Below, in pieces: positions 1 through 64,000 of a stretch of DNA of 64,000 nucleotides. The stretch is taken from the NCBI GenBank assembly GCA_020832105.1, contig JAFIFH010000016.1, positions 1 through 64,000 of the forward strand, read 5' to 3'. Each line of letters opens with the position of its first letter. Positions within the stretch are counted from its first letter, which is position 1. The stretch comes from Idiomarina sp. GTDB lineage: Bacteria > Pseudomonadota > Gammaproteobacteria > Enterobacterales > Alteromonadaceae. Position numbers and translations under genes: made by a program. Under the pieces are notes generated by a model, which worked only from the letters and a program-made list of their open reading frames with translations, had not been told where the DNA came from and made no database searches.

Positions 1-1
1 T

Positions 2-304
2 ACCACGGCGATTACTTCAGCGACCGCAAGCCCTAACACGTGTAATAGCCAGGAGCTGACCGTTGCCAACTTCGTTGACACCACATATGACGTATTAGTG
101 GCAGAAACGGCACAAGGTCGCGGCGAGCACGTTATTACTGCGCTCAGCCTGGCCGGTTGCACAGCCTCTTCACAAAACATTGAGGCTTTGCGCAATGGCT
201 TACGTGAAGACGTAGCGGCTGACAGCTACACCACAGCGGATCACGCAGACAAAGCATATAGCTACTACCAGACCCTACAGCAAACAGCTGTAGCCTGTGG
301 CTAA
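2..304 (+). CDS. DUF3015 family protein, C-terminal part (5' end outside window)
   Basis: The reading frame is open from the window edge to a TAA at 302-304, giving about 100 residues of a protein whose start lies upstream. The visible start TTAITSATASPNTCNS, with a conserved Cys and the Ser/Thr-rich turn, fits the DUF3015 family of small exported proteins of unknown function. Two further Cys residues (LAGCTASS and the C-terminal AVACG) would suit disulfides in the periplasm. It sits directly before a DUF4105 gene, an arrangement I know from other gammaproteobacteria, so the two products may work together at the cell envelope. An internal ATG would give only 68 residues and would cut through the conserved part, so it is not the start. 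Confidence 0.7.
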   Translation, partial: TTAITSATASPNTCNSQELTVANFVDTTYDVLVAETAQGRGEHVITALSLAGCTASSQNIEALRNGLREDVAADSYTTADHADKAYSYYQTLQQTAVACG

Positions 305-315
305 GCACGCACATG

Positions 316-339
316 AGAGGTGCGCGATGGCGCACCTCT
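316..339 (+). terminator. Perfect 10-bp hairpin between DUF3015 and DUF4105 genes
   Basis: AGAGGTGCGC and GCGCACCTCT pair perfectly around a GATG loop, 12 bases after the DUF3015 stop. There is no T-run after it, so it may weaken read-through or stabilise the upstream mRNA end rather than fully stop transcription. Confidence 0.5.
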
Positions 340-370
340 ACTCCTTCCCAGCACAAAATTTTCCACTCAA

Positions 371-2242
371 ATGAAAGCATTCTTTGTTGTTGCTCTGTGC
401 GCTGCCGCCCTAAGCTGGGCTTATCCTGCTGCGGCCGTTCAGCAGCTGCCAAGTGACGCTACGCTGGCTAACATTGCGGCCCAACCGACCTGGTTAAAGT
501 TATTACATTTTGACCGAGAAGGTTTGTTCAGCGAGCCACGTAGCGCGGTTAATGATGCCAACTTCTTCTTCGCCGAAGACGGCGCGGTGAACCCCAAGGC
601 AGAGCTAGAAGCGACCTTGCGTGCAATGCTTGCACCCGAAGACGATGTATTGCATCCAAGCTGTAATTTTCCAGCACGGGCGATGTGGTTGAGTGAGCAG
701 GGCCTGATTCAGTTGGCTGACGATATCTCGTGTCCGGCGTGGGATGAATGGCGCCATCGACATGATAATGGCAAAGTCGGACTGACCTTTGCGTCTGGCT
801 ATTTAGGTAACCCGGCGTCATTTTTTGGCCATCTACTGCTGCATATTAGGCCTCCAGCAGACGGCTCTGCTGACCAGATGACCGCCAGCCACCTGCTCGA
901 TTCGAGCCTTAATTTTGGTGCTGATATTCCTGCCACCGATGGCATGCTGCCGTACATGGTAAAAGGCCTGATAGGCGGCTACCAGGCGCGTTATTCAGAG
1001 GCTCCTTTTTATCGCAACACGTCGCTGTATAGCGAAACTCAAATGCGCGACAGCTGGTTTTACCAACTTGATCTTCCCGCTGCAAAACAGGCGTTTCTCA
1101 TCGCACATTTGTACGAAGTGCTAGGCCATAATTTTGACTATCTTTTTCTCTCACAAAACTGCGCCTCGCGGATTGGCCGCACATTAGAGCTGGTGATTGA
1201 CGATAGCCTGGCGAAAAGCGCTGCGCCTTGGGTCTCCCCCGAGCAAGTGATTCGACTGGCTGCGCCGCATACCAGCGACACAGTATATTACCCGTCTCGG
1301 CGTCGCATCACTGAGCATGCGTACCACGAGTTAAGCCCCGATGAACAACATGCGATTGGCGCTGCTTGGCCCACATTGTCAGAGTTTTCATTGTCCGCAC
1401 CAGCCCTGCAGGCGTTACCTGAACGAAGTCAGGCAAGAGTCTTAGACGTGCTGTTAAGCCATGCGTTGTTTATTCAGCAAAGTGCACACAAAGAAACAGG
1501 CCAAGAGATTCAGCACAAGCTTTTGCAGGCTCGCTTACAGCTTCCTGCGCAAGCCGCAGCGGAACCGCCGCTACCAGCCCCTCGGCCGCCGCACGAGGCA
1601 GCACCAACGGCCAGTGTGCGCATTGGTGCTGGATACTCTGACCGCTTCGGGGAGGGCATGCAGATAAGTTTTCGCCCATTGCAATATGACCTGTTGGAAA
1701 GTAATGATGACCGTATGCCGTTCGCGGCGCTGGAGATTTTAAGGCTGGACCTTGATATTTTCGATAGCCGGCCCGAGCTTAGCCAGCTGGTGCTGTTTGA
1801 TGTCACCAACCTGAATACGTTGAATACCGGGTTGCCGATTGAAAGTAAACTGGCGTGGCAGGCGAAAGCGCAAATCCAGTCTCAACAGCTGGCCTGCCAG
1901 GGGTGTCAGACAGGTAGCCTGCACTTAAATGGCGGTCAGTCATGGCGAGCACACAACTTAACCCTTTATGGATTGGTGGGAGGGGTGCTGCGCACGACCG
2001 GGTATCAGCAAGGACCGGCAGCGCTGGAGCTGCAAGCAGGCGCGCTGTATGACTGGTCACCCGGCAACCGTACCTGGTTGCGTGGCGAGTATCAGAATGG
2101 CGGCCAGGGTGCCAACAGCGAGCATTGGCGCATGTTGCTGGAGCACCGGGTGCAGGTTTCAAGGTATCGGGATATCCGTTTAAAGGTAGTGAAAGACAGC
2201 TCAGACACCCAGGTGAGCCTAAACCTTGGATTGTATTGGTAG
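371..2242 (+). CDS. DUF4105 (Lnb N-terminal periplasmic domain) exported protein
   Basis: A 623-residue protein starting at the ATG at 371. From there the N-terminus MKAFFVVALCAAALSWAYPAAA is a clear signal peptide. An upstream in-frame start at 320 would add 17 polar residues before the signal and fall inside the intergenic hairpin. The family hallmarks are visible: a NPASFFGH segment near residue 147 and the conserved QNCASRI cysteine near residue 263, both typical of the DUF4105/Lnb N-terminal periplasmic domain. The C-terminal third, with alternating short hydrophobic strands up to the aromatic end NLGLYW, looks like an outer-membrane or beta-rich domain. Function is unknown; the gene pairs with the DUF3015 gene before it. 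Confidence 0.75.
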   Translation: MKAFFVVALCAAALSWAYPAAAVQQLPSDATLANIAAQPTWLKLLHFDREGLFSEPRSAVNDANFFFAEDGAVNPKAELEATLRAMLAPEDDVLHPSCNFPARAMWLSEQGLIQLADDISCPAWDEWRHRHDNGKVGLTFASGYLGNPASFFGHLLLHIRPPADGSADQMTASHLLDSSLNFGADIPATDGMLPYMVKGLIGGYQARYSEAPFYRNTSLYSETQMRDSWFYQLDLPAAKQAFLIAHLYEVLGHNFDYLFLSQNCASRIGRTLELVIDDSLAKSAAPWVSPEQVIRLAAPHTSDTVYYPSRRRITEHAYHELSPDEQHAIGAAWPTLSEFSLSAPALQALPERSQARVLDVLLSHALFIQQSAHKETGQEIQHKLLQARLQLPAQAAAEPPLPAPRPPHEAAPTASVRIGAGYSDRFGEGMQISFRPLQYDLLESNDDRMPFAALEILRLDLDIFDSRPELSQLVLFDVTNLNTLNTGLPIESKLAWQAKAQIQSQQLACQGCQTGSLHLNGGQSWRAHNLTLYGLVGGVLRTTGYQQGPAALELQAGALYDWSPGNRTWLRGEYQNGGQGANSEHWRMLLEHRVQVSRYRDIRLKVVKDSSDTQVSLNLGLYW

Positions 2243-2249
2243 ATTGTAG

Positions 2250-2283
2250 GTCAGGCTGCGCCTGCCGCCAGGCGCCGCCTGAC
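2250..2283. repeat. REP-like hairpin, extended copy
   Basis: Two 15-base arms (2250-2264 and 2269-2283) pair with a single mismatch around a CCGC loop, between the convergent DUF4105 and frdD genes. The first part, GTCAGGC-TGC-GCCTGCC, is a member of the four-copy palindrome family also found at 9135, 60650 and 62266. There is no T-tract on either side, so it resembles a REP element or transcript-end stabiliser more than an intrinsic terminator. Confidence 0.6.
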
Positions 2284-2301
2284 CAAGCATTGCCCCCAGG
2301 T

Positions 2302-2652
2302 TTAAAACGTAAACCATGCCCACAAGGCGGTAAAGCTGAAGACTGCCGCCACGCCATAGCAAATGAAGGCGCTAGTGCTGCCGCCACCAAGTTTTAAATC
2401 GTGCAGACCATGGCGAATACGATGAGCTGCATGAAAAGCCGGTAAACACAGCACAGCACCGGTAAAAATCAGCCCCCAGATACCTTGATACCAGCCCACC
2501 AACTCAACAAAGCTAACCTCAATCACGCCTAACGGCACTAACACCCCAAACACCAGCGCCACGGCAGGGACAAACACCGCAAAACATACGCCGCCGGCGC
2601 TAAACAAGCTCCACCACAGTGGCTCAAAATGTAACCCGCGTAATCGACTCAT
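2302..2652 (-). CDS. frdD: Fumarate reductase membrane anchor subunit D
   Basis: A 116-residue hydrophobic protein with three membrane helices, the usual size and layout for FrdD. Together with FrdC it anchors the FrdAB catalytic dimer to the cytoplasmic membrane and forms the quinol site, so that electrons from menaquinol reduce fumarate to succinate during anaerobic growth. The start overlaps the frdC stop by 4 bp, so the four frd genes are translationally coupled. Sequence conservation in this subunit is low; the call rests on length, membrane pattern and being the last gene of an otherwise clear frdABCD operon. Confidence 0.88.
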   Translation of the reverse strand: MSRLRGLHFEPLWWSLFSAGGVCFAVFVPAVALVFGVLVPLGVIEVSFVELVGWYQGIWGLIFTGAVLCLPAFHAAHRIRHGLHDLKLGGGSTSAFICYGVAAVFSFTALWAWFTF

Positions 2653-3032
2653 GGCTCACCCCCGCTAACGACCCACAGCACGATAGCGATGATCACAACG
2701 ACCGCTAACCATTGTGCCGCCACCAACCATTGCGCTGGCAGGGTCTTATCACCCAATCGAATCGGCATCACCCTTGGGAACAGCTGGAAAAAGGTGAATG
2801 CGTGATAAAGGCTGGCGAGTAGAGCAATCAAATGCACCGCGACAATCAGCGGATTGCCCATAAAAGACTGCCACTGGGCAAAACGCTCTGCGTCCTGCAA
2901 GCTGAATACCCCAGCCAGTAATGAGCATAAGAGGAAAGCCAGTGGCAATACCGTCGCCTCACGCAGCATATAAAGCTTGAAGAAACGATGCTTGCGCCAC
3001 CAACTACCGCTTAACGATGTCTTGTAGCTCAT
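2649..3032 (-). CDS. frdC: Fumarate reductase membrane anchor subunit C
   Basis: A 127-residue protein with three membrane helices, close to the usual 130 residues. The N-terminal [21 protein letters not shown] and the [20 protein letters not shown] helix are typical of FrdC, the quinol-binding anchor of fumarate reductase. It overlaps frdB by 4 bp and frdD by 4 bp. The polypeptide is of the haem-free four-subunit type, unlike the haem-bearing SdhC of aerobic succinate dehydrogenase, which supports a reductase role. Confidence 0.92.
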
Positions 3033-3802
3033 TGGTGTTCTCCTTGCAGTTGCGAGCCTTTAAATAGCTGAATCAACATGCTCTTGGCTGAGTCCACCTT
3101 GCCCTGATTCACCGCGGCCGCAGGGTCGACACCTTTTGGGCAGACGTCCGAGCAAAAGCCTACAAATGTGCAGCTCCATACGCCGTTTTTGCTATTCAGC
3201 AGGGGCATGCGTTCAGTTTTGCCATGATCACGACTATCCAGGTTATAGCGATGTGCCAGCGCGATGGCGCCGGGACCGACAAATTCCGGGTTAAGGCCAA
3301 ATTGCGGACAGGCCGCATAACAAAGGCCGCAATTAATGCAGTTGGCGAACTGCTGATACCGACTTAACTGGGCGGGTGACTGCAAGCTCGCTTCGGCCGG
3401 CAGGCTTGCAGTATCGACATTGTCACCAATGATATAAGGCTTTACCGCCTCCAGATGAGTCAAAAACTCGTCCATATTCACAATCAAATCGCGTTCAACG
3501 CTAAAATGCGCAAGCGGCTCAATACGAATGGGGGTCTCTGGGGTATGGTCGTACAGGCGTAAAAAATCTTTGCAGCCAAGTTTAGGAATGCCATTCACCA
3601 TTACCCCACAGGAGCCGCAAATGGCCATGCGACATGACCAGCGGTAACTTAACGTAGCGTCGATGTGTTCTTTGATGTAGTTCAGCGCATCAAGAATCGA
3701 GGTACTTTCGTCAAAAGGTACGTCATAACGTTGCAGGTAAGGTTCCTTGTCTCGCTCAGGTGAATACCGAGTCACTTCAATAGCGCGCGTTTGCACATTC
3801 AT
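3029..3802 (-). CDS. frdB: Fumarate reductase iron-sulfur subunit B
   Basis: A 257-residue iron-sulfur protein that carries electrons from the membrane quinol site to FrdA. All three cluster motifs are visible in order: the [2Fe-2S] set in [16 protein letters not shown] (about residues 56-71), the [4Fe-4S] set [12 protein letters not shown] (about residues 151-162), and the [3Fe-4S] set [14 protein letters not shown] (about residues 212-225). Length matches E. coli FrdB (244) with a few extra residues. The 4-bp overlaps with frdA before it and frdC after it point to a single translationally coupled operon. Confidence 0.96.
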
Positions 3803-5613
3803 GCCGCACCTCCGTTATCGGCCTGACGCGTTTTGCGCTGGTCGCCATAGGCACGCTCACCAGGAGCCGATAAACTGGTATCCACGTCTTGCCAGCGCAG
3901 TACCGCCCGCTCGTTTTCCCATGACACCAGGCTATGCTTTAAAAACTCCCGGTCATTTCTTTGTGTCAACTCGGGCTCAAGGCGCTGGTGGGCGCCGCGC
4001 GATTCGCGCCGCTCAAGCGCGGCTAAGCAAATGGCTTCAGCCACGTCTAAACTAAATTCCAATTCAATGCAGTGCAGCAGATCGGTATTGTAGACACCGC
4101 TTTGGTCCTCAATTCGCACATCTTGATAGTCCGCTTTAAGCGCGCGAATGGTCTCAAGAGTCTCTTGCAGGGCTGACTCTTGCCGATAAATGCCGCAACC
4201 TGTCTCCATGGTGGTGACCAATGCCTGTTTAAGTTCGGCCCAGCTGCGCGACTTTGGATCACGGGTGGATGTGTCCATTAACCCCGCAATTTTGTCCTCC
4301 CAGGTCGCCAGTATGGCTTTGCTGCGCGCCTGTAACAGGTTGTGATGTTGCTTATTAGCAAATGCCCGGGCTCGGCGAGCGGCTTTCTCACCCGCCAGGC
4401 GGCCAAACACCAGCAACTCACTGAGTGAATTAGAGCCTAAGCGGTTTGCGCCATGCAGCCCCACAGACGCGCATTCACCCACCGCATATAAGCCACCAAT
4501 GGATGTTTCACACTGACTATCGGTCATGATGCCGCCCATGGTGTAATGCACCGCCGGACGAATGGGGATTGGCTCTTTAACCGGATCGACGTTGACATAG
4601 GCCTTCGCCAACTCACAGATGAACGGCAGTCGCTCATGTAAAAACTCAGCCCCTAAATGACGCAAATCGAGGTAAACCACGTCGGACTCACCATGCTTAC
4701 CCGTGCGCCCCTGTTGTTGCTCATGCCAGAATGCTTGTGACAATTTATCCCGTGGACCTAGCTCCATGTATTTGTTTTTCGGTTCGCCAAGTGGGGTTTC
4801 CGGGCCAAGATCGTAATCCTGCAAGTAACGATAATGGTCTTTGTTAAGGAGCACGCCACCTTCACCACGGCTGGCCTCAGTGATGAGGATGCCACTGCCC
4901 GGTAAGCCTGTGGGGTGATACTGTACAAATTCCATGTCACGCAATGCGACCCCATGACGATAGGCTATTGCCATACCGTCCCCGGTCACAATGCCACCAT
5001 TGGTATTGAAGCGAAACACGCGGCCGGCACCTCCGGTCGCCATAATCACCGCATTCGCATAAAGCACATGCAGCTCGCCGGTACTGATTTGCAAGGCAAT
5101 CACACCGCCAATACCACTCTCGTCGGTAATTAAGTCGAGCACAAAGTATTCGTCGAAGCGCTGTATATTGGGATATTTCAATGAGGTTTGGTACAGCGTA
5201 TGCAACATGTGAAAGCCGGTTTTGTCGGCGGCGAACCAGGTCCGCTCGGTTTTCATACCGCCAAAGCGGCGCACCTGAACATGACCGTCAGGTCGTCGGG
5301 ACCATGGGCAGCCCCAGCGCTCCATTTGCACGAGTTCGGCATGAGCATGACGCACGAAGTAATCTACCACGCCCTGCTCGGCAAGCCAGTCACCGCCCGC
5401 GACGGTGTCTTCAAAGTGTGCCGCATAGCTGTCGTCGTCACGGGTGACAGCGGCTGCACCGCCCTCAGCGGCCACCGTGTGGGAGCGCATCGGATACACC
5501 TTAGACAGCATCGCTACCTGCAAGCTGTCATCTGCGCTTGCCGCCGCAATGGCGGCACGCAACCCGGCGCCGCCGCCACCGACTACGATTACATCAAATG
5601 AATGTTGTTGCAT
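3799..5613 (-). CDS. frdA: Fumarate reductase flavoprotein subunit A
   Basis: A 604-residue catalytic flavoprotein that reduces fumarate to succinate in the cytoplasm. The FAD-binding start [18 protein letters not shown], the SHTVAAEGG segment with the His that binds FAD covalently, the active-site regions QYHPTGL and HYTMGGI, and the [13 protein letters not shown] motif are all present. The ATG at 5613 is preceded by AAGGAG. It is the first gene of frdABCD and lies 36 bp after a menA-like gene on the same strand, so quinone synthesis and the menaquinol-linked terminal reductase may share a transcript. SdhA is the main alternative, but the FrdC/FrdD partners argue for Frd. Confidence 0.96.
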
Positions 5614-5649
5614 ATCTGCTCCTTGCTAGCGTAGCTATTTGCGCAGGCA

Positions 5650-6543
5650 TCAGAACTGCCCACTTAACAGCACACCGATGGCCATGAGCAGTGGGAACCC
5701 ATGAATAAAACCTACATTCAGGCCAAGTAGGCGTACGTTACTGGCGATTGCGTCAGGCTGCGCGATGACGCCGCGTAACAGCGGCCATAGTAAAATAATA
5801 GAGGCCAGTCCAAGCAGCGCACCGCTGGGTAACCAGCCAGCCAGCACTGCTATAGGTACGAGTATAAAAGCAGCGATATGCAGCCAGGCGAAAATCATTG
5901 CGCTCGCTTGCGTGCCAACTACGATGGGTAAGTGCCTGCGCCCAACCTTCTTGTCAGCGGCGATATCTGGGAACTGATTGAGCAGTAGCAGGTTACTCAC
6001 TAACAGGGTCATGATAATAGCCATAACCCAGGCGCCAGCATGCAGCTCTGCACTGAATACCCATGCTGCGCCTAACGTCATACAAAGGCCAAAGCCAATA
6101 CCCGGCGCCAACAGGCACAACCAGGGCGAACGGTTAAGATATTGGGTGTAAGTATAGATAACCAGCACACCGACAACGCCCAGGCTAAGCAGCGCCCAGC
6201 CATGTAGCCAGACCAGCATGAGGCCGGTGGCCATGGTCAGTAATAGGGTCGACACAGCAAGCAGAATGGCGGCGTTGGCCAGATGCGGAGCTTGTACAAG
6301 GGTGCCGCTGCCGCCACTGAACGGCGTCGGTTTAGTATTAAAATCAAGGCCAGATTTGAAGTCGAAGTATTCATTGAAAGCATTCACGCTGATGTGCGCA
6401 CTGAGGCCAAGCAGAATGACTAAAAGGAGATCGGACAGGGGTATCAGGGCACCGTGGGCACGACTGACTGCATAGGCCGCAAATATGCAAACCAGCGGTA
6501 GAGTAAGAAAGTTGGGTCGAGTGACCCCGATCAGTTTGGTCAT
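5650..6543 (-). CDS. menA: UbiA-family prenyltransferase, menA-like
   Basis: A 297-residue membrane protein of the UbiA superfamily with about eight to nine helices. The two aspartate-rich substrate sites are visible: NEYFDFKSGLDFNTKP near residue 57, a variant of NDxxDxxxD, and DIAADKKVGRRHLPI near residue 195. The first is followed by PFSGGSGTL, as in 1,4-dihydroxy-2-naphthoate polyprenyltransferases. MenA attaches the isoprenoid chain in menaquinone synthesis. The position 36 bp before frdA, which needs menaquinol, supports this, but UbiA-family members acting on other aromatic rings cannot be excluded from sequence alone, so the symbol is tentative. Confidence 0.6.
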   Translation of the reverse strand: MTKLIGVTRPNFLTLPLVCIFAAYAVSRAHGALIPLSDLLLVILLGLSAHISVNAFNEYFDFKSGLDFNTKPTPFSGGSGTLVQAPHLANAAILLAVSTLLLTMATGLMLVWLHGWALLSLGVVGVLVIYTYTQYLNRSPWLCLLAPGIGFGLCMTLGAAWVFSAELHAGAWVMAIIMTLLVSNLLLLNQFPDIAADKKVGRRHLPIVVGTQASAMIFAWLHIAAFILVPIAVLAGWLPSGALLGLASIILLWPLLRGVIAQPDAIASNVRLLGLNVGFIHGFPLLMAIGVLLSGQF

Positions 6544-6562
6544 GGGTCTGCTGATTGATTGT

Positions 6563-6583
6563 ATTGATTATGAATTAATCAGT
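6563..6583. promoter_or_regulatory. Candidate operator upstream of the menA-frd genes
   Basis: ATTGATTA and TAATCAGT form an inverted repeat with one mismatch around TGAAT, 20-40 bp before the menA-like start, in a 175-bp gap after pyrE. The half-site TTGATTA resembles anaerobic-regulator half-sites, but the spacing does not match the FNR consensus (TTGAT-N4-ATCAA). Confidence 0.3.
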
Positions 6584-6718
6584 GTAGCTGAATATTCTGG
6601 CTCGGGTATTGATACAGAGCATGGTTTGCGGTGGGAAATGGTTGGATATGAAGTTCAGGCTCTCCTTAACCGGAGATCATGGCGGCACAGCTGACAGTGT
6701 CAACCGTACCGCAAATCA

Positions 6719-7360
6719 TTAGATACCGTACTGCTGCCGATACGCGCTGACCCTGGCCAGATTGTCATCTTGCCCTGGTTGCTCGCTAAGGTAAGTGATC
6801 AAGTCCCCTAGGGTCACAATCGCAATCACCTGGGCGTTATAATCACGCTCAACCTCTTGAATAGCGCTGAGTTCGCCTTTGCCTTTTTCTTGACGGTCGA
6901 GGGCAATTAACACCCCAGCCAGGCTGGCGCCATTGGCCTCGACAATATCCATAGACTCACGAATCGCAGTACCGGCGGTAATCACGTCATCTACCAGCAT
7001 AATGCGGCCCTTGAGATCAGCACCGACTAAGTTACCGCCTTCACCGTGTTCTTTCTTTTCTTTCCGGTTAAAGCAATAAGGCACGTCTTTATCGTGGTGC
7101 TCAAACAGGCTAATCGCCGTGGCGCTGGCAATGGGAATACCTTTATATGCCGGGCCAAACAGCACATCGAACTCAATCGCTGAGTCTTGCAGCGCTGCTG
7201 CATAATAACGGCCTAACCGCGCTAGGTCAGCGCCTGAATTAAACAACCCCGCGTTAAAAAAGTAAGGGCTGGTGCGGCCTGACTTTAGAGTAAATTCACC
7301 GAATTTGAGCACGCCTTTACTTAAGGCAAATTCAATAAACTCGCGTTGGTAGTCTTTCAT
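6719..7360 (-). CDS. pyrE: Orotate phosphoribosyltransferase
   Basis: A 213-residue enzyme matching E. coli PyrE in length and sequence. It joins orotate and PRPP to make orotidine 5'-phosphate, the fifth step of pyrimidine synthesis. The PRPP-binding motif appears as [14 protein letters not shown] near residues 120-133, with the flexible catalytic loop [13 protein letters not shown] just before it. The start codon overlaps the rph stop by 1 bp (TAATG), the classic rph-pyrE arrangement. Confidence 0.98.
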
Positions 7361-8073
7361 TAATTCAGCGCCTCTTTTTGAATGTCATTGAGTTCACGAA
7401 TAGAGTGGCGAGCCAGATCCAGCATCGCGTTCATCTCATCAACGCTGAATGGTTCGCCCTCCGCAGTGCCTTGCACTTCAATCATCTTACCGGTTTCGGT
7501 CATCACCACGTTCATGTCAGTGTCGGCAGCAGAGTCTTCTTCGTACTGCAGGTCACTTATCGCTTCACCTTTGTAGATGCCCACAGAAATCGCCGCAACC
7601 ATCACTTTTAGTGGGTTTACTTTGACCATGCCCTTTTTGCGCATGTGATTCAACGCGTCCACCATGGCGACACAAGCACCGGTGATAGAGGCGGTACGCG
7701 TACCGCCATCGGCCTGAATCACGTCGCAATCGACGGTGATGGTGTTTTCGCCCAGGGCTTTCAAATCCACCGCTGCACGCAGCGAACGGCCAATCAAACG
7801 CTGGATTTCAAGGGTGCGCCCGCCCTGTTTACCGCGGCTTGCTTCACGATCTGAACGGGTATGGGTCGCCCGTGGCAGCATGCCGTATTCAGCAGTGATC
7901 CAGCCCTGGCCTTTACCTTTGAGGAAACGAGGCACGCCGCTTACCACAGTGGCATTACATAAAACTTTGGTGTCGCCAAATTCAATCAGAACGCTGCCTT
8001 CTGCGTGACGAGTGTAATTGCGGGTGATAGTCACCGGGCGGATTTGTTGAGCAGTACGGCCATCAGGGCGCAT
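7360..8073 (-). CDS. rph: RNase PH
   Basis: A 237-residue phosphorolytic 3'-5' exoribonuclease that trims tRNA 3' ends. The sequence runs [20 protein letters not shown], then [19 protein letters not shown], then [19 protein letters not shown], all RNase PH hallmarks, and the phosphate-binding Arg residues are kept. An open frame extends 26 codons further upstream, but the family start MRP at 8073 is preferred since the added residues are not family-like. It is translationally coupled to pyrE and divergent from yicC, as in enterobacteria. Confidence 0.97.
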
Positions 8074-8270
8074 AGAAAACCTCGTTGCTGATTGGGGGAG
8101 TAGATGTCTAAAAACGCGCCTATTATAGGCTTTTTGGCCGCGCAACGCCACGCCGCAAGGGCGATTGTAAGGCGGGTGTTCTTGCTAGTGGCACACAGGT
8201 ATACTAAGCCGGTTACGGCCACGTAAGTGAAAGCGTGGCCATACGCGACTCTTAAGCTAAGGAAACCACC

Positions 8271-9134
8271 ATGATTTACAGTATGACCGCTTATGCCCGC
8301 CACGAAGTGAAAGGCGACTGGGGCAGTGCCGTATGGGAAATACGTTCCGTAAACCAGCGTTATCTTGAAACCTTCTTCCGTTTACCAGAGCAATTCCGCG
8401 GCCTCGAAACCGGCCTGCGTGACCGCCTGCGCAAGCGCCTGGCGCGCGGCAAAGTGGAATGTGGACTGCGCTTTAACGCCAACGAAGGTGCCTCAACCGA
8501 CTTAGTCATTAATGAAGAGCTGGCCAAAGCCGTCATCCGTAGCGCCGAATGGGTGCAATCAAGCGGTGGTAACGGTGGCATGAACCCGCTCGATATTCTG
8601 CGCTGGCCAGGCGTGATTAGCGCGCCAGAGCTCGATATGGATGCCCTGCAAAGTGAATTACTGGCAGGTTTTGAAGCCGCGATGGAAGATTTCATTGCTG
8701 CCCGCGCCGCTGAAGGCGGCAACATGCGCAAACTGATTGAAGATCGCTTAGAAGGCATTGGCAAGCAAGTGGCCTTTGTGCGCGAGAAGATGCCAACCGT
8801 GCTCGAATGGCAACGTGAGCGCTTACTAACCAAATTCAAAGAAGCATCTATTGAGCTTGACCCACAGCGTGTCGAGCAGGAAATGATCATGCTGGCGCAA
8901 AAAAGCGACGTCGCTGAGGAGCTCGACCGCCTCGACTCGCACATCAAAGAAGCACGTATCGCCCTGAACAAAGGGGGCGCCTGTGGCCGCCGTTTAGACT
9001 TCATGATGCAGGAGTTCAACCGCGAGGCCAACACCCTCGGCTCCAAGTCCATCAACGCCGAAATCACCGCCGCCGCAGTCGACCTCAAGGTCCTCATCGA
9101 ACAAATGAGAGAACAAATTCAAAACATCGAGTAG
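8271..9134 (+). CDS. yicC: YicC/YloC family endoribonuclease
   Basis: A 287-residue protein with the family start MIYSMTAYARHE and the conserved WEIRSVNQRYLE segment; the C-terminal DUF1732 part has EEIDRL-like EELDRLDSHI and GRRLDFMMQEFNREANTLGSKS. YicC-family proteins are endoribonucleases, linked in E. coli to decay of a small RNA. A ribosome-binding AAGGAAA lies just before the ATG. The gene diverges from rph-pyrE, as in E. coli, and is the last clearly core gene before the accessory region that starts near 9.2 kb. Confidence 0.95.
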   Translation: MIYSMTAYARHEVKGDWGSAVWEIRSVNQRYLETFFRLPEQFRGLETGLRDRLRKRLARGKVECGLRFNANEGASTDLVINEELAKAVIRSAEWVQSSGGNGGMNPLDILRWPGVISAPELDMDALQSELLAGFEAAMEDFIAARAAEGGNMRKLIEDRLEGIGKQVAFVREKMPTVLEWQRERLLTKFKEASIELDPQRVEQEMIMLAQKSDVAEELDRLDSHIKEARIALNKGGACGRRLDFMMQEFNREANTLGSKSINAEITAAAVDLKVLIEQMREQIQNIE

Positions 9135-9151
9135 GGCAGGCTCTGCCTGCC
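9135..9151. repeat. REP-like palindrome (GGCAGGC-TCT-GCCTGCC)
   Basis: A perfect 7-bp stem with a 3-base loop begins right after the yicC stop codon. It is one of four copies in the window (2250, 9135, 60650, 62266), each at or inside the 3' end of a gene. Confidence 0.6.
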
Positions 9152-9361
9152 GCCGCTCGATGTGCCAGTGCGGCTCTAAATTATAGGGAGATACAACATG
9201 AACAAGGAAAGTGCAGAAGAGCCCGCAGGCTTAACACGAGTCGGCAAGGTCTGCCGGTGCAGGTAAACAACATTGCCCATGTGGATGAACGTACGCCAGC
9301 CTGGGTAAAAACCAGAATCCAGCAATACAACCACAGCTTGATTTGGTTCATGCTCGCGGTA
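9152..9361 (+). other. Junction segment between yicC and hipA; possible small gene or gene relic
   Basis: A good ribosome site (AGGGAG) precedes an ATG at 9198, but that frame ends after 22 codons (stop 9264-9266). A second frame from about 9257 encodes VNNIAHVDERTPAWVKTRIQ followed by the hydrophobic SLIWFMLAVLNAYF and then runs into the opposite-strand hipA gene. The switch of frame and the run into hipA fit a gene cut off by the arrival of the hip module. I do not recognise the family. Confidence 0.25.
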
Positions 9362-10651
9362 TTAAACGCCTACTTTGCGTACATACTCGCACGAGGCTTT
9401 TATCTGCTGAGTAATGAGAGCTATTGTTTGTGGCTGAATCTCCAGATCACTTGCAACGCGGTCGAAGTCAGCAACGGTCTCAATGAGTTCTCGAATGATG
9501 TTTTTCGCAATCGACCAACGAGCAAAACCCGCAGAATCCGCTAATTTTTGCAGCGCTTTAAGTGGTGGCTGTTTTCCAAAGCCGGCAAAAGAGGTCGCGT
9601 GCTCACCAAAAGCATTGGGGCTAAACGTCACGTCATAGAACGGAGCAGGCTCCCATTCGCCGTTGTCATGTTGTAAAAATGCCCAGTTTTTACTGTGGTC
9701 ATCCTGATTACACATTAACAAATTGAAAATGGCTCTTTTGAATTGTAATTGGCCCGCAGCAGGTGATTTGCAGAGTATTTTGGTTGCTTTAATTAAGTCA
9801 TCGTAGTCGAGGCTTGGCGTTCGAAAGTCTGCGTCCAGTAAACCGCAGGCGCTATGCATATGGCGTCGTCCTGACGAGCCTTCGGCGTTCTTCGTATAAT
9901 CGAAGCGCCTCAATGCAAGCCATTGTCTGGCACCTGAGCGTTGTGGTGCATTCATTAGTTTCCACTCGGGTGTATTAAGGCCAGCTCTGTTGGCTAACGT
10001 CAGGTAAGCAGCTTCGCACAGCCCCTCCTCATGCCCGAGTGATAAATTGGCGGAGGTGAACTTCACTAACCATGCGTCGTCTGTCGCTACAGGCTTTGTT
10101 CGACACGGACTATAATCGTCGCCGTTAAAGTAGATCTGTGCTTTAGGTCGGGCACCGCCAGAGCTCCCAGCTGCAATTAATTGATTTAATACTTCATCTG
10201 TTTGGCCATCAAAAATCGCCTGCGCGTTTAGTCCTAGCGTATCTAAACCTATTTCGGCGTCTGAGTTATCCATATAGTCAGAAGTAGGGCTAAATGATAA
10301 AGCGCCCAATGCTGAATCACCAACAAACGCAAGCCTGTCCATCGCGGTTACATTCGCAGGTAAAATCCCGTGTCTGCGAAAAACACGGTTTTGCAGTATT
10401 AACCCCCAACCATCCGGTAACGCATCCGCAAACGCGCCATGCAAGCCCTCATGTGGGGTCCTTGGGGCGCGTTGAAGGGAGGCGTCGAACTTAATGTTAA
10501 ACGGCGAAAGGTTGTCGAATCTGCGCAAATACGTTTGGTCGTACTGAAAAAAAACGCCTTGCCGGTTTTGCGCGAGCAGGCCGACAAAAACCTTTTCTGC
10601 TGAACTTAGTGTGCGAAATACTTCGAGCTTTTGGATTGGCTTAAAGGCCAT
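9362..10651 (-). CDS. hipA: HipA-family serine/threonine kinase toxin
   Basis: A 429-residue HipA-type kinase. The family N-terminal domain ends near FVGDSALGALSF; a Gly-rich loop AGSSGGARPKAQIYF (near residue 160) and the catalytic NQDDHSKNWAF (near residue 314) with the metal-binding FYDVTFSP after it are intact, so the enzyme is probably active. HipA kinases phosphorylate targets such as glutamyl-tRNA synthetase and slow growth; the target here is unknown. GGAGG precedes the ATG. The start overlaps the antitoxin gene by 11 bp, so the antitoxin is translated first. The sequence differs strongly from the second HipA at 13.7 kb. Confidence 0.92.
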   Translation of the reverse strand: MAFKPIQKLEVFRTLSSAEKVFVGLLAQNRQGVFFQYDQTYLRRFDNLSPFNIKFDASLQRAPRTPHEGLHGAFADALPDGWGLILQNRVFRRHGILPANVTAMDRLAFVGDSALGALSFSPTSDYMDNSDAEIGLDTLGLNAQAIFDGQTDEVLNQLIAAGSSGGARPKAQIYFNGDDYSPCRTKPVATDDAWLVKFTSANLSLGHEEGLCEAAYLTLANRAGLNTPEWKLMNAPQRSGARQWLALRRFDYTKNAEGSSGRRHMHSACGLLDADFRTPSLDYDDLIKATKILCKSPAAGQLQFKRAIFNLLMCNQDDHSKNWAFLQHDNGEWEPAPFYDVTFSPNAFGEHATSFAGFGKQPPLKALQKLADSAGFARWSIAKNIIRELIETVADFDRVASDLEIQPQTIALITQQIKASCEYVRKVGV

Positions 10652-10928
10652 CTCTTAGTACCTCCTCAATTGACCTCGGGTTTTTTGTATTGTCGTTCTG
10701 TGTGATCGCATACAAGCGTTTGAGGTCATCGAGTGTCTGCCAGAGTAAAAGCAGTTGCCGAAATGAAATTTGCCCAGTGAGTTCGAACTTTTTAATCGTT
10801 GCTGCAGGTACAGTGCTTCGGTCCGCTAAACCATCACGAGAGAGTTTGGCTTGCTCGCGACACCGGCGTAGATAGCCTGCAAAGGCTTTTTGTACATCGT
10901 GCTCAGACAGGAGTTGATGTTTCATCAT
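10641..10928 (-). CDS. hipB: HipB-like antitoxin with helix-turn-helix
   Basis: A 95-residue protein with a central XRE-type helix-turn-helix (KLSRDGLADRSTVPAATIKKFE), the right size and place for the antitoxin of the adjoining HipA kinase. HipB-type proteins hold HipA inactive and repress their own operon. The C-terminal tail NPRSIEEVLRDGL may contact HipA. The ATG at 10928 is followed directly by a second ATG, either of which could serve. Two similar candidate operators lie 13-67 bp upstream. Confidence 0.85.
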   Translation of the reverse strand: MMKHQLLSEHDVQKAFAGYLRRCREQAKLSRDGLADRSTVPAATIKKFELTGQISFRQLLLLWQTLDDLKRLYAITQNDNTKNPRSIEEVLRDGL

Positions 10929-10940
10929 AAGCTCACTTTA

Positions 10941-10995
10941 GATATACCTGTATCCATTATAGTCTAATTAAATCAATATTGGACACAACTGTATC
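10941..10995. promoter_or_regulatory. Paired candidate HipB operators
   Basis: GATATACCTGTATC (10941-10954) is an inverted GATA-N6-TATC site; GACACAACTGTATC (10982-10995) repeats its right half CTGTATC 41 bp further on. The arrangement before a hipBA operon fits autoregulation by two HipB dimers, about four helical turns apart. The rest of the 296-bp gap up to the DUF885 gene shows no gene. Confidence 0.5.
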
Positions 10996-11224
10996 TATTA
11001 AATGCTTAGTGTTCACGCCAACGACATCACCACAATATGTGTCGATAAAGCGAGTTATTTCCTACATGTAAACCTGTGCGCATGTAGAATCTCTCAACTT
11101 ACTATGCTTATTTTACAACCAAACTCTGCCCAACTGTCTGATCCTTTACCCCTCTAGTCGCCTCTGCGTTGACTTCGTCGGCCATACTCGTTAACAAGTA
11201 GGTAAACATCACAGGAGTTATCAC

Positions 11225-13090
11225 ATGTTCGAATATAAACGTATCACACTGGCCGTTTCGCTAGCACTAGCGATTACCGCCTGCTCTGGCTCAACTGAAG
11301 ACGTGACCACCACAACGGCTGGGTCAGCAGCGTCGGCTGCTGAGGCGGGCAGCTATGAAGCGCAGCAAGCCGAGTCTGAAAAGGCGAACGAGCTATTTGA
11401 AGAACTCTTCATGGAAACGGTGATGCGTAGCCCGATGTACCAGTCTCGCCTTGGCATCAAGGACGACCAGGACAAGTGGGACGATATTTCTGAACAGCGA
11501 GCAGCAGAAAATCTAGAGTTTCAGCAGGCGCAGCTGGAACGGGTCATGGCTATCGACGAGTCGAAACTGGATGAGCAAACCCGAGTCAGTTGGTTGCTAA
11601 TGAAGCAACAGCTAGAGAACGACATTGCTGATTACCAATGGCGCCATTACAACTACCCGGTCAACCAAATGTTTGGTATGCACTCCAGCGTAGCGTCGTT
11701 GCTGATTAATCAGCATGGCATCAGCGAGGTGTCCGATGCTGAGGATTACATCGCGCGGCTGAATGACCTACCGAGACTATTTGAGCAGCTGGCAGAGAAC
11801 CTGAATATTCGCGCAGACAAAGGCATTATTGCACCCCAATTTGTCTACCCGTATGTCATCAATGACAGTCAAAATATCATTACCGGCGCGCCATTTGATG
11901 ATGGCGAGGCCAGCGTATTGTGGGCTGATTTCACCAGCAAGCTAGAGAGCCTGGAGCTTGATGAGAGCCAACACGAAACGTTAATGACTGCTGGTCGCCA
12001 AGCCATGCTGGAATCGGTTCAGCCAGCTTATCAGGACCTGATCAGCGCGGTAGAGGGTATTGCAGAGCAGGCGACGACTGACGACGGCGCCTGGAAATTC
12101 CCTGACGGCGAAGCCTTCTATAACAACGCGCTACAACGCACTACGACGACGGATCTTACCTCAGACGAGATTCACCAAATCGGTTTGGACGAAGTCGCGC
12201 GGATCCACGAAGAAATGCGTGAGATTATGCAGCAGGTAGGCTATGAGGGCAGTTTGCAAGAGTTCTTCGTGTACATGCGCAATAACGAAGACTTTATCTA
12301 CCCGGCAACGGACGAAGGTCGTCAGCGTTATATCGACGAAGCCACCGCATACATCGACCACATGCGAGAGCGCCTTGATGAGCTGTTCATTAACAAGCCA
12401 CAAGCTGACATGGTGGTGAGAGCGGTGGAACCTTTCCGTGAGCAGTCCGCAGGCAAGGCCTTCTATCAGCAGCCGTCGATGGACGGTTCACGGCCGGGTG
12501 TGTATTACGCCAACCTGTACGATATGGAATCTATGCCGACCTATCAAATGGAAGCATTAGCCTACCACGAAGGTATTCCCGGCCATCATATGCAAATCGC
12601 GATTCAGCAAGAGCTGGAGGGCATTCCAAGTTTCCGTCGCTTTGGCCGTTATACCGCATATAGCGAGGGCTGGGGGCTGTATACCGAATACCTGCCAAAA
12701 GAGATTGGTCTGTACGAAGACCCGTACTCGGACTTTGGTCGTTTAGCGATGGAGCTATGGCGTGCGGTGCGTCTGGTGGTTGATACCGGTATTCACGATA
12801 AGCAGTGGGACCGTGAAGAAAGCATTGAGTTCTATGTAGAGAACACACCCAACGCCCGAGCGGACGCGGTGAAGATGGTAGAGCGCCACATCGTCATGCC
12901 AAGTCAGGCAACTGCCTATAAAATCGGCATGATCAAAATTCTGGAATTGCGTGAAAAAGCGATGACAGAGCTTGGTGACGATTTTGATATTCGTGAATTC
13001 CACGATGTCGTGCTTGGCCGTGGTGCGGTGCCACTCAATGTACTTGAGCAGTTCGTTGATGAGTATATCGCAGAGACCAAAAGCGCTTAG
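11225..13090 (+). CDS. DUF885 family lipoprotein, putative metallopeptidase
   Basis: A 621-residue protein with a lipoprotein signal (MFEYKRITLAVSLALAITAC, Cys as lipid site), so it should be anchored to the outer face of a membrane. The conserved DUF885 motif YHEGIPGHHMQ (near residue 445) resembles a zinc-binding site, and YSEGWGLYTEYLPKE follows. Related proteins are annotated as metallopeptidases or hydrolases, but the substrate is not known. The linker after the lipid site is rich in Ser, Thr and Ala. It sits alone between two hipBA modules, with its own terminator, and its composition is like that of core genes. Confidence 0.85.
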   Translation: MFEYKRITLAVSLALAITACSGSTEDVTTTTAGSAASAAEAGSYEAQQAESEKANELFEELFMETVMRSPMYQSRLGIKDDQDKWDDISEQRAAENLEFQQAQLERVMAIDESKLDEQTRVSWLLMKQQLENDIADYQWRHYNYPVNQMFGMHSSVASLLINQHGISEVSDAEDYIARLNDLPRLFEQLAENLNIRADKGIIAPQFVYPYVINDSQNIITGAPFDDGEASVLWADFTSKLESLELDESQHETLMTAGRQAMLESVQPAYQDLISAVEGIAEQATTDDGAWKFPDGEAFYNNALQRTTTTDLTSDEIHQIGLDEVARIHEEMREIMQQVGYEGSLQEFFVYMRNNEDFIYPATDEGRQRYIDEATAYIDHMRERLDELFINKPQADMVVRAVEPFREQSAGKAFYQQPSMDGSRPGVYYANLYDMESMPTYQMEALAYHEGIPGHHMQIAIQQELEGIPSFRRFGRYTAYSEGWGLYTEYLPKEIGLYEDPYSDFGRLAMELWRAVRLVVDTGIHDKQWDREESIEFYVENTPNARADAVKMVERHIVMPSQATAYKIGMIKILELREKAMTELGDDFDIREFHDVVLGRGAVPLNVLEQFVDEYIAETKSA

Positions 13091-13120
13091 TTTGATGATT
13101 TAAATAAGCAGTTGTGGAAA

Positions 13121-13154
13121 GCGCATCACCGGTACGCCGGTGGTGCGCTTTTTT
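13121..13154 (+). terminator. Intrinsic terminator after the DUF885 gene
   Basis: GCGCATCACCGG and CCGGTGGTGCGC pair (one G-U) around TACG and are followed by six Ts. Confidence 0.9.
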
Positions 13155-13229
13155 GTAGATGAATGGAGACTACACAAGTGCTTTGTGTTTGATGAGTCAG
13201 GGTTTCACCGGCGCCCATAATTAAACTAA

Positions 13230-13332
13230 AGTTGACTTATGAGATGTAAACGTAATTTGTGGGCTAAAAGTAATTATTAGTTGACTTTTGAGTGCTTGGT
13301 ACCTAAATTCTATCTATAAGTAAACTATAGTT
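13230..13332 (+). promoter_or_regulatory. Promoter/operator region of the second hipBA module
   Basis: AGTTGACTTATGAG (13230-13243) and AGTTGACTTTTGAG (13279-13292) form a 14-bp direct repeat 49 bp apart, each containing a -35-like TTGACT. A perfect palindrome AACTATAGTT (13323-13332) lies just before the hipB ATG at 13340. No ribosome site is visible, so the message may be leaderless. These are likely sites of autoregulation. Confidence 0.4.
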
Positions 13333-13339
13333 AATATAT

Positions 13340-13669
13340 ATGACAGGTACCCACACTAAACCCAGCTTAGGTCGGGTAGTAAAACCTACCGACATGCCAG
13401 ACTTGAGTGAAGCATTCTCGATGCAGCAATTGAGTGCCGCCATTACTTCTAAGAGAACCGGCATGAAACTCAAATTGACAGATGTTGCCAAGGCCTTGTC
13501 TCTGTCAAAACCTACCCTGGTCAAAATCGAAAAAGGTGACCCAAATGTCACCTTCATCAATGTGTTGCGGGTCATGGAATATCTGGGGTTATCATTTAGT
13601 ATCATCTGTGATGAATCAAACTCAGAGCGGGTATCAAACTTGGATGAGGCCGATGATGTCTGGTATTAG
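13340..13669 (+). CDS. XRE-family HipB-like antitoxin, second module
   Basis: A 109-residue protein with a helix-turn-helix (KLTDVAKALSLSKPTLVKIEKG, about residues 47-68) followed by NVTFINVLRVMEYLGLSFSI, the layout of HipB-type antitoxins encoded before HipA kinases. It is unlike the antitoxin at 10.6 kb. The start at 13340 has no visible ribosome site; an alternative ATG lies at 13394 but would remove a segment of unknown importance. It overlaps the hipA start by 14 bp. Confidence 0.82.
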   Translation: MTGTHTKPSLGRVVKPTDMPDLSEAFSMQQLSAAITSKRTGMKLKLTDVAKALSLSKPTLVKIEKGDPNVTFINVLRVMEYLGLSFSIICDESNSERVSNLDEADDVWY

Positions 13670-15029
13670 AAAGAACACTCTGGGTGTGTTTCTGGGGCAT
13701 CAAAAAAAGATTGCGACTATCAGCATTCCGGTAGACTCTGAGTCGGAAATCACACTTGCTTATGAAGCCTCTTGGGTGCGTGAAGGGTTTGCAATTTCAC
13801 CACATTTACCATTGCATGGCCCAATCAGACACAGCGCCGTGCGCAATTTCCTGCAGAATTTATTACCTGAAGGTAACGGTCTGGAAGACCTCACCAGCAA
13901 TACAACCATTTCTAAAAACAACACCTTTGGCTTGATTAGAATCATCGGCGAGGATACCGCTGGAGCACTGGCTTTTCGTGGGGACAATGCTGAGAGCGAC
14001 ACTGACTTCCGCGAGATTACCGAACAAGAATTAGCACAAAGACTCCTTCGTTTTAAAGAATCGGGCGATTCGATCACGCGCTGGGACGGGAAAACACGGC
14101 TGTCCGTTGCGGGTGTTCAGGACAAGCTCAATCTACTTGAAATGGGGGGTAAGCTCGGTTTTGGCGAAGGTTTACTATGCTCGAATAAAATCTTTAAATT
14201 CGAAACAGGTAAGGCCCCTTGCATTGCCGTGAACGAATTATTCACCTTACTGGTAGCTCGATATGCCGGCCTTACCGTGCCAAATGCTGAACTTCGAACC
14301 TACGGTGGTGTTAGAACATTGGTTGTGGACCGCTTTGATCGTGCGCTGATGAATGGCGAACGCAAGGTACTGCGGCGTCACGTCATCGACGGCTGTCAGG
14401 CCACGAACCTGCCGCCGTCTTTTAAGTACGAGCGCCAGTTCGGTTATGACGGTGACGGTAAGTATATTCGTGACGGCGTCTCTTTTATCAGGCTATTTGC
14501 GCTAAAAACCGTTAACAACGAAGCGTATCGAGCGCAGTTAGTGCGTTGGATGACCCTTAATTTACTGGTTCGCAACTACGATGCCCACGGTAAAAACATC
14601 AGCTTTTTCGTTGGCAAACAAGGGCTGTCACTTACGCCATTTTATGACTTAGTTAATATAGAAGCGATTATCCAGGAGCTGGAGCTGGGGCAGGACTCCA
14701 AGCAAGTTTTGTCAAACAGCTATGCCATGTCAATCGGTGGTTATGAACCTGGCAGCGCAGGTAATTTTAATGACCCTTTTACAGCGTTTATGTTCGCTGA
14801 TTTCGCTCATGAATTTGATATCTCCCAGGCACGTATGCAGTTAATCATGAGCCAGATGATTCAAGCGGTGTTGAATGCTATAAGCGAAGCAAAGACTCAT
14901 GTCCTGGAGTTTGATTTGTCAGCCAAGGAGCGTGCACACCTTGAGCGATGCATATCAATTATGAAAGCATCAGCTCAGGCGTTAACGACTGAAGTTGCGC
15001 AAATACCAGATATGAAGGCATTGATTTAA
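13656..15029 (+). CDS. HipA-family kinase toxin, second module
   Basis: About 457 residues from the ATG at 13656, chosen because GAGG lies 6 bases before it and because MSGIRKNTLGVFLG fits a HipA N-terminus; the open frame runs further upstream, but only inside the antitoxin gene. An ATG at 13653 is equally possible. The N-terminal domain ends with GEDTAGALAF, and the catalytic RNYDAHGKNISF (near residue 306) and metal-binding PFYDLVN are intact. It phosphorylates an unknown target and should be held by the antitoxin before it. The stop overlaps the convergent diguanylate cyclase gene by 4 bp. Confidence 0.9.
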   Translation: MSGIRKNTLGVFLGHQKKIATISIPVDSESEITLAYEASWVREGFAISPHLPLHGPIRHSAVRNFLQNLLPEGNGLEDLTSNTTISKNNTFGLIRIIGEDTAGALAFRGDNAESDTDFREITEQELAQRLLRFKESGDSITRWDGKTRLSVAGVQDKLNLLEMGGKLGFGEGLLCSNKIFKFETGKAPCIAVNELFTLLVARYAGLTVPNAELRTYGGVRTLVVDRFDRALMNGERKVLRRHVIDGCQATNLPPSFKYERQFGYDGDGKYIRDGVSFIRLFALKTVNNEAYRAQLVRWMTLNLLVRNYDAHGKNISFFVGKQGLSLTPFYDLVNIEAIIQELELGQDSKQVLSNSYAMSIGGYEPGSAGNFNDPFTAFMFADFAHEFDISQARMQLIMSQMIQAVLNAISEAKTHVLEFDLSAKERAHLERCISIMKASAQALTTEVAQIPDMKALI

Positions 15030-16162
15030 GCGAACTCAGCCGATGGCTTTTTCAGGCAGCGCTTAGCATCGTAAAGCAGCACGTCAGCGTGGTGCATCAT
15101 GTCCTGCACCGTGTCGGCCTGGGTCGACGAGCAAGCGCCAAGACTGAAGGTCAGGGGCTCACCAATACAGGCCTCAGCCCGGGCCGCAAAATCCTGTCGC
15201 AACTGTTTTAAAATGACGTTGTGGCTGATGGCTGTGCTTGCTGGTAGTAGCAAGCCAAATTCTTCACCACCGAGCCGGCCTGCAATACCCTCATAACGCT
15301 GCTGATTTTCAAGCAGAAGCTTTGAGAATTGGCGCAGCACCTCATCGCCGGTGGCATGACCGAAGCGGTCGTTCACGGATTTGAATTTATCGATATCAAT
15401 AAAATACAGGGAAAAGGTTTCGCCTGCGCTCATGCGTTCTTTGGTGAGTTTTTCGAAGTGCTGACGGTTATGGATACCGGTTAAATAGTCGATGTTGGCG
15501 CGTGTGCACAGCTTCTGGTCAGACTGCTCTTTTAAGAAGCCGATAAACCCGATGCCGTTACCAAGCCCACTGATAAAGGTCGCAAACATAAACAGCTGAT
15601 TGGTGAAAATCGGCTGGGTAATCACGTATTCAGGGTTCCCCATGGCCAGTACACCGCGAATTAAACACAGTAGGGTTATCATCGCGTTCACGACGAACAG
15701 TACCTTGGGGAACACACTCCGTGGGTGCTGGTTGCGCAGCTTATAGAGCGCGTACACATTCATCGCGAGCGGAATTGCTACCAAGAAAGACACCGTCACT
15801 ATCATGGTGTTATTCGGGCCGCTGCCGCTGGCAAAATGCATCATGGCAAATATCGCACTACTGATCACAAAGCCCGCGATTAACCAGGTCGTTTTTAAGC
15901 CGGTTTCCGCAAGCCTGTTATAGGCTCTCACCTCAGCCCAGCAGCCAAGAATAATCAGGATATTGGCAGCCAGGCGTAGATCGTCAGAAAAGTTCAGTAA
16001 CGCCGTCGCGTAGATCACAAACGAGACTGCTTTGATCAGGTGCGCCTGCGCCCAGGCCCTACAGGCGACGTGGGACTCCGGGTTACTTACTTGCTGAAAG
16101 CTATAGAGCGCAAAGGTGAGGTTGGTAATGCCCGTAAGCACAATAATGGTGACGATATCCAT
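15026..16162 (-). CDS. Membrane-bound diguanylate cyclase (GGDEF)
   Basis: A 378-residue protein with about six to seven membrane helices in the first 210 residues and a GGDEF domain after it. The domain starts at DYLTGIHNRQHFEKL, keeps DIDKFKSVNDRFGHATGDEVL and has an intact RLGGEEFGLL active site, so it should make c-di-GMP from two GTP. The RxxD inhibitory site expected five residues before GGEEF is absent (RYEG), so product inhibition may be weak. The sensory part is a plain multi-helix region that I cannot assign to a named sensor family. Convergent with the second hipA. Confidence 0.9.
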   Translation of the reverse strand: MDIVTIIVLTGITNLTFALYSFQQVSNPESHVACRAWAQAHLIKAVSFVIYATALLNFSDDLRLAANILIILGCWAEVRAYNRLAETGLKTTWLIAGFVISSAIFAMMHFASGSGPNNTMIVTVSFLVAIPLAMNVYALYKLRNQHPRSVFPKVLFVVNAMITLLCLIRGVLAMGNPEYVITQPIFTNQLFMFATFISGLGNGIGFIGFLKEQSDQKLCTRANIDYLTGIHNRQHFEKLTKERMSAGETFSLYFIDIDKFKSVNDRFGHATGDEVLRQFSKLLLENQQRYEGIAGRLGGEEFGLLLPASTAISHNVILKQLRQDFAARAEACIGEPLTFSLGACSSTQADTVQDMMHHADVLLYDAKRCLKKPSAEFA

Positions 16163-16316
16163 GCGAGCAAGGCATTTCCTGTTGTTATTATTTTAAAAAC
16201 GCTTTGTAAACTTTATGGGTTCCGGGGCAGGCTTGCAAGCTTTCTGTGCGGCGTTCCTTTGCCTTAGCGTGTCGCTGGCAATGGCCGAGACCTTTTCTTC
16301 GCTAGATACTTTTTAA

Positions 16317-16396
16317 TGCGCATATAAATGTAGATTCTCTCTTTTTTGTGCGCGTAAAAATGTGCTTTAGTTTGTTTTAATGCGCATAAAAATGTA
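16317..16396 (+). repeat. Three 16-bp direct repeats with exact 32-bp period
   Basis: TGCGCATATAAATGTA (16317-16332), TGCGCGTAAAAATGTG (16349-16364) and TGCGCATAAAAATGTA (16381-16396) start exactly 32 bp apart, separated by unrelated 16-bp T-rich stretches. They end 34 bp before the ATG of the DUF4143 ATPase gene. Three helical turns between copies would put bound proteins on one face of the DNA, which fits an operator array. The rest of the gap (16163-16316) shows no gene. Confidence 0.75.
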
Positions 16397-16430
16397 TTCT
16401 TAGGCGATGATCTAGCGCGAGGAATCAGCC

Positions 16431-17750
16431 ATGCAACGAACTTTATTAACCAAGTTAACTCGCTGGAAGACGAAAGGTGAGCGTAAACCTTTGCTCATTG
16501 ATGGTGCCCGGCAGACCGGCAAAACATACCTCTTGCAGGAACTCTTTGGTGCATCGTTCAACCAGGTGTTGCGTGTCGATTTCCTTGAGTCACCGAATAT
16601 GAAAGAGGCGTTCGCAGCCTCCTTATCCCCAGACGATTTGCTCACTAATATCGAGCTACTAACAGGTAGGGTGTTTAACCCTGAAACCGATCTGCTCATC
16701 CTCGATGAGATCGGTGAGTGCGAACGAGCTGTTACTTCACTTAAATACTTCGCAGAGAAAGCGCCTCACATGTTTATTGCGGCCAGTGGTTCCAATATTG
16801 GTTTGCTGAACAGTTTCCCGGTCGGCAAAGTAGAACAGTACAATTTACAACCGTTGTCATTTCGCGAGTTTTTAGTCGCAGCCAATGAACCCACGTTGCT
16901 TAAAGCATTCGACAATCAGGTCAACTCAGCGGCTGCGCACAGCAAACTGATGGAAAAGCTCACCGACTACTATTTTACTGGTGGTATGCCAGAAGCGGTT
17001 CGTACCTGGTACGAGCTGGCTGGCGACAGTATTCTTGAGCGGGTGAACGCCGTTAGTCGGATTCACCGTGATCTGATAGCGGGGTATTTGCGTGATTTCG
17101 GTAAATACTCGGGCAAGGTGGATACAAGCCTGATTGAGGCGGTCTTTAATGCCGTACCGTCACAGCTTTCGTCGGTTATTGACGAATCCGTGAAGCGTTT
17201 CAAATTTAAGAATGTGCACGAGCGTAAGTCACGGTATCAGGAGCTTGAAAGCGCTATTTCGTGGCTGGAAAAGTGTCGTCTGGTATTAAAAAATTATCCT
17301 ATTGAAGGTATGCCCCGCAGTCCACTGGCCGCCTACAAGAAAGAGAATAGACTGAAATTGTTCCTGATCGACGTGGGCCTGCTCAATCACATGCTTGGCG
17401 TCAGTTATAAAGAAATAAAGCAACAGGGCTATGAATATAAGGGGTACGTTGCTGAAAACTTCGTGCAGCAGGAACTTATCGCGTTAGGTGTCGACCCGAC
17501 ATTTTCATGGAGTGACGCCCGTGCAGAAATTGAGTTTATTGCGAGTGATCAAGAGGGCAATATTATCCCGCTTGAGGTGAAAAGTGGTAAGCGTACCAGA
17601 GCTAAATCCCTGCAATCTTATATTCAAAAGTGCCAGCCTATCAAAACCATCAAGTTGACTGGTACACAAGGGTCAGGGCCACTGGAAACAACGCATCTGG
17701 TTTACCCGCTTTATTTTACTGAGCATGCGGTGAGGGAGCATCTATTTTAG
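16431..17750 (+). CDS. AAA-family ATPase with DUF4143 domain
   Basis: A 439-residue protein. The Walker A motif LLIDGARQTGKTYLL (near residue 24) and Walker B LLILDEIGECERA (near residue 88) mark the N-terminal ATPase; GSNIGLLNSFPVGKVEQYNLQPLSFREF is the typical following segment, split here by shifts from the family consensus. The C-terminal DUF4143 part contains YKGYVAENFVQQEL and a PD-(D/E)XK-like stretch AEIEFIASDQEGNIIPLEVKSG, common in this widespread, mobile family. Function is poorly known; these ATPases often sit in accessory regions. GAGGA precedes the ATG, and three phased repeats precede the gene. Confidence 0.85.
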   Translation: MQRTLLTKLTRWKTKGERKPLLIDGARQTGKTYLLQELFGASFNQVLRVDFLESPNMKEAFAASLSPDDLLTNIELLTGRVFNPETDLLILDEIGECERAVTSLKYFAEKAPHMFIAASGSNIGLLNSFPVGKVEQYNLQPLSFREFLVAANEPTLLKAFDNQVNSAAAHSKLMEKLTDYYFTGGMPEAVRTWYELAGDSILERVNAVSRIHRDLIAGYLRDFGKYSGKVDTSLIEAVFNAVPSQLSSVIDESVKRFKFKNVHERKSRYQELESAISWLEKCRLVLKNYPIEGMPRSPLAAYKKENRLKLFLIDVGLLNHMLGVSYKEIKQQGYEYKGYVAENFVQQELIALGVDPTFSWSDARAEIEFIASDQEGNIIPLEVKSGKRTRAKSLQSYIQKCQPIKTIKLTGTQGSGPLETTHLVYPLYFTEHAVREHLF

Positions 17751-17816
17751 CTAAGTATCGACAACAGTTTTCATTGCGTAAGGATTCCATTTACTACGGC
17801 TGCGTTTACCGGCGAC

Positions 17817-18242
17817 TCACCCCACCACCGTCAACACCAGCGTGCGCCGCCCGCCGTGGTCGCGGTGTTCACACAAATACACCCCTTGCCAGGTGCCCAT
17901 ATTTAACTGGCCATTGGTCAGCGGAATCGTCACCGAACTGCCAAGCAGGCTCGCTTTCAAGTGCGCAGGCATATCGTCAGGACCCTCTAAAGTGTGGCGA
18001 TAGTAAGGTGCATTCTCAGGGACGCTGTTATTAAAGTGGCTCTCGAAGTCCTGGCGAACGGTGGGGTCGGCGTTTTCATTGATGGTCAGCGACGCGGAGG
18101 TGTGTTTAATAAACACGTGTAGTAGCCCATTGCCATTTAGCGAAGGCAGTGCTCGCTCAATGTCATTGGTAATCAGGTGAAAGCCGCGTGGCTTGGCGCT
18201 GATGGTGATTTCGGTTTGGTTGCTTGGCATAAAAGTTGTCAT
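17817..18242 (-). CDS. yjbQ: YjbQ/UPF0047 family protein
   Basis: A 141-residue protein from the ATG at 18242, close to the 138 of E. coli YjbQ; an open frame extends nine codons upstream (to 18269), with no better ribosome site. The motifs LLHVFIKHTSASLTINENAD, HTLEGPDDMPAHLK and GTWQGVYLCEHRDHGGRR are those of the YjbQ family, which has weak thiamine-phosphate synthase activity but whose real role is unclear. The conserved His and Asp residues probably bind metal. It marks the return to core-type genes after the accessory stretch. Confidence 0.92.
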   Translation of the reverse strand: MTTFMPSNQTEITISAKPRGFHLITNDIERALPSLNGNGLLHVFIKHTSASLTINENADPTVRQDFESHFNNSVPENAPYYRHTLEGPDDMPAHLKASLLGSSVTIPLTNGQLNMGTWQGVYLCEHRDHGGRRTLVLTVVG

Positions 18243-18312
18243 TGCTCGTAATTGCTGGTCATTGGTCATGCTAAATAGGTTGGCATTAAAGCGTCTTTAC
18301 GACAACTGCAGG

Positions 18313-19068
18313 TTAGGGTTGCTCGATAACTTCCGGCAGGCTCGAGGGGCTGGCCACCAGGGTGACCTGATAGGTGGTTAAGTCTGCGTTGTTACGAAAA
18401 ATCACCTCAGACGCTTCAGCGTATTTATCTATCACCGCTCTCAGGTCGAGGCACAATTGCTGAAAGGTTTCAGCTGGCAGCTGCATGGGCTTTACCAGCA
18501 AAACCTGGTTTTCGCCTGGTTGGTCTGCGTTCAGGGCCTGCTTAGCGACATCAAGGTAGTTGTTGATTTGCTGGCGCAACACCCGACTGTTGCGCTTAAA
18601 ACCGAGCGGCGGACTTACCAGAAAGCGAAAGCGATTGCCCGGCGACAGCTCCAGCAGTTCGATGTCTTCGAGCGTGCGTAAGTATTGATAGGTTTCGATC
18701 TCGTCAAGACCAAGCTTAGCCACGACCTCAGTTAATGGCGTCTGCTCATAAAACAAACGGGTAAAAAGGGTAAATAACGCAGGATCCTCAGCAAAAGCAG
18801 CATCCTGACGATCGCTGATATAGGTATGCTCAGCATGTTGTTGGGTAGCGTTGCTGAGCAGTTGCTCCACATTCAAATCGCAAATCTCGGCGAGCATTAA
18901 TAAACGCTGCATCGAGATATCGTCGCCATTGAGCATGCGCTTAATTGTATTTACCGACACGTCAAACTGACGGGCCAAGGCCTGATACTGAATACCACGC
19001 TCGTTCAGGCGCTGCTTGACTTGCTCTAGTGCGCGGGTAATTACGAGCTGATTCATTGATTGTGGCAT
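18313..19068 (-). CDS. XRE-family transcriptional regulator
   Basis: A 251-residue protein with an N-terminal helix-turn-helix (QALARQFDVSVNTIKRMLNG, about residues 28-47) and a long C-terminal domain of about 180 residues. The middle part (PLTEVVAKLGLDEIETYQYLRTLEDIELLELSPGN) looks like a winged helix, so the protein may have two DNA-contacting parts. The last part is a family I cannot name. AGAGGT precedes the ATG at 19068. The 155-bp gap to the divergent M23 gene holds nested repeats that probably are its own operator. Confidence 0.8.
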   Translation of the reverse strand: MPQSMNQLVITRALEQVKQRLNERGIQYQALARQFDVSVNTIKRMLNGDDISMQRLLMLAEICDLNVEQLLSNATQQHAEHTYISDRQDAAFAEDPALFTLFTRLFYEQTPLTEVVAKLGLDEIETYQYLRTLEDIELLELSPGNRFRFLVSPPLGFKRNSRVLRQQINNYLDVAKQALNADQPGENQVLLVKPMQLPAETFQQLCLDLRAVIDKYAEASEVIFRNNADLTTYQVTLVASPSSLPEVIEQP

Positions 19069-19079
19069 GCTGACCTCTG

Positions 19080-19159
19080 GTCAATTCCAGGTTGAGTATC
19101 AAATTTTGAATGGTAGAGAACCAAATAATGATACCCAACGAAGTCCCTTGTCAATTCCA
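19080..19159. promoter_or_regulatory. Nested repeats between the XRE regulator and the M23 gene
   Basis: GTTGAGTATCA (19091-19101) and TGATACCCAAC (19129-19139) form an 11-bp inverted repeat with one mismatch. They are flanked by a perfect 10-bp direct repeat GTCAATTCCA (19080-19089 and 19150-19159). The array sits in the shared promoter region of two divergent genes and is a likely binding site for the XRE protein. Confidence 0.55.
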
Positions 19160-19223
19160 TTGCGCCTGCCTGGGCTCAGGTTTAGTGTAATTCCCAGACA
19201 TTTAATAAGCAGAGGAACGGAGC

Positions 19224-20234
19224 ATGGCGTGGTACTGGCCAATCGTATTGGGGCTTGCAAGTATTTGGGGATTAGCTTTTGCGCTGAGTGCTATGTGGGC
19301 GTATGAGGTGCCGTTTTGGGGTATTCTGCTCGGCTATCTGTTCTTCGCATATGCGTACCGCTCGCTGTTCCGTATACTCAGCGGCAAACCTAAAGAGCCT
19401 GCAGCACGCCATCCTGCCTATGACTGGCCCGCGTCAGGACCTATCGGTCGCTTCGGCAATATTTGGATCGTATTCACCTTCTACCCCACGGCGCTGTTGT
19501 CTGCGATCAATCCATTTCAACTGTCGCAACAGCTGCGCCAGGTAATCGGCCAGGTCCGCGCTGCGTGGCGAATCAAGCGCGCAGGCACAGACCCTGCGAA
19601 CTACCAGACCAAAGTAAGTTATCACTTACCTTTTAAAGGTGAATGGCTGGTGTGCAATGGCGGGCTCACTGAAGCGACGTCACATTCCTGGGGCGTGCTG
19701 GCGCAACGATATGCCTATGACTTTTTTAAAGCGGACGACGAGTACCGACGCCATCGCGGACGCGGTACCAAGCTGACCGACTATTACTGCTACGGTGAAG
19801 ATATACTGGCCGCCGCAGACGGCACCGTCGTGAAAGTCTTCGATGGGGTGAGAGACGCGCCTTTGGTGGGGTATGGGTTTGCGGATTTTCTGTGTCGGCA
19901 CTTTGGCGGCAATCACGTCATCATTAAACATGCTGATGGAGAATACGGATTTTATGCGCACCTGATACCAAGCAGCATCTGCGTGCAGGAGGGGCAGCAG
20001 GTCAAGCAAGGACAAGCTATCGGCCAGTGCGGTCACAGTGGCCACTCGTCTGAACCGCATCTGCACTTTCACCTGCAGGACACGCCCAGCATATTCAGCT
20101 CAATGGGGTTACCAATTCGCTTTTGTGGCGTGCAGTCAGGCGATAGTAATATAGCCGCAGAGAACAGCGAGCAACCACAAGCGATTACACGGGGCATGAG
20201 GGTATGCCGTGTTGCTCGCAAATGGCGGTTATGA
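19224..20234 (+). CDS. M23-family peptidase-like membrane protein
   Basis: A 336-residue protein with two N-terminal membrane helices (about residues 5-50) and another hydrophobic stretch near residue 80, then an M23/LytM-like domain. The domain shows DILAAADGTVVKV, the NHVIIKHADGEYGFYAHL core, GQQVKQGQAIGQCGHSG and the zinc-binding HLHFHL. The usual HxxxD first zinc element is replaced by AQRYAYDFF, a variant seen in some relatives. The last roughly 25 residues, after SGDSNIAAEN, read like non-family sequence and overlap the relic of a DoxX gene in another frame, so the original C-terminus has probably been lost in a deletion. GAGG precedes the ATG. Confidence 0.85.
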   Translation: MAWYWPIVLGLASIWGLAFALSAMWAYEVPFWGILLGYLFFAYAYRSLFRILSGKPKEPAARHPAYDWPASGPIGRFGNIWIVFTFYPTALLSAINPFQLSQQLRQVIGQVRAAWRIKRAGTDPANYQTKVSYHLPFKGEWLVCNGGLTEATSHSWGVLAQRYAYDFFKADDEYRRHRGRGTKLTDYYCYGEDILAAADGTVVKVFDGVRDAPLVGYGFADFLCRHFGGNHVIIKHADGEYGFYAHLIPSSICVQEGQQVKQGQAIGQCGHSGHSSEPHLHFHLQDTPSIFSSMGLPIRFCGVQSGDSNIAAENSEQPQAITRGMRVCRVARKWRL

Positions 20235-20340
20235 ATTTGCATTGAGCTTGTTTGCCGCCACGCTTGCATTAACCTTCTTTGGTGGCGGGCGTCTGGCACT
20301 GGACAATGTTATCGCGCGTAAGCTTAGCCATACTGCTTAA
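20200..20340 (+). pseudogene. C-terminal relic of a DoxX-family membrane protein
   Basis: After a stop codon at 20197-20199 the frame encodes VLLANGGYEFALSLFAATLA followed by LTFFGGGRLALDNVIARKL up to a TAA at 20338-20340. The GGYEFAL helix and the GGGRLALD ending are characteristic of the DoxX family C-terminus. No start and no N-terminal three-quarters are present; the upstream sequence is the end of the M23 gene. A deletion most likely fused the two, leaving only this tail and the terminator after it. Confidence 0.65.
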
Positions 20341-20369
20341 GTGCAGGCAGCATAAAGTATAAAGAGAGG

Positions 20370-20395
20370 AGCACAGCGAAGGCGCTGTGCTTTTT
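20370..20395 (+). terminator. Intrinsic terminator after the DoxX relic
   Basis: AGCACAGCG and CGCTGTGCT pair around AAGG and run into five Ts. It probably served the lost DoxX gene and now closes the M23 transcript, just before the DODA dioxygenase gene. Confidence 0.75.
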
Positions 20396-20414
20396 GCGAA
20401 GGCAAGGAGTAGAC

Positions 20415-21218
20415 ATGACAACCGACATTATTTATCTGTCTCATGGCGGCGGCCCAATGCCGTTAATGGATGACCCCAGCCACAAAGATCTTATTGAGCA
20501 ACTGCAGCACAAAGCCCAGCAACTGCAAAAGCCAGATGCGATTGTGGTGGTCAGTGCACACTGGGAGGCGCAACAGACAACGGTGACATCGTCGCGCAAG
20601 CCTGACTTGATATACGATTACAGTGGCTTCCCCGCCGAAACCTATGAAATCACCTACCCGAGCCCTGGCAGCCCCGAATTCGCCGGGCAAATAGTGCAGG
20701 CATTAAAGAGTGAGGGGATTTCAGCAGCCGAAGACCCACACCGCGGCCTTGATCATGGTGTCTTCGTACCGTTAAAAATCATGTTTCCACAGGCTGATAT
20801 TCCAGTAGTGCAGCTTTCGCTGCTCAGCTCACTTGATGCCCGCGCCCACCTCGAACTCGGCCGTGCCTTACGTGGGTTAAAGGGGCAACATATTCTGCTG
20901 ATTGGTTCAGGTTTTTCGTTCCACAATATGCGCGCTTTTGTCAGAAGCGGTGAGGCACAGGAAGATGCGCAAAACATTGCTTTTGAAGCGTGGCTAGAAG
21001 ACACCTGTTGTAACCCTGATATAAGCGAAGCAACGCGTTACGAACAGCTAGCAAACTGGGATCAAGCCCCGCACGCCCGCTACTGTCACCCACGCGAAGA
21101 GCACTTGCTGCCACTCCATGTTTGTTACGGCATGGCCGGCCAACCAGCGAACGAACACCGCAGCGTACAGGTTCTGGGCAAGCAGGCAACTATGTTACAT
21201 TGGCAGCTTGAAACCTAA
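20415..21218 (+). CDS. DODA-type extradiol ring-cleavage dioxygenase
   Basis: A 267-residue protein of the LigB/DODA family. It starts MTTDIIYLSHGGGP at 20415, where AAGGAG gives a good ribosome site; an upstream in-frame start at 20394 would lie inside the terminator tail. The metal-binding His residues appear in LSHGGGP, VVSAHWEAQ and RGLDHGVFVPL, and VLLIGSGF-like ILLIGSGFSFHNMRAF is the usual closing motif. Such enzymes (YgiD type) open catechol rings such as DOPA with a single metal ion; the real substrate is unknown. It is 16 bp from the next gene and may be co-transcribed. Confidence 0.9.
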   Translation: MTTDIIYLSHGGGPMPLMDDPSHKDLIEQLQHKAQQLQKPDAIVVVSAHWEAQQTTVTSSRKPDLIYDYSGFPAETYEITYPSPGSPEFAGQIVQALKSEGISAAEDPHRGLDHGVFVPLKIMFPQADIPVVQLSLLSSLDARAHLELGRALRGLKGQHILLIGSGFSFHNMRAFVRSGEAQEDAQNIAFEAWLEDTCCNPDISEATRYEQLANWDQAPHARYCHPREEHLLPLHVCYGMAGQPANEHRSVQVLGKQATMLHWQLET

Positions 21219-21234
21219 GGCCGGGCATTAACCC

Positions 21235-21531
21235 ATGCGTAAAACCGACAAGAAAACAGACCGCGAGATCATCAAGCAACTGACCGCTCTTTGCGAAGCC
21301 GCCAAAGACACGCATACCGGCTTTATCTGGCTGACCCATGAGGTCAATTACCAGCGCTTTCCGCAAAGTTTAAAGGTAGTACTGGTGTTTGATGATGAGG
21401 TGTCCGAAGAGGTGCTGTTGAGCGAATTCCGTGATTTGATCCCGAAGGTGCAGGCGGCGCTTGAGCCGGTGATTGGGCAGGTGTTGCCTGCGGCGCAGAT
21501 TGAGGCGCGGCGGGAGCATTCGCTGCATTAG
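21235..21531 (+). CDS. Conserved small cytosolic protein, function unknown
   Basis: A 98-residue protein rich in charged residues (MRKTDKKTDREIIKQLTALC) with the segment GFIWLTHEVNYQRFPQSLKV, which I associate with a conserved gammaproteobacterial family of unknown function sometimes loosely labelled a Fis-family regulator. No helix-turn-helix is evident. It follows the dioxygenase gene by 16 bp. The 250 bp after it hold the promoter of the DUF1653 gene and nothing else that I can see. Confidence 0.7.
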   Translation: MRKTDKKTDREIIKQLTALCEAAKDTHTGFIWLTHEVNYQRFPQSLKVVLVFDDEVSEEVLLSEFRDLIPKVQAALEPVIGQVLPAAQIEARREHSLH

Positions 21532-21781
21532 AATGCAGCTAGAATTCGGGGGCACTATAACATCTAAACAGCACTCTCAAATCCCTGCATAAAACCATGC
21601 ACTCACAGCACTTTCCAAGCGCTAATTTATTGAATTTTATGACGTCTAAGACAATTTAATCGCTGCATTAATTCATGCAAAATGGGCTGTTCTAGCCGTA
21701 AGTAGTGCCGGGTAATGCATCCAATACCACTGACTTGTTAGTTAACCTCGTTCATAAACCCAACATACGGAAGGAAGCCCC

Positions 21782-21997
21782 ATGAAGACCATCGAGCCAG
21801 GTACATATCGGCATTACAAAGGGCCTTTATATGAAGTGATCGACACCGTGCGCCACTCAGAAACTGAAGAGTGGCTTGTGCTTTATCGCCCGCTGTATGG
21901 GGAGGGTAAGTTGTGGGTAAGGCCGTATGAGATGTTTACCGAAATAGTAGAAGTCGATGGCAAGTCAGTGGCGCGCTTTGCTTTGGTAGACGGTTAA
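21782..21997 (+). CDS. DUF1653 family protein
   Basis: A 71-residue protein with the DUF1653 pattern GTYRHYKGPLYEVIDTVRHS, then LVLYRPLYGEGKLWVRPYEMF. The fold is a small beta barrel of unknown function found across Proteobacteria. GGAAGGAAG precedes the ATG. It ends 24 bp before the convergent ImmA/IrrE gene and marks the left edge of the defence island. Confidence 0.92.
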   Translation: MKTIEPGTYRHYKGPLYEVIDTVRHSETEEWLVLYRPLYGEGKLWVRPYEMFTEIVEVDGKSVARFALVDG

Positions 21998-22021
21998 ATT
22001 AATACATATCCAGCAGGTAAA

Positions 22022-23176
22022 TCAAAACTTCAGCTCCGCCTTAGCGAAAGCTTTCAGCTTACTGGGTTGGATACCGATTAGATGTTGGGCGTCCCGCAAC
22101 AGCATTCTTCCGCTTAGGGCTTCACTGGCAACCGCAGCCGCGAGATTTTTGCTGTATCGCGTATTAATCAGCCGAGTGAACGGAGGACCACCGTCTTTTT
22201 GACGCTGATTGTCTTTCTCTCTCTTGAACGCGGCGAGTATCTTGCCATAATGCGCCCAGTACTCAGCTTCAGTAATGAGTTGATGTTCGAGTGCTCTACG
22301 TGCGATAACCCAGTGGCTAACATGAAAGTGTGCAGCTAACTCTGGTAAATTAACCTTCCAGTTATCAACTTCACTCTGCCAAAGCTGACTAAACTCAACA
22401 CCTGGCACCAAAAACTCTGCCGCAACTTTATTGCAGAAAGTCTCCACCGCATTGTCGTTTTTATGGTTTAAATCAGATACACCGGACTCACCAAGCAAAA
22501 GGTGAACGAATTCATGTAGTAATGTGAAAATCTGTGCTTGAGAGACATCCGCCGCATTGACGAAAATAACTGGAGCAGACACATCGGCGATAGCAAACCC
22601 TCGGAACTCCTGAGCGTCCAAAGGTCTGTGTGTATTATTGCCCACCACGCTATTGCGCATCACAAGAATGCCAAGCGCTTCCATGCGCTCAATAAGCTGT
22701 AAGTAGTATTGATGGAACTGTGGAGGTCGAGGCTCTCCCCGATCACTCAGGAGTTCACGTACTTTCGCTAATGCACCCTCAAAATTATCCAGTGTCATAT
22801 CGCCGACCCAGGTCAGTGGTGGTAAACCCTGCTCCAGGCGATAGTCCTGATACCAATCTCTGCGCTCGATAGTGGCACGAATGGTGTCTTTAAGAGCCAG
22901 ACTGAATTGACCAATGGGGTGATCACCAACAGTGCGTAAATCAGGAATCGGGAGCTCTTCATGCGGTGGCGTACTAAGGAACAAATACCCAAAGGGTATA
23001 AAGGTTCTGTCAGCAAATCTCTGCGCTTGCTTGAACGTTGGTTTTTTCTCACCTGCTTCCCAGGCTAGCACTTGGTCCTGTTTAATCTTCAGCTTTTCCG
23101 CAATATCGGACACAGCAAACCCTGCTCTTTCACGAGCCCAAGCCAGAATGCTGGGGTTTACGAGTGCTTCAACCAT
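22022..23176 (-). CDS. XRE helix-turn-helix / ImmA-IrrE metallopeptidase
   Basis: A 384-residue protein joining an N-terminal XRE helix-turn-helix (VSDIAEKLKIKQDQVLAWEAG, about residues 23-43) to an ImmA/IrrE-type zinc peptidase with the motif LLHEFVHLLLGESG near residue 217. Such proteins cut repressors in response to signals (ImmA with phage-like ICEBs1, IrrE in Deinococcus) and are common in mobile and defence loci. It lies 310 bp downstream of the restriction operon on the same strand. It could be the regulator of that operon or an independent toxin-antitoxin-like unit; the sequence does not decide. A DUF4411 partner often found next to this family is absent. Confidence 0.88.
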   Translation of the reverse strand: MVEALVNPSILAWARERAGFAVSDIAEKLKIKQDQVLAWEAGEKKPTFKQAQRFADRTFIPFGYLFLSTPPHEELPIPDLRTVGDHPIGQFSLALKDTIRATIERRDWYQDYRLEQGLPPLTWVGDMTLDNFEGALAKVRELLSDRGEPRPPQFHQYYLQLIERMEALGILVMRNSVVGNNTHRPLDAQEFRGFAIADVSAPVIFVNAADVSQAQIFTLLHEFVHLLLGESGVSDLNHKNDNAVETFCNKVAAEFLVPGVEFSQLWQSEVDNWKVNLPELAAHFHVSHWVIARRALEHQLITEAEYWAHYGKILAAFKREKDNQRQKDGGPPFTRLINTRYSKNLAAAVASEALSGRMLLRDAQHLIGIQPSKLKAFAKAELKF

Positions 23177-23486
23177 GGTTTTACAGACCTTGTTCCTGAA
23201 TCGACTAGCGCCGCAGACTTTGCCTACGGCGCATTAAAAATCACAATACATCATTATAACTTAGTCTGGGAAGGGTTGGTGTGGGTCCGAGGTCAATTGC
23301 TCAGCTCAATGGTGAGGATAGCAGTATTGAGCCTGCAGAACGTTGACTTAATAAGAGTTATCAAGCTAAACAGATAAATTTAATGCAAACCTGAAGAGTA
23401 CAACACTCGGATTCAATTAAATAACCAGTTTAATCGGAGAATTTCACCTACTTAAAACCAAATGAATAAATGAGTAATATGATAAA
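23177..23486 (-). other. 310-bp gap before the ImmA/IrrE gene
   Basis: No gene is visible. Read on the minus strand it holds a perfect TATAAT (complement of 23255-23260) about 80 bp before the ImmA/IrrE start, and then a GCGCCG/CGGCGC hairpin (23208-23232) in the presumed leader. The gene therefore probably has its own promoter and is not simply the last gene of the restriction operon. Confidence 0.4.
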
Positions 23487-25937
23487 TCAGTTGCTGTTGC
23501 CTCTCGCCAATATTTCTTCGTAGACTGAGGGTAATTCATTAAAAACTTTAGCATTCACAAGATGCTTAAGCTGGGTCAACTTAATTGATGCATCAAAAGG
23601 GTGATTGGGTACTCCCTGAATCATGGCACTCAAAAGTAATGGTCTACCTAGCTCAAAAAGATAGTAGCTTTCGTTTGACTTTGACGACCTTCCAGTCTGC
23701 TCTGTCGTCATTTCAGCACGAGTAACTAGGCTTACATGCTTAATTGGCCATACTCTACTGATTTGCACGTGTGCAGAACGATCGTCCCCCACGTCTGCGA
23801 TTGCTAAATACCTGATTTCACTAGCAATGTGTCTTCCATACTTGGTAAGAAACAGATTTTGGGGTAGGTGATACCATTGAGCAGAATTTTGTTTAAACTT
23901 CTCAAAGTAAGCATCTTCTCGATTTTCCCTCCTCCCAAGAGCGATAGTCATCGTAAGGTCAGAATAGAGCTTTTGCGACATTCCGTAATGGGGAATACGA
24001 GCAGCCTCTTTAACGTAAAGATTTTCTGCCATCGCTTCAATGGGATACTGAAGGCTGGCCCCAATTTGTTCGCGTAGGAAATTGGTTAGCCAAGTATCGC
24101 AGGAGTTCGGTAATAGAGGAAAAGCACCGATACCTATCTCCTCGATTGCGTCAGAGTATGGATTTTTTTCAGATCTTTGGTCAAAAAATCCAGGATAGAG
24201 CGCGAATGCGCCAAATACGGGGCGGCTTTTTTGTGAAACTAAGCTTTCTGAGTCTTTTTCTTGTGGACCTGCGCTCTGAGATAGGTGTATTAAGGCATCA
24301 CGATAACGATGCATCTGATTAATCGCTTCGTCAGGAACATAATCAGTAGTTTCGTTATTATCTGCGTCAAAACCTCCACTATCTTTTTTGATTTGGTATT
24401 TGGCGTCGAAGATCCAGATAAATTTCTTGCCAGAATTTTTTCTGTTAGTCTTAGGTAGTGTTACTTCTAAGACAATATCAGGCTTCTGGGTGACCAAGTA
24501 TGAACGAATGTTTTTGCCTTGTTTAGAGAATCTCGGTTCGTGAGCGAGTTTCGCCTTCACGCCATCATCTCGGGTGAATTCAAATGCACCGACAAAGCCA
24601 TCTTTGAGTTGATATTCGAAGAAGTCGTTTAAAGTGAGAGTTACCTTATTCGATGTTTCTAGAATAAAGTCCAACTCTGTCTCTAGTATTCGTTTTATAC
24701 ATAGGAAGCACCAGATTTCATAGATTTCTGCGACGGATTTCATGGATACACTGGATTGATTAGAAAAAATATCTAAGTAGAACTTCAGTTCTTGCCACAC
24801 CCTGTAGACAAGGCTATAACCAGTTTTCTGCTGCAGCACAAGAGACTCACGGTTGGAGCTAGTATATCCACCGACTTCCTTGAAGAAGCTTTGATTTGTT
24901 AATTTTCGCAATGGCTCCTGCCATGAATGAAGCTCATTTAGGAATGCATCTGATAAGCGCTGATTCTCAGGTGCTTCATTATTCTTGCGTAAGCCCCTCT
25001 CGAATATTTCGAGCTGCTTTTTGCTTTGTGTGATTACCATTTTTATGAACCTGTTCTCCGGAGTATCCACACTGAGTTGCTTTTTTCTTACTTGATAGCG
25101 CTTATTATACTGCCGAGTAGCGAAATCTTCGTTGATTCTAGCTTCAAGTTTGTGAGGAATCCGCCCCTTCAACCGAGCTGCTTTGTTGAAAAAAACCTGC
25201 GGTTGGAGTCGACTATGCGGAGCTTGGGCAATTACTTTTAAACCTAGTTCGAGACGTTCATGAAGTTGGCTGAAGTTTGCCAACCACATTAATGGGAAGT
25301 GGCCACGTTGCATCCCTTTTGCCGCATCCTGCTCTGTTTTTTCAACTAAGCTAAACCGCCACAAAGGAAAGGTTTGGTCGATCACTTGGTACATAGCTGA
25401 CAAATCTTGATGCAGAATCATTTTAGTTGGAAGAATTTCGAGGGATATGTTGGACCTGTTTGTTTGTCCATTTTCCTCAAACTCTAGTGGTAATAATAAC
25501 CAACCGACATCGTTCCCCGTGCTGATATTTCCCGTTAGTCTAGCTGGCAAACCTGCTCGTTCAGGAACGAAGCGAAAAGCATCGTTTATACGTTTGCTTC
25601 GATGTGTTAGCCGAGCATATTTGGTTGGTAGAAAAAATATCCATTCGAACTGATACTGAGTATTCTCAAAAAATAATGATTCATTTAATGGTAACTCTTC
25701 AATTTTGTTTGGGTCTGGGTGAGCTTCAAGATTCTCAATTTGTCCAAGTACAAACTGATCGAGGATCACTACAGGAGGTGAAAAGCGAACATGTGATCTA
25801 GAATGAAAAGTAGCTTGCGAAAAACTCGGCGCTCGCTTTTCCAAAGTTCTTTTATACACTTGCTGGCGTCTTTCGATATCGTTAGACCATACCGAAAATT
25901 CAAACTGAAGAGTTCTCAGTCGCAGTAATTCAGGCAT
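23487..25937 (-). CDS. DUF2357 PD-(D/E)XK nuclease, McrC-like partner
   Basis: An 816-residue protein. The large N-terminal part matches DUF2357 proteins, which accompany McrB-like ATPases. A PD-(D/E)XK nuclease core is visible in the C-terminal half: PDIVLEVTLP, then IWIFDAKYQIKK (the DAK catalytic pair), near residues 495-525. This subunit should cut DNA when the ATPase next to it translocates or signals target binding, as McrC and LlaJI.R2 do. GAAGAGGA precedes the ATG at 25937. The gene lies 25 bp after the ATPase gene and is clearly richer in A+T than the core genes, a sign of transfer. Confidence 0.85.
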   Translation of the reverse strand: MPELLRLRTLQFEFSVWSNDIERRQQVYKRTLEKRAPSFSQATFHSRSHVRFSPPVVILDQFVLGQIENLEAHPDPNKIEELPLNESLFFENTQYQFEWIFFLPTKYARLTHRSKRINDAFRFVPERAGLPARLTGNISTGNDVGWLLLPLEFEENGQTNRSNISLEILPTKMILHQDLSAMYQVIDQTFPLWRFSLVEKTEQDAAKGMQRGHFPLMWLANFSQLHERLELGLKVIAQAPHSRLQPQVFFNKAARLKGRIPHKLEARINEDFATRQYNKRYQVRKKQLSVDTPENRFIKMVITQSKKQLEIFERGLRKNNEAPENQRLSDAFLNELHSWQEPLRKLTNQSFFKEVGGYTSSNRESLVLQQKTGYSLVYRVWQELKFYLDIFSNQSSVSMKSVAEIYEIWCFLCIKRILETELDFILETSNKVTLTLNDFFEYQLKDGFVGAFEFTRDDGVKAKLAHEPRFSKQGKNIRSYLVTQKPDIVLEVTLPKTNRKNSGKKFIWIFDAKYQIKKDSGGFDADNNETTDYVPDEAINQMHRYRDALIHLSQSAGPQEKDSESLVSQKSRPVFGAFALYPGFFDQRSEKNPYSDAIEEIGIGAFPLLPNSCDTWLTNFLREQIGASLQYPIEAMAENLYVKEAARIPHYGMSQKLYSDLTMTIALGRRENREDAYFEKFKQNSAQWYHLPQNLFLTKYGRHIASEIRYLAIADVGDDRSAHVQISRVWPIKHVSLVTRAEMTTEQTGRSSKSNESYYLFELGRPLLLSAMIQGVPNHPFDASIKLTQLKHLVNAKVFNELPSVYEEILARGNSN

Positions 25938-25962
25938 TCCTCTTCCCTATAGCGCTCAAATT

Positions 25963-27768
25963 TTAAGGCCAAAAACTAGTAAATCCTGATGTAGACAGTC
26001 GGTTCTGCATCCATTCAAGCTTCACCTTACTACGACATGTAATTAAATGTACGGAACCGTCACAATTCTCTCGGTGTAAATCTGGCCTGACTTCTCTGCA
26101 TTCATCAATTTCATTCCAAAACTCTGAGAATTGAGTGTGCAAGACTACTAAAAGTTGCTCTAAAAGAGACGGAGTGCTGCCTAGTTTATCGTAGTCACCC
26201 TCAATGCGTGGTAATACCTTGCACATTAGAAAATCGTCCCAGACTGCTTTTAAGGTAATAGGATCTTTAGGTTTTTGACTAATTACCGCTAGTAGCAGTT
26301 CATTGAGGGCACGGAAGGCTAATTGAAACGGGGTATCTTCTAAGACACGATTCACAGAGTTGAGAAATTCTATACTTAGTTTACCATCACTATCAATTGT
26401 GTCAGTTAGTTCATTTTGGTTGGCATGCGACCATATACTGAAACTTAGTGTTTTGTGATACGTCTTGGATATAAAAAAGTTGGCGTAGTCGTTCGGAAAG
26501 AATTTACCAAAGTCAAAGGTCAGTGCTCTATCTATAACCTTGCGAGAAAAACCGTAAGTAGTCTCATCCATATTTACAGTTCCGGCCACTATAAGATTGA
26601 ATGGAATGCCCAAACCATACTTACACATAAGCAACCAAATATCTTCATACTGCTTGTCCATTAAGCCTAGAGCGAGTCGCAGCTCCTCGGTATTTGCTAC
26701 TTCATTTATTGTACTAGCTTTCAGTAGAGGATCACTTATATACGTAAAATTTTCACCAATCCATTGCCACTCTCGTGTCTCGATTACGGATAAGTAGTCA
26801 GCGAAATACTGTTCAACAGGAGCAAGATTCATTTCGTCTAGGCATAACCAATATGGTAATAATGAATCCAGCATTTTGCGCTCTCCAGTTATTGCCAGAC
26901 GCTCGCCAAAGCCTTCAACCTCGAGGGCCTCAACGTTTAACCCATTATCTATTAGGTGTCGCCAAGCTTTTACTATAAAGTTCATGACATCAGTCATTAC
27001 ATACTCTGGATTTCCGCTAAGCCGTGAAGTATAACCAAGTAAATCACTAGGCTCATGCCAATCAGGGCGTACAGCGGTTAAGCAGTAGTTTTCACTTAGT
27101 GAACCCGTAGCTTTTACCTGATCGCGAACAAAACGTGTTTTGCCGGTCCCGGAAATCCCAGCTAGGAGAACAAAGTTTTTATATATCCGATTTACCTCTG
27201 TCTTCCCTATTTTAGAAGAGGTTGTTTTAGTGTAGTCTTTAATACTTACTTTTATGTCTGTTGGCTTAACTACAAAAGTCTCGATACCATATGAATTTAA
27301 AATTTTCTTTGTTTTATTGATTTCTTCAATGGTTCGCTGAACACCACCGCAGGTTAAGAACGCAAAACGAATATCACCCTGAATTCTTAGTCCGAACCGT
27401 TTTATTACGGTCTGCCACTCATTTATGCTAGAACTCGTCGATTCGAATTTTTGGCCTTTGTATTCTATCTGAAACAACCCATTTTCAAGATCTTTTTTTG
27501 ATCCAATAACAATTATGTCATCAGATTCAAAGAAAACCTCTAGTACATCGTCCTCATTTATGTATCTTTGCTTTTTACTATAGTTATTTAAAACAGTATC
27601 TTTGATATAATTTCGAGAGAGGTGCTCCCCAGCAATGATGCGTAACTCCGGATCTATTTCCAATGAGTCTTGAAATTTTCCAGATGCAGATGAATCTAAC
27701 CCCATGTAACCTACTTCATCTGCTTTTTTATATATATAATCGAAAACTTCTTTTCTACTTCCCTTCAT
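25963..27768 (-). CDS. McrB-like AAA+ restriction ATPase
   Basis: A 601-residue motor protein. The first about 190 residues form a variable region, probably DNA-reading. The AAA+ core follows with Walker A LLAGISGTGKTRF (near residue 205), Walker B LCLDEMNLAPVEQYFADYL (near residue 315) and the sensor segment TVNMDETTYGFSRKVIDRAL (near residue 398), which takes the place of the McrB signature. Proteins with LDEMN and NMDET are typical of LlaJI.R1-type restriction subunits. It should act with the DUF2357 nuclease after it and with the methyltransferase 8 bp before it. AGGTGA precedes the ATG. Confidence 0.88.
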   Translation of the reverse strand: MKGSRKEVFDYIYKKADEVGYMGLDSSASGKFQDSLEIDPELRIIAGEHLSRNYIKDTVLNNYSKKQRYINEDDVLEVFFESDDIIVIGSKKDLENGLFQIEYKGQKFESTSSSINEWQTVIKRFGLRIQGDIRFAFLTCGGVQRTIEEINKTKKILNSYGIETFVVKPTDIKVSIKDYTKTTSSKIGKTEVNRIYKNFVLLAGISGTGKTRFVRDQVKATGSLSENYCLTAVRPDWHEPSDLLGYTSRLSGNPEYVMTDVMNFIVKAWRHLIDNGLNVEALEVEGFGERLAITGERKMLDSLLPYWLCLDEMNLAPVEQYFADYLSVIETREWQWIGENFTYISDPLLKASTINEVANTEELRLALGLMDKQYEDIWLLMCKYGLGIPFNLIVAGTVNMDETTYGFSRKVIDRALTFDFGKFFPNDYANFFISKTYHKTLSFSIWSHANQNELTDTIDSDGKLSIEFLNSVNRVLEDTPFQLAFRALNELLLAVISQKPKDPITLKAVWDDFLMCKVLPRIEGDYDKLGSTPSLLEQLLVVLHTQFSEFWNEIDECREVRPDLHRENCDGSVHLITCRSKVKLEWMQNRLSTSGFTSFWP

Positions 27769-27776
27769 GGAATCAC

Positions 27777-29087
27777 CTAGTTCTGTTCGTTCAAGTAATC
27801 TCTAATCGAGGATGCCACAGCGTATGAAAGAACGGGAGGAACTGCATTTCCAATTTGCATAACATTCGATGTCGCTGAATGTGGGAAAACAAAAGAATCA
27901 GGAAATGTTTGTAATCTCGCGCATTCTCTTATTGTTAAACGCCGGTCAAGCTCGTAGTGAAATTGGACGCGAGACTTTGCATTTGCTCTGATTGTGTAAG
28001 AAGGCGCATCTGCCTTGCAATGCTCGTCACCCTGACCATTCCCCTTTTTGGCTTTGGAAGCCTTAAAGTATTGGCTTTGATTAGGTACTGATTCATCTTG
28101 AATGTTCTCAAGATCTTCAATTGCCCATTTTGTCCCCCGGTAATTATTAGTAAATTTAGCCTCCGGGAGCTTAGGTTGACCGACTAAATCATTTCTGGTA
28201 CATACAAAAAACAACCGCCTTCTGCTCTGAGGGATTCCATAATCAGGTGCGAACAAATTCCAGACTTGAACCCTGTAGCCTTGACCCTCAAAATCTTGAA
28301 TAATAGTGTTTAAAACTTCCCCGTTTTGCATTCTTGCTAAGTTTGGAACATTTTCAGCACAGACAATTTTGGGTTGGTGCAGCTCCATGTATCGTACTAG
28401 CACCTTATACAGCTGGCCCCTTTCAGAAGTAAGGCCTTTTTTGGGTCCACATGAACTAAAATCTTGGCAAGGAAACCCGCCAATTAGGACATCTGCAGGG
28501 GGAAAATGCTGTACTAAATTTTCAGAAAGTTCAACTTGGAAGATTGGTATATTCAAATTTTTCTTTACGGTTTCAACGCACTTTTCATCTTTTTCGTAAG
28601 CAGCTAGAGTTTTGAAAGGCTGCAGAGCAAAGGACTCGTTTTTATATTCAAATCCACCTTCAAATCCCATGTCAAGCCCACCAACGCCAGTAAACATTGA
28701 AACTAAGCTATAAGTGGGGCTGCTTTGCTCTTGAACTTCTTTAATCAAACGCAAATTACAAAATATTTGAAAGCTATTGTATTTAAGCATCGGTTTAATA
28801 GATTTTCCACATACTTCGATATCAATAATGCCATGTTTAGCCAAAGTTTTTAATGTGCGGGAAAGGTTACTTACTGCTCTACCGGTTAAAACTGATAATT
28901 CAGTAATGTTGTCAGGTTTTTTGCTATAAATCAGGTTTAAAAGAAGTCGATTCTCTTCAGATAATACAGCTGCAACAGACTTGATGGAATCAAACCAGAC
29001 ATCCACAGGCGGAGTGTCGTCTTGACGATGCCCCTTGATCCCAACAATACAACCCCTTTCCTCTTGCGTTGCAGAATTCATATCCAT
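27777..29087 (-). CDS. C5-cytosine DNA methyltransferase with N-terminal winged helix
   Basis: A 436-residue fusion. Residues about 30-115 form a winged helix (ITELSVLTGRAVSNLSRTLK, then TLAKHGIIDIEV) like MarR-type regulators. The rest is a C5-cytosine methyltransferase with motif I SMFTGVGGLDMGFEGG, motif IV IGGFPCQDFSS (catalytic Cys), motif VI ENVPNL, motif VIII GIPQSRRRLFFV, motif IX RECARLQTFPDSF and motif X GNAVPP. It protects the host's target sites from the McrB-like/DUF2357 nuclease encoded after it. The winged helix probably binds the perfect palindrome 40 bp upstream and limits the operon's own expression. AAGGGA precedes the ATG; a second ATG follows two codons later. Confidence 0.9.
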   Translation of the reverse strand: MDMNSATQEERGCIVGIKGHRQDDTPPVDVWFDSIKSVAAVLSEENRLLLNLIYSKKPDNITELSVLTGRAVSNLSRTLKTLAKHGIIDIEVCGKSIKPMLKYNSFQIFCNLRLIKEVQEQSSPTYSLVSMFTGVGGLDMGFEGGFEYKNESFALQPFKTLAAYEKDEKCVETVKKNLNIPIFQVELSENLVQHFPPADVLIGGFPCQDFSSCGPKKGLTSERGQLYKVLVRYMELHQPKIVCAENVPNLARMQNGEVLNTIIQDFEGQGYRVQVWNLFAPDYGIPQSRRRLFFVCTRNDLVGQPKLPEAKFTNNYRGTKWAIEDLENIQDESVPNQSQYFKASKAKKGNGQGDEHCKADAPSYTIRANAKSRVQFHYELDRRLTIRECARLQTFPDSFVFPHSATSNVMQIGNAVPPVLSYAVASSIRDYLNEQN

Positions 29088-29126
29088 GCATTTCCCTTAA
29101 CTGTACAAATATACATATGTTCGCTA

Positions 29127-29147
29127 TGTTATCAATAAATGATAACA
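29127..29147. promoter_or_regulatory. Perfect palindrome in the methyltransferase promoter
   Basis: TGTTATCA and TGATAACA are perfect 8-bp arms around ATAAA, 40-60 bp before the methyltransferase start. The place and symmetry suit an operator for the winged helix fused to the enzyme. Confidence 0.65.
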
Positions 29148-29187
29148 CGTCAAAGCAATAATTCAGTAAGAGGATGTAAAATTTCAA

Positions 29188-29357
29188 ACTAGCGCTTCCT
29201 AGCTGCGGACCTTGTCGTACAAGCCTCCAGTTGTTCTCATAGCTTGGTCTTTGTGCCGTAACCGCTACGGGCGAATAGGTCCTATCCTGCCCTATGCCGC
29301 AGGCCTTCCATCTCCTTGAACACAGCGTGGCACTAAAAAGATAGCATGCAAGCTATT
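29188..29357. other. Non-coding segment left of the IS element
   Basis: No gene of useful length is open here on either strand. It includes a small hairpin ATAGC-N6-GCTAT (29341-29356) next to the IS end. On the minus strand a short frame reads MRTTGGLYDKVRS and stops. The segment is less A+T-rich than the restriction genes and may be debris of an earlier insertion. Confidence 0.3.
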
Positions 29358-29431
29358 TGACGGTCCCCCAATAAAAAGAGCCACAAGGTCGATGAATTTG
29401 TGCATGATGAAAACCTTAAGAGGACCATGCC

Positions 29432-29698
29432 ATGAAATCAAAACGTTTTTCGGTCGAACAAATTGTGTCGGCTATCAAGCAACATGAAGCGGGCTTATCG
29501 ATTGCCGAAGTGGCCCGCAAAATGGGCATTGCAGAAGGTACTTTTTACGCATGGAAGAAAAGGTACTCGGGCCTTGAATCGGATCAAGTTCGCGAACTGA
29601 AACAGTTACGCGAAGAAAATGAGAAGCTTAAACGTATTGTGGCGGAATTAACGCTCGACAAAGTGATGTTGCAGGATCTGAACACCCGAAAGTGGTGA
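29432..29698 (+). CDS. IS3-family transposase OrfA
   Basis: An 88-residue helix-turn-helix protein (VEQIVSAIKQHEAGLSIAEV, then ARKMGIAEGTFYAWKKRYSG) with a leucine-zipper-like tail (LKQLREENEKLKRIVAELTL) that ends DKVMLQDLNTRKW, typical of the IS407 group. It is the DNA-binding half of the transposase and normally acts with OrfB, whose gene is broken here, so OrfA alone could at most bind the element's ends or act on related copies. Confidence 0.9.
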   Translation: MKSKRFSVEQIVSAIKQHEAGLSIAEVARKMGIAEGTFYAWKKRYSGLESDQVRELKQLREENEKLKRIVAELTLDKVMLQDLNTRKW

Positions 29699-30521
29699 GC
29701 GTACCGCAGCGTCGTATGGCGGTGCGCCATCTAATGAGCTTTTATCACATCAGTGCGCGACGAGCATGCTCGCTGACCAAATTGAGTCGTACAGCCTGTC
29801 GCTATAAGCCTCGCTCTGAGCCCCAGGAGGCGCTACGCCAGCGCATCGTATAGATCGCGCGCACTCGAATCCGCTATGGCTACAAGCGCATTCATGTGAT
29901 GCTAAAACGTGAAGGCATTCACGTGAACAAAAAGCGTATTCATCGCCTGTACTGTCTGGAGGGACTTCAGTTACGCCCTAAACGGCCTCGACGTAATGTC
30001 AGTGGTGCACATCGTAAACGCGACTACATCGCCAGCACAAGGCCGAACGAGACATGGGCGATGGATTTTGTTGCAGACCAGCTTGCTACTGGAAATAAGT
30101 TTCGCATTCTGACCGTTGTTGATACGTTTACGCGAGAATGTTTAGCAGGCGACGTTGGCGCTCGATTACGTTCGGAGAATGTCGTCGCAACATTAACCCG
30201 ACTTTGTCGGGAGGGGGTGCTCCAACGCGTATCCACTGCGACAACGGCAGCGAATTTTCGGGGCAAATGACCGATCTTTGGGCCTATACCAGCAAGGTTA
30301 CATTGGCTTTCTCGCGTCCTGGTAAACCGACGGACAATGCTTATATCGAATCACTGAATGGAAGCTTTCGAGATGAATGCCTCAACTGTCACTGGTTTGA
30401 ATCGCTAGCCGATGCTAAATTGAAAATCGAAGCTTGGCGGGATGACTATAACAAGAGTCGACCTCACCGGGCTTTAAATAACCTGCCACCCTTGCAGTTT
30501 GTGGCATCCATTAAAGATTGA
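29695..30521 (+). pseudogene. IS3-family transposase OrfB (integrase core), inactivated
   Basis: The frame starts with GTG at 29695, overlapping the orfA end. It is interrupted by TAG at 29851-29853 inside LRQRIV-stop-IARTRIRYGYKRIH, where family members have an acidic residue, so a single base change (for example GAG to TAG) is likely. A second lesion lies in the G-run at 30213-30217: five Gs instead of six break the frame between LTRLCREG and GAPTRIHCDNGSEF. Downstream of it the integrase core with its final acidic residue (SLNGSFRDECL) is readable to 30521. Two lesions make this a true pseudogene rather than a programmed frameshift. Confidence 0.88.
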
Positions 30522-30644
30522 ACAGCTCAATTCAGTCTACGAGTGGTTCTAAAAATGGGGGCCTGTCATAAAAACTGAAATCTCATTGAAAACGTGGTGT
30601 TATTTCAGGGGAAAAGTCAGTCTATCGTTAGCTAAGAAGCGTAG

Positions 30645-30650
30645 TATAAT
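30645..30650 (+). promoter_or_regulatory. -10 box of the CPXCG gene
   Basis: A perfect TATAAT stands 28 bp before the ATG of the CPXCG gene. No clear -35 partner is seen. Confidence 0.5.
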
Positions 30651-30677
30651 TAGGCACGCTAACTCAGGAGTATAATC

Positions 30678-30872
30678 ATGTCTCTAGCCCATGAAGCTGA
30701 ATTTGGCTGTCCTTATTGTATGGCGCCAAATTCCATCGAAATCGATCCCATCAACGATCTCAATCAGCAACAAATTGTCGATTGCCAAATTTGCTGTCAG
30801 CCCATTGAACTTCTGGCCGTTGAGATCGGTGATGGTGAATTTGAAATACATGCACGTACTGACGATGAATAG
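30678..30872 (+). CDS. CPXCG-motif cysteine-rich protein, intact
   Basis: A 64-residue protein with two CxxC pairs (GCPYC near residue 12 and DCQIC near residue 37), the pattern of the CPXCG family of small, probably zinc-binding proteins of unknown function. AGGAG precedes the ATG. The last 31 codons (30780-30872) exist a second time 1398 bp downstream as a diverged fragment, so this gene seems to be a hybrid: an old 5' part joined to a 3' part brought in by the HNH cassette, or the reverse. Confidence 0.85.
   Translation: MSLAHEAEFGCPYCMAPNSIEIDPINDLNQQQIVDCQICCQPIELLAVEIGDGEFEIHARTDDE
30780..30796 (+). repeat. 17-bp direct repeat, left copy (cassette junction)
   Basis: GATTGCCAAATTTGCTG occurs here inside the CPXCG gene and again at 32178-32194 in the gene fragment, exactly 1398 bp apart. 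Past it the two copies drop to about 70% identity. It marks the likely left edge of the HNH cassette, like an attachment core or a point of homologous exchange. Confidence 0.6.
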
Positions 30873-30957
30873 TAATAAATAAACCTCATAACAGAACACT
30901 TGGCTAATCAGCTATTATTTGTAATCCTGACTGTATAACAGTGCATAAGGATGATAA

Positions 30958-32115
30958 ATGCCTCTGCCCAATCTCGACAAATACTTATACGCATTCAAGG
31001 ACGTTCGCCCGAATCGGTCAAATGGGAGCACTAGTCCGCACAAAGTATGCATGCTTTACGCAATCATGAATTTGATTGAAGAGGGACGAATTAAGCGAAA
31101 TGTGGTTTACTTTACATCCGAGCTTAAAAATCGCTTTGCCTGGCACTTTGAAAGGTACAAAAGCGGCAATGACGCCCTCAACCCAGGGCTTCCATTTTTC
31201 CACCTTCGTTCTTCAGGCTTTTGGCATCACATTGTTCGTCCTGGCCAAGAAGAAACTTACAAATCCCTTAGGTCACCCTCCGAGAAATCGATTCTTGAAA
31301 CCATTGAACACGTCTCTCTTGACCCTGAACTCTACCAATTGCTGCAGGATCCGGTTTGCGCTGCTCAGTTGCGCATAGCGTTGGCGGACAATCTAGACTC
31401 TCGAGAAGAGGGATTCGAGCAGTGGGCGAAAGCCACCGGTAGGACAGATAAAACGATAAAAAACTATATTGGTGCACTCAAAGGTTCAATATCTAACTGG
31501 TTATCAGAAGCAGGTTTGATTGAGCAGAACTTACTGACCATTTCAGATTACTTTGAAATTCAACGCTTAAGTAATGGTGCTATGAAATTGCAAGAATTCA
31601 GCGATTACGATTCGCGCGGTAAAGGCATGTACAAAGCAGCGTTGAATCTTTATCGGGAATATTTGGACGAATTAACGGATGCGACAGTGATACAGGATGT
31701 TTACACTATCGAGCAAGATAGTACATTGCAGCCAACTGAGAAAACGATTCTGGTCCAAGCCCGAAGAGGTCAAGGCAAGTTTCGAGAGCGTCTTATCGCT
31801 CATTGGAAGCGCTGTGCAGTAACCCACTATGACAAAGTCTCTCTACTTGTCGCATCGCATATTAAATCTTGGGCAAAGTCGAATAATGGTGAACGACTTG
31901 ACCCATACAATGGGTTATTACTTTCGCCAAACCTTGATAAGGCTTTTGATCTGCATTACTTATCTTTCGCCGAGAACGGCAAGCTTCTTATTGCTGAACA
32001 GCTTGGTGATTACGAGAAGCTAGGTATCTATAAAGAGATGACCATACCGCTGCATAGCTTGCATCAGGAGTACATGGCCTTTCACCGAGAGAGCTTCTAT
32101 AACAAACGCATGTGA
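30958..32115 (+). CDS. HNH endonuclease, putative modification-dependent (type IV) restriction enzyme
   Basis: A 385-residue protein with three parts. The N-terminus (about residues 1-110: DKYLYAFKDVRPNRSNGSTS, PHKVCMLYAIMNLIEEGRI, PFFHLRSSGFWHH) resembles the sulfur-binding domains of phosphorothioate-dependent HNH nucleases such as ScoMcrA. A middle part (TDKTIKNYIGALKGSISNWL, then RGKGMYKAALNLYREYL) is seen in restriction enzymes before the catalytic domain. The C-terminus is an HNH nuclease (LLVASHIKSWAKS, then DPYNGLLLSPNLDKAFD) with the catalytic His and Asn in place. The sulfur link is inferred from pattern memory only. No modification genes are adjacent. It lies between the two CPXCG copies, so it is the cargo of that cassette. 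Confidence 0.8.
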   Translation: MPLPNLDKYLYAFKDVRPNRSNGSTSPHKVCMLYAIMNLIEEGRIKRNVVYFTSELKNRFAWHFERYKSGNDALNPGLPFFHLRSSGFWHHIVRPGQEETYKSLRSPSEKSILETIEHVSLDPELYQLLQDPVCAAQLRIALADNLDSREEGFEQWAKATGRTDKTIKNYIGALKGSISNWLSEAGLIEQNLLTISDYFEIQRLSNGAMKLQEFSDYDSRGKGMYKAALNLYREYLDELTDATVIQDVYTIEQDSTLQPTEKTILVQARRGQGKFRERLIAHWKRCAVTHYDKVSLLVASHIKSWAKSNNGERLDPYNGLLLSPNLDKAFDLHYLSFAENGKLLIAEQLGDYEKLGIYKEMTIPLHSLHQEYMAFHRESFYNKRM

Positions 32116-32177
32116 TGCGTACTCAAGTATTTAGGCTGCTTTAAGCTGTGATTGAGAATATAAGAAAAAGTGACTTG

Positions 32178-32270
32178 GATTGCCAAATTTGCTGCCAGCC
32201 AATTGAGCTAATGGTGGTGGAGGTGGGCGATGGTGAGTTTGAGGTGCACGCTAGAACCGATGATGAATAA
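32178..32270 (+). pseudogene. 3' fragment of a second CPXCG gene
   Basis: The 31 codons from 32178 to the stop at 32268-32270 encode DCQICCQPIELMVVEVGDGE and then FEVHARTDDE. Against the intact gene's last 31 codons, length is equal, 26 of 30 residues agree, but I count 22 base differences in 93, nearly all in third positions. It has no start of its own. It looks like the displaced 3' end of the CPXCG gene left after insertion of the HNH cassette. Confidence 0.8.
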
Positions 32271-32332
32271 TTTCATTGAATTGTAATCTTCCGGCGCTAG
32301 ATAGAAACTTGCTGAATTGTTAGGTTTAGCAC

Positions 32333-32863
32333 ATGTATTCGCACGGAAGCGCACCCGCACCCATGTCTGATAAAGAGAATAAAGCCGAAGTTAGCCTGAT
32401 AAAAAAGTGTATGGCGATTTTCGCTATCTTGTTGTTGCCTGCCTTGGCGTATGTGGTTATGACCCTGGGCCAGCCTCATCGAGCTTTCGAAGAGCTAGAG
32501 CCGGTGATTGGCTATGTCCAACAAGTTCGTACGCCGAGCTCCAGCCGCAGGTTTCAGCGGGCGGAGACCTATATCACGGTGAACAACAAGATATTTGTCC
32601 TGCCAGGTCACTATAATCTTGAGTACTTGCAACAGAACCGTGAACCTGTCCGGCTCTTTGTTGACGGTCGCGATACCTGGGTGCTGCAAACTCGAGAACA
32701 CACTCTGCTCGGTTATTTAGACGCTGAGCAGCGTTATAGAAATTTACGAAGAATCGATTATGGGCTTGCCCTGGCTATCATGCTGGGGTTCTTTTCCCTC
32801 ATATTCACGATGGTTAGGCGAGTCATGAAGGGCGAAAGCGCGTTTTCTCGCAAAAAATATTAA
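32333..32863 (+). CDS. Two-helix membrane protein, function unknown
   Basis: Up to 176 residues, with one membrane helix near residues 24-45 (MAIFAILLLPALAYVVMTLG) and one near residues 143-163 (YGLALAIMLGFFSLIFTMV), and about 95 residues between them that should lie in the periplasm. The start could be 32333 or, more typically for its polar MSDKENK opening, 32363. I do not recognise the family. It closes the accessory region on the right. Confidence 0.6.
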   Translation: MYSHGSAPAPMSDKENKAEVSLIKKCMAIFAILLLPALAYVVMTLGQPHRAFEELEPVIGYVQQVRTPSSSRRFQRAETYITVNNKIFVLPGHYNLEYLQQNREPVRLFVDGRDTWVLQTREHTLLGYLDAEQRYRNLRRIDYGLALAIMLGFFSLIFTMVRRVMKGESAFSRKKY

Positions 32864-33140
32864 TGACGAACTATCCGCCGCCTGTATGACGCTTAAGGCA
32901 GAAGTACAGGCTAAAGGACCGGCCCGCCTCAACCTATCTGAAATGAATGGTTGACGTAGGTTTTAATCGGAGTAGTCTAGGCGTCGTTGGATAGCAAAAT
33001 ATTATTTAGATCTTCATAGCGTTGTTGAATTATTCGTAATTATCTCCGTCCTGTAGTTTTAATCTTAAGTTATTTTCTCTCCGAATTACCGCTCAAAACA
33101 TTTTGAGCAAATCTATTATTTTAATTTCAGGATATTAATT

Positions 33141-33350
33141 ATGTCTAATACTGTAACTGGTACTGTAAAGTGGTTTAACGAAGCTAAAGGTTTTGGTTTT
33201 CTAGAGCAGCAAGGCGGAGCAGACGTATTTGCTCATTTCAGCGCTATCTCTAGCAGCGGCTTCAAAACACTGACTGAAGGTCAAGCTGTTGAATTTTCTG
33301 TTACACAGGGTCCTAAAGGTCCTCAAGCAGAAAACATCGTAGCACTGTAA
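33141..33350 (+). CDS. CspA-family cold-shock protein
   Basis: A 69-residue nucleic-acid-binding protein with the RNA-binding motifs KGFGFLEQ and DVFAHFSAI and the start [15 protein letters not shown]. Such proteins melt RNA structure at low temperature. The gene is preceded by about 275 bp without a gene, the right size for the long structured leader that regulates cold-shock messages, though I cannot point to a specific cold box. AGGA lies before the ATG, and a strong terminator follows. Confidence 0.95.
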
Positions 33351-33400
33351 TTAAGCGAGGTAGCTAAGGCTACCGCAGCAAAATTACTAAGCTAAAAAAA

Positions 33401-33422
33401 CGCACCCAAGGGTGCGTTTTTT
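33401..33422. terminator. Bidirectional intrinsic terminator
   Basis: CGCACCC and GGGTGCG pair around AA, with seven As before and six Ts after, so it can stop transcripts from both the cold-shock gene and the convergent DUF1707 gene. Confidence 0.92.
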
Positions 33423-33466
33423 AATGTGTAAAATTCAGGTCTGCGATTTACTCACCGTAAACAGCA

Positions 33467-34111
33467 CTAATCCCCAAGCGCCGATTTAATGCTATTCGCA
33501 AAGGCCATCCACTTCTCTTTCATGGTTTTTTTTTCTTTAATTTCCACTGAGCTCAAAATTGAAAACCCTTCAAGGGTAATATGCGGTGCCTGACGGCCGC
33601 CCATAGACGGCGATTTATTCTCAGTCGAGCTCAGCAAGCCAGCGAGTTTGGTCGAAACATTAATATGCTCAGGTACCAAAATTTCAATCGAGCCTAGAAA
33701 ATCAGAGACGCGAATGACCACATGCTGATGCTCAAACACAGCGTCGGAAAAGTCGAGCTTCACTGAGGACAAAACCCCAATCACATGCAGTCTCGGCGGC
33801 ACCACCCATTGGCCACTGCGCTCGTCGCTACTTAAAATCGATACAATGCGCTCTTCGGTTTCATCACTTGGCACGCGATAGTTGGGGCTAAACTGAGTAT
33901 CTTTATAGCGTGCGTACTGCGAATCCACTTCCATTGGCAAGTCGGCGACGAGATCGACCAGAATCTGGTGCGAATCACTATTGCTAGCATCATCCAGGCG
34001 GCGCTCGAAGGCTTCAGCGGAAATGACCCCATGGCTGTAATTCACGATCAGCTTGTCGATGGTTTCTTCGCGCACCTGCTCTATGGGTCTGTCTTCTAAC
34101 TTGACTGGCAT
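33467..34111 (-). CDS. DUF1707 / LiaF-like C-terminal domain protein
   Basis: A 214-residue protein. The first about 60 residues (REETIDKLIVNYSHGVISAE, AFERRLDDA) match the DUF1707 short helical domain, and the rest resembles the LiaF C-terminal beta domain, with repeats of the form VIGVLSSVKLDFSDAVFE and GFSILSSVEIKE. In other bacteria such proteins are linked to envelope stress sensing; no LiaRS partner is adjacent. No membrane segment is seen, so it is likely cytoplasmic. Clear AGAG before the ATG at 34111. The 239 bp upstream (34112-34350) hold no gene. Confidence 0.75.
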   Translation of the reverse strand: MPVKLEDRPIEQVREETIDKLIVNYSHGVISAEAFERRLDDASNSDSHQILVDLVADLPMEVDSQYARYKDTQFSPNYRVPSDETEERIVSILSSDERSGQWVVPPRLHVIGVLSSVKLDFSDAVFEHQHVVIRVSDFLGSIEILVPEHINVSTKLAGLLSSTENKSPSMGGRQAPHITLEGFSILSSVEIKEKKTMKEKWMAFANSIKSALGD

Positions 34112-34350
34112 GGGTTACTCTCTTGGAATTTGCGATTATATGATAGTTAGACCAGCAAGAATCGTTCCTATTTATAAGCAATTGATTAATAACAAATAAC
34201 TATAAATCCGCATAAATCCCGATAGTTAGTTTTGTTAATTATTAGTGAATTTTACTGATAAGTGAAGCTCGTCACCATCGACCGTATTGCAATTGTTGAC
34301 GGAATGTTATTATGCTGGGTGCTTACTCGTTATTAATTAAGGGATTAAAC

Positions 34351-35157
34351 ATGTTGGCATCAAAAATCTGCACCGTAGCGCTCGGTTTACTATTTTCCAC
34401 TGCAGCAATGGCCGACAGCGCGCCTTCACTTGAGTTAAGCGAAGGGTGGTACGAGGGTTACGATGAGCTCTTTTTCGACTACAAAGGTATCCAGATCAGC
34501 GAAGACGGAAATCACCGGCTGCTAACGTCGCATCTCTCCTGGGGCATGGCGGGTTTCCACAATATCCATTTCAACGATGAAAATATTCAGTGCTCAAGTG
34601 TGGAGTGTGTGATTGAGATTCCTGAATTAGATCATGAAGGTCATCGCAACCGCCTGGTATTATCTCCTACTCCGACAGGTAGTTGGTACGTGATGCAGAC
34701 TTCGGCGGGCCCTGATGGAGAGTTAGTCATTACCGTAACCTACGAGCTCAAGGAGAATAATAACGGTTCTGACGGTTACATGTTCGCCAGCCGATATCGA
34801 GAAACGTTGCAAAACATGCCAGAGCGCGACGAATACACGATTGATGGCATTTGGATTGGACTCAGGAAAAACAACTTCAATTCTCAGCTGGTAGCGCTTG
34901 AGTTCGAGCAAGGGGAGCCTGCAACACTGCTGGTTTTCTCTGATGGTAACGTAAACGAGATGGTGTTTCCTGCAGATGAAGTTGCGGTGAGTGAACGCGC
35001 TTTAAGCATGATGACATCTCGCCACGGCATTGAATATAAACTTGCTCTCGACAATTTAGGTAATACTCAGTTGACCGGAGACGTGGTACGTACACTGTCC
35101 GACGGCCAAGTGATTCGCAATTCAATTAAGCTTACGCGGTTGAGACCGACTCGGTAA
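34351..35157 (+). CDS. Exported protein, function unknown
   Basis: A 268-residue protein from the ATG at 34351, where AAGGGA gives a ribosome site and the N-terminus MLASKICTVALGLLFSTAAMA is a clean signal peptide; an open frame extends 13 codons further up. The mature part has two closely spaced Cys (IQCSSVECVIEI) that could form a disulfide and is rich in beta-type segments. The family is not one that I recognise. Confidence 0.65.
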   Translation: MLASKICTVALGLLFSTAAMADSAPSLELSEGWYEGYDELFFDYKGIQISEDGNHRLLTSHLSWGMAGFHNIHFNDENIQCSSVECVIEIPELDHEGHRNRLVLSPTPTGSWYVMQTSAGPDGELVITVTYELKENNNGSDGYMFASRYRETLQNMPERDEYTIDGIWIGLRKNNFNSQLVALEFEQGEPATLLVFSDGNVNEMVFPADEVAVSERALSMMTSRHGIEYKLALDNLGNTQLTGDVVRTLSDGQVIRNSIKLTRLRPTR

Positions 35158-35253
35158 ATTGATGGTGCAAGCTGATCTATTTACACCGACCCTAGCGCCA
35201 GTTCCCTGATATTCTAAAATATACGCTCTAGCCACAACATCACCGAGGCCAGC

Positions 35254-36258
35254 ATGAAAATCGCATTCTTCAGCAGTAAAAGTTACGACCAGAACTCGTT
35301 TACCCAGGCCAATGCCGGGCATGCCCATGACATGACCTTTTTTGAGGCACCGCTGAATGCTAATACCGCCTCATTGGCCGAGGGCTTTGGTGCGGTTTGT
35401 GTGTTTGTGAATGATCACGTTAACCGCGAGGTGCTCGAACTCCTTAAAGCCGGTGGCACCGAACTGGTGGTGCTGCGCTGTGCGGGTTTTAATAATGTAG
35501 ATCTCAATGCAGCGGAGGCTTTAGGCATTAAAGTAGCGCGGGTACCGGCGTACTCGCCTCATGCGGTGGCGGAGCACACGCTGGCGCTTATCCTGACCTT
35601 GAATCGTAAAACCCACCGTGCGTTTAACCGCGTTCGTGAAGGCAACTTCGCGCTAGACGGCTTGCTCGGGTTCGATCTCGCGGGTAAAACCGTTGGCTTG
35701 GTGGGGGCGGGTAAAATCGGTGAAATCTTTGCCAAAATCATGCAGGCGATGGGTTGTGAGGTGCTGATCAATGACCCCGACCCAAGTGATAACGTGCTCG
35801 ACCACTTTAAGGTGGTGACCTTTGATGAGCTGATTGCCCGCTCAGATATTATCTCGCTGCATTGCCCGTTAACCCCGCACACCCATCACTTGATCAACGC
35901 CAAAGCGCTGGCGAAGTGCAAGAAAGGCGTGATGCTAATTAATACCAGTCGCGGCAAAATGGTCGACACCAAAGCGGCGATTGACGCGCTAAAAAGCGGC
36001 CAGCTGGGTGCGCTGGGCCTTGATGTATATGAAGAGGAAGGTGATTTATTTTTCTCTGATTTGTCATCACAAGTGATTCAGGACGACGTCTTTATGCGCC
36101 TGTTAACCTTCCCCAATGTATTGATTACCGGCCATCAGGGCTTCTTTACCCGCGAGGCACTAAGCAACATTGCCGACACCACGTTAGGCAACGTGACGGC
36201 CCATACCACAGGTAAAGGCGAGTTCTTTGCGGTCAGTGCTGAGAAAGTCGTTGGCTGA
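35254..36258 (+). CDS. ldhA: D-lactate dehydrogenase (fermentative, NAD-dependent)
   Basis: A 334-residue 2-hydroxyacid dehydrogenase. The order is typical of LdhA: substrate Arg region VVLRCAGFNNVDL, AYSPHAVAEHTLALIL, NAD-binding GLVGAGKIGEIF, NTSRGKMVDT, the GALGLDVYEEEGDLFF segment, and the catalytic His in ITGHQGFFT. It reduces pyruvate to D-lactate, regenerating NAD without oxygen. Its stop overlaps the start of a lactate permease gene by 1 bp (TGATG), so lactate production and transport are coupled. GAGG precedes the ATG. Confidence 0.95.
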   Translation: MKIAFFSSKSYDQNSFTQANAGHAHDMTFFEAPLNANTASLAEGFGAVCVFVNDHVNREVLELLKAGGTELVVLRCAGFNNVDLNAAEALGIKVARVPAYSPHAVAEHTLALILTLNRKTHRAFNRVREGNFALDGLLGFDLAGKTVGLVGAGKIGEIFAKIMQAMGCEVLINDPDPSDNVLDHFKVVTFDELIARSDIISLHCPLTPHTHHLINAKALAKCKKGVMLINTSRGKMVDTKAAIDALKSGQLGALGLDVYEEEGDLFFSDLSSQVIQDDVFMRLLTFPNVLITGHQGFFTREALSNIADTTLGNVTAHTTGKGEFFAVSAEKVVG

Positions 36259-37829
36259 TGCCCTCAGTAGAGCCTGATTTACTCGACCTGGGTGTATTGA
36301 GCCTGCCATTTATTATTATTCTGGTGGGCATGATCGGCTTTAAGTGGAGCGCGCTAAGAGCGGGGCTGGTAGCCTTGTTGGTGACCTTACCGCTGGTCTG
36401 GCTCTATCTTGGTGCTAGTGGCTACTGGCTTGCGCGGGAACTGTTACCAGGCTCGGTCCTTGAAGCTGGCATCACCAGCCTGAGTATTTTATGGATTATC
36501 TTCGGTGCGCTGTGTATTTACTATGCTCAGCATAACAGCGGCGCTATTCAGCGAATTCAACAAACACTTGCCCGCTTACACCCCGATCCACGGGTCAGTG
36601 CGCTGTTTATTGCCTGGTTCTTCTCGATGTTTATGGAAGGTGCGGCGGGTTTTGGTACCTCGGCAGCGCTGACCGCCCCGTTTTTAGTCGCTGCAGGCTA
36701 TCGCCCGGTGATGGCGGTGGTATTGGCGCTGTGGGGGCATAGTCTGGGGGTGGCGTTTGGGGCCGTAGGCACACCGGTCATCACCCAGGCTTTGCTAGTG
36801 CCCGAGCCGCAGTTATTACTCACTCGGGCGGTGTTGCCCTTTATGGTGCCGACCACTTTCGTGCTCGCCATAGCGCTGGCCTGGGGGTGTTTACGTTATG
36901 GTCCGGCGCAAAGCGTCAGTGACAACCTGAGCACAGCCCAGGGTGACGGTGAAGCGCCTGCACGCAGTCAGGCAAAGCTAACAGAGGCCTTTTATCTCGG
37001 TGCGCTCGCGGCTATTTGTTTCTTAATACCTGCAGCAGTGATGGCGTACTGGCTGGGCCCAGAGTTGCCAACCTTACTCGGTGCCGTAGCCGGTGCTGTG
37101 TTATTTGCCTTACTCACCGCTCGCAAAGGGCGCAACCTACCAGAGTCTGAATCCGGCTCGTTTTTTATCGCCATTGCGCCCTATGCCATTTTGATTGTAC
37201 TGGTGCTAATCACCCGGCTGGTACCAGATATTAAAGCTTTTTTGCAGGCCGTGCAGTGGCAGGTGGAATGGCAGGGGTATAGGGGCAATATCGCGTACCT
37301 TTACCACCCTGGGACTTTGCTGTTGGTGAGCTTTTTGCTTGGTGGCTTGGTCCAGCGGCAGTCATTCTCGATGTTAAAAACCGCCGCAGTTCAGGCGTTT
37401 TTGCGGATATTGACGGTGATAGCAGCACTTTTCGTGATGTTGTTGCTGTCACGGTTGCTGGTGCACAGCGGCGCGATTGGGCAACTGGGTCAGCAGGTGG
37501 CGGCTATTGCCGGGACTTGGTGGCCGTTCTGGGCGCCGTTATTTGGTGTGCTAGGGACTTTTATTACCGGCTCTGCGACCTCATCGAACATCTTGTTCAG
37601 TGAGTTCCAGCGCTCAGCAGCGCAGGCTGGAGGCTATGCCACCCCACCGTTATTGGGTAGTCAGACCTTTGGTGCGGCGGTAGGTAATATGGTCTGCCCG
37701 CATAATATTATTGCTGCCGGGGCGACCGTGGATATCCATAAGCAGGAGGGGCAGGTGATGAAATACACCTTGCCGATGGCGGCGCTGTTGACCGCGATTG
37801 CTGGCGCTATGGCTATGTTTATCCTCTGA
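36258..37829 (+). CDS. L-lactate permease family transporter
   Basis: A 523-residue integral membrane protein with about 12-14 helices. The EGAAGFGTSAALTAPFLV signature near residue 130 and GTFITGSATSSNILFSEFQ near residue 434 place it in the LctP (lactate permease) family of proton symporters. Coupling to ldhA suggests that it moves D-lactate in or out. Slightly shorter than E. coli LldP (551). Confidence 0.92.
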   Translation: MPSVEPDLLDLGVLSLPFIIILVGMIGFKWSALRAGLVALLVTLPLVWLYLGASGYWLARELLPGSVLEAGITSLSILWIIFGALCIYYAQHNSGAIQRIQQTLARLHPDPRVSALFIAWFFSMFMEGAAGFGTSAALTAPFLVAAGYRPVMAVVLALWGHSLGVAFGAVGTPVITQALLVPEPQLLLTRAVLPFMVPTTFVLAIALAWGCLRYGPAQSVSDNLSTAQGDGEAPARSQAKLTEAFYLGALAAICFLIPAAVMAYWLGPELPTLLGAVAGAVLFALLTARKGRNLPESESGSFFIAIAPYAILIVLVLITRLVPDIKAFLQAVQWQVEWQGYRGNIAYLYHPGTLLLVSFLLGGLVQRQSFSMLKTAAVQAFLRILTVIAALFVMLLLSRLLVHSGAIGQLGQQVAAIAGTWWPFWAPLFGVLGTFITGSATSSNILFSEFQRSAAQAGGYATPPLLGSQTFGAAVGNMVCPHNIIAAGATVDIHKQEGQVMKYTLPMAALLTAIAGAMAMFIL

Positions 37830-37951
37830 GTTCTCCTCTAGGAGCACATATACCTGCAGCCATTGCGACACACCGTTCGAATAAAGCATTTGCCTTAATT
37901 TAAATAGCGACCACACTTAACTCAGGTTTTTTGATGAAGACAGGAGTTTTG

Positions 37952-38380
37952 ATGCATACGTTAAAAGAAGTTGTGTATACGGCGAAGGTTAAAACCAAAG
38001 GCGGGCGTACAGGCAAGTCGGAATCGAACGACGGTCGTCTGAAAGTGTCTTTCTCAACCCCGAAAGAAATGGGCGGCGATGGCGGTGATGGCACCAACCC
38101 TGAGCAGCTGTTTGCTGCGGGTTACTCTGCGTGCTTCCTTGGGGCGATGAAGGCGGTGGCAGGCAAGCTTGATCTTGAAGTACCAGAAGACACCAGTATA
38201 GACGCAGCGGTAGACTTTGGGCCCATCGACCATGGCTTTTGTATTGCCGTTGAGATGAACATCTCACTACCAGGGCTGGATCGTGACGATGCGCAAAGGC
38301 TGATAGAAACCGCGCATAAGGTTTGCCCATACTCCAACGCAACCCGCGACAATATTGAAGTGAAGCTTAACCTTAAGTAA
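37952..38380 (+). CDS. ohr: Organic hydroperoxide resistance protein (Ohr/OsmC family)
   Basis: A 142-residue protein from the ATG at 37952, preceded by AGGAG seven bases away; a longer frame from 37931 is open but lacks a ribosome site. The two redox Cys residues of Ohr are present in GYSACFLGAMKA and HKVCPYSNATRDN, and GGDGGDGTNPEQLFA is a strong family motif. Ohr reduces organic hydroperoxides with a dithiol; no OhrR repressor gene is adjacent. Confidence 0.93.
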   Translation: MHTLKEVVYTAKVKTKGGRTGKSESNDGRLKVSFSTPKEMGGDGGDGTNPEQLFAAGYSACFLGAMKAVAGKLDLEVPEDTSIDAAVDFGPIDHGFCIAVEMNISLPGLDRDDAQRLIETAHKVCPYSNATRDNIEVKLNLK

Positions 38381-38416
38381 CGTTTCAGCTGGCTGCTTAG
38401 CTCAGCGCTTGATTGC

Positions 38417-38450
38417 AACGCCCGACATGGTTTATCAAATGTCGGGCGTT
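38417..38450. terminator. Bidirectional hairpin between ohr and the globin gene
   Basis: AACGCCCGACAT and ATGTCGGGCGTT are perfect 12-base arms with a 10-base loop, and TTTTAG follows. It lies between the convergent ohr and truncated-haemoglobin genes and can serve both. Confidence 0.8.
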
Positions 38451-38462
38451 TTAGTGTGTGGT

Positions 38463-38891
38463 TTACAGGTTCACAATCTCATGGTGCATTGGCGCGAGCA
38501 GGGCCAGCAAACGGTTTTGCACACCCACCGGAATATCGTTGTCGTCCATGGCCAGCTGCAACGCCTCCACTAAGGCGTTAAAATCGCCTCTGCTGATATC
38601 TAGCCCGGTGTGTGATTCCACCATTTCTTCTCCGCTATACACGCACGGCCCGCCAGCCAGTTCACAAATTTGCTCGCTAAGCATTTGGTGCAGATGCGCC
38701 ATGTCGGTTTCAACAAAATGATGGCGAATGCGACGGTCATCAGCAATGTTAAACAGCATTTCTTCCATCAACAGTTCGATACCACGCTGCTCGCCGAGGT
38801 CCTGATACAAGCTCGACGCTTGTGCTGCCGGGGCGGTAAATGACAGCGCGCCTAGCAACAACGCGGCAAGTGATAATCCTGCAATTTTCAT
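38463..38891 (-). CDS. Exported group 1 truncated haemoglobin
   Basis: A 142-residue protein with a signal peptide (MKIAGLSLAALLLGALSFTA, then PAAQA) and a truncated-globin body: LYQDLGEQRGIELLMEEML, FNIADDRRIRHHF, and the haem-binding His in VESHTGLDIS. Two Cys in ICELAGGPCVY may pair in the periplasm. It is the last gene of an operon with a cupredoxin, a GGDEF/EAL protein and a DUF3034 protein, so it may help in gas or redox sensing there. Confidence 0.85.
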   Translation of the reverse strand: MKIAGLSLAALLLGALSFTAPAAQASSLYQDLGEQRGIELLMEEMLFNIADDRRIRHHFVETDMAHLHQMLSEQICELAGGPCVYSGEEMVESHTGLDISRGDFNALVEALQLAMDDNDIPVGVQNRLLALLAPMHHEIVNL

Positions 38892-38902
38892 ATGTTCAGC
38901 TC

Positions 38903-39742
38903 CTAAAAAGCGGCTTGCAGACTCAAATAATAGCCTTGCTGGCTCTCAAGCCCGGCAATGTCACCCAGGTCGAGGAACGCGCCTGTGATTGAGACTGACT
39001 TGGTGGGGAACCAGGCCACAAAGGCCGACACCCAGTCGTCTTCGTCGGCAAAATTCAGGTTATTTGGTTTTTGGCGGTACTCCATGCCCACTGCAAGGGA
39101 GCGGTGCAAAAACACCCCAGCGGCCAGTTCAGCCACTAGTTCATGACTGTCTGACTTGTCACCACCAAAACCTAATAGCCCGATTTGATTCGCCCGTGTT
39201 GCACGCACGGTAGCATTCACCAGCCAGGTGCGATCAAAGGGGCCCGCCAACCAGGCTCGACTCACTGCCAGGTAGGCATCGAAGTCAGAGTCACGTTGCG
39301 CGCCTACCGCATCAGGCAGTCCAAAACGTGTGTTCTCTTTATACTGAATACCAGCGCTGATTTGTGGCAGGTTGCCGTAAATTAAATCACCAGCGACACG
39401 GTATTTAACCCCGAAAATATTCTGGTTCAGCTCGCCACCAATGGAACTGAGATCGAAGGTTTGTCGTGCGAGGGAAAACTCTACCCGGTTGCGATAATTC
39501 AGGCTGGCGCCCATGACCGACAAGCGAAAATCATCCACCGACGCTTGCGAGAGTGTCACCGTGCCGCCCCATTCGTCGTCTTCTGCGTAACTGCCGAGCA
39601 CCGCCCAAGGCACAATACCGCCACCTGCAGAGCCCTCAATGCTGGTCACACCGCCAGTGGCGAGTAAGCCACCATCAGCGGCATGGGCGATAGTCATTGA
39701 GCAGCCAAGTAGCAGGGCTGCACTCAACGATCGATACCTCAT
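38903..39742 (-). CDS. DUF3034 exported protein (outer-membrane-like)
   Basis: A 279-residue protein with a signal peptide (MRYRSLSAALLLGCSMTIAH) and the DUF3034 start GGLLATGGVTSIEGSAGGGI. Alternating strands up to YYLSLQAAF, ending in Phe, fit an outer-membrane beta barrel. Function unknown; it lies 11 bp from the haemoglobin gene and 1 bp from the GGDEF/EAL gene, so all are co-transcribed. Confidence 0.85.
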   Translation of the reverse strand: MRYRSLSAALLLGCSMTIAHAADGGLLATGGVTSIEGSAGGGIVPWAVLGSYAEDDEWGGTVTLSQASVDDFRLSVMGASLNYRNRVEFSLARQTFDLSSIGGELNQNIFGVKYRVAGDLIYGNLPQISAGIQYKENTRFGLPDAVGAQRDSDFDAYLAVSRAWLAGPFDRTWLVNATVRATRANQIGLLGFGGDKSDSHELVAELAAGVFLHRSLAVGMEYRQKPNNLNFADEDDWVSAFVAWFPTKSVSITGAFLDLGDIAGLESQQGYYLSLQAAF

Positions 39743-39743
39743 A

Positions 39744-42092
39744 TTAGATCTCCTGTGTCATCTGTTCTGGGCTGTAGTCTGAATAGTTAAATTCAGCCAG
39801 CCAATTGGCAAAGTCGCCGGCTGGCATGGGGCGGCTGATGTAATAGCCCTGCAATATATCGCAATTGCGTTCGGCCAGCGCCTGCCACACGCCTGCGGTT
39901 TCTACCCCTTCCGCGACGACTTTCATACCCAGGTTATGGGCAAGTTCAATGGTGGAAGCAACGATGGTCTGGTCCTGCTTGTTGTTGTCCAGTTCCGTCA
40001 CGAAGGCGCGGTCAATTTTAAGCTCGTCTGCGGGCAGTCCTCGTAGCTGTGCCAGTGACGAATAACCGGTGCCGTAGTCATCCACTGCAACACCCACGCC
40101 GCGGCTACGCAGCGTTTCAAGTAAACGGACCGCCACCACTGGGTCAGACATCATTGCACTTTCGGTGACTTCTACTAAAAGTGCAGCGGGTGGTACTTGC
40201 TGAGAATCGAGCAACTGAAGAATAAACTCGGGTAGCCCTGCGTCGCTAAGATCCGCTGCCGACAAATTAACGGACATGCGCAGGTCGCTGTTGCTTGCAC
40301 GCCACTGGACCAGCTGCTCTATCGCGCGTGCTAGCACCCAATGGGTTATCTGATGAATTTCACCGGACTGTTCGGCAAGGGGAATAAATTCCATCGGGCT
40401 GATAAAGCCCAGTGTTGGATGGTGCCAGCGTACCAGCGCTTCCGCACCGCCAACCGAACGGCTATTCCGATAGATTTGCGGCTGATAGACCAGCGACAAC
40501 TGTTCATTGGCAATGGCTTCGGACAATGCTGCAGACACCGCGAGTTTGCGCATGTGCGGCTCGTCTTCGCCAGGTTGATACACCCCGTAGGCCTTGCCTT
40601 CGCCCCGAGCCTGAATACGGGCGAATTGCGCGCGGCGAATTAGCGTGTCGAGATCTTGTGCCGTACCTGGGTAGTGCGCGAGCCCTGCTGAGAGGCTAAT
40701 GGTGTAACTGAGCCCATTAAGTTTAAGGGGCGGTGACATTGCGGCGAGGATTCCGTCAATTTGCGCGATACTCGGCTCAATATCGCCATTGAGCACGACC
40801 ACGAATTCGTCACCGTGAACTCGCGCAGGCCAGAAACTGTCACTCGCCATGTTTTGTAAGCGCTGGGCGAGAATGACTAGCAGCTGATTACAAATAGTCT
40901 GGCCAAACATGTCGTTCAGCTGGGTAAAGTTATTAAGGTTAAGGATCAGCAGGCCGAACGGACTGGTTTGGTTGATCAAGGCGTCGGTGTAGTGCGCCAG
41001 GTAGCGCTGGTTTGGCAAGTCTGTGAGCAAGTCATGGTTGGACTGATAGGAGATTTGCTGCTCACGTTGGGAGATGGCGCTCTGCATTTGGTTAAAGCTT
41101 GTTGCCAGCTGACCCAATTCGTCACGTGAATTGTAGTGTACTGGCTGATCATACTGACCACCGCCAATGCGCTGTGCAGCATCAGCCAACATACGCACCG
41201 GTTTGACGACCTGACGGCCGGTCAGTAAAGCTAAAAGCATGGTTGCGAACATGGTCAATAGGGCCACCACTAATAAGTGGCGCTGCAGCGGCGCGAAAGG
41301 CTCAGACGCCTCTTTAATCGACGCTGTTAACAGCACATGTAGCTGCATCTCAGTACCAGGCTGATTATCGGTTTCGCGTAGCAAATCTATCCACTGGCCG
41401 CGCAGGCCGATACTGGCAAGCCAGTGGTAAAGGCTGGGTTCGTCCTCGACGGCCTGGCGTAATCCATCATCAACTAACCCTTGAGACGACGACACCACGA
41501 TCACGTCCGCGCCAGGTCGATGGGCAACAAAACTGATTTGCGTGTTGGTGATTTGCTGTAGCTCTACAGCCAGCGCATCATTGATTACAAACCCGAGCAC
41601 CACAAAGCCAATCAAATGGGGGGCTCTGACCGGAACAGCCACCAGCTGGTATAGCTCATTTTCGACCACGGTCATACCAAAAGCTGCGTTGTTATGCCCC
41701 TGACCCAGGTCCAATAGTGCGTCTGCATTGGTAATATCGTGAGTACTGACAATGACGCTGCCGTTGGGGGACAGTTGCGTAATGAGGTCCGCTTCTATGC
41801 GCTGGGCATGATTTACCAGCGCACTGAGAATCGTATTTTCGTCCGCAGAAGCAACCGCCTGACGAAAGCCAAAGTCGTCAGCGAGTACAGTTGCCGCCTG
41901 GGTAAGCTGGTTTTCCCGCTGTTCCAATAATTGCAGGAACACGCGCTCACTGACCCCGAGTTCACGGTCAATGTTGCGCTTCACACTCGACTCGGTGGCA
42001 AGAAAAATGGCCAGAATGACTACGCCGAGGGCCAAGGCAACCAGGCCGCTTAATAAAAGCAGCAGACGTGCCCGAAAACTAATGCCCGCCAC
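39744..42092 (-). CDS. GGDEF/EAL protein, probable c-di-GMP phosphodiesterase
   Basis: A 782-residue membrane sensor. Helices near residues 8-30 and 272-292 enclose a periplasmic sensor of about 240 residues; a HAMP segment (GRQVVKPVRMLADAAQRIGG) follows. The GGDEF domain has HGDEF in place of GGDEF, so cyclase activity is doubtful. The EAL domain looks active: EALVRWHHP, VDDYGTGYSSL, LKIDRAFV and EGVET are all kept, so it should break down c-di-GMP. It overlaps the cupredoxin gene by 14 bp, which suggests that the periplasmic redox or copper state is the signal. Confidence 0.9.
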   Translation of the reverse strand: MAGISFRARLLLLLSGLVALALGVVILAIFLATESSVKRNIDRELGVSERVFLQLLEQRENQLTQAATVLADDFGFRQAVASADENTILSALVNHAQRIEADLITQLSPNGSVIVSTHDITNADALLDLGQGHNNAAFGMTVVENELYQLVAVPVRAPHLIGFVVLGFVINDALAVELQQITNTQISFVAHRPGADVIVVSSSQGLVDDGLRQAVEDEPSLYHWLASIGLRGQWIDLLRETDNQPGTEMQLHVLLTASIKEASEPFAPLQRHLLVVALLTMFATMLLALLTGRQVVKPVRMLADAAQRIGGGQYDQPVHYNSRDELGQLATSFNQMQSAISQREQQISYQSNHDLLTDLPNQRYLAHYTDALINQTSPFGLLILNLNNFTQLNDMFGQTICNQLLVILAQRLQNMASDSFWPARVHGDEFVVVLNGDIEPSIAQIDGILAAMSPPLKLNGLSYTISLSAGLAHYPGTAQDLDTLIRRAQFARIQARGEGKAYGVYQPGEDEPHMRKLAVSAALSEAIANEQLSLVYQPQIYRNSRSVGGAEALVRWHHPTLGFISPMEFIPLAEQSGEIHQITHWVLARAIEQLVQWRASNSDLRMSVNLSAADLSDAGLPEFILQLLDSQQVPPAALLVEVTESAMMSDPVVAVRLLETLRSRGVGVAVDDYGTGYSSLAQLRGLPADELKIDRAFVTELDNNKQDQTIVASTIELAHNLGMKVVAEGVETAGVWQALAERNCDILQGYYISRPMPAGDFANWLAEFNYSDYSPEQMTQEI

Positions 42093-42711
42093 GTAGGGTC
42101 CTCCGTTGGAAGCGAGACTCTAGCTCGGATTGATTGGCTGCCGGTGGCGCCTCGACGTCCAGTTGTACGTGGTTTGTGGTAACCGAGATTTGCTGTGGCT
42201 GTTGGCCGGCGTTTAGCATCCACCCATGCCACAGGTACCACTCGCCGTTGTCACTGTAATTGGCGGGAAGCTGAAGTTGCCCTTGTGCATTAGATAGAGC
42301 AAAGCTGTCGGCACCGACAATAATATGCCCTTCCATCTGGTCGTGAATATTACAGCCAACTACCACTACGCCTTGCTCGGGGAAATCCAGTGTTGGCGAC
42401 TCGCCACTTGAATAGAGTTCAAACTCGAAAACCCGCGGGCTTGAAAACGAATACACGTGGTGGCGCACAGCGTCATTATTCGGAAAACTGATCGAGTCGC
42501 CGTGCTGAATGACCAATAGCTGGGGGGAAAACTGACGATTGACCTGTGCCATGACATGTTCGGTAGGGTGTTCGGTGGCCGTTGGTTCGGCGCTAAACCG
42601 CACCAGCACGACATTTTCTAAAGCATCACCTTGAGCATCAACGATAGTGATCGTGGCTGGCGGCGACGCTGCAAGCGCGACAACAACGCTCAAGCCGCTG
42701 AGAAATGTCAT
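42079..42711 (-). CDS. Exported cupredoxin-like protein (methylamine-utilisation type)
   Basis: A 210-residue protein starting at the ATG at 42711, which gives a signal peptide MTFLSGLSVVVALAASP; an open frame runs eight codons further. The copper-binding site of a type 1 cupredoxin is readable: His in RHHVYSFSS and the CNIHDQMEGH segment with Cys, His and Met. Similar proteins are annotated as methylamine utilisation proteins. First gene of the four-gene operon with the GGDEF/EAL sensor, DUF3034 protein and truncated haemoglobin. Confidence 0.82.
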   Translation of the reverse strand: MTFLSGLSVVVALAASPPATITIVDAQGDALENVVLVRFSAEPTATEHPTEHVMAQVNRQFSPQLLVIQHGDSISFPNNDAVRHHVYSFSSPRVFEFELYSSGESPTLDFPEQGVVVVGCNIHDQMEGHIIVGADSFALSNAQGQLQLPANYSDNGEWYLWHGWMLNAGQQPQQISVTTNHVQLDVEAPPAANQSELESRFQRRTLRGGH

Positions 42712-42942
42712 GTAGGTACCCCACTTGTTATACAACTATATTTGCGCTTACTGCCCCTAAAATCAACTAAAATTAATACTTTGTAAATAGGAAATAAGTT
42801 TAGGATGAGGGTTTTCTGACATTAAATGTAACAAACACACGCTTTAGCTTATTAAAGGAATTTGTTACCGTTACTAACAATACGTTAACTTGAACCTAAC
42901 AGGCTCACTTCTGTTACTTTTAAATAACAAGGAATGTCCCAG

Positions 42943-43479
42943 ATGATCCTCAGATACTCACTGATTACGGCAGCTTGTATACTCGTGGCTGGCTGTCAAA
43001 GCACGCCTGTACAGGACGAGACAGTAGGGGAGCCGGGTGAACGTAGCCACGCCGAGATGATTCGCGATACACAACCGCCTGCAGGTCCCGACCATGAGGT
43101 ACGCGATGGGGTGTTAACCCCCCTTGAAGCCGTGAACGGTGCTGCACAATCAGCGCCAGGCGGCTACCCAGGCACATTCGGCATGCAGGTACGTAATATC
43201 GGCGGCGATACTGGCGGTCGTATATTCTTAAATAGTGAGTTGAATTACCGCGAACAAACCAATGTTTCGGTGGTGATTCCCCGCGACGTGGGGCGCGAGC
43301 TGGCCCGCCAGCATGGCGAAAACTGGATTAGAGATGTGGTGGGTAAAGATATTGAAGTGGACGGTGAGGCCCTTCGTGAAGTGACCTGGTTCAATGACTC
43401 AACGCTAGGCCGGACGAAGTCCTATTACTATCAGACCCACATTGAGCTGAGCAGCGCGGACCAACTCCGGATGCAATAA
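42943..43479 (+). CDS. Lipoprotein, function unknown
   Basis: A 178-residue protein with a lipoprotein signal (MILRYSLITAACILVAGC). The ATG at 42943 is preferred to 42934 because AAGGA lies nine bases before it and only one base before the other. A polar spacer of about 60 residues follows the lipid site, then a compact domain with VRNIGGDTGGRIFLNSELNY. I do not recognise the family. The upstream 200 bp contain the divergent promoters of this gene and of the cupredoxin operon. Confidence 0.7.
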   Translation: MILRYSLITAACILVAGCQSTPVQDETVGEPGERSHAEMIRDTQPPAGPDHEVRDGVLTPLEAVNGAAQSAPGGYPGTFGMQVRNIGGDTGGRIFLNSELNYREQTNVSVVIPRDVGRELARQHGENWIRDVVGKDIEVDGEALREVTWFNDSTLGRTKSYYYQTHIELSSADQLRMQ

Positions 43480-43508
43480 ACGCAGCCCAGCCACCGCAAA
43501 GGTGGCTG

Positions 43509-44558
43509 TCAGGCGAACTCCCGCTGCCAGTCTTTCCATATCGGTTCGAAGCCATACGTGAGCAGAGCTTTGCAGACTTGCTTCGCACTGCGCGGGTCGC
43601 TGGTGGCGAATTGCTCAAGGGCGATGGTGTCGTCGGCATAGCCGCCGGGTTGGGTTTTCGACCCTGCACTCATATGGGTGATACCCAAAGGCATCAGGTG
43701 GTCGCGCAACATGGCGGGCTCCCGGGTGGACAAGGTCAGCTCTAGGTCGGGCTCAAACAGCCGAAAGGCGCAAATAAGCTGGACCAGGGTCTTATCGTCC
43801 ACTAAATGTTCACTGTTGATGCCGCCAGCACAAGGGCGCAGGCGTGGGAAGGCCATGGAGTAGCGGCTGCGCCAATAGTGTTGCTGCAAGTAACGTAAAT
43901 GGCGGGCGCAATCGAGGGCATCCTCACGCCAGTCGGCAAGACCTAACAATACCCCGAGGCCAATTTTATCTACACCTGCGGCGGCCACCCGGTCTGGGGT
44001 TTGTAAGCGCCACTGCATGTCAGTTTTGTTACCCCGCAGATGATGTTTGTCATAGGCGCTGCGCTGGTAGGTTTCCTGATACACGTAGACGGCAGCCAGG
44101 CCATAGCCGCGCAGTTCAGCATAGTCGTCTTTTGCCAGCGGCTGTACTTCTAGTGCGATATGCGAAAAATACTGGCTGACTACCGCAAACGCCTGACGAA
44201 AATACGGCATCCCGACTTTGCGCTCATGCTCTCCTGCCACCAGCAAGACAGAGTCGAACCCCTGTTGTTTAAGTGCCTGGCATTCCTTGTGTAAATCGTC
44301 CATGGATAGCGTCGTGCGTTTAATGGCGTTGCTCATGGAAAAACCGCAGTACGTACAGTCGTTAGCACACAAGTTGGACAAATATAGCGGAATAAACAGG
44401 CGCATGGTGTGGCCAAAACGCTGGCGCGTGAGTCGGGCTGCGGTAGCAGCCATGAGCTCAATATGCTGGGCGGCTTCTTTACTTAATAGCTGCGCGAGGT
44501 CGTCGATATCAAGGCGAGTGCTGCCAGCTTTGGCAATAATATCGCGAATGCCAGTCAT
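43509..44558 (-). CDS. thiH: 2-iminoacetate synthase
   Basis: A 349-residue radical-SAM enzyme that splits tyrosine to give dehydroglycine for the thiazole ring of thiamine. The iron-sulfur motif [11 protein letters not shown] (CxxxCxxC) near residue 63 and the later [14 protein letters not shown] segment are characteristic. It overlaps thiG by 4 bp. The presence of ThiH, not ThiO, indicates the oxygen-independent route. Confidence 0.95.
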
Positions 44559-45322
44559 ACCGCCCCCAAAAAGCCAGTCAATGGGCTCGATGCCTGGGCT
44601 TGGCTCTTGCTCGGAGCAAGCTGTGCCTGGCGTGCCAGTAAGGCTGCGTCACAGGTTAGCCGAAAGGCTTTCGCCATCGCAACCGGGTCACCAGCGGTGG
44701 CTATGGCAGTATTCACCAGTACCGCGTCGGCACCGATTTCAAAGGCTTCAGCAGCATGGCTAGGAGCGCCAATACCGGCGTCTACGATCACCGGTACCTG
44801 GCTTTGCTCGACAATAATGCGCAGAAAATCACGGGTTTGCAGGCCCTGGTTAGAGCCAATGGGGGACCCCAGTGGCATGACCGCAGCGCAGCCAACCTCT
44901 TGTAAGCGCAAACATAGTGTCGGGTCGGCAGGGCAATAGGGCAATACTACAAAGCCTTTGGCCACCAGGGCTTTTGCGGCTTGTAATGTCTCAACGGGAT
45001 CGGGTAGCAGATATTTCGGGTCCGGGTGAATTTCCAGTTTGACCCAGTTGGTGTCTAATATATCACGAGCCAGTTGCGCCGCAAGAACGGCTTCTTTTGC
45101 CGTTTTCGCACCGGAGGTATTGGGAAGCAAGCGCACGCCGAGCTTTTTTAACTCACGCAGTGTGGTGTCCTGTTGGTGCGCCTGCTCAATGCGTTTTAAT
45201 GCGAGGGTGACCAGCTCACTACCGCTGGCCTTAATTGCCTCACTCATAAGCCCAGCGTTGGCGAATTTGCCGGTGCCGGTAAGCAAATGAGAGCTGAAGT
45301 TCTGATTGTCTATCCGTAACAT
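44555..45322 (-). CDS. thiG: Thiazole synthase
   Basis: A 255-residue enzyme that builds the thiazole phosphate from deoxyxylulose phosphate, dehydroglycine and ThiS-thiocarboxylate. Family landmarks: [52 protein letters not shown] (catalytic Lys region), [13 protein letters not shown] and [25 protein letters not shown] before the ATG; 4 bp from the thiS stop. Confidence 0.96.
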
Positions 45323-45326
45323 GGGG

Positions 45327-45539
45327 TTAACCTCCTGCTACTGCAGAAAACAGTGTAAAAGTGTCACCCGATTTAGTCTGATAATCAGGCCAGGTGGAGC
45401 GTGGTATCAGAGTATCATCAAGGGTCACCGCGACTTCATTGAGCACTAATTCCTGGGCCTCGCAATACCTGACTAGAATGCGGTGCAGGCTGTCGTTTGG
45501 GTGACAGTCCACACTCTGTTGGTTGATAGTGATGTGCAT
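45327..45539 (-). CDS. thiS: Sulfur carrier protein ThiS
   Basis: A 70-residue ubiquitin-like sulfur carrier ending in the required Gly-Gly (SAVAGG), which ThiF adenylates and which then carries the sulfur for the thiazole ring. The start at 45539 ([11 protein letters not shown]) is the family start; a longer frame upstream is only the shadow of thiF. It lies between thiF (10 bp) and thiG (4 bp). Confidence 0.95.
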
Positions 45540-45549
45540 AGCGATCCCT

Positions 45550-46314
45550 TTAATTCGTTGCCGCGCAGACCGGACATGCCGGGTCGCGAGCGATATGCAG
45601 CATTTGCTGCGTAAAGCTGCCATGGTCGAGCCGCCATAGTCGGCTCCATTGTATCTGTGGATCGCCGAGCAGCACCCGCAGTGCAAGCGCCGCCTGGTAA
45701 CACCCTGCCATGCCAACGACAGGCCCGAGTACACCCTCGCTCTGACAGCTGCCACCAAGTAGCGTATCTATCGGGTAGAGGCAGTGATAACACCCCGCCT
45801 GTCGCCCGGGCCCACAATATTGTGGATGAATTGCCACCGCCTGTGCCTGCAAACCAATGGCCGCGCCAATAATCAGCGGTGTGCCAGTGGAGAACGCATA
45901 ACGATTAAGTAACTGACGCGTGGTCATGTTGTCTGAGCAATCAATGATCAGATCGAAACCCTGTAGCAATTCAGCTGCATTTTGCTCGCGTAGCCGTTGT
46001 TGATGCGTGGTAATGTTCAACTCTGGCTGCATAGTGTGCAGCCGCTGACTGATTACCGAAACCTTGCTTTGATTGATATCGTCTGCCTGATACAACCACT
46101 GGCGGGGTAGGTTACTCAGGCTGACGATATCGTCGTCGCACAGGTCCAGGTGGCCCACCCCGGCAGACGCCAGATAGGGCGCAATCAAAGTGCCAAGTCC
46201 ACCGAGCCCGACGATCATGACTCTGGCGCTGGTTAGTTTGCCGATACCTGCTTCACCACAAATGGGCAGCATGATCTGACGGCTATAGCGCAGAAAATCA
46301 GCGTCCGATAACAT
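45550..46314 (-). CDS. thiF: Adenylyltransferase ThiF
   Basis: A 254-residue E1-like enzyme that activates the ThiS C-terminus with [12 protein letters not shown], the nucleotide loop [31 protein letters not shown] and two zinc-binding pairs (GCYHC, CPVC) are all present. The start overlaps thiDE by 17 bp. Confidence 0.95.
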
Positions 46315-47770
46315 CGGTGAAATCCTCTATCCGTTGGGCCAGATCGTCACATTGGCTGATCGCGCGAACCACTGCGATGCTGCCGACGCCGCAGGCGTGC
46401 ACCTCAGCTGCGTTATTCAGATTGATGCCGCCAATCGCTACGGTGGGAAAGCCGCGTGCAAGTTCTACATAATGCGACAGCCGGGCTAAACCCTGAGGCT
46501 GACTTTTCATCACCTTGGTCGGGGTGGCAAAAACATGCCCGAGGGCGATATAGGAAGGCTTTAATGCCAGGGCGTTGAGCAGCTCATAATACCCATGGGT
46601 CGATACCCCGAGGCGTGATCCTGCTTGTTGGATGGCATTTAAGTCCGCTTCAAGCAAATCTTCCTGCCCCAAATGAATGCCGTAAGCTTTATGTTTAATA
46701 GCGAATGCCCAGTGGTCATTAATGTACACTCGAGCGTTATGTTGTCGACCGAGCAAAACGGCTTCAGCTATAGCACCTTCCACCTTGTCTGGATTCATAT
46801 TTTTCAAGCGCAGCTGCACCGTTCTCACCCCAAATTCAAGCAGTCGTGCGAGTAGCTGGACGTTGGCCACAACCGGGTAGAGGCCTAGTGTCTGGGTGTC
46901 GCTTTCGACGAATTTACCCTGCATTGAAGGGCTATGTAGTGGCTCCAGCCTGGGGAAGTATTCAGCGGGTGTCGGCAACTGAGAGTGATTGACTGGCCCG
47001 GGCCCCTGACCCAGCCCCACCGCAGTAGCCAGACCGTATGAGATATAGGCACTGGCCTGCACCACGGCGTCTTCCAGCGGATCACCATTGGCCATTGCCG
47101 CGGTAATTGCAGAGGCCATGCTACAACCTGTGCCATGGCTGTGGGTGGTTGGCTGACGCGGCTGTATGAACCTGCATTCAAGGTGGTGACTTATCAGGTA
47201 GTCAATGCACTGGGCACCTTGCCAGTCGGCGTGGCCACCTTTAACCAATACCGCCTGTGCCCCCTGTTGTAGCAACTGGTGTGCGCCGGCAATTAGGCTT
47301 TCTTCGTTTTCAATAGGGAAACCGCAAAGCATGCTAAGTTCGACCACATTCGGCGTCACCAGGGTCGCGATGGGCAGCAAATAGGTGAGTGTGCCCCGCA
47401 GCGCGCTATCATCGGCAAGTGTACTACCACTCGCGCTGACCGCCACCGGGTCGACCACCAGGGGCACGTCGTGCAGGTTTTGTAAGTAAAATCTAGCCAG
47501 GCTTTCTGCCTGCTCAGCGCTTGGCAGCATTCCGGTTTTAATGGCTTTTGGCGGTAAATCATCCAGCAGGCATTGCAGCTGTGCGTTGAACATGGTTAAC
47601 GGCGTTGCGGCGACATGTGTCACCGCAACTGAGCTTTGTGCCGTGAGTGCACTTATCACGGTACACGGATGCACGCCAAAACTGCGCATAGCTGCGCTAT
47701 CGGCTTGAATACCCGCACCGCCACCGGAGTCTGAGCCGGCAATAGTCCAGCAAATGGAAGGCTTGGCCAT
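46298..47770 (-). CDS. thiDE: Fused HMP-phosphate kinase / thiamine-phosphate synthase
   Basis: A 490-residue fusion. Residues 1 to about 265 form ThiD ([34 protein letters not shown]), which phosphorylates the pyrimidine intermediate. Residues about 290-490 form ThiE ([55 protein letters not shown]), which joins pyrimidine and thiazole. Fusion of the two genes keeps successive steps on one chain, as seen in several gammaproteobacteria. Lies 2 bp after thiC. Confidence 0.95.
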
Positions 47771-47772
47771 AA

Positions 47773-49488
<1,716 letters not shown>

Positions 49489-49587
49489 CTAAAATTAGAT
49501 AAAATTTGCTTGTCAGGAGTGTGTTTTAAAGCAGCAGAGCAGGCCGTTGGTATCTGCTTAGATACGTTTGGTTTTGGCCTGATGTAC

Positions 49588-49670
49588 TTGTTCCCTTCGC
49601 AGGTATTAGCCTGATCAGTTTCAACGGATCCCGTGTAAACGGTCTCAGCCCCGTGGGGCACTCCGACAAG
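49588..49670 (-). promoter_or_regulatory. TPP riboswitch (THI element)
   Basis: On the minus strand, about 110 bp before thiC, the conserved TPP-aptamer blocks appear in order: GGAGTGCCCC, GGGGCTGAGA, then GTTGAAACTGATCAGG, CTAATACCTGCG and AAGGGAA. Binding of thiamine pyrophosphate should shut down the operon, probably by hiding the ribosome site or by early termination; I do not see a clear terminator. Confidence 0.95.
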
Positions 49671-49746
49671 ATGTATATATGGAGCTTTCGCTCTTTTTTT
49701 ATGGTGCGGTAAAACTAATCAGATAGCAAGAGGCTGCTCGCCTTAG

Positions 49747-50277
49747 CTATTTAAATTGTTTATCCACAGGTGTCTGGGCAAAGTAATTGGTGTAATTACT
49801 TAAGGTCTTTTGGCCGACCAGCAACACCACTTCAAGGATCTGTTGCGGCTTGTAGCCCGCGTCCTGAAAGTCTTGCACGGCAGATTTGTCGACCTGGCCA
49901 CTTTGTGCCACCACCGCACGGGTGAAGGTGCGCAGCGCTTCCAGCTTGTCGTCGTCAAGTTTTTTGCCATCGACAACGGCTTGGTTGAGTTGCTCATCAA
50001 CCTTCATCGACTTAGCAATGGCGGTGTGCGCAGGTACACAGTAATGGCATTCGTTCTCAACGTTAATGCTTTGCCAGACCACCGTTATTTCTTCTTTGTT
50101 GAAGCTGGTCGCCTGAGCCAGCTCACCAAGTGCGAGGTAGGCTTTTAACAGTTGAGGTGATTCGGACATTACACCATACAGGTTAGGAACAAAGCCGTTC
50201 TCTTTTTCAATGTTTTTGAGCACTTCTTTGCTATCGTCTGGTGCGCTGTTAATCGTATGGACAGTAAATTTAGTCAT
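49747..50277 (-). CDS. Carboxymuconolactone decarboxylase / AhpD-like protein
   Basis: A 176-residue protein from the ATG at 50277, where AAGGAG gives a good ribosome site; an open frame extends 22 codons further without one. The alkylhydroperoxidase core ENECHYCVPAHTAIAKS (Glu, two Cys, His) near residue 76 points to a thiol peroxidase-type activity. It is divergent from an AraC-family regulator 160 bp away, which likely controls it. Confidence 0.9.
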   Translation of the reverse strand: MTKFTVHTINSAPDDSKEVLKNIEKENGFVPNLYGVMSESPQLLKAYLALGELAQATSFNKEEITVVWQSINVENECHYCVPAHTAIAKSMKVDEQLNQAVVDGKKLDDDKLEALRTFTRAVVAQSGQVDKSAVQDFQDAGYKPQQILEVVLLVGQKTLSNYTNYFAQTPVDKQFK

Positions 50278-50436
50278 ATAATGAAACTCCTTTATCGGAT
50301 AGTTTGCTGGTAAGTTCAGAACGAATAAAAGACGCGACAACAATGAAGGTCAGCTTTTACTTTTATTCTCGTGTACAGCCATGCACACTATAAAAAAGGC
50401 GTCCTACCAACCTAGCTTTCAACCTGCGGTACTGCA

Positions 50437-51357
50437 ATGACCAAACCGACTGATCAATCAACCAAAACAACAGCGTCTCTCGACAACATACTTGAACAAC
50501 TGGCATTTGGCTCAGAGTTGCATTTTGAATCAGGCTTTTGCCAGCAGTGGAATATGCTCACCCAGAAGTCGGTCAAAGCCGGGTTACATGTGGTTACGCA
50601 AGGTTCGCTGTGGGTCGCTATACCAGGTCAACTAAACAGTCAGTTTCAAATGCATGCGGGCGATGCTTTGTTTCTTAGTCATGGAATCAGGCATTGGCTG
50701 AGTGACGAGCCGCTCACTGAGGAAACCCAGCAAAGCAGGCTGGAAGATTTATGCATTCCGGCACATTTGGAACGCGGACTGGTTTGTTACGACGTTGACG
50801 TGCATTCGGATATGACCGAAACGCTGTTTCGTTTGCTCCCTGACTATATTCATCTGCCGGCGACAAAACAGTCGGACTCGCTGATTCAGTTGATAGCGAT
50901 TGTGCAGGAAGAGACCGCGTCACGCCGTTCGGGCTATCAGGTCGCCGTGAGTCGAATTAGCGACGTGATAGTGCTCCACTTACTACGTCAGGTTCTCACT
51001 GATCAGCGTATTGGCAGTGGGCTACTCGCTGCGCTACGAGACGACGCTCTGCGCACCGTGATGCTAGCGGTGATAGATAACCTTGCCGCAGACTGGTCAG
51101 TAGATAGCATGGCCGTACTGGTGCATATGTCACGCAGCGCTTTTGCTGAACGCTGCCAGAAGGTTCTCTCAATGCCACCGAAAGGCATTGTCGACGGTTT
51201 GCGTATGCAACAAGCCCGCCGCTTGCTTATCCACAGCCCGTTGAATATTGACCAAATAGCTGAAGCCTTGGGCTACCAGTCAGCTACCGCATTTATTAGA
51301 TTCTTCAAGCAACGCGCAGAGTGTTCACCCGGGGAGTACCGTCAGAAACAGAACTGA
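50437..51357 (+). CDS. AraC-family regulator with N-terminal cupin
   Basis: A 306-residue regulator. The N-terminal about 180 residues form a cupin-like sensor (GLHVVTQGSLWVAI, MHAGDALFLSHGIRHWLSD). The C-terminal DNA-binding domain has two helix-turn-helix units (WSVDSMAVLVHMSRSAFAER, then LNIDQIAEALGYQSATAFIR) and the closing FFKQRAECSPGEYR. It is divergent from the CMD gene and probably its activator; related regulators respond to small aromatic or oxidised molecules. Confidence 0.9.
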   Translation: MTKPTDQSTKTTASLDNILEQLAFGSELHFESGFCQQWNMLTQKSVKAGLHVVTQGSLWVAIPGQLNSQFQMHAGDALFLSHGIRHWLSDEPLTEETQQSRLEDLCIPAHLERGLVCYDVDVHSDMTETLFRLLPDYIHLPATKQSDSLIQLIAIVQEETASRRSGYQVAVSRISDVIVLHLLRQVLTDQRIGSGLLAALRDDALRTVMLAVIDNLAADWSVDSMAVLVHMSRSAFAERCQKVLSMPPKGIVDGLRMQQARRLLIHSPLNIDQIAEALGYQSATAFIRFFKQRAECSPGEYRQKQN

Positions 51358-51453
51358 GAATGTTGTTTTGGTTGATCATGCGGGTGTTGCGGTCAATGTG
51401 CTGCTGCGGCTCGCAACATAGACTGACAGGGTCAAATAACCCTGGAGGTCCAC

Positions 51454-51882
51454 ATGAAAACATTTTTATCCACTATGCTCGTTGCAGCTGTCGCGTTAAG
51501 TGCAGTGATTTACTCTACTACCAGCCACGCATCCACTGAACATCTTGAGAAGTTTAAACAACCTTTTACAGAGTCGGCCTATCGTCAGGCTCAGGCTGAC
51601 GCGCAGTTGGTGTTGATCGACGTCTACGCAACCTGGTGTCCGACCTGCAAGCGTCAACAGGATGTCCTGGACAGCTATTTCCCGCAAAACCCTGACAGTG
51701 AACTGGTGGTATTTGAAGTCGACTACGATTCGCAAAAAGAATGGGTTCGCTATTTTAAAGCGCCTCGTCAATCAACGCTGGTACTTGAACGAGGCGAGCA
51801 GCGACTATGGTTTAGTGTTGCCCAAACCCGTGAAAGCGCAATCTTTGCTGAGCTTGAGCTACACGACCAGGGAGCTCAGTAA
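51454..51882 (+). CDS. Exported thioredoxin-like protein
   Basis: A 142-residue protein with a signal peptide (MKTFLSTMLVAAVALSAVIY) and a thioredoxin active site WCPTCKRQ near residue 62. It should act in the periplasm. It is 2 bp from a CcdA-type gene, which would keep its Cys pair reduced. GGAGG before the ATG. Confidence 0.88.
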   Translation: MKTFLSTMLVAAVALSAVIYSTTSHASTEHLEKFKQPFTESAYRQAQADAQLVLIDVYATWCPTCKRQQDVLDSYFPQNPDSELVVFEVDYDSQKEWVRYFKAPRQSTLVLERGEQRLWFSVAQTRESAIFAELELHDQGAQ

Positions 51883-51884
51883 CC

Positions 51885-52586
51885 ATGGAGTGGAGTGCCT
51901 TACCGCTGGCGCTAATTGCTGGTGTACTGAGCCTGATGTCACCCTGCGTGTTGCCGATGTTACCAGCGGTAACCGCCTCAGCAATGCGCGCATCCAAAGC
52001 GGGAATCTGGTTTCTCGCTGCGGGCCTAGCGCTGACCTTTGCGCTAGGTGGCTCGCTGCTGACTTACCTTTTTATGAGCCTGGGCATGTCGCCCGACGTG
52101 CTGCGCTATTTCGCTGCAGGGTTGATGCTGCTGATGGGGATCACACTAGTTAATGGCTGGCTGAATCAGCGCATGTCGATGCTGCTGTCGAAAGGTCTTA
52201 GCTATTTACCGAACAGCGGGTCAGTTCAGCGCGATTCGTCACACCCCGCATTCCAGTTCGTCATCGGTGGTTCGCTGGGCCTTGTATGGTTGCCCTGTGT
52301 GGGGCCAACCCTGGGCGCAGCCATTGCGCTTGCGTCAACTGGCGATCACCTGGCAATGGCATTTAGCGTGATGTTTGTATTTGGTCTTGGTACCGCGATA
52401 CCGTTGATTGCGGTGGGCTACTTCGCCGGTAAAAAGATACGCAAGCTGGGTGCGTCTGCCAACACGGGCCGGTTAATCTTAGGTTATGCGCTACTGGTGA
52501 TAGCATTGATGATATTCACTGGGCTCGATAAAGTCCTGGAAACCATTGCTCTGACGTATTTACCCGACTGGGTGACACAGATCTAA
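51885..52586 (+). CDS. CcdA/DsbD-type thiol reductant transporter
   Basis: A 233-residue membrane protein with six helices. The Cys pair that passes electrons across the membrane is in MSPCVLPMLPAV and LPCVGPTLGAA. It is 2 bp from the thioredoxin-like gene before it and resembles cytochrome-c biogenesis CcdA. With the glutaredoxin-MauE gene it forms a thiol-electron cluster. Confidence 0.9.
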   Translation: MEWSALPLALIAGVLSLMSPCVLPMLPAVTASAMRASKAGIWFLAAGLALTFALGGSLLTYLFMSLGMSPDVLRYFAAGLMLLMGITLVNGWLNQRMSMLLSKGLSYLPNSGSVQRDSSHPAFQFVIGGSLGLVWLPCVGPTLGAAIALASTGDHLAMAFSVMFVFGLGTAIPLIAVGYFAGKKIRKLGASANTGRLILGYALLVIALMIFTGLDKVLETIALTYLPDWVTQI

Positions 52587-52694
52587 CTCTTGGTACACAA
52601 GTCCCCGGACCACGCCTTTCTTTGCTATATTCGTTGAGGATAATTGATTCGCTCAAGGCTAACAAGCTTAGCCTTGAGCTCAGCGGAGGTAATA

Positions 52695-53441
52695 ATGGCA
52701 AAGCAGAAGCAAGCAACGGTTTACCGTATGATGACCGACAAGCACACCTGTCCGTTTGGTCTCAAAACCGTTGATTTACTCAAACGCCAGGGGTACGAGG
52801 TTGACGATCATCAGCTCACCTCACGTGCCGAGATCGATGCCTTTAAAGCCCAACATGATGTTAAAACCACGCCGCAGGCGTTTATTGATGGGCAGCGCAT
52901 TGGGGGTTACGAAGAGGTGCGCAAACATCTGGGTAAACCGGTTAAAGACCCTGATGCGACCACCTATCGTCCAGTGGCTGTGCTGTTTGCGTTGACCGCC
53001 TTAACCGCTCTAATCTTGAGTTACTCAATCTACGGCACCGTTGTCTCGGTGCAGGCAGCAGAGTGGTTTATTGCCTTGTCGATGGTGGTGTTAGCGCTGC
53101 TCAAATTACAGGACGTCGAGAAGTTCGCCACCATGTTTTTAAATTATGACCTGCTGGCCAAACGCTGGGTGCCCTACGGCTATGTCTACCCTTATGCAGA
53201 AGGCCTTGCAGGGCTTTTGATGGTGGGTGGAATTCTGAATTGGATTTCAATTCCGGTGGCACTGTTTATCGGTACCATAGGCGCTGTTTCAGTATTTAAA
53301 GCCGTGTATGTAGACAAGCGAGAACTTAAATGTGCTTGTGTGGGCGGTGGTAGCAGCGTGCCCCTTGGATTTATTTCTCTCACCGAAAACCTGATGATGA
53401 TGGCCATGGCGCTGTGGATGCTTTTCGCCCACGGTTTTTAG
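52695..53441 (+). CDS. Glutaredoxin-MauE/DoxX-like membrane fusion
   Basis: A 248-residue protein from the ATG at 52695 (GGAGG six bases before). The first about 75 residues are a glutaredoxin (MTDKHTCPFGLKTVDLLKRQ with CPFG in place of CPYC; TTPQAFIDGQRIGGYEEV). The rest has four helices and the LKCACVGGGS motif of the MauE family, seen in thiol transfer to methylamine dehydrogenase. The fusion suggests electron transfer from glutathione-like donors across the membrane. Confidence 0.88.
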   Translation: MAKQKQATVYRMMTDKHTCPFGLKTVDLLKRQGYEVDDHQLTSRAEIDAFKAQHDVKTTPQAFIDGQRIGGYEEVRKHLGKPVKDPDATTYRPVAVLFALTALTALILSYSIYGTVVSVQAAEWFIALSMVVLALLKLQDVEKFATMFLNYDLLAKRWVPYGYVYPYAEGLAGLLMVGGILNWISIPVALFIGTIGAVSVFKAVYVDKRELKCACVGGGSSVPLGFISLTENLMMMAMALWMLFAHGF

Positions 53442-55358
53442 CTAGCGCCACTCGAGCTGGCGGCCATCAATTTCGCCGAGAATATGGCCGCGGCCATTTG
53501 ACTTAGCCTTATATAATAAGGTGTCGGCGCGATGGATAGCGGCCTGCCAGGTATGGGTCTGACTGGTAATCAATACGGCACCGCCACTGGCATTGACTGC
53601 AATGCCAGGGTTTGGCGCCTGGGTCACTGCCTCTCGAATTTTACCGATCACCTGCTCGATATCGCCGGGGCTGACGTTACGCACCACCGCAAGAAATTCT
53701 TCACCACCCCAGCGAATCACTAAATCCTCCGCTCGCAGCGCTTTTTGCAAGCGTTCACCAATGCTTATCAAGACTTTATCGCCGGCCTCGTGACCATAGG
53801 TGTCGTTGATATCTTTAAAGTGGTCGAGGTCGATGAGTACAATCAGGTCGCCCTGCTGTTTGGGAAACTTGTTTAACGCCCGGCGGTTATATAGCTGCGT
53901 CAGGGGGTCTCGATTTGATTGCTCCTGGAGGTCACTATTAACCTGATTCAGCTGGGCATTTAAACGGCGCACATGGCGGCTACCTAGCAGTGCCATAATG
54001 AGTCCTACAGCGAGCAACAGCCCGATAACCGTTAACCAGTTACGCTGGCGCTGTTGGCTACTCAGCAGGGCTTCGCGTAGTGCCGACTCATGTTCCAGCA
54101 GCTGAATACGTAACGCTGAATCTTGTGCTTCATAACGCACCTGGAGCTCACTAGTCATCCGCTCACGCTCCTGACTAAAGGCCTGCTCGCGCAGTTGCAG
54201 TTGCGAACGAGTGGTTGCCAGTTCACGTTCTATATCGCCTGCGTCGCGATATGCCTCGGCTAAAAAGCCGAGCATATCGGCCTGGGAGTTCAATGGGCCT
54301 ACTTCTTTAAACTCATCTACCGCAGTTCGCATCAGGGTCAGGCCTTGTTCATGCTCACCCTGCTTCACCAGCACAAAGCCGACGTTAAAGCGCATGATAT
54401 GAATTTCGTAGTTGTTATTCAGACGCTCGGCGATAGCAATGCCTTGCTGAAAATAATCACTCGCACTTGCATAGCGTTGTGTATGCAGGTGAATGGCGCC
54501 CAGATTATTCAACGCCAACATTTGGGTGCGGCTGGCTGTACCCTCTGTGACTGGCTCTGTTGCCCGAATAAAGTCGGCCTCGGCAGACTCAATTGGCCCG
54601 CCATTCGATTGAATGACGTACCCACGTACCATATAGAGCTCGGGCAAACGCGCGCTGAGGCCATGGCGCTGGGAATCTTCAATGGTGCGATTGAGTAGTG
54701 CAAGGGCAGAGTCAAAATCACGTAAATGGGCGAGGATGCGCGCCTGGTGCAGGTTGAGGAACTGTCTGCGCCGCTGAGTGTGCTGGTCATCAAGCTCGAG
54801 CAGTGCTTCGTGGGCGTTGAGCAAATACTGCAGCGAAAGTTCGTAAACATGCTGTATTTCATAGCTTCTCGCGAGCACATGCATGCGATGGTAGCGCACA
54901 CGGGGGTCGTCGATGTGGTCCGCTTGCAGTTCCAGCTCAGGCACCAGAATGGCCAGACCCTGCTGATTGCGCCTATGCAGGTAAATTTCGCCTATCGTAT
55001 TCTGCACTTCGGCTTTGGCGAGGATATTGCTCTTTATTTGCGGCTCAGCAAGCATGTCGTAGAGTAAGCCCAGCGCTTCGTCTGTACGTTCATCAGCGAT
55101 TGCTAGCGCTAGCGCCTGATATGTCAGCGCACGAACCCGGGTCAATAAGGGGGTGGTGGCGGATACTTGCTCAAGAACCTGACTTAACGCCTGCCGATTA
55201 GCCGGTGCCATGCCAATTCCCAGTGTCTGGTCCAGGGCTTGCTCCAGACTCTGGTCGCGAAGCTCGGCCGGAGATTCGGCGCTCGCCGCATACGTCCAGC
55301 ACAAGGCTACGAGTAATAGATATTTAGCAGGTAACACTCTAAGCTTGGCGTAATGCAT
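53442..55358 (-). CDS. Exported TPR sensor with diguanylate cyclase domain
   Basis: About 638 residues. A signal peptide (LPAKYLLLVALCWTYAASA) leads into about 350 residues of tetratricopeptide-like helices (RTQMLALNNLGAIHLHTQRY and others) in the periplasm, a helix near residues 445-465, and a GGDEF domain. The domain has DIDHFKDINDTYGHEAGDKV-like LDHFKDINDTYGHEAGDK and an intact RWGGEEFLAV; LRAED before it gives the RxxD inhibitory site. It should make c-di-GMP under product control. The start is either ATG 55358 or GTG 55367; neither has a clear ribosome site. Confidence 0.88.
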   Translation of the reverse strand: MHYAKLRVLPAKYLLLVALCWTYAASAESPAELRDQSLEQALDQTLGIGMAPANRQALSQVLEQVSATTPLLTRVRALTYQALALAIADERTDEALGLLYDMLAEPQIKSNILAKAEVQNTIGEIYLHRRNQQGLAILVPELELQADHIDDPRVRYHRMHVLARSYEIQHVYELSLQYLLNAHEALLELDDQHTQRRRQFLNLHQARILAHLRDFDSALALLNRTIEDSQRHGLSARLPELYMVRGYVIQSNGGPIESAEADFIRATEPVTEGTASRTQMLALNNLGAIHLHTQRYASASDYFQQGIAIAERLNNNYEIHIMRFNVGFVLVKQGEHEQGLTLMRTAVDEFKEVGPLNSQADMLGFLAEAYRDAGDIERELATTRSQLQLREQAFSQERERMTSELQVRYEAQDSALRIQLLEHESALREALLSSQQRQRNWLTVIGLLLAVGLIMALLGSRHVRRLNAQLNQVNSDLQEQSNRDPLTQLYNRRALNKFPKQQGDLIVLIDLDHFKDINDTYGHEAGDKVLISIGERLQKALRAEDLVIRWGGEEFLAVVRNVSPGDIEQVIGKIREAVTQAPNPGIAVNASGGAVLITSQTHTWQAAIHRADTLLYKAKSNGRGHILGEIDGRQLEWR

Positions 55359-55486
55359 AAGTCGCACACTTTGTTGTTATTTTGTTTGTTGTAACATGAG
55401 TGATATCAGTCTTCTAGCATAAGATCGCGAAAAAGTACTATTTTGAGGTGAGTGGACAGTTGCGTCGATAAATTCGAAGGTTAATT

Positions 55487-56404
55487 ATGAGTAATGTTTT
55501 AAAAAGTACCGAGCAGCCTTGTACACAAGCGCATCCAGACGGGCTCACGATCACCCAAATCCTGACACCGCGACTCGCTGATATAGGCGGGGTGACGGTT
55601 CGCAGGGTATTTCCTACTATCGGTCGAAAAATGATTGGACCATGGGTGTTTTTTGACGAAATGGGACCCGTTGATTTCGCCTCGGGTCCAGGTTTGAATG
55701 TGCCGCCGCATCCGCATATTGGCCTGGCGACTGTTACCTACCTCTTCACTGGGGAGATGCTTCATCGAGATTCATTGGGTACCGTACAGGCCATTCGGCC
55801 TGGGGATATAAACCTGATGGTGGCTGGGCGTGGGGTTGTTCACTCTGAACGCGAGCGGCCGGAGATGGCTGCCAAAACACGGTCAATGCATGGTCTGCAG
55901 CTTTGGTTGGCGCTGCCTGAAGCGGATGAGCAATGTGCACCGGCTTTTCATCATGTCCCGTCAGCGCAGATCCCGCTGCTCGACATGGATGGCGTTACGT
56001 TAAGGGTGATGATTGGTGAAGCCTACGGCGTTAGCTCCCCGGTGCCGGTATTTTCACCTACCTTGTACCTTGAGGCGTTTATCCAGCAAGGGCGGACGCT
56101 GCAATTACCTGATGCTGCCGAATACGGTGTCTACGTGGTGAGTGGTGCGCTGCGCATGCAGGGGTATGTTATTGAGGCGCATAGCATGGCCGTGGTGGAG
56201 TCAGGTACCGCAATTGAAGTCACCGCCAGCGCAGACACCCGTATCGTCCTGATTGGCGGTGAGCCCCTCGGCAAGCGCCATATCAACTGGAATTTTGTGG
56301 CAAGTGATAGAGCGTTAATCAGCAACGCGCGCGAGGACTGGGAGGCCCAGCGCTTCGCCAAAGTCCCTGGTGACGAGGACGATTTTGTACCGTTACCAAA
56401 GTGA
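55487..56404 (+). CDS. Pirin-family protein
   Basis: A 305-residue bicupin. The metal-binding His residues are in PPHPHIGLATVTYLFTGEML, and GRGVVHSERER is a pirin hallmark. Pirins bind iron and some are quercetin 2,3-dioxygenases; others regulate. Length and layout are standard. Confidence 0.93.
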   Translation: MSNVLKSTEQPCTQAHPDGLTITQILTPRLADIGGVTVRRVFPTIGRKMIGPWVFFDEMGPVDFASGPGLNVPPHPHIGLATVTYLFTGEMLHRDSLGTVQAIRPGDINLMVAGRGVVHSERERPEMAAKTRSMHGLQLWLALPEADEQCAPAFHHVPSAQIPLLDMDGVTLRVMIGEAYGVSSPVPVFSPTLYLEAFIQQGRTLQLPDAAEYGVYVVSGALRMQGYVIEAHSMAVVESGTAIEVTASADTRIVLIGGEPLGKRHINWNFVASDRALISNAREDWEAQRFAKVPGDEDDFVPLPK

Positions 56405-56430
56405 CGTTGCGCTGAAGCTGAGAGCCTGGG

Positions 56431-57222
56431 CTAACCGAAGACCGTGATGGTTTGCCGACTAATGGCAACTAACTTGCCTTGCTCGTCCCATATATGTGCA
56501 TGGGTATGCCCGTAACCGTCTGCAGCATAATCAATATACGCGACATATTGCCACCAGTTGCGGGTGGTTTTATCCGCTGCTAAGGGCTCCGGGAATTCAA
56601 TCGTCCAGGTCAGTGAACTGGCTGGCACGGGTCGCTTCAGGTGAGGCAACACCGCAGGTGGCCAGGCATCCACCAGGCCAAGAAACAAGCCAACGGTGAT
56701 CGGTGTGTCTTCTTCGGCATAACGCATCCAGCCACCGAATTCGCGCTCTGGTTGGCCTGCAAACGGCATCGCGCCCACATTCAGGCAGTACTCGTAATTG
56801 CGTGCAAATTGCGGCACTAAGTCCGACTCTGGCATCGGTGTGCCAGTGTCTCGTGATGGAACGGTCGAGGTTGGTGTATCAGTGACGTTAACGACGGATG
56901 AACGCGACTGACCAAACGTCAGTAATGCGCTTAAGCCCACTTCGCCCTGTTGAACGATCTCCACGCTGACCTGGGTCACGTTTTTACCCTCGCGCAAAAT
57001 ACGTCGCTGAACGGTTACCTCGCCAGGTGCAATAGGCCCCACGAAGGACACTGTCATTGCACGTATCGCTTGCTCAGGGTTCACCCCATTAACACCGTGT
57101 TGATAGGCAATCGCGGCGCTAAATCCGCCAAAAAAAGCGCGCCCCTGTGCCCAGCCTTCGGGCAGGGTTATCGTTTGTTCCGGGTCAGCGGTAAGCTGCT
57201 GCAAAGTTTTACTGAACTGCAT
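56431..57222 (-). CDS. Acyl-CoA thioesterase-like (double hotdog) protein
   Basis: A 263-residue protein with two hotdog-type halves, typical of TesB-like / 4HBT_3 thioesterases: WAQGRAFFGGFSAAIAYQHG, MTVSFVGPIAPGEV in the first, and PASSLTWTIEFPEPL, HTHAHIWDEQGKLVAISRQT in the second. It probably hydrolyses acyl-CoA esters; the chain preference cannot be read from sequence. AAGGAAA precedes the ATG. Confidence 0.85.
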   Translation of the reverse strand: MQFSKTLQQLTADPEQTITLPEGWAQGRAFFGGFSAAIAYQHGVNGVNPEQAIRAMTVSFVGPIAPGEVTVQRRILREGKNVTQVSVEIVQQGEVGLSALLTFGQSRSSVVNVTDTPTSTVPSRDTGTPMPESDLVPQFARNYEYCLNVGAMPFAGQPEREFGGWMRYAEEDTPITVGLFLGLVDAWPPAVLPHLKRPVPASSLTWTIEFPEPLAADKTTRNWWQYVAYIDYAADGYGHTHAHIWDEQGKLVAISRQTITVFG

Positions 57223-57258
57223 ATCTTTCCTTGAAAATATAAGGCCTTAGGGGTAACT

Positions 57259-57296
57259 GGCGAACCCTGGGCGTGGTCAATAGCTCAGGGTTCGCC
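57259..57296. terminator. Hairpin next to the dehydrogenase relic
   Basis: GGCGAACCCTG and CAGGGTTCGCC are perfect 11-base arms with a 16-base loop, lying just after the stop of the relic at 57306 (minus strand). There is no T-run. It may be the old transcript end of the lost gene. Confidence 0.5.
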
Positions 57297-57305
57297 GCCA
57301 GTATC

Positions 57306-57350
57306 TTACCATTCAACGACGATTTTACCGAAGTGACCACCAGACAAGAA
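57306..57350 (-). pseudogene. C-terminal relic of an MDR-type (zinc-binding) dehydrogenase
   Basis: On the minus strand the last residues before a TAA at 57306-57308 read FLSGGHFGKIVVEW, and HFGKIV followed by a short tail is the usual end of medium-chain (quinone-oxidoreductase-like) dehydrogenases. Upstream the frame soon loses family character and no start exists. The remaining 200 bp up to katG hold only its promoter region, with an OxyR-like ATAG-N7-CTGT at 57458-57472. Confidence 0.4.
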
Positions 57351-57540
57351 ACAACTGGGTCTGCTTAGCTGTGCGTTCCAGCATTGGAATTGGTCGGTAA
57401 TGTGAATAGAATAATGTTATTTAACAATTGTTTAAGTTGTAGTGTCCAGAAAACGCGATAGCCTCAATCTGTATTTTTAAGCGCTCAGTTTTACCGTATC
57501 GCAGTATATTAACGTTGGTAAACATATCAATTCACATTGA

Positions 57541-59787
<2,247 letters not shown>

Positions 59788-59812
59788 ATCTAAGCAGTAG
59801 CACAACCGTCAG

Positions 59813-59845
59813 GCCCCTTAGTTTAACCGCTAAGGGGCTTTTTTT
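59813..59845 (+). terminator. Intrinsic terminator after katG
   Basis: GCCCCTTAG and CTAAGGGGC pair around an 8-base loop and run into seven Ts. Confidence 0.93.
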
Positions 59846-60042
59846 ATGGCAAATATGTGCGCCAGGATTGGGCGCTTGTGGGTTGAAAAGCCTAATTCCT
59901 GCAAAGGTTTATTCGACAATCATATGGCTTTATAGCTGGCGAGCGGAGGGATAGGCAACTACGTTTAAAGGCTGAAGTTACATCGCAACATGAATCGTTT
60001 TACCTCCAACATTTTGCATAGCTAACAGCTAAGGACATACCC

Positions 60043-60642
60043 ATGGCGAAGATTTTAGTGCTTTATCATTCAATGTACGGTCATATTGAAACGCTGGCAT
60101 ACAAGGTGGCAGAAGGGGCGAAATCGGTTGCCGACACTGAAGTCACGGTCAAACGCGTCCCTGAAACCATGCCCAAAGACGCATTTGAAAGCGCGGGTGG
60201 TAAAACCGGTCAGGATGCAGAAGAGGCAAAAGCAGCCGAGCTGGCAGACTACGACGCGATCATTTTCGGCACACCCACCCGCTTTGGCAATATGTCAGGT
60301 CAAATGCGCAGCTTCCTCGACCAGACCGGCGGGTTATGGGCGAAAGGGGCATTGGCAGGTAAAATCGCCAGTGTATTTACTTCAACGGGCACCGGCGGTG
60401 GCGCCGAGACGACAATCACGTCCACCTGGACGACGCTCGCGCACCACGGCATGGTCATTGTACCTGTGGGGTATAGCCACGAAGGCGTGGCGGATATCTC
60501 TGAAGTTGGTGGCGGTACACCGTACGGCGCATCAACCATTGCAGGTGCTGATGGTTCGCGGCAGCCAAGTGAGAAAGAATTGGCCATTGCCCGCTTTCAG
60601 GGTGAGCAAGTGGCGAAACTTACGGCCAAAGTGTTTGGCTAG
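60043..60642 (+). CDS. wrbA: NAD(P)H:quinone oxidoreductase WrbA
   Basis: A 199-residue flavodoxin-like enzyme that reduces quinones with two electrons, avoiding semiquinone radicals. The FMN-binding start [19 protein letters not shown], the [20 protein letters not shown] segment and VPVGYSHEG are WrbA hallmarks. AAGGA before the ATG. Location after katG fits an oxidative-stress role. The 255 bp before it hold the katG terminator and this gene's promoter. Confidence 0.96.
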
Positions 60643-61544
60643 CGCGCAGGGCAGGCCTTGCCTGCCGCTGACCGGCTTGCTTTGACCCTTTGGTCGACAC
60701 TGGCGAACAGCGTCTCAATATGGTCAGGAAACTCGCTCACCATATAGTGTCGCGAGCGACCTTTAAGATTAATACGCAAACGACGAGCCTCGTCAACAAC
60801 GGGTTTGTTTGGGTCTTCCACTAACTCGACGCTTGCAATGTCATCGTAGCGCAGGCGTCGTGTGAACAGCAGGTAGCGCAGTGTGAGTTCGTTTTGACCA
60901 ATATGAAAGCTACGTAAACGACAACCCTGGATGAGCAGATATACCCCAAGGACCACGAAAAAAATGACGATGTAGCTTTTGGTGAGCTGCCACGCTGATT
61001 CGCCACTTGGGGTATTAAAAATCGTTACCACAATATTGATTAGAAACGTGGTCAGCACCCCCATTATGCCTGCGGTAAAATAACCATGACCGAGATTAGT
61101 CAGGTAGAAATCCACTTGCTCGGCACGGTCCTGGTCACCCTCTAGCTTGTCCTGAACCACGGATGTAAACTCGTCAACCCCTTGCCAATGAGAGGGGACG
61201 CTGAGCAGAACCTTGCCGTCTTTACCGACAAGGGCAACCTGCCCTTTGTCAGTCAGTCTGTCGATACCATACACTTTGCGCCAGGCGACCCGAGCGTTTC
61301 TTTGTTTGTTACGTGATGTCCTGGTGAAAGACTCGACCGTGTCGTTATCGTATTTGATGATCACGCCGCGAGTGCGGTTTTTAAATAGACTGACAGCGAA
61401 ACCGAGTACCACTAGCACCAGGACCATATTGAGCCAGACTGATATCTCAGTCATACCAACGGATATGAAATACACCACTGCCACAGCAACAATGAGGCAG
61501 TCATACAGGCTAAAGCGCAAGCGGCCTTCTATCGTGGTTTTCAT
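60639..61544 (-). CDS. Membrane protein with PH-like domains, function unknown
   Basis: A 301-residue protein with helices near residues 15-35, 37-50, 155-178 and 188-205. The stretches after each pair ([40 protein letters not shown] with YDDIASVEL) resemble bacterial PH domains. Its last codons ([12 protein letters not shown]) are written by one of the REP-like palindromes, and its stop overlaps the wrbA stop by 4 bp, so the repeat has probably lengthened the C-terminus. Confidence 0.65.
60650..60666. repeat. REP-like palindrome (GGCAGGC-CTT-GCCTGCC)
   Basis: A perfect 7-bp stem with a 3-base loop, just after wrbA and inside the last codons of the convergent PH-like gene. One of four copies in the window. 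Confidence 0.6.
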
Positions 61545-61599
61545 CCGTTGTCCCTAGTGAGTCCTTAGCGTATTCACTTAGTTTGTTGGTTTGATGTTA

Positions 61600-62244
61600 T
61601 TACAAGCTGCGATAAATATCGAGTACACCATTGATGACAAACTGCACCGCCAGCACGGCGAGAATGACCCCGAAGATACGGGTGACTATCTCTTTGCCGG
61701 TTTCACCGAGATACTTCACCAGCGAGTGAGAATAAATCATTGCGAAATAACAGCTTAAGGTGGTTAGTAGGATAGCCACGAAAACGATAGATACGTGCCA
61801 GATAGTCGGTGCCTCACTGGTTAAAATCATCACCGTGGCGATGGAGCCGGGGCCACTGATGAATGGAATCGCTAGGGGGATGACTGAAATGTCGTTTGCG
61901 ATTTTGCCGTCGCCATGGGGGTCGTCGCCGGTGGCTTGCTCGGCTTCGTCGGCGCCTTTGCTAATCATGCGCATAGCAATCCCAAACAGGATCAGGCCCC
62001 CGGCGATGCGAAAGGCTTCGAGGGTAATGCCGAAAAGTTTAAAGATAACGCCACCGAGCAATGCGAAGGTTATAAAAATACCGGTGGCTATAATGGTAGA
62101 GCGTTTGGCGGTGGTTCTAATGGTGGTGTTGGAGGCACGGGGTAACAACGAAACAAAGATAAACGCTGTGGTCAGCGGGTTTACGATCACAAAGAGCGCT
62201 GCAATCGTGATGAACAGGTATTCAACTAGCGGCGATACTTCCAT
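61600..62244 (-). CDS. MarC-family membrane protein
   Basis: A 214-residue protein with six helices and the MarC landmarks NPLTTAFIFVSLLP and AGGLILFGIAMRMI, then SVIPLAIPFISGPGSIATVM. Despite the name, the family's role in drug resistance is not supported and its function is unknown. AAGGA before the ATG. Confidence 0.92.
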   Translation of the reverse strand: MEVSPLVEYLFITIAALFVIVNPLTTAFIFVSLLPRASNTTIRTTAKRSTIIATGIFITFALLGGVIFKLFGITLEAFRIAGGLILFGIAMRMISKGADEAEQATGDDPHGDGKIANDISVIPLAIPFISGPGSIATVMILTSEAPTIWHVSIVFVAILLTTLSCYFAMIYSHSLVKYLGETGKEIVTRIFGVILAVLAVQFVINGVLDIYRSL

Positions 62245-62265
62245 TTTTTTGAGTCCTTTTGGTCG

Positions 62266-62282
62266 GGCAGGCTGCGCCTGCC
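62266..62282. repeat. REP-like palindrome (GGCAGGC-TGC-GCCTGCC)
   Basis: A perfect 7-bp stem with a 3-base loop between the NTF2-like gene and marC. One of four copies in the window. Confidence 0.6.
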
Positions 62283-62312
62283 GTTAATCATCGCTTGGTG
62301 TCAGGCGCACCA

Positions 62313-62798
62313 TCAATCAGCGTTTGTGGTGTCTTTATGGGTAGCGTGCCAGTTGATGGCGCGCCATTCGCCTTCGTCTTCAATCAATACACCACTATTA
62401 TAGAAGTAGCTTGATTCACTGCCATCCACAGGTTCTGCCACCAGGATGAAATTGACGATCACAGTATCGCCAAGCACCGTGAGCTTAAGTTCATCAGCTC
62501 GATACCAGCTGGTGACATCCTGGTCCTGTAATGGTGCGGAACCCCACATGCCCTGCATTAATTCTTGTTTACCAAAACGGCTTCCTGCGGAGCTGGTGTA
62601 GGTTAAATCAGGGTGCCAGAACTCGCCATGTACATCACCGTCACCCACACTGGCGCCGTGCATAAACCAGTCAAGCCGTTCTTGAATAGGCGCCTGCAAA
62701 GGATGGGTCTGTTGATTGCCTGATTGTGCCGTGGCGAATGGCGCTGAAGTAGAGAACACAATACAAATCGTCGCCAGTAACATTATTTTGGTGCTCAT
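62313..62798 (-). CDS. Exported NTF2/SnoaL-like protein
   Basis: A 161-residue protein from the ATG at 62798 (AAGGAA before it), with a signal peptide (MSTKIMLLATICIVFSTSAP, FATAQ). The body (RLDWFMHGASVGDGDVHGEF, WHPDLTYTSSAGSRFGKQEL, VLIEDEGEWRAINWHATH) fits the NTF2-like cone fold of SnoaL/DUF4440 proteins, a fold used by many enzymes and binding proteins. No catalytic role can be read. Confidence 0.75.
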   Translation of the reverse strand: MSTKIMLLATICIVFSTSAPFATAQSGNQQTHPLQAPIQERLDWFMHGASVGDGDVHGEFWHPDLTYTSSAGSRFGKQELMQGMWGSAPLQDQDVTSWYRADELKLTVLGDTVIVNFILVAEPVDGSESSYFYNSGVLIEDEGEWRAINWHATHKDTTNAD

Positions 62799-62895
62799 GC
62801 GAAATTCCTTAGCAGGCACGCACGCGTGCCGAGTCGTTGAAATCGTTTATGTAAGAAAGGCTGCAAGAGGGGGTACCTCGCGCGCAATGTTGTAC

Positions 62896-63432
62896 CTACT
62901 TTAGTCTGGCAGCGCGGCGGTGTAAATCATACATCTGGGTAGCGAGCTCAGGAACTGGCCCTGACACGGCTAATTTTGGTGCGACTTCGCCAATCGGTAG
63001 CTGATTGACCCGCGAAGCGGACTAGCCAAACGATTGCATCCATTCGGTTAGCTGCCCGGTGGTGTGGATGTACACAATAGCGCCTAACTCGGCCCAGCCA
63101 TGGGCGGCTGAACACATCGGGCAGTGTTCCCCTGAAGTATACATGACACATTGCTGGCGGGTGTCACGATCAAGATGGGTGGCAGCCCAGCGCGCGAGCT
63201 CGATTTCCGGGTGGTAGGTTTTATTTACTGTATTCACCCGGTTACGGTCTTCGCGCAGGACTTCGCCCTGGGCGTTGACCAGCACAGAGCCAAAAGGGGC
63301 ATCACCGGCTAACAAGGCCTCTTCTGCCAAGGCCACACAGCGCTCTAAGTGTTGCCACTGAGCGCTGGTGAAGTCTTCCCGGGTTAGCGGTCGGTCAGGT
63401 GCGGCCGCTTGATGCTCACCCTTGTTACACAT
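62896..63432 (-). pseudogene. Nucleoside deaminase interrupted by an amber codon
   Basis: A cytidine/deoxycytidylate-deaminase-fold protein. The frame from ATG 63432 reads DAPFGSVLVNAQGEVL, HPEIELARWAA (proton-shuttle Glu, metal site) and SGEHCPMCSAAHGW (zinc Cys pair), then stops at TAG 63022-63024 after 136 residues. In the same frame, past that stop, NQLPIGEVAPKLAV and GPVPELATQMYDLHRR continue as the usual family C-terminus up to TAG 62896-62898. So one base change has removed the last 42 residues. The short form may still fold, or the stop may be read through. The start overlaps the RND gene's stop by 1 bp. Confidence 0.8.
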
Positions 63433-64000
63433 TAAGGCGTACTCGTTTGATCACTGGAAGGTTCTGTCACCTGGCGGTCTTTGGCCAGGTACAAATACAT
63501 TGCTGGCAGCACATACAAGGTGAAGATGGTGCCAATGGTCATCCCCGCAGCGATGATCAGACCCATCGCGAAGCGTGATGCGCCACCAGGTCCGCTGGCA
63601 AATAATAGCGGCAAGGTCGCCAGTACGGTTGCGGCCGTGGTCATTAGAATAGGGCGCAAACGAATCGCTGCGGCTTCTTCAATCGCCTCGCGTTTGCTGC
63701 GGCCTTCGGCCTGCAGCTGATTGGCAAATTCCACAATCAGAATACCGTGCTTCGCAATCAGGCCTATCAACGTGACCAGGCCTACCTGGGTGTAAATATT
63801 CAATGAAGCAAAGCCGAGGCTGACAAATATCAGCGCGCCACAAATACTCATCGGCACTGTGACTAACACAATAATGGCATCGCGGAAGCTCTCAAATTGC
63901 GCAGCCAACACCAAAAAGATAATTACCAGCGCAAAGAAGAATGTTACCAGCAGCTGTTGCCCTTCACTCTTAAACTGGCGTGACTGACCCGCATAGTCGA
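63432..64000 (-). CDS. RND-family efflux transporter, C-terminal part (5' end outside window)
   Basis: The frame is open to the window edge; about 189 residues of the end are visible. QFESFRDAIIVLVTVPMSIC, then YTQVGLVTLIGLIAKHGILI, VEFANQLQAEGRSKREAI and RLRPILMTTAATVLATLPLL are the closing helices of AcrB/MexB-type pumps, the inner-membrane, proton-driven part of tripartite drug exporters. The partner genes would lie beyond the window. Its stop overlaps the broken deaminase gene by 1 bp. Confidence 0.94.
   Translation of the reverse strand, partial: DYAGQSRQFKSEGQQLLVTFFFALVIIFLVLAAQFESFRDAIIVLVTVPMSICGALIFVSLGFASLNIYTQVGLVTLIGLIAKHGILIVEFANQLQAEGRSKREAIEEAAAIRLRPILMTTAATVLATLPLLFASGPGGASRFAMGLIIAAGMTIGTIFTLYVLPAMYLYLAKDRQVTEPSSDQTSTP

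Follow-up and report, generated by a model that had tools for sequence, protein, structure and literature searches.

How does a small conserved gene come to be followed by a nuclease gene and then by a second, recoded copy of its own 3′ end? The question is posed by a 64,000-nucleotide stretch of Idiomarina sp. DNA (contig JAFIFH010000016.1; hereafter, the window), part of a genome of 3.03 Mb in 77 contigs that is 92.8% complete. A first-pass annotation of this sequence had described an intact CPXCG gene, an HNH nuclease gene and, lacking a start, a second copy of the final 31 CPXCG codons, in that order, and all of these coordinates hold (Table 1). It had read the arrangement as the insertion of a 1398-bp unit, corresponding to segment 30780–32177, that rebuilt the host gene with a 3′ end of its own. 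We find that the CPXCG-HNH-stub arrangement is most likely what an exchange of DNA between related species has left behind, and not a new kind of mobile element; a mobile mechanism of the homing or cassette type is not supported.

Table 1. Features of the CPXCG-HNH-stub locus and its surroundings, with methyltransferase genes of other SBD-HNH loci; positions are those of the window unless a locus is named
Feature	Position	Strand	Remarks
g21782, small conserved gene, likely ancestral left neighbour of CPXCG	21782..21997	+	directly upstream of CPXCG in Aliidiomarina soli and P. piscicola
Defence island between g21782 and CPXCG	22022..29087	-	domain matches
IS3-like element, one copy, with a broken transposase frame	29380..30560 (approximate ends)	+	
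Intact CPXCG gene, 64 aa, cysteine-rich CPXCG protein	30678..30872	+	Pfam PF14255, E 2.2e-14
17-base stretch, copy 1 (codons 35-40 of intact CPXCG)	30780..30796	+	
Spacer CPXCG-HNH, 85 bp	30873..30957	.	best match to relatives' loci 17 bases, E 0.008
SBD-HNH gene, 385 aa, predicted phosphorothioate-dependent restriction endonuclease	30958..32115	+	HNH_2 PF13391, E 1.2e-10
Sulfur-binding domain (SBD), residues 8-145	30979..31392	+	SBDHga (8h0l), E 7.3e-35
HNH nuclease domain, residues 243-383	31684..32106	+	6yex, E 2.1e-28; H301, N318, K328
Spacer HNH-stub, 62 bp	32116..32177	.	no recognisable methyltransferase remnant
17-base stretch, copy 2	32178..32194	+	
Stub, start-less second copy of last 31 CPXCG codons incl. 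stop	32178..32270	+	
Cold-shock-like gene (csp)	33141..33350	+	in A. soli and A. sedimenti, too, conserved to the right of CPXCG
Methyltransferase genes of other SBD-HNH loci	L048:9268-9894; L062:10281-10865; L155:5912-7609; L149:5658-6410; also L158, L159, L160		

A search of the genome returned CPXCG at two places, the intact gene and the stub, whose homology is far beyond chance (E 8.7e-14). Read in a 40-residue frame that starts with the GTG at 32148, the stub matches PF14255 with an E value of 9.7e-6; this open frame of 40 codons, extending from 32148 to 32270, places ten new codons before the CPXCG tail and is probably there by chance. As the annotation had counted, the first 17 bases of the stub are those of codons 35–40 of the intact gene, and the two ends differ at 22 of 93 bases (71/93 identical overall, 54/76 past the shared 17) and agree in 26 of 30 residues. 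Change is mostly silent: of the 18 codons that differ, 14 do so silently, the stop included, and four with a change of residue. Since the differences are mostly silent and the protein was kept, both 3′ ends must have belonged to working genes until recently.

How far apart the two ends lie can be gauged against other species. Codons that specify the same residue are identical at 13 of 26 positions between the intact end and the stub, and at 10 of 24 and 12 of 26 positions between these two 3′ ends and A. soli. By this measure, the divergence of the two ends is about that between genes of different species. Such divergence under protein constraint suggests that one 3′ end probably came in recently from a related species; an old paralogue is the less likely source. 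That the two ends are the DNA of different lineages, as the annotation proposed, is supported as the most likely view.

The closest CPXCG proteins to that of the window are those of A. soli (83%) and A. sedimenti (81%), by which the genome would belong to a relative of these two, in Aliidiomarina. At the 22 differing sites, A. soli agrees with the stub at ten and with the intact end at six, A. sedimenti agrees with either at seven, and the sum over 21 relatives is 177 matches for the stub and 152 for the intact end; over all 93 bases, A. soli is identical to the stub at 72 and to the intact 3′ end at 68. The empty site that the annotation envisaged, positions 30678–30779 joined to 32178–32270, is 77.4% identical to A. 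soli and the intact gene 75.4%, all relatives with an uninterrupted CPXCG gene being too distant for this comparison to decide on an empty site. In a tree of 90 bases of the 3′ part, the intact end and the stub are neighbours with weak support (86/68); silent sites look saturated, and no supported branch of this tree places the window's 3′ ends. A tree of 102 bases of the 5′ part groups the intact gene with A. soli, A. sedimenti and most Pseudidiomarina, and a 99/99 split, on bootstrap values that the program itself calls rough, separates it from A. indica and its neighbours, so that a donor is hardly to be sought in the A. indica clade. Alignment of the flanks, about 100 bases around both copies, to the 21 relatives gave no z above 2.9, and neither spacer had informative matches in the relatives' loci.

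We then considered the 17-base stretch, which consists of conserved CPXCG codons. It is the longest exact direct repeat within 500 bases in the window, the corresponding repeats at 29 other HNH loci measuring 8–12 bases. Of the 231 pairs formed by the CPXCG genes of the window and 21 relatives, 15 nevertheless have 17 or more identical bases in a row from the same codon, and the window's intact gene shares this identity with two of the 21 relatives. Because it is common to that many pairs, the identity is poor evidence for a recombination core, and we dropped the stretch as such. We likewise dropped a patch in which the CPXCG genes of A. soli and A. sedimenti differ at nine of 45 bases from codon 35, a candidate footprint of a past insertion; it ranks third among the densest 45-base intervals (10, 9, 9, 8 ...) of a 10.3-kb alignment with 467 differences.

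By its domains, the HNH protein looks like a modification-dependent, phosphorothioate-dependent restriction enzyme in which an SBD is joined to an HNH domain, and its predicted function would be to cleave incoming DNA with a sulfur-bearing backbone. Residues H28, K29 and P79, placed by motif, occupy the sulfur-pocket positions of ScoMcrA, which are H116, R/K117 and P165 in the passages available from PMC6224610; the position of ScoMcrA Tyr164 is a leucine in the window protein and varies within the SBD family according to the same passages. The catalytic histidine and asparagine of the HNH domain are present, and its third position is a lysine in all seven aligned proteins. PADLOC assigned HNH and type II restriction models, and the NCBIfam model for restriction of phosphorothioated DNA (NF045808) matched with an E value of 8.6e-14, but at 51 bits against a cut-off of 180. 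The SBD-HNH enzymes EcoWI, SprMcrA, Bsp305I and others, as far as excerpts of PMC7461809 describe them, have the same N-terminal SBD, the H-K ... P-F-F-x-L pattern and a C-terminal HNH domain. The window protein departs from them in its NF045808 score below the cut-off and in the lysine at the third HNH position, and its gene has CPXCG as a neighbour, accompanied in relatives by a small methyltransferase gene. DndC, the one Dnd family sought, was not found in the window's genome (92.8% complete), in a search whose cut-off was passed by none of 14 control genomes; this absence fits a phosphorothioate-dependent restriction enzyme. The nearest relative does not switch along the HNH protein. The annotation had further suggested that recoding protects the rebuilt gene from the nuclease; this idea is left without support, since the enzyme is by sequence modification-dependent and nothing suggests that it recognises CPXCG DNA.

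Twelve of the 16 other genomes in the genus have a CPXCG match (E ≤ 0.001). The genes g21235, g21782 and CPXCG stand side by side in A. soli; in the window, the defence island (22.0–29.1 kb) and the broken IS3-like element separate g21782 from CPXCG. A. sedimenti, which has five flanking genes in common with the window (g11225, g21235, g21782, csp and g33467; 72–96% identity), carries g21782-HNH-methyltransferase-CPXCG in one 10-kb stretch (L048), with an HNH protein 61–62% identical to that of the window. The order in A. indica (L062) is CPXCG-methyltransferase-HNH, with 60% identity of the HNH protein. The structure described by the annotation stands, but the insertion that it proposed is weakened by the order already found in A. 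sedimenti, which comes near the arrangement, ancestral in relatives, that the annotation had named as the case against itself.

Across 395 genomes of the family, 69 contain some match to the nuclease (E ≤ 1e-10) and 22 places hold a near-full-length HNH gene. Besides the window, six of the other 21 places lie within 25 kb of CPXCG, at 0.7, 0.7, 3.2, 20, 21 and 24 kb, and two more genomes (G183 and G268) have the HNH gene beside g11225, with no CPXCG for either among the matches listed. The nearest HNH relative of the window (65% identity) lies 20 kb from CPXCG in its own genome, G008. HNH identity is 70% between A. sedimenti and A. indica and 61% between A. sedimenti and the window, which runs against the kinship of g21235 (window to A. 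sedimenti 90%, window to A. indica 59%); on these comparisons, the HNH gene seems to move between lineages and yet to return to the same variable region. The HNH genes at the CPXCG place in the window and in A. sedimenti need not be there by common descent. Just upstream of CPXCG, the A. soli–A. sedimenti alignment steps from 95% identity on the right to 84% on the left, which suggests an exchange boundary there too.

Taken together, an account of the locus emerges that we favour, if tentatively, over the others: exchange between congeners put a second CPXCG gene upstream of a resident nuclease gene, and the resident CPXCG gene lost its 5′ part. In Aliidiomarina and Pseudidiomarina, the accessory nuclease gene would have its place in the variable surroundings of g11225-g21235-g21782-CPXCG, and in the window's lineage the resident order would have been the nuclease followed by CPXCG. 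Exchange with a congener would have placed the complete second CPXCG upstream of the nuclease, probably together with the defence island and the IS3-like element (22.0–30.6 kb). A deletion with its end at codon 35 would then have removed the first 34 codons of the resident CPXCG, by now redundant, and left the stub. We infer the exchange, the deletion and the order in which things happened; the domains, the two gene orders in relatives and the difference between the 3′ ends are observed. Because both gene orders exist in relatives, HNH before CPXCG in A. sedimenti and CPXCG before HNH in A. indica, the CPXCG-HNH-CPXCG order needs no special machinery, and the breakpoint of the stub needs no special site. 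The recurrence of the HNH gene near CPXCG or g11225, the identity step upstream of CPXCG, the retention of protein by both 3′ ends and the restriction-type domains of the nuclease all point the same way. Several observations sit less well with exchange and deletion: two steps are invoked where one insertion would do, no relative was seen to carry a complete CPXCG gene on each side of the nuclease, the 5′ tree speaks against a donor from the A. indica clade, the spacer before the stub retains no recognisable piece of a methyltransferase gene, no crossover is visible inside the HNH gene, and the HNH protein is less similar between the window and A. sedimenti than are the five flanking genes. On exchange between congeners, the locus is a snapshot of a defence gene and a conserved neighbour being reshuffled between related species, with a readable trace left behind.

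A more doubtful account is the single insertion itself, in which a 1398-bp unit made up of a foreign CPXCG 3′ end and the nuclease gene entered the resident CPXCG gene at codon 35, either through a single crossover or through break repair. The intact gene would then be a hybrid of native 5′ and foreign 3′ parts and the stub the native 3′ end, as in the mobile ORFs (mORFs) of fungal mitochondria. One step would explain why both copies have the same start and length, the stub is slightly nearer A. soli, and the 5′ part likewise has A. soli and A. sedimenti as its nearest relatives; summed over the 21 relatives, however, the differing sites favour the two ends about equally. The anatomy is that of the mORFs described in the accessible passages of PMC3630166 for atp6, cox2 and nad3 of Glomus sp. 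and atp6 of Allomyces macrogynus: a gene with one 3′ end, a nuclease ORF and a diverged second 3′ end, with 63.5% DNA identity and 91% protein identity between the two ends of Glomus atp6. A whole gene, a nuclease gene and a second 3′ end are likewise present in the window. The fungal elements, in the same passages, encode LAGLIDADG or GIY-YIG endonucleases and have hit several genes, whereas the window offers one bacterial case with an enzyme of a modification-dependent family, matched best by restriction-type SBD and HNH proteins and not by a homing family. That the window holds a bacterial counterpart of the mORFs, in which a restriction-type nuclease travels with its neighbour's recoded 3′ end and replaces that of the host so that the gene stays whole, we regard as unlikely. 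Were insertion the true course of events, restriction genes could spread in the manner of homing genes, which would bear on how defence islands grow. A nuclease beside a recoded gene end resembles homing; the domains and the relatives' gene orders, in this case, favour ordinary exchange, and we advise caution with similar loci.

Insertion of such a unit is also at odds with the searches for further examples. Other cassettes at the same codon, for which the annotation had suggested a search, were seen neither in 96 genomes nor among the matches listed in 395 family genomes, the window's own included in both (the latter to E ~2e-10, beyond which very diverged stubs would escape); no other CPXCG stub was found in either set. 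The HNH genes of A. sedimenti and A. indica adjoin CPXCG with no stub found there, and the CPXCG protein compared with its own locus at 72 loci of 20 kb gave only antisense or weak matches. Nor does the HNH gene behave as a unit that carries the ends of its target genes: a duplicated gene end was seen at none of 36 other HNH loci, 14 of which match only part of the nuclease protein. Twenty-nine of these were examined with flanks of up to 3 kb (five loci shorter; eight matching part of the protein only), with short or weak flank matches at L164, L169, L174 and L177. The other seven, six of them partial, came from a class-wide search of 369 genomes, with flanks of up to 1.5 kb (96 bases in one case) and short weak flank matches at L186, L191 and L192. 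One of these loci merits separate mention: at L174:1400-2700, a short HNH relative (a 237-residue frame that matches from residue 152 on) lies between 20-base repeats that look like integron attC sites.

An old tandem duplication of CPXCG in this lineage, followed by the arrival of the nuclease gene between the copies and by truncation, is improbable; the weak pairing of the intact end and the stub in the 3′ tree agrees with it, but silent divergence of the size seen between species does not, and among the matches listed no other genome of the genus has a second strong CPXCG match (second matches at E 0.001–0.01 occur in G002 and G004).

Least probable of all, and by our estimate very much so, is that codons 35–40 are the attachment core of a once integrase-bearing, since mostly lost element that brought its own 3′ end: integrase-type integration into a gene does leave a direct repeat and a rebuilt 3′ end, but no recombinase gene was recognised in 30780–32177 (the HNH gene, which fills the segment, was scanned for domains; its other frames have at most 100 residues), no recurrence at this codon was seen among the matches listed, the 17-base identity arises between species' genes anyway, the degenerate pattern of codons 35–42 had no exact match in viral contigs, and CPXCG was absent from 50,697 phage records. 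The annotation had likewise seen no integrase, and because none is seen in the segment, the homologous exchange that it offered as one route is a fair guess. Phage 21 and e14 are integrative elements that enter icd, a protein gene, and restore its 3′ part; the direct repeat and the rebuilt, recoded 3′ end are features that the window shares with them, from which it differs in showing no integrase, no recurrence among the matches listed and a segment of 1.4 kb only. Viral contigs contained no close relative of the HNH protein, phage records held its HNH half only (two records), and plasmids carried distant nuclease relatives in 88 records, all below 60% identity.

The surroundings of the locus include further genes of interest. 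The island upstream of CPXCG encodes an HTH/IrrE-peptidase protein, a DUF2357-PD-(D/E)XK protein, an AAA protein (PDC-M26A by PADLOC; AAA_5 at no better than E 0.021) and a C5 cytosine methyltransferase whose N-terminus has an additional HTH-like part (PF25212); it resembles LlaJI-type restriction. In the adjacent IS3-like element, present once genome-wide, orfB is split into several frames. The right neighbour of the stub, g32333 (32333–32863), encodes a 176-residue protein with no Pfam family at cut-off and with relatives in none of the 57 other genomes searched (1/58, its own genome). In A. soli, the right neighbour is a transporter gene, of which the window's genome has only a 49% relative, on a different contig. 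At other SBD-HNH loci, a gene for a SAM-dependent methyltransferase stands beside or near the nuclease gene in seven of the 11 checked, and none was seen in the window. The three such proteins scanned against Pfam are Methyltransf_23/25, those compared are 23–63% alike, and the methyltransferase is a possible partner gene of SBD-HNH.
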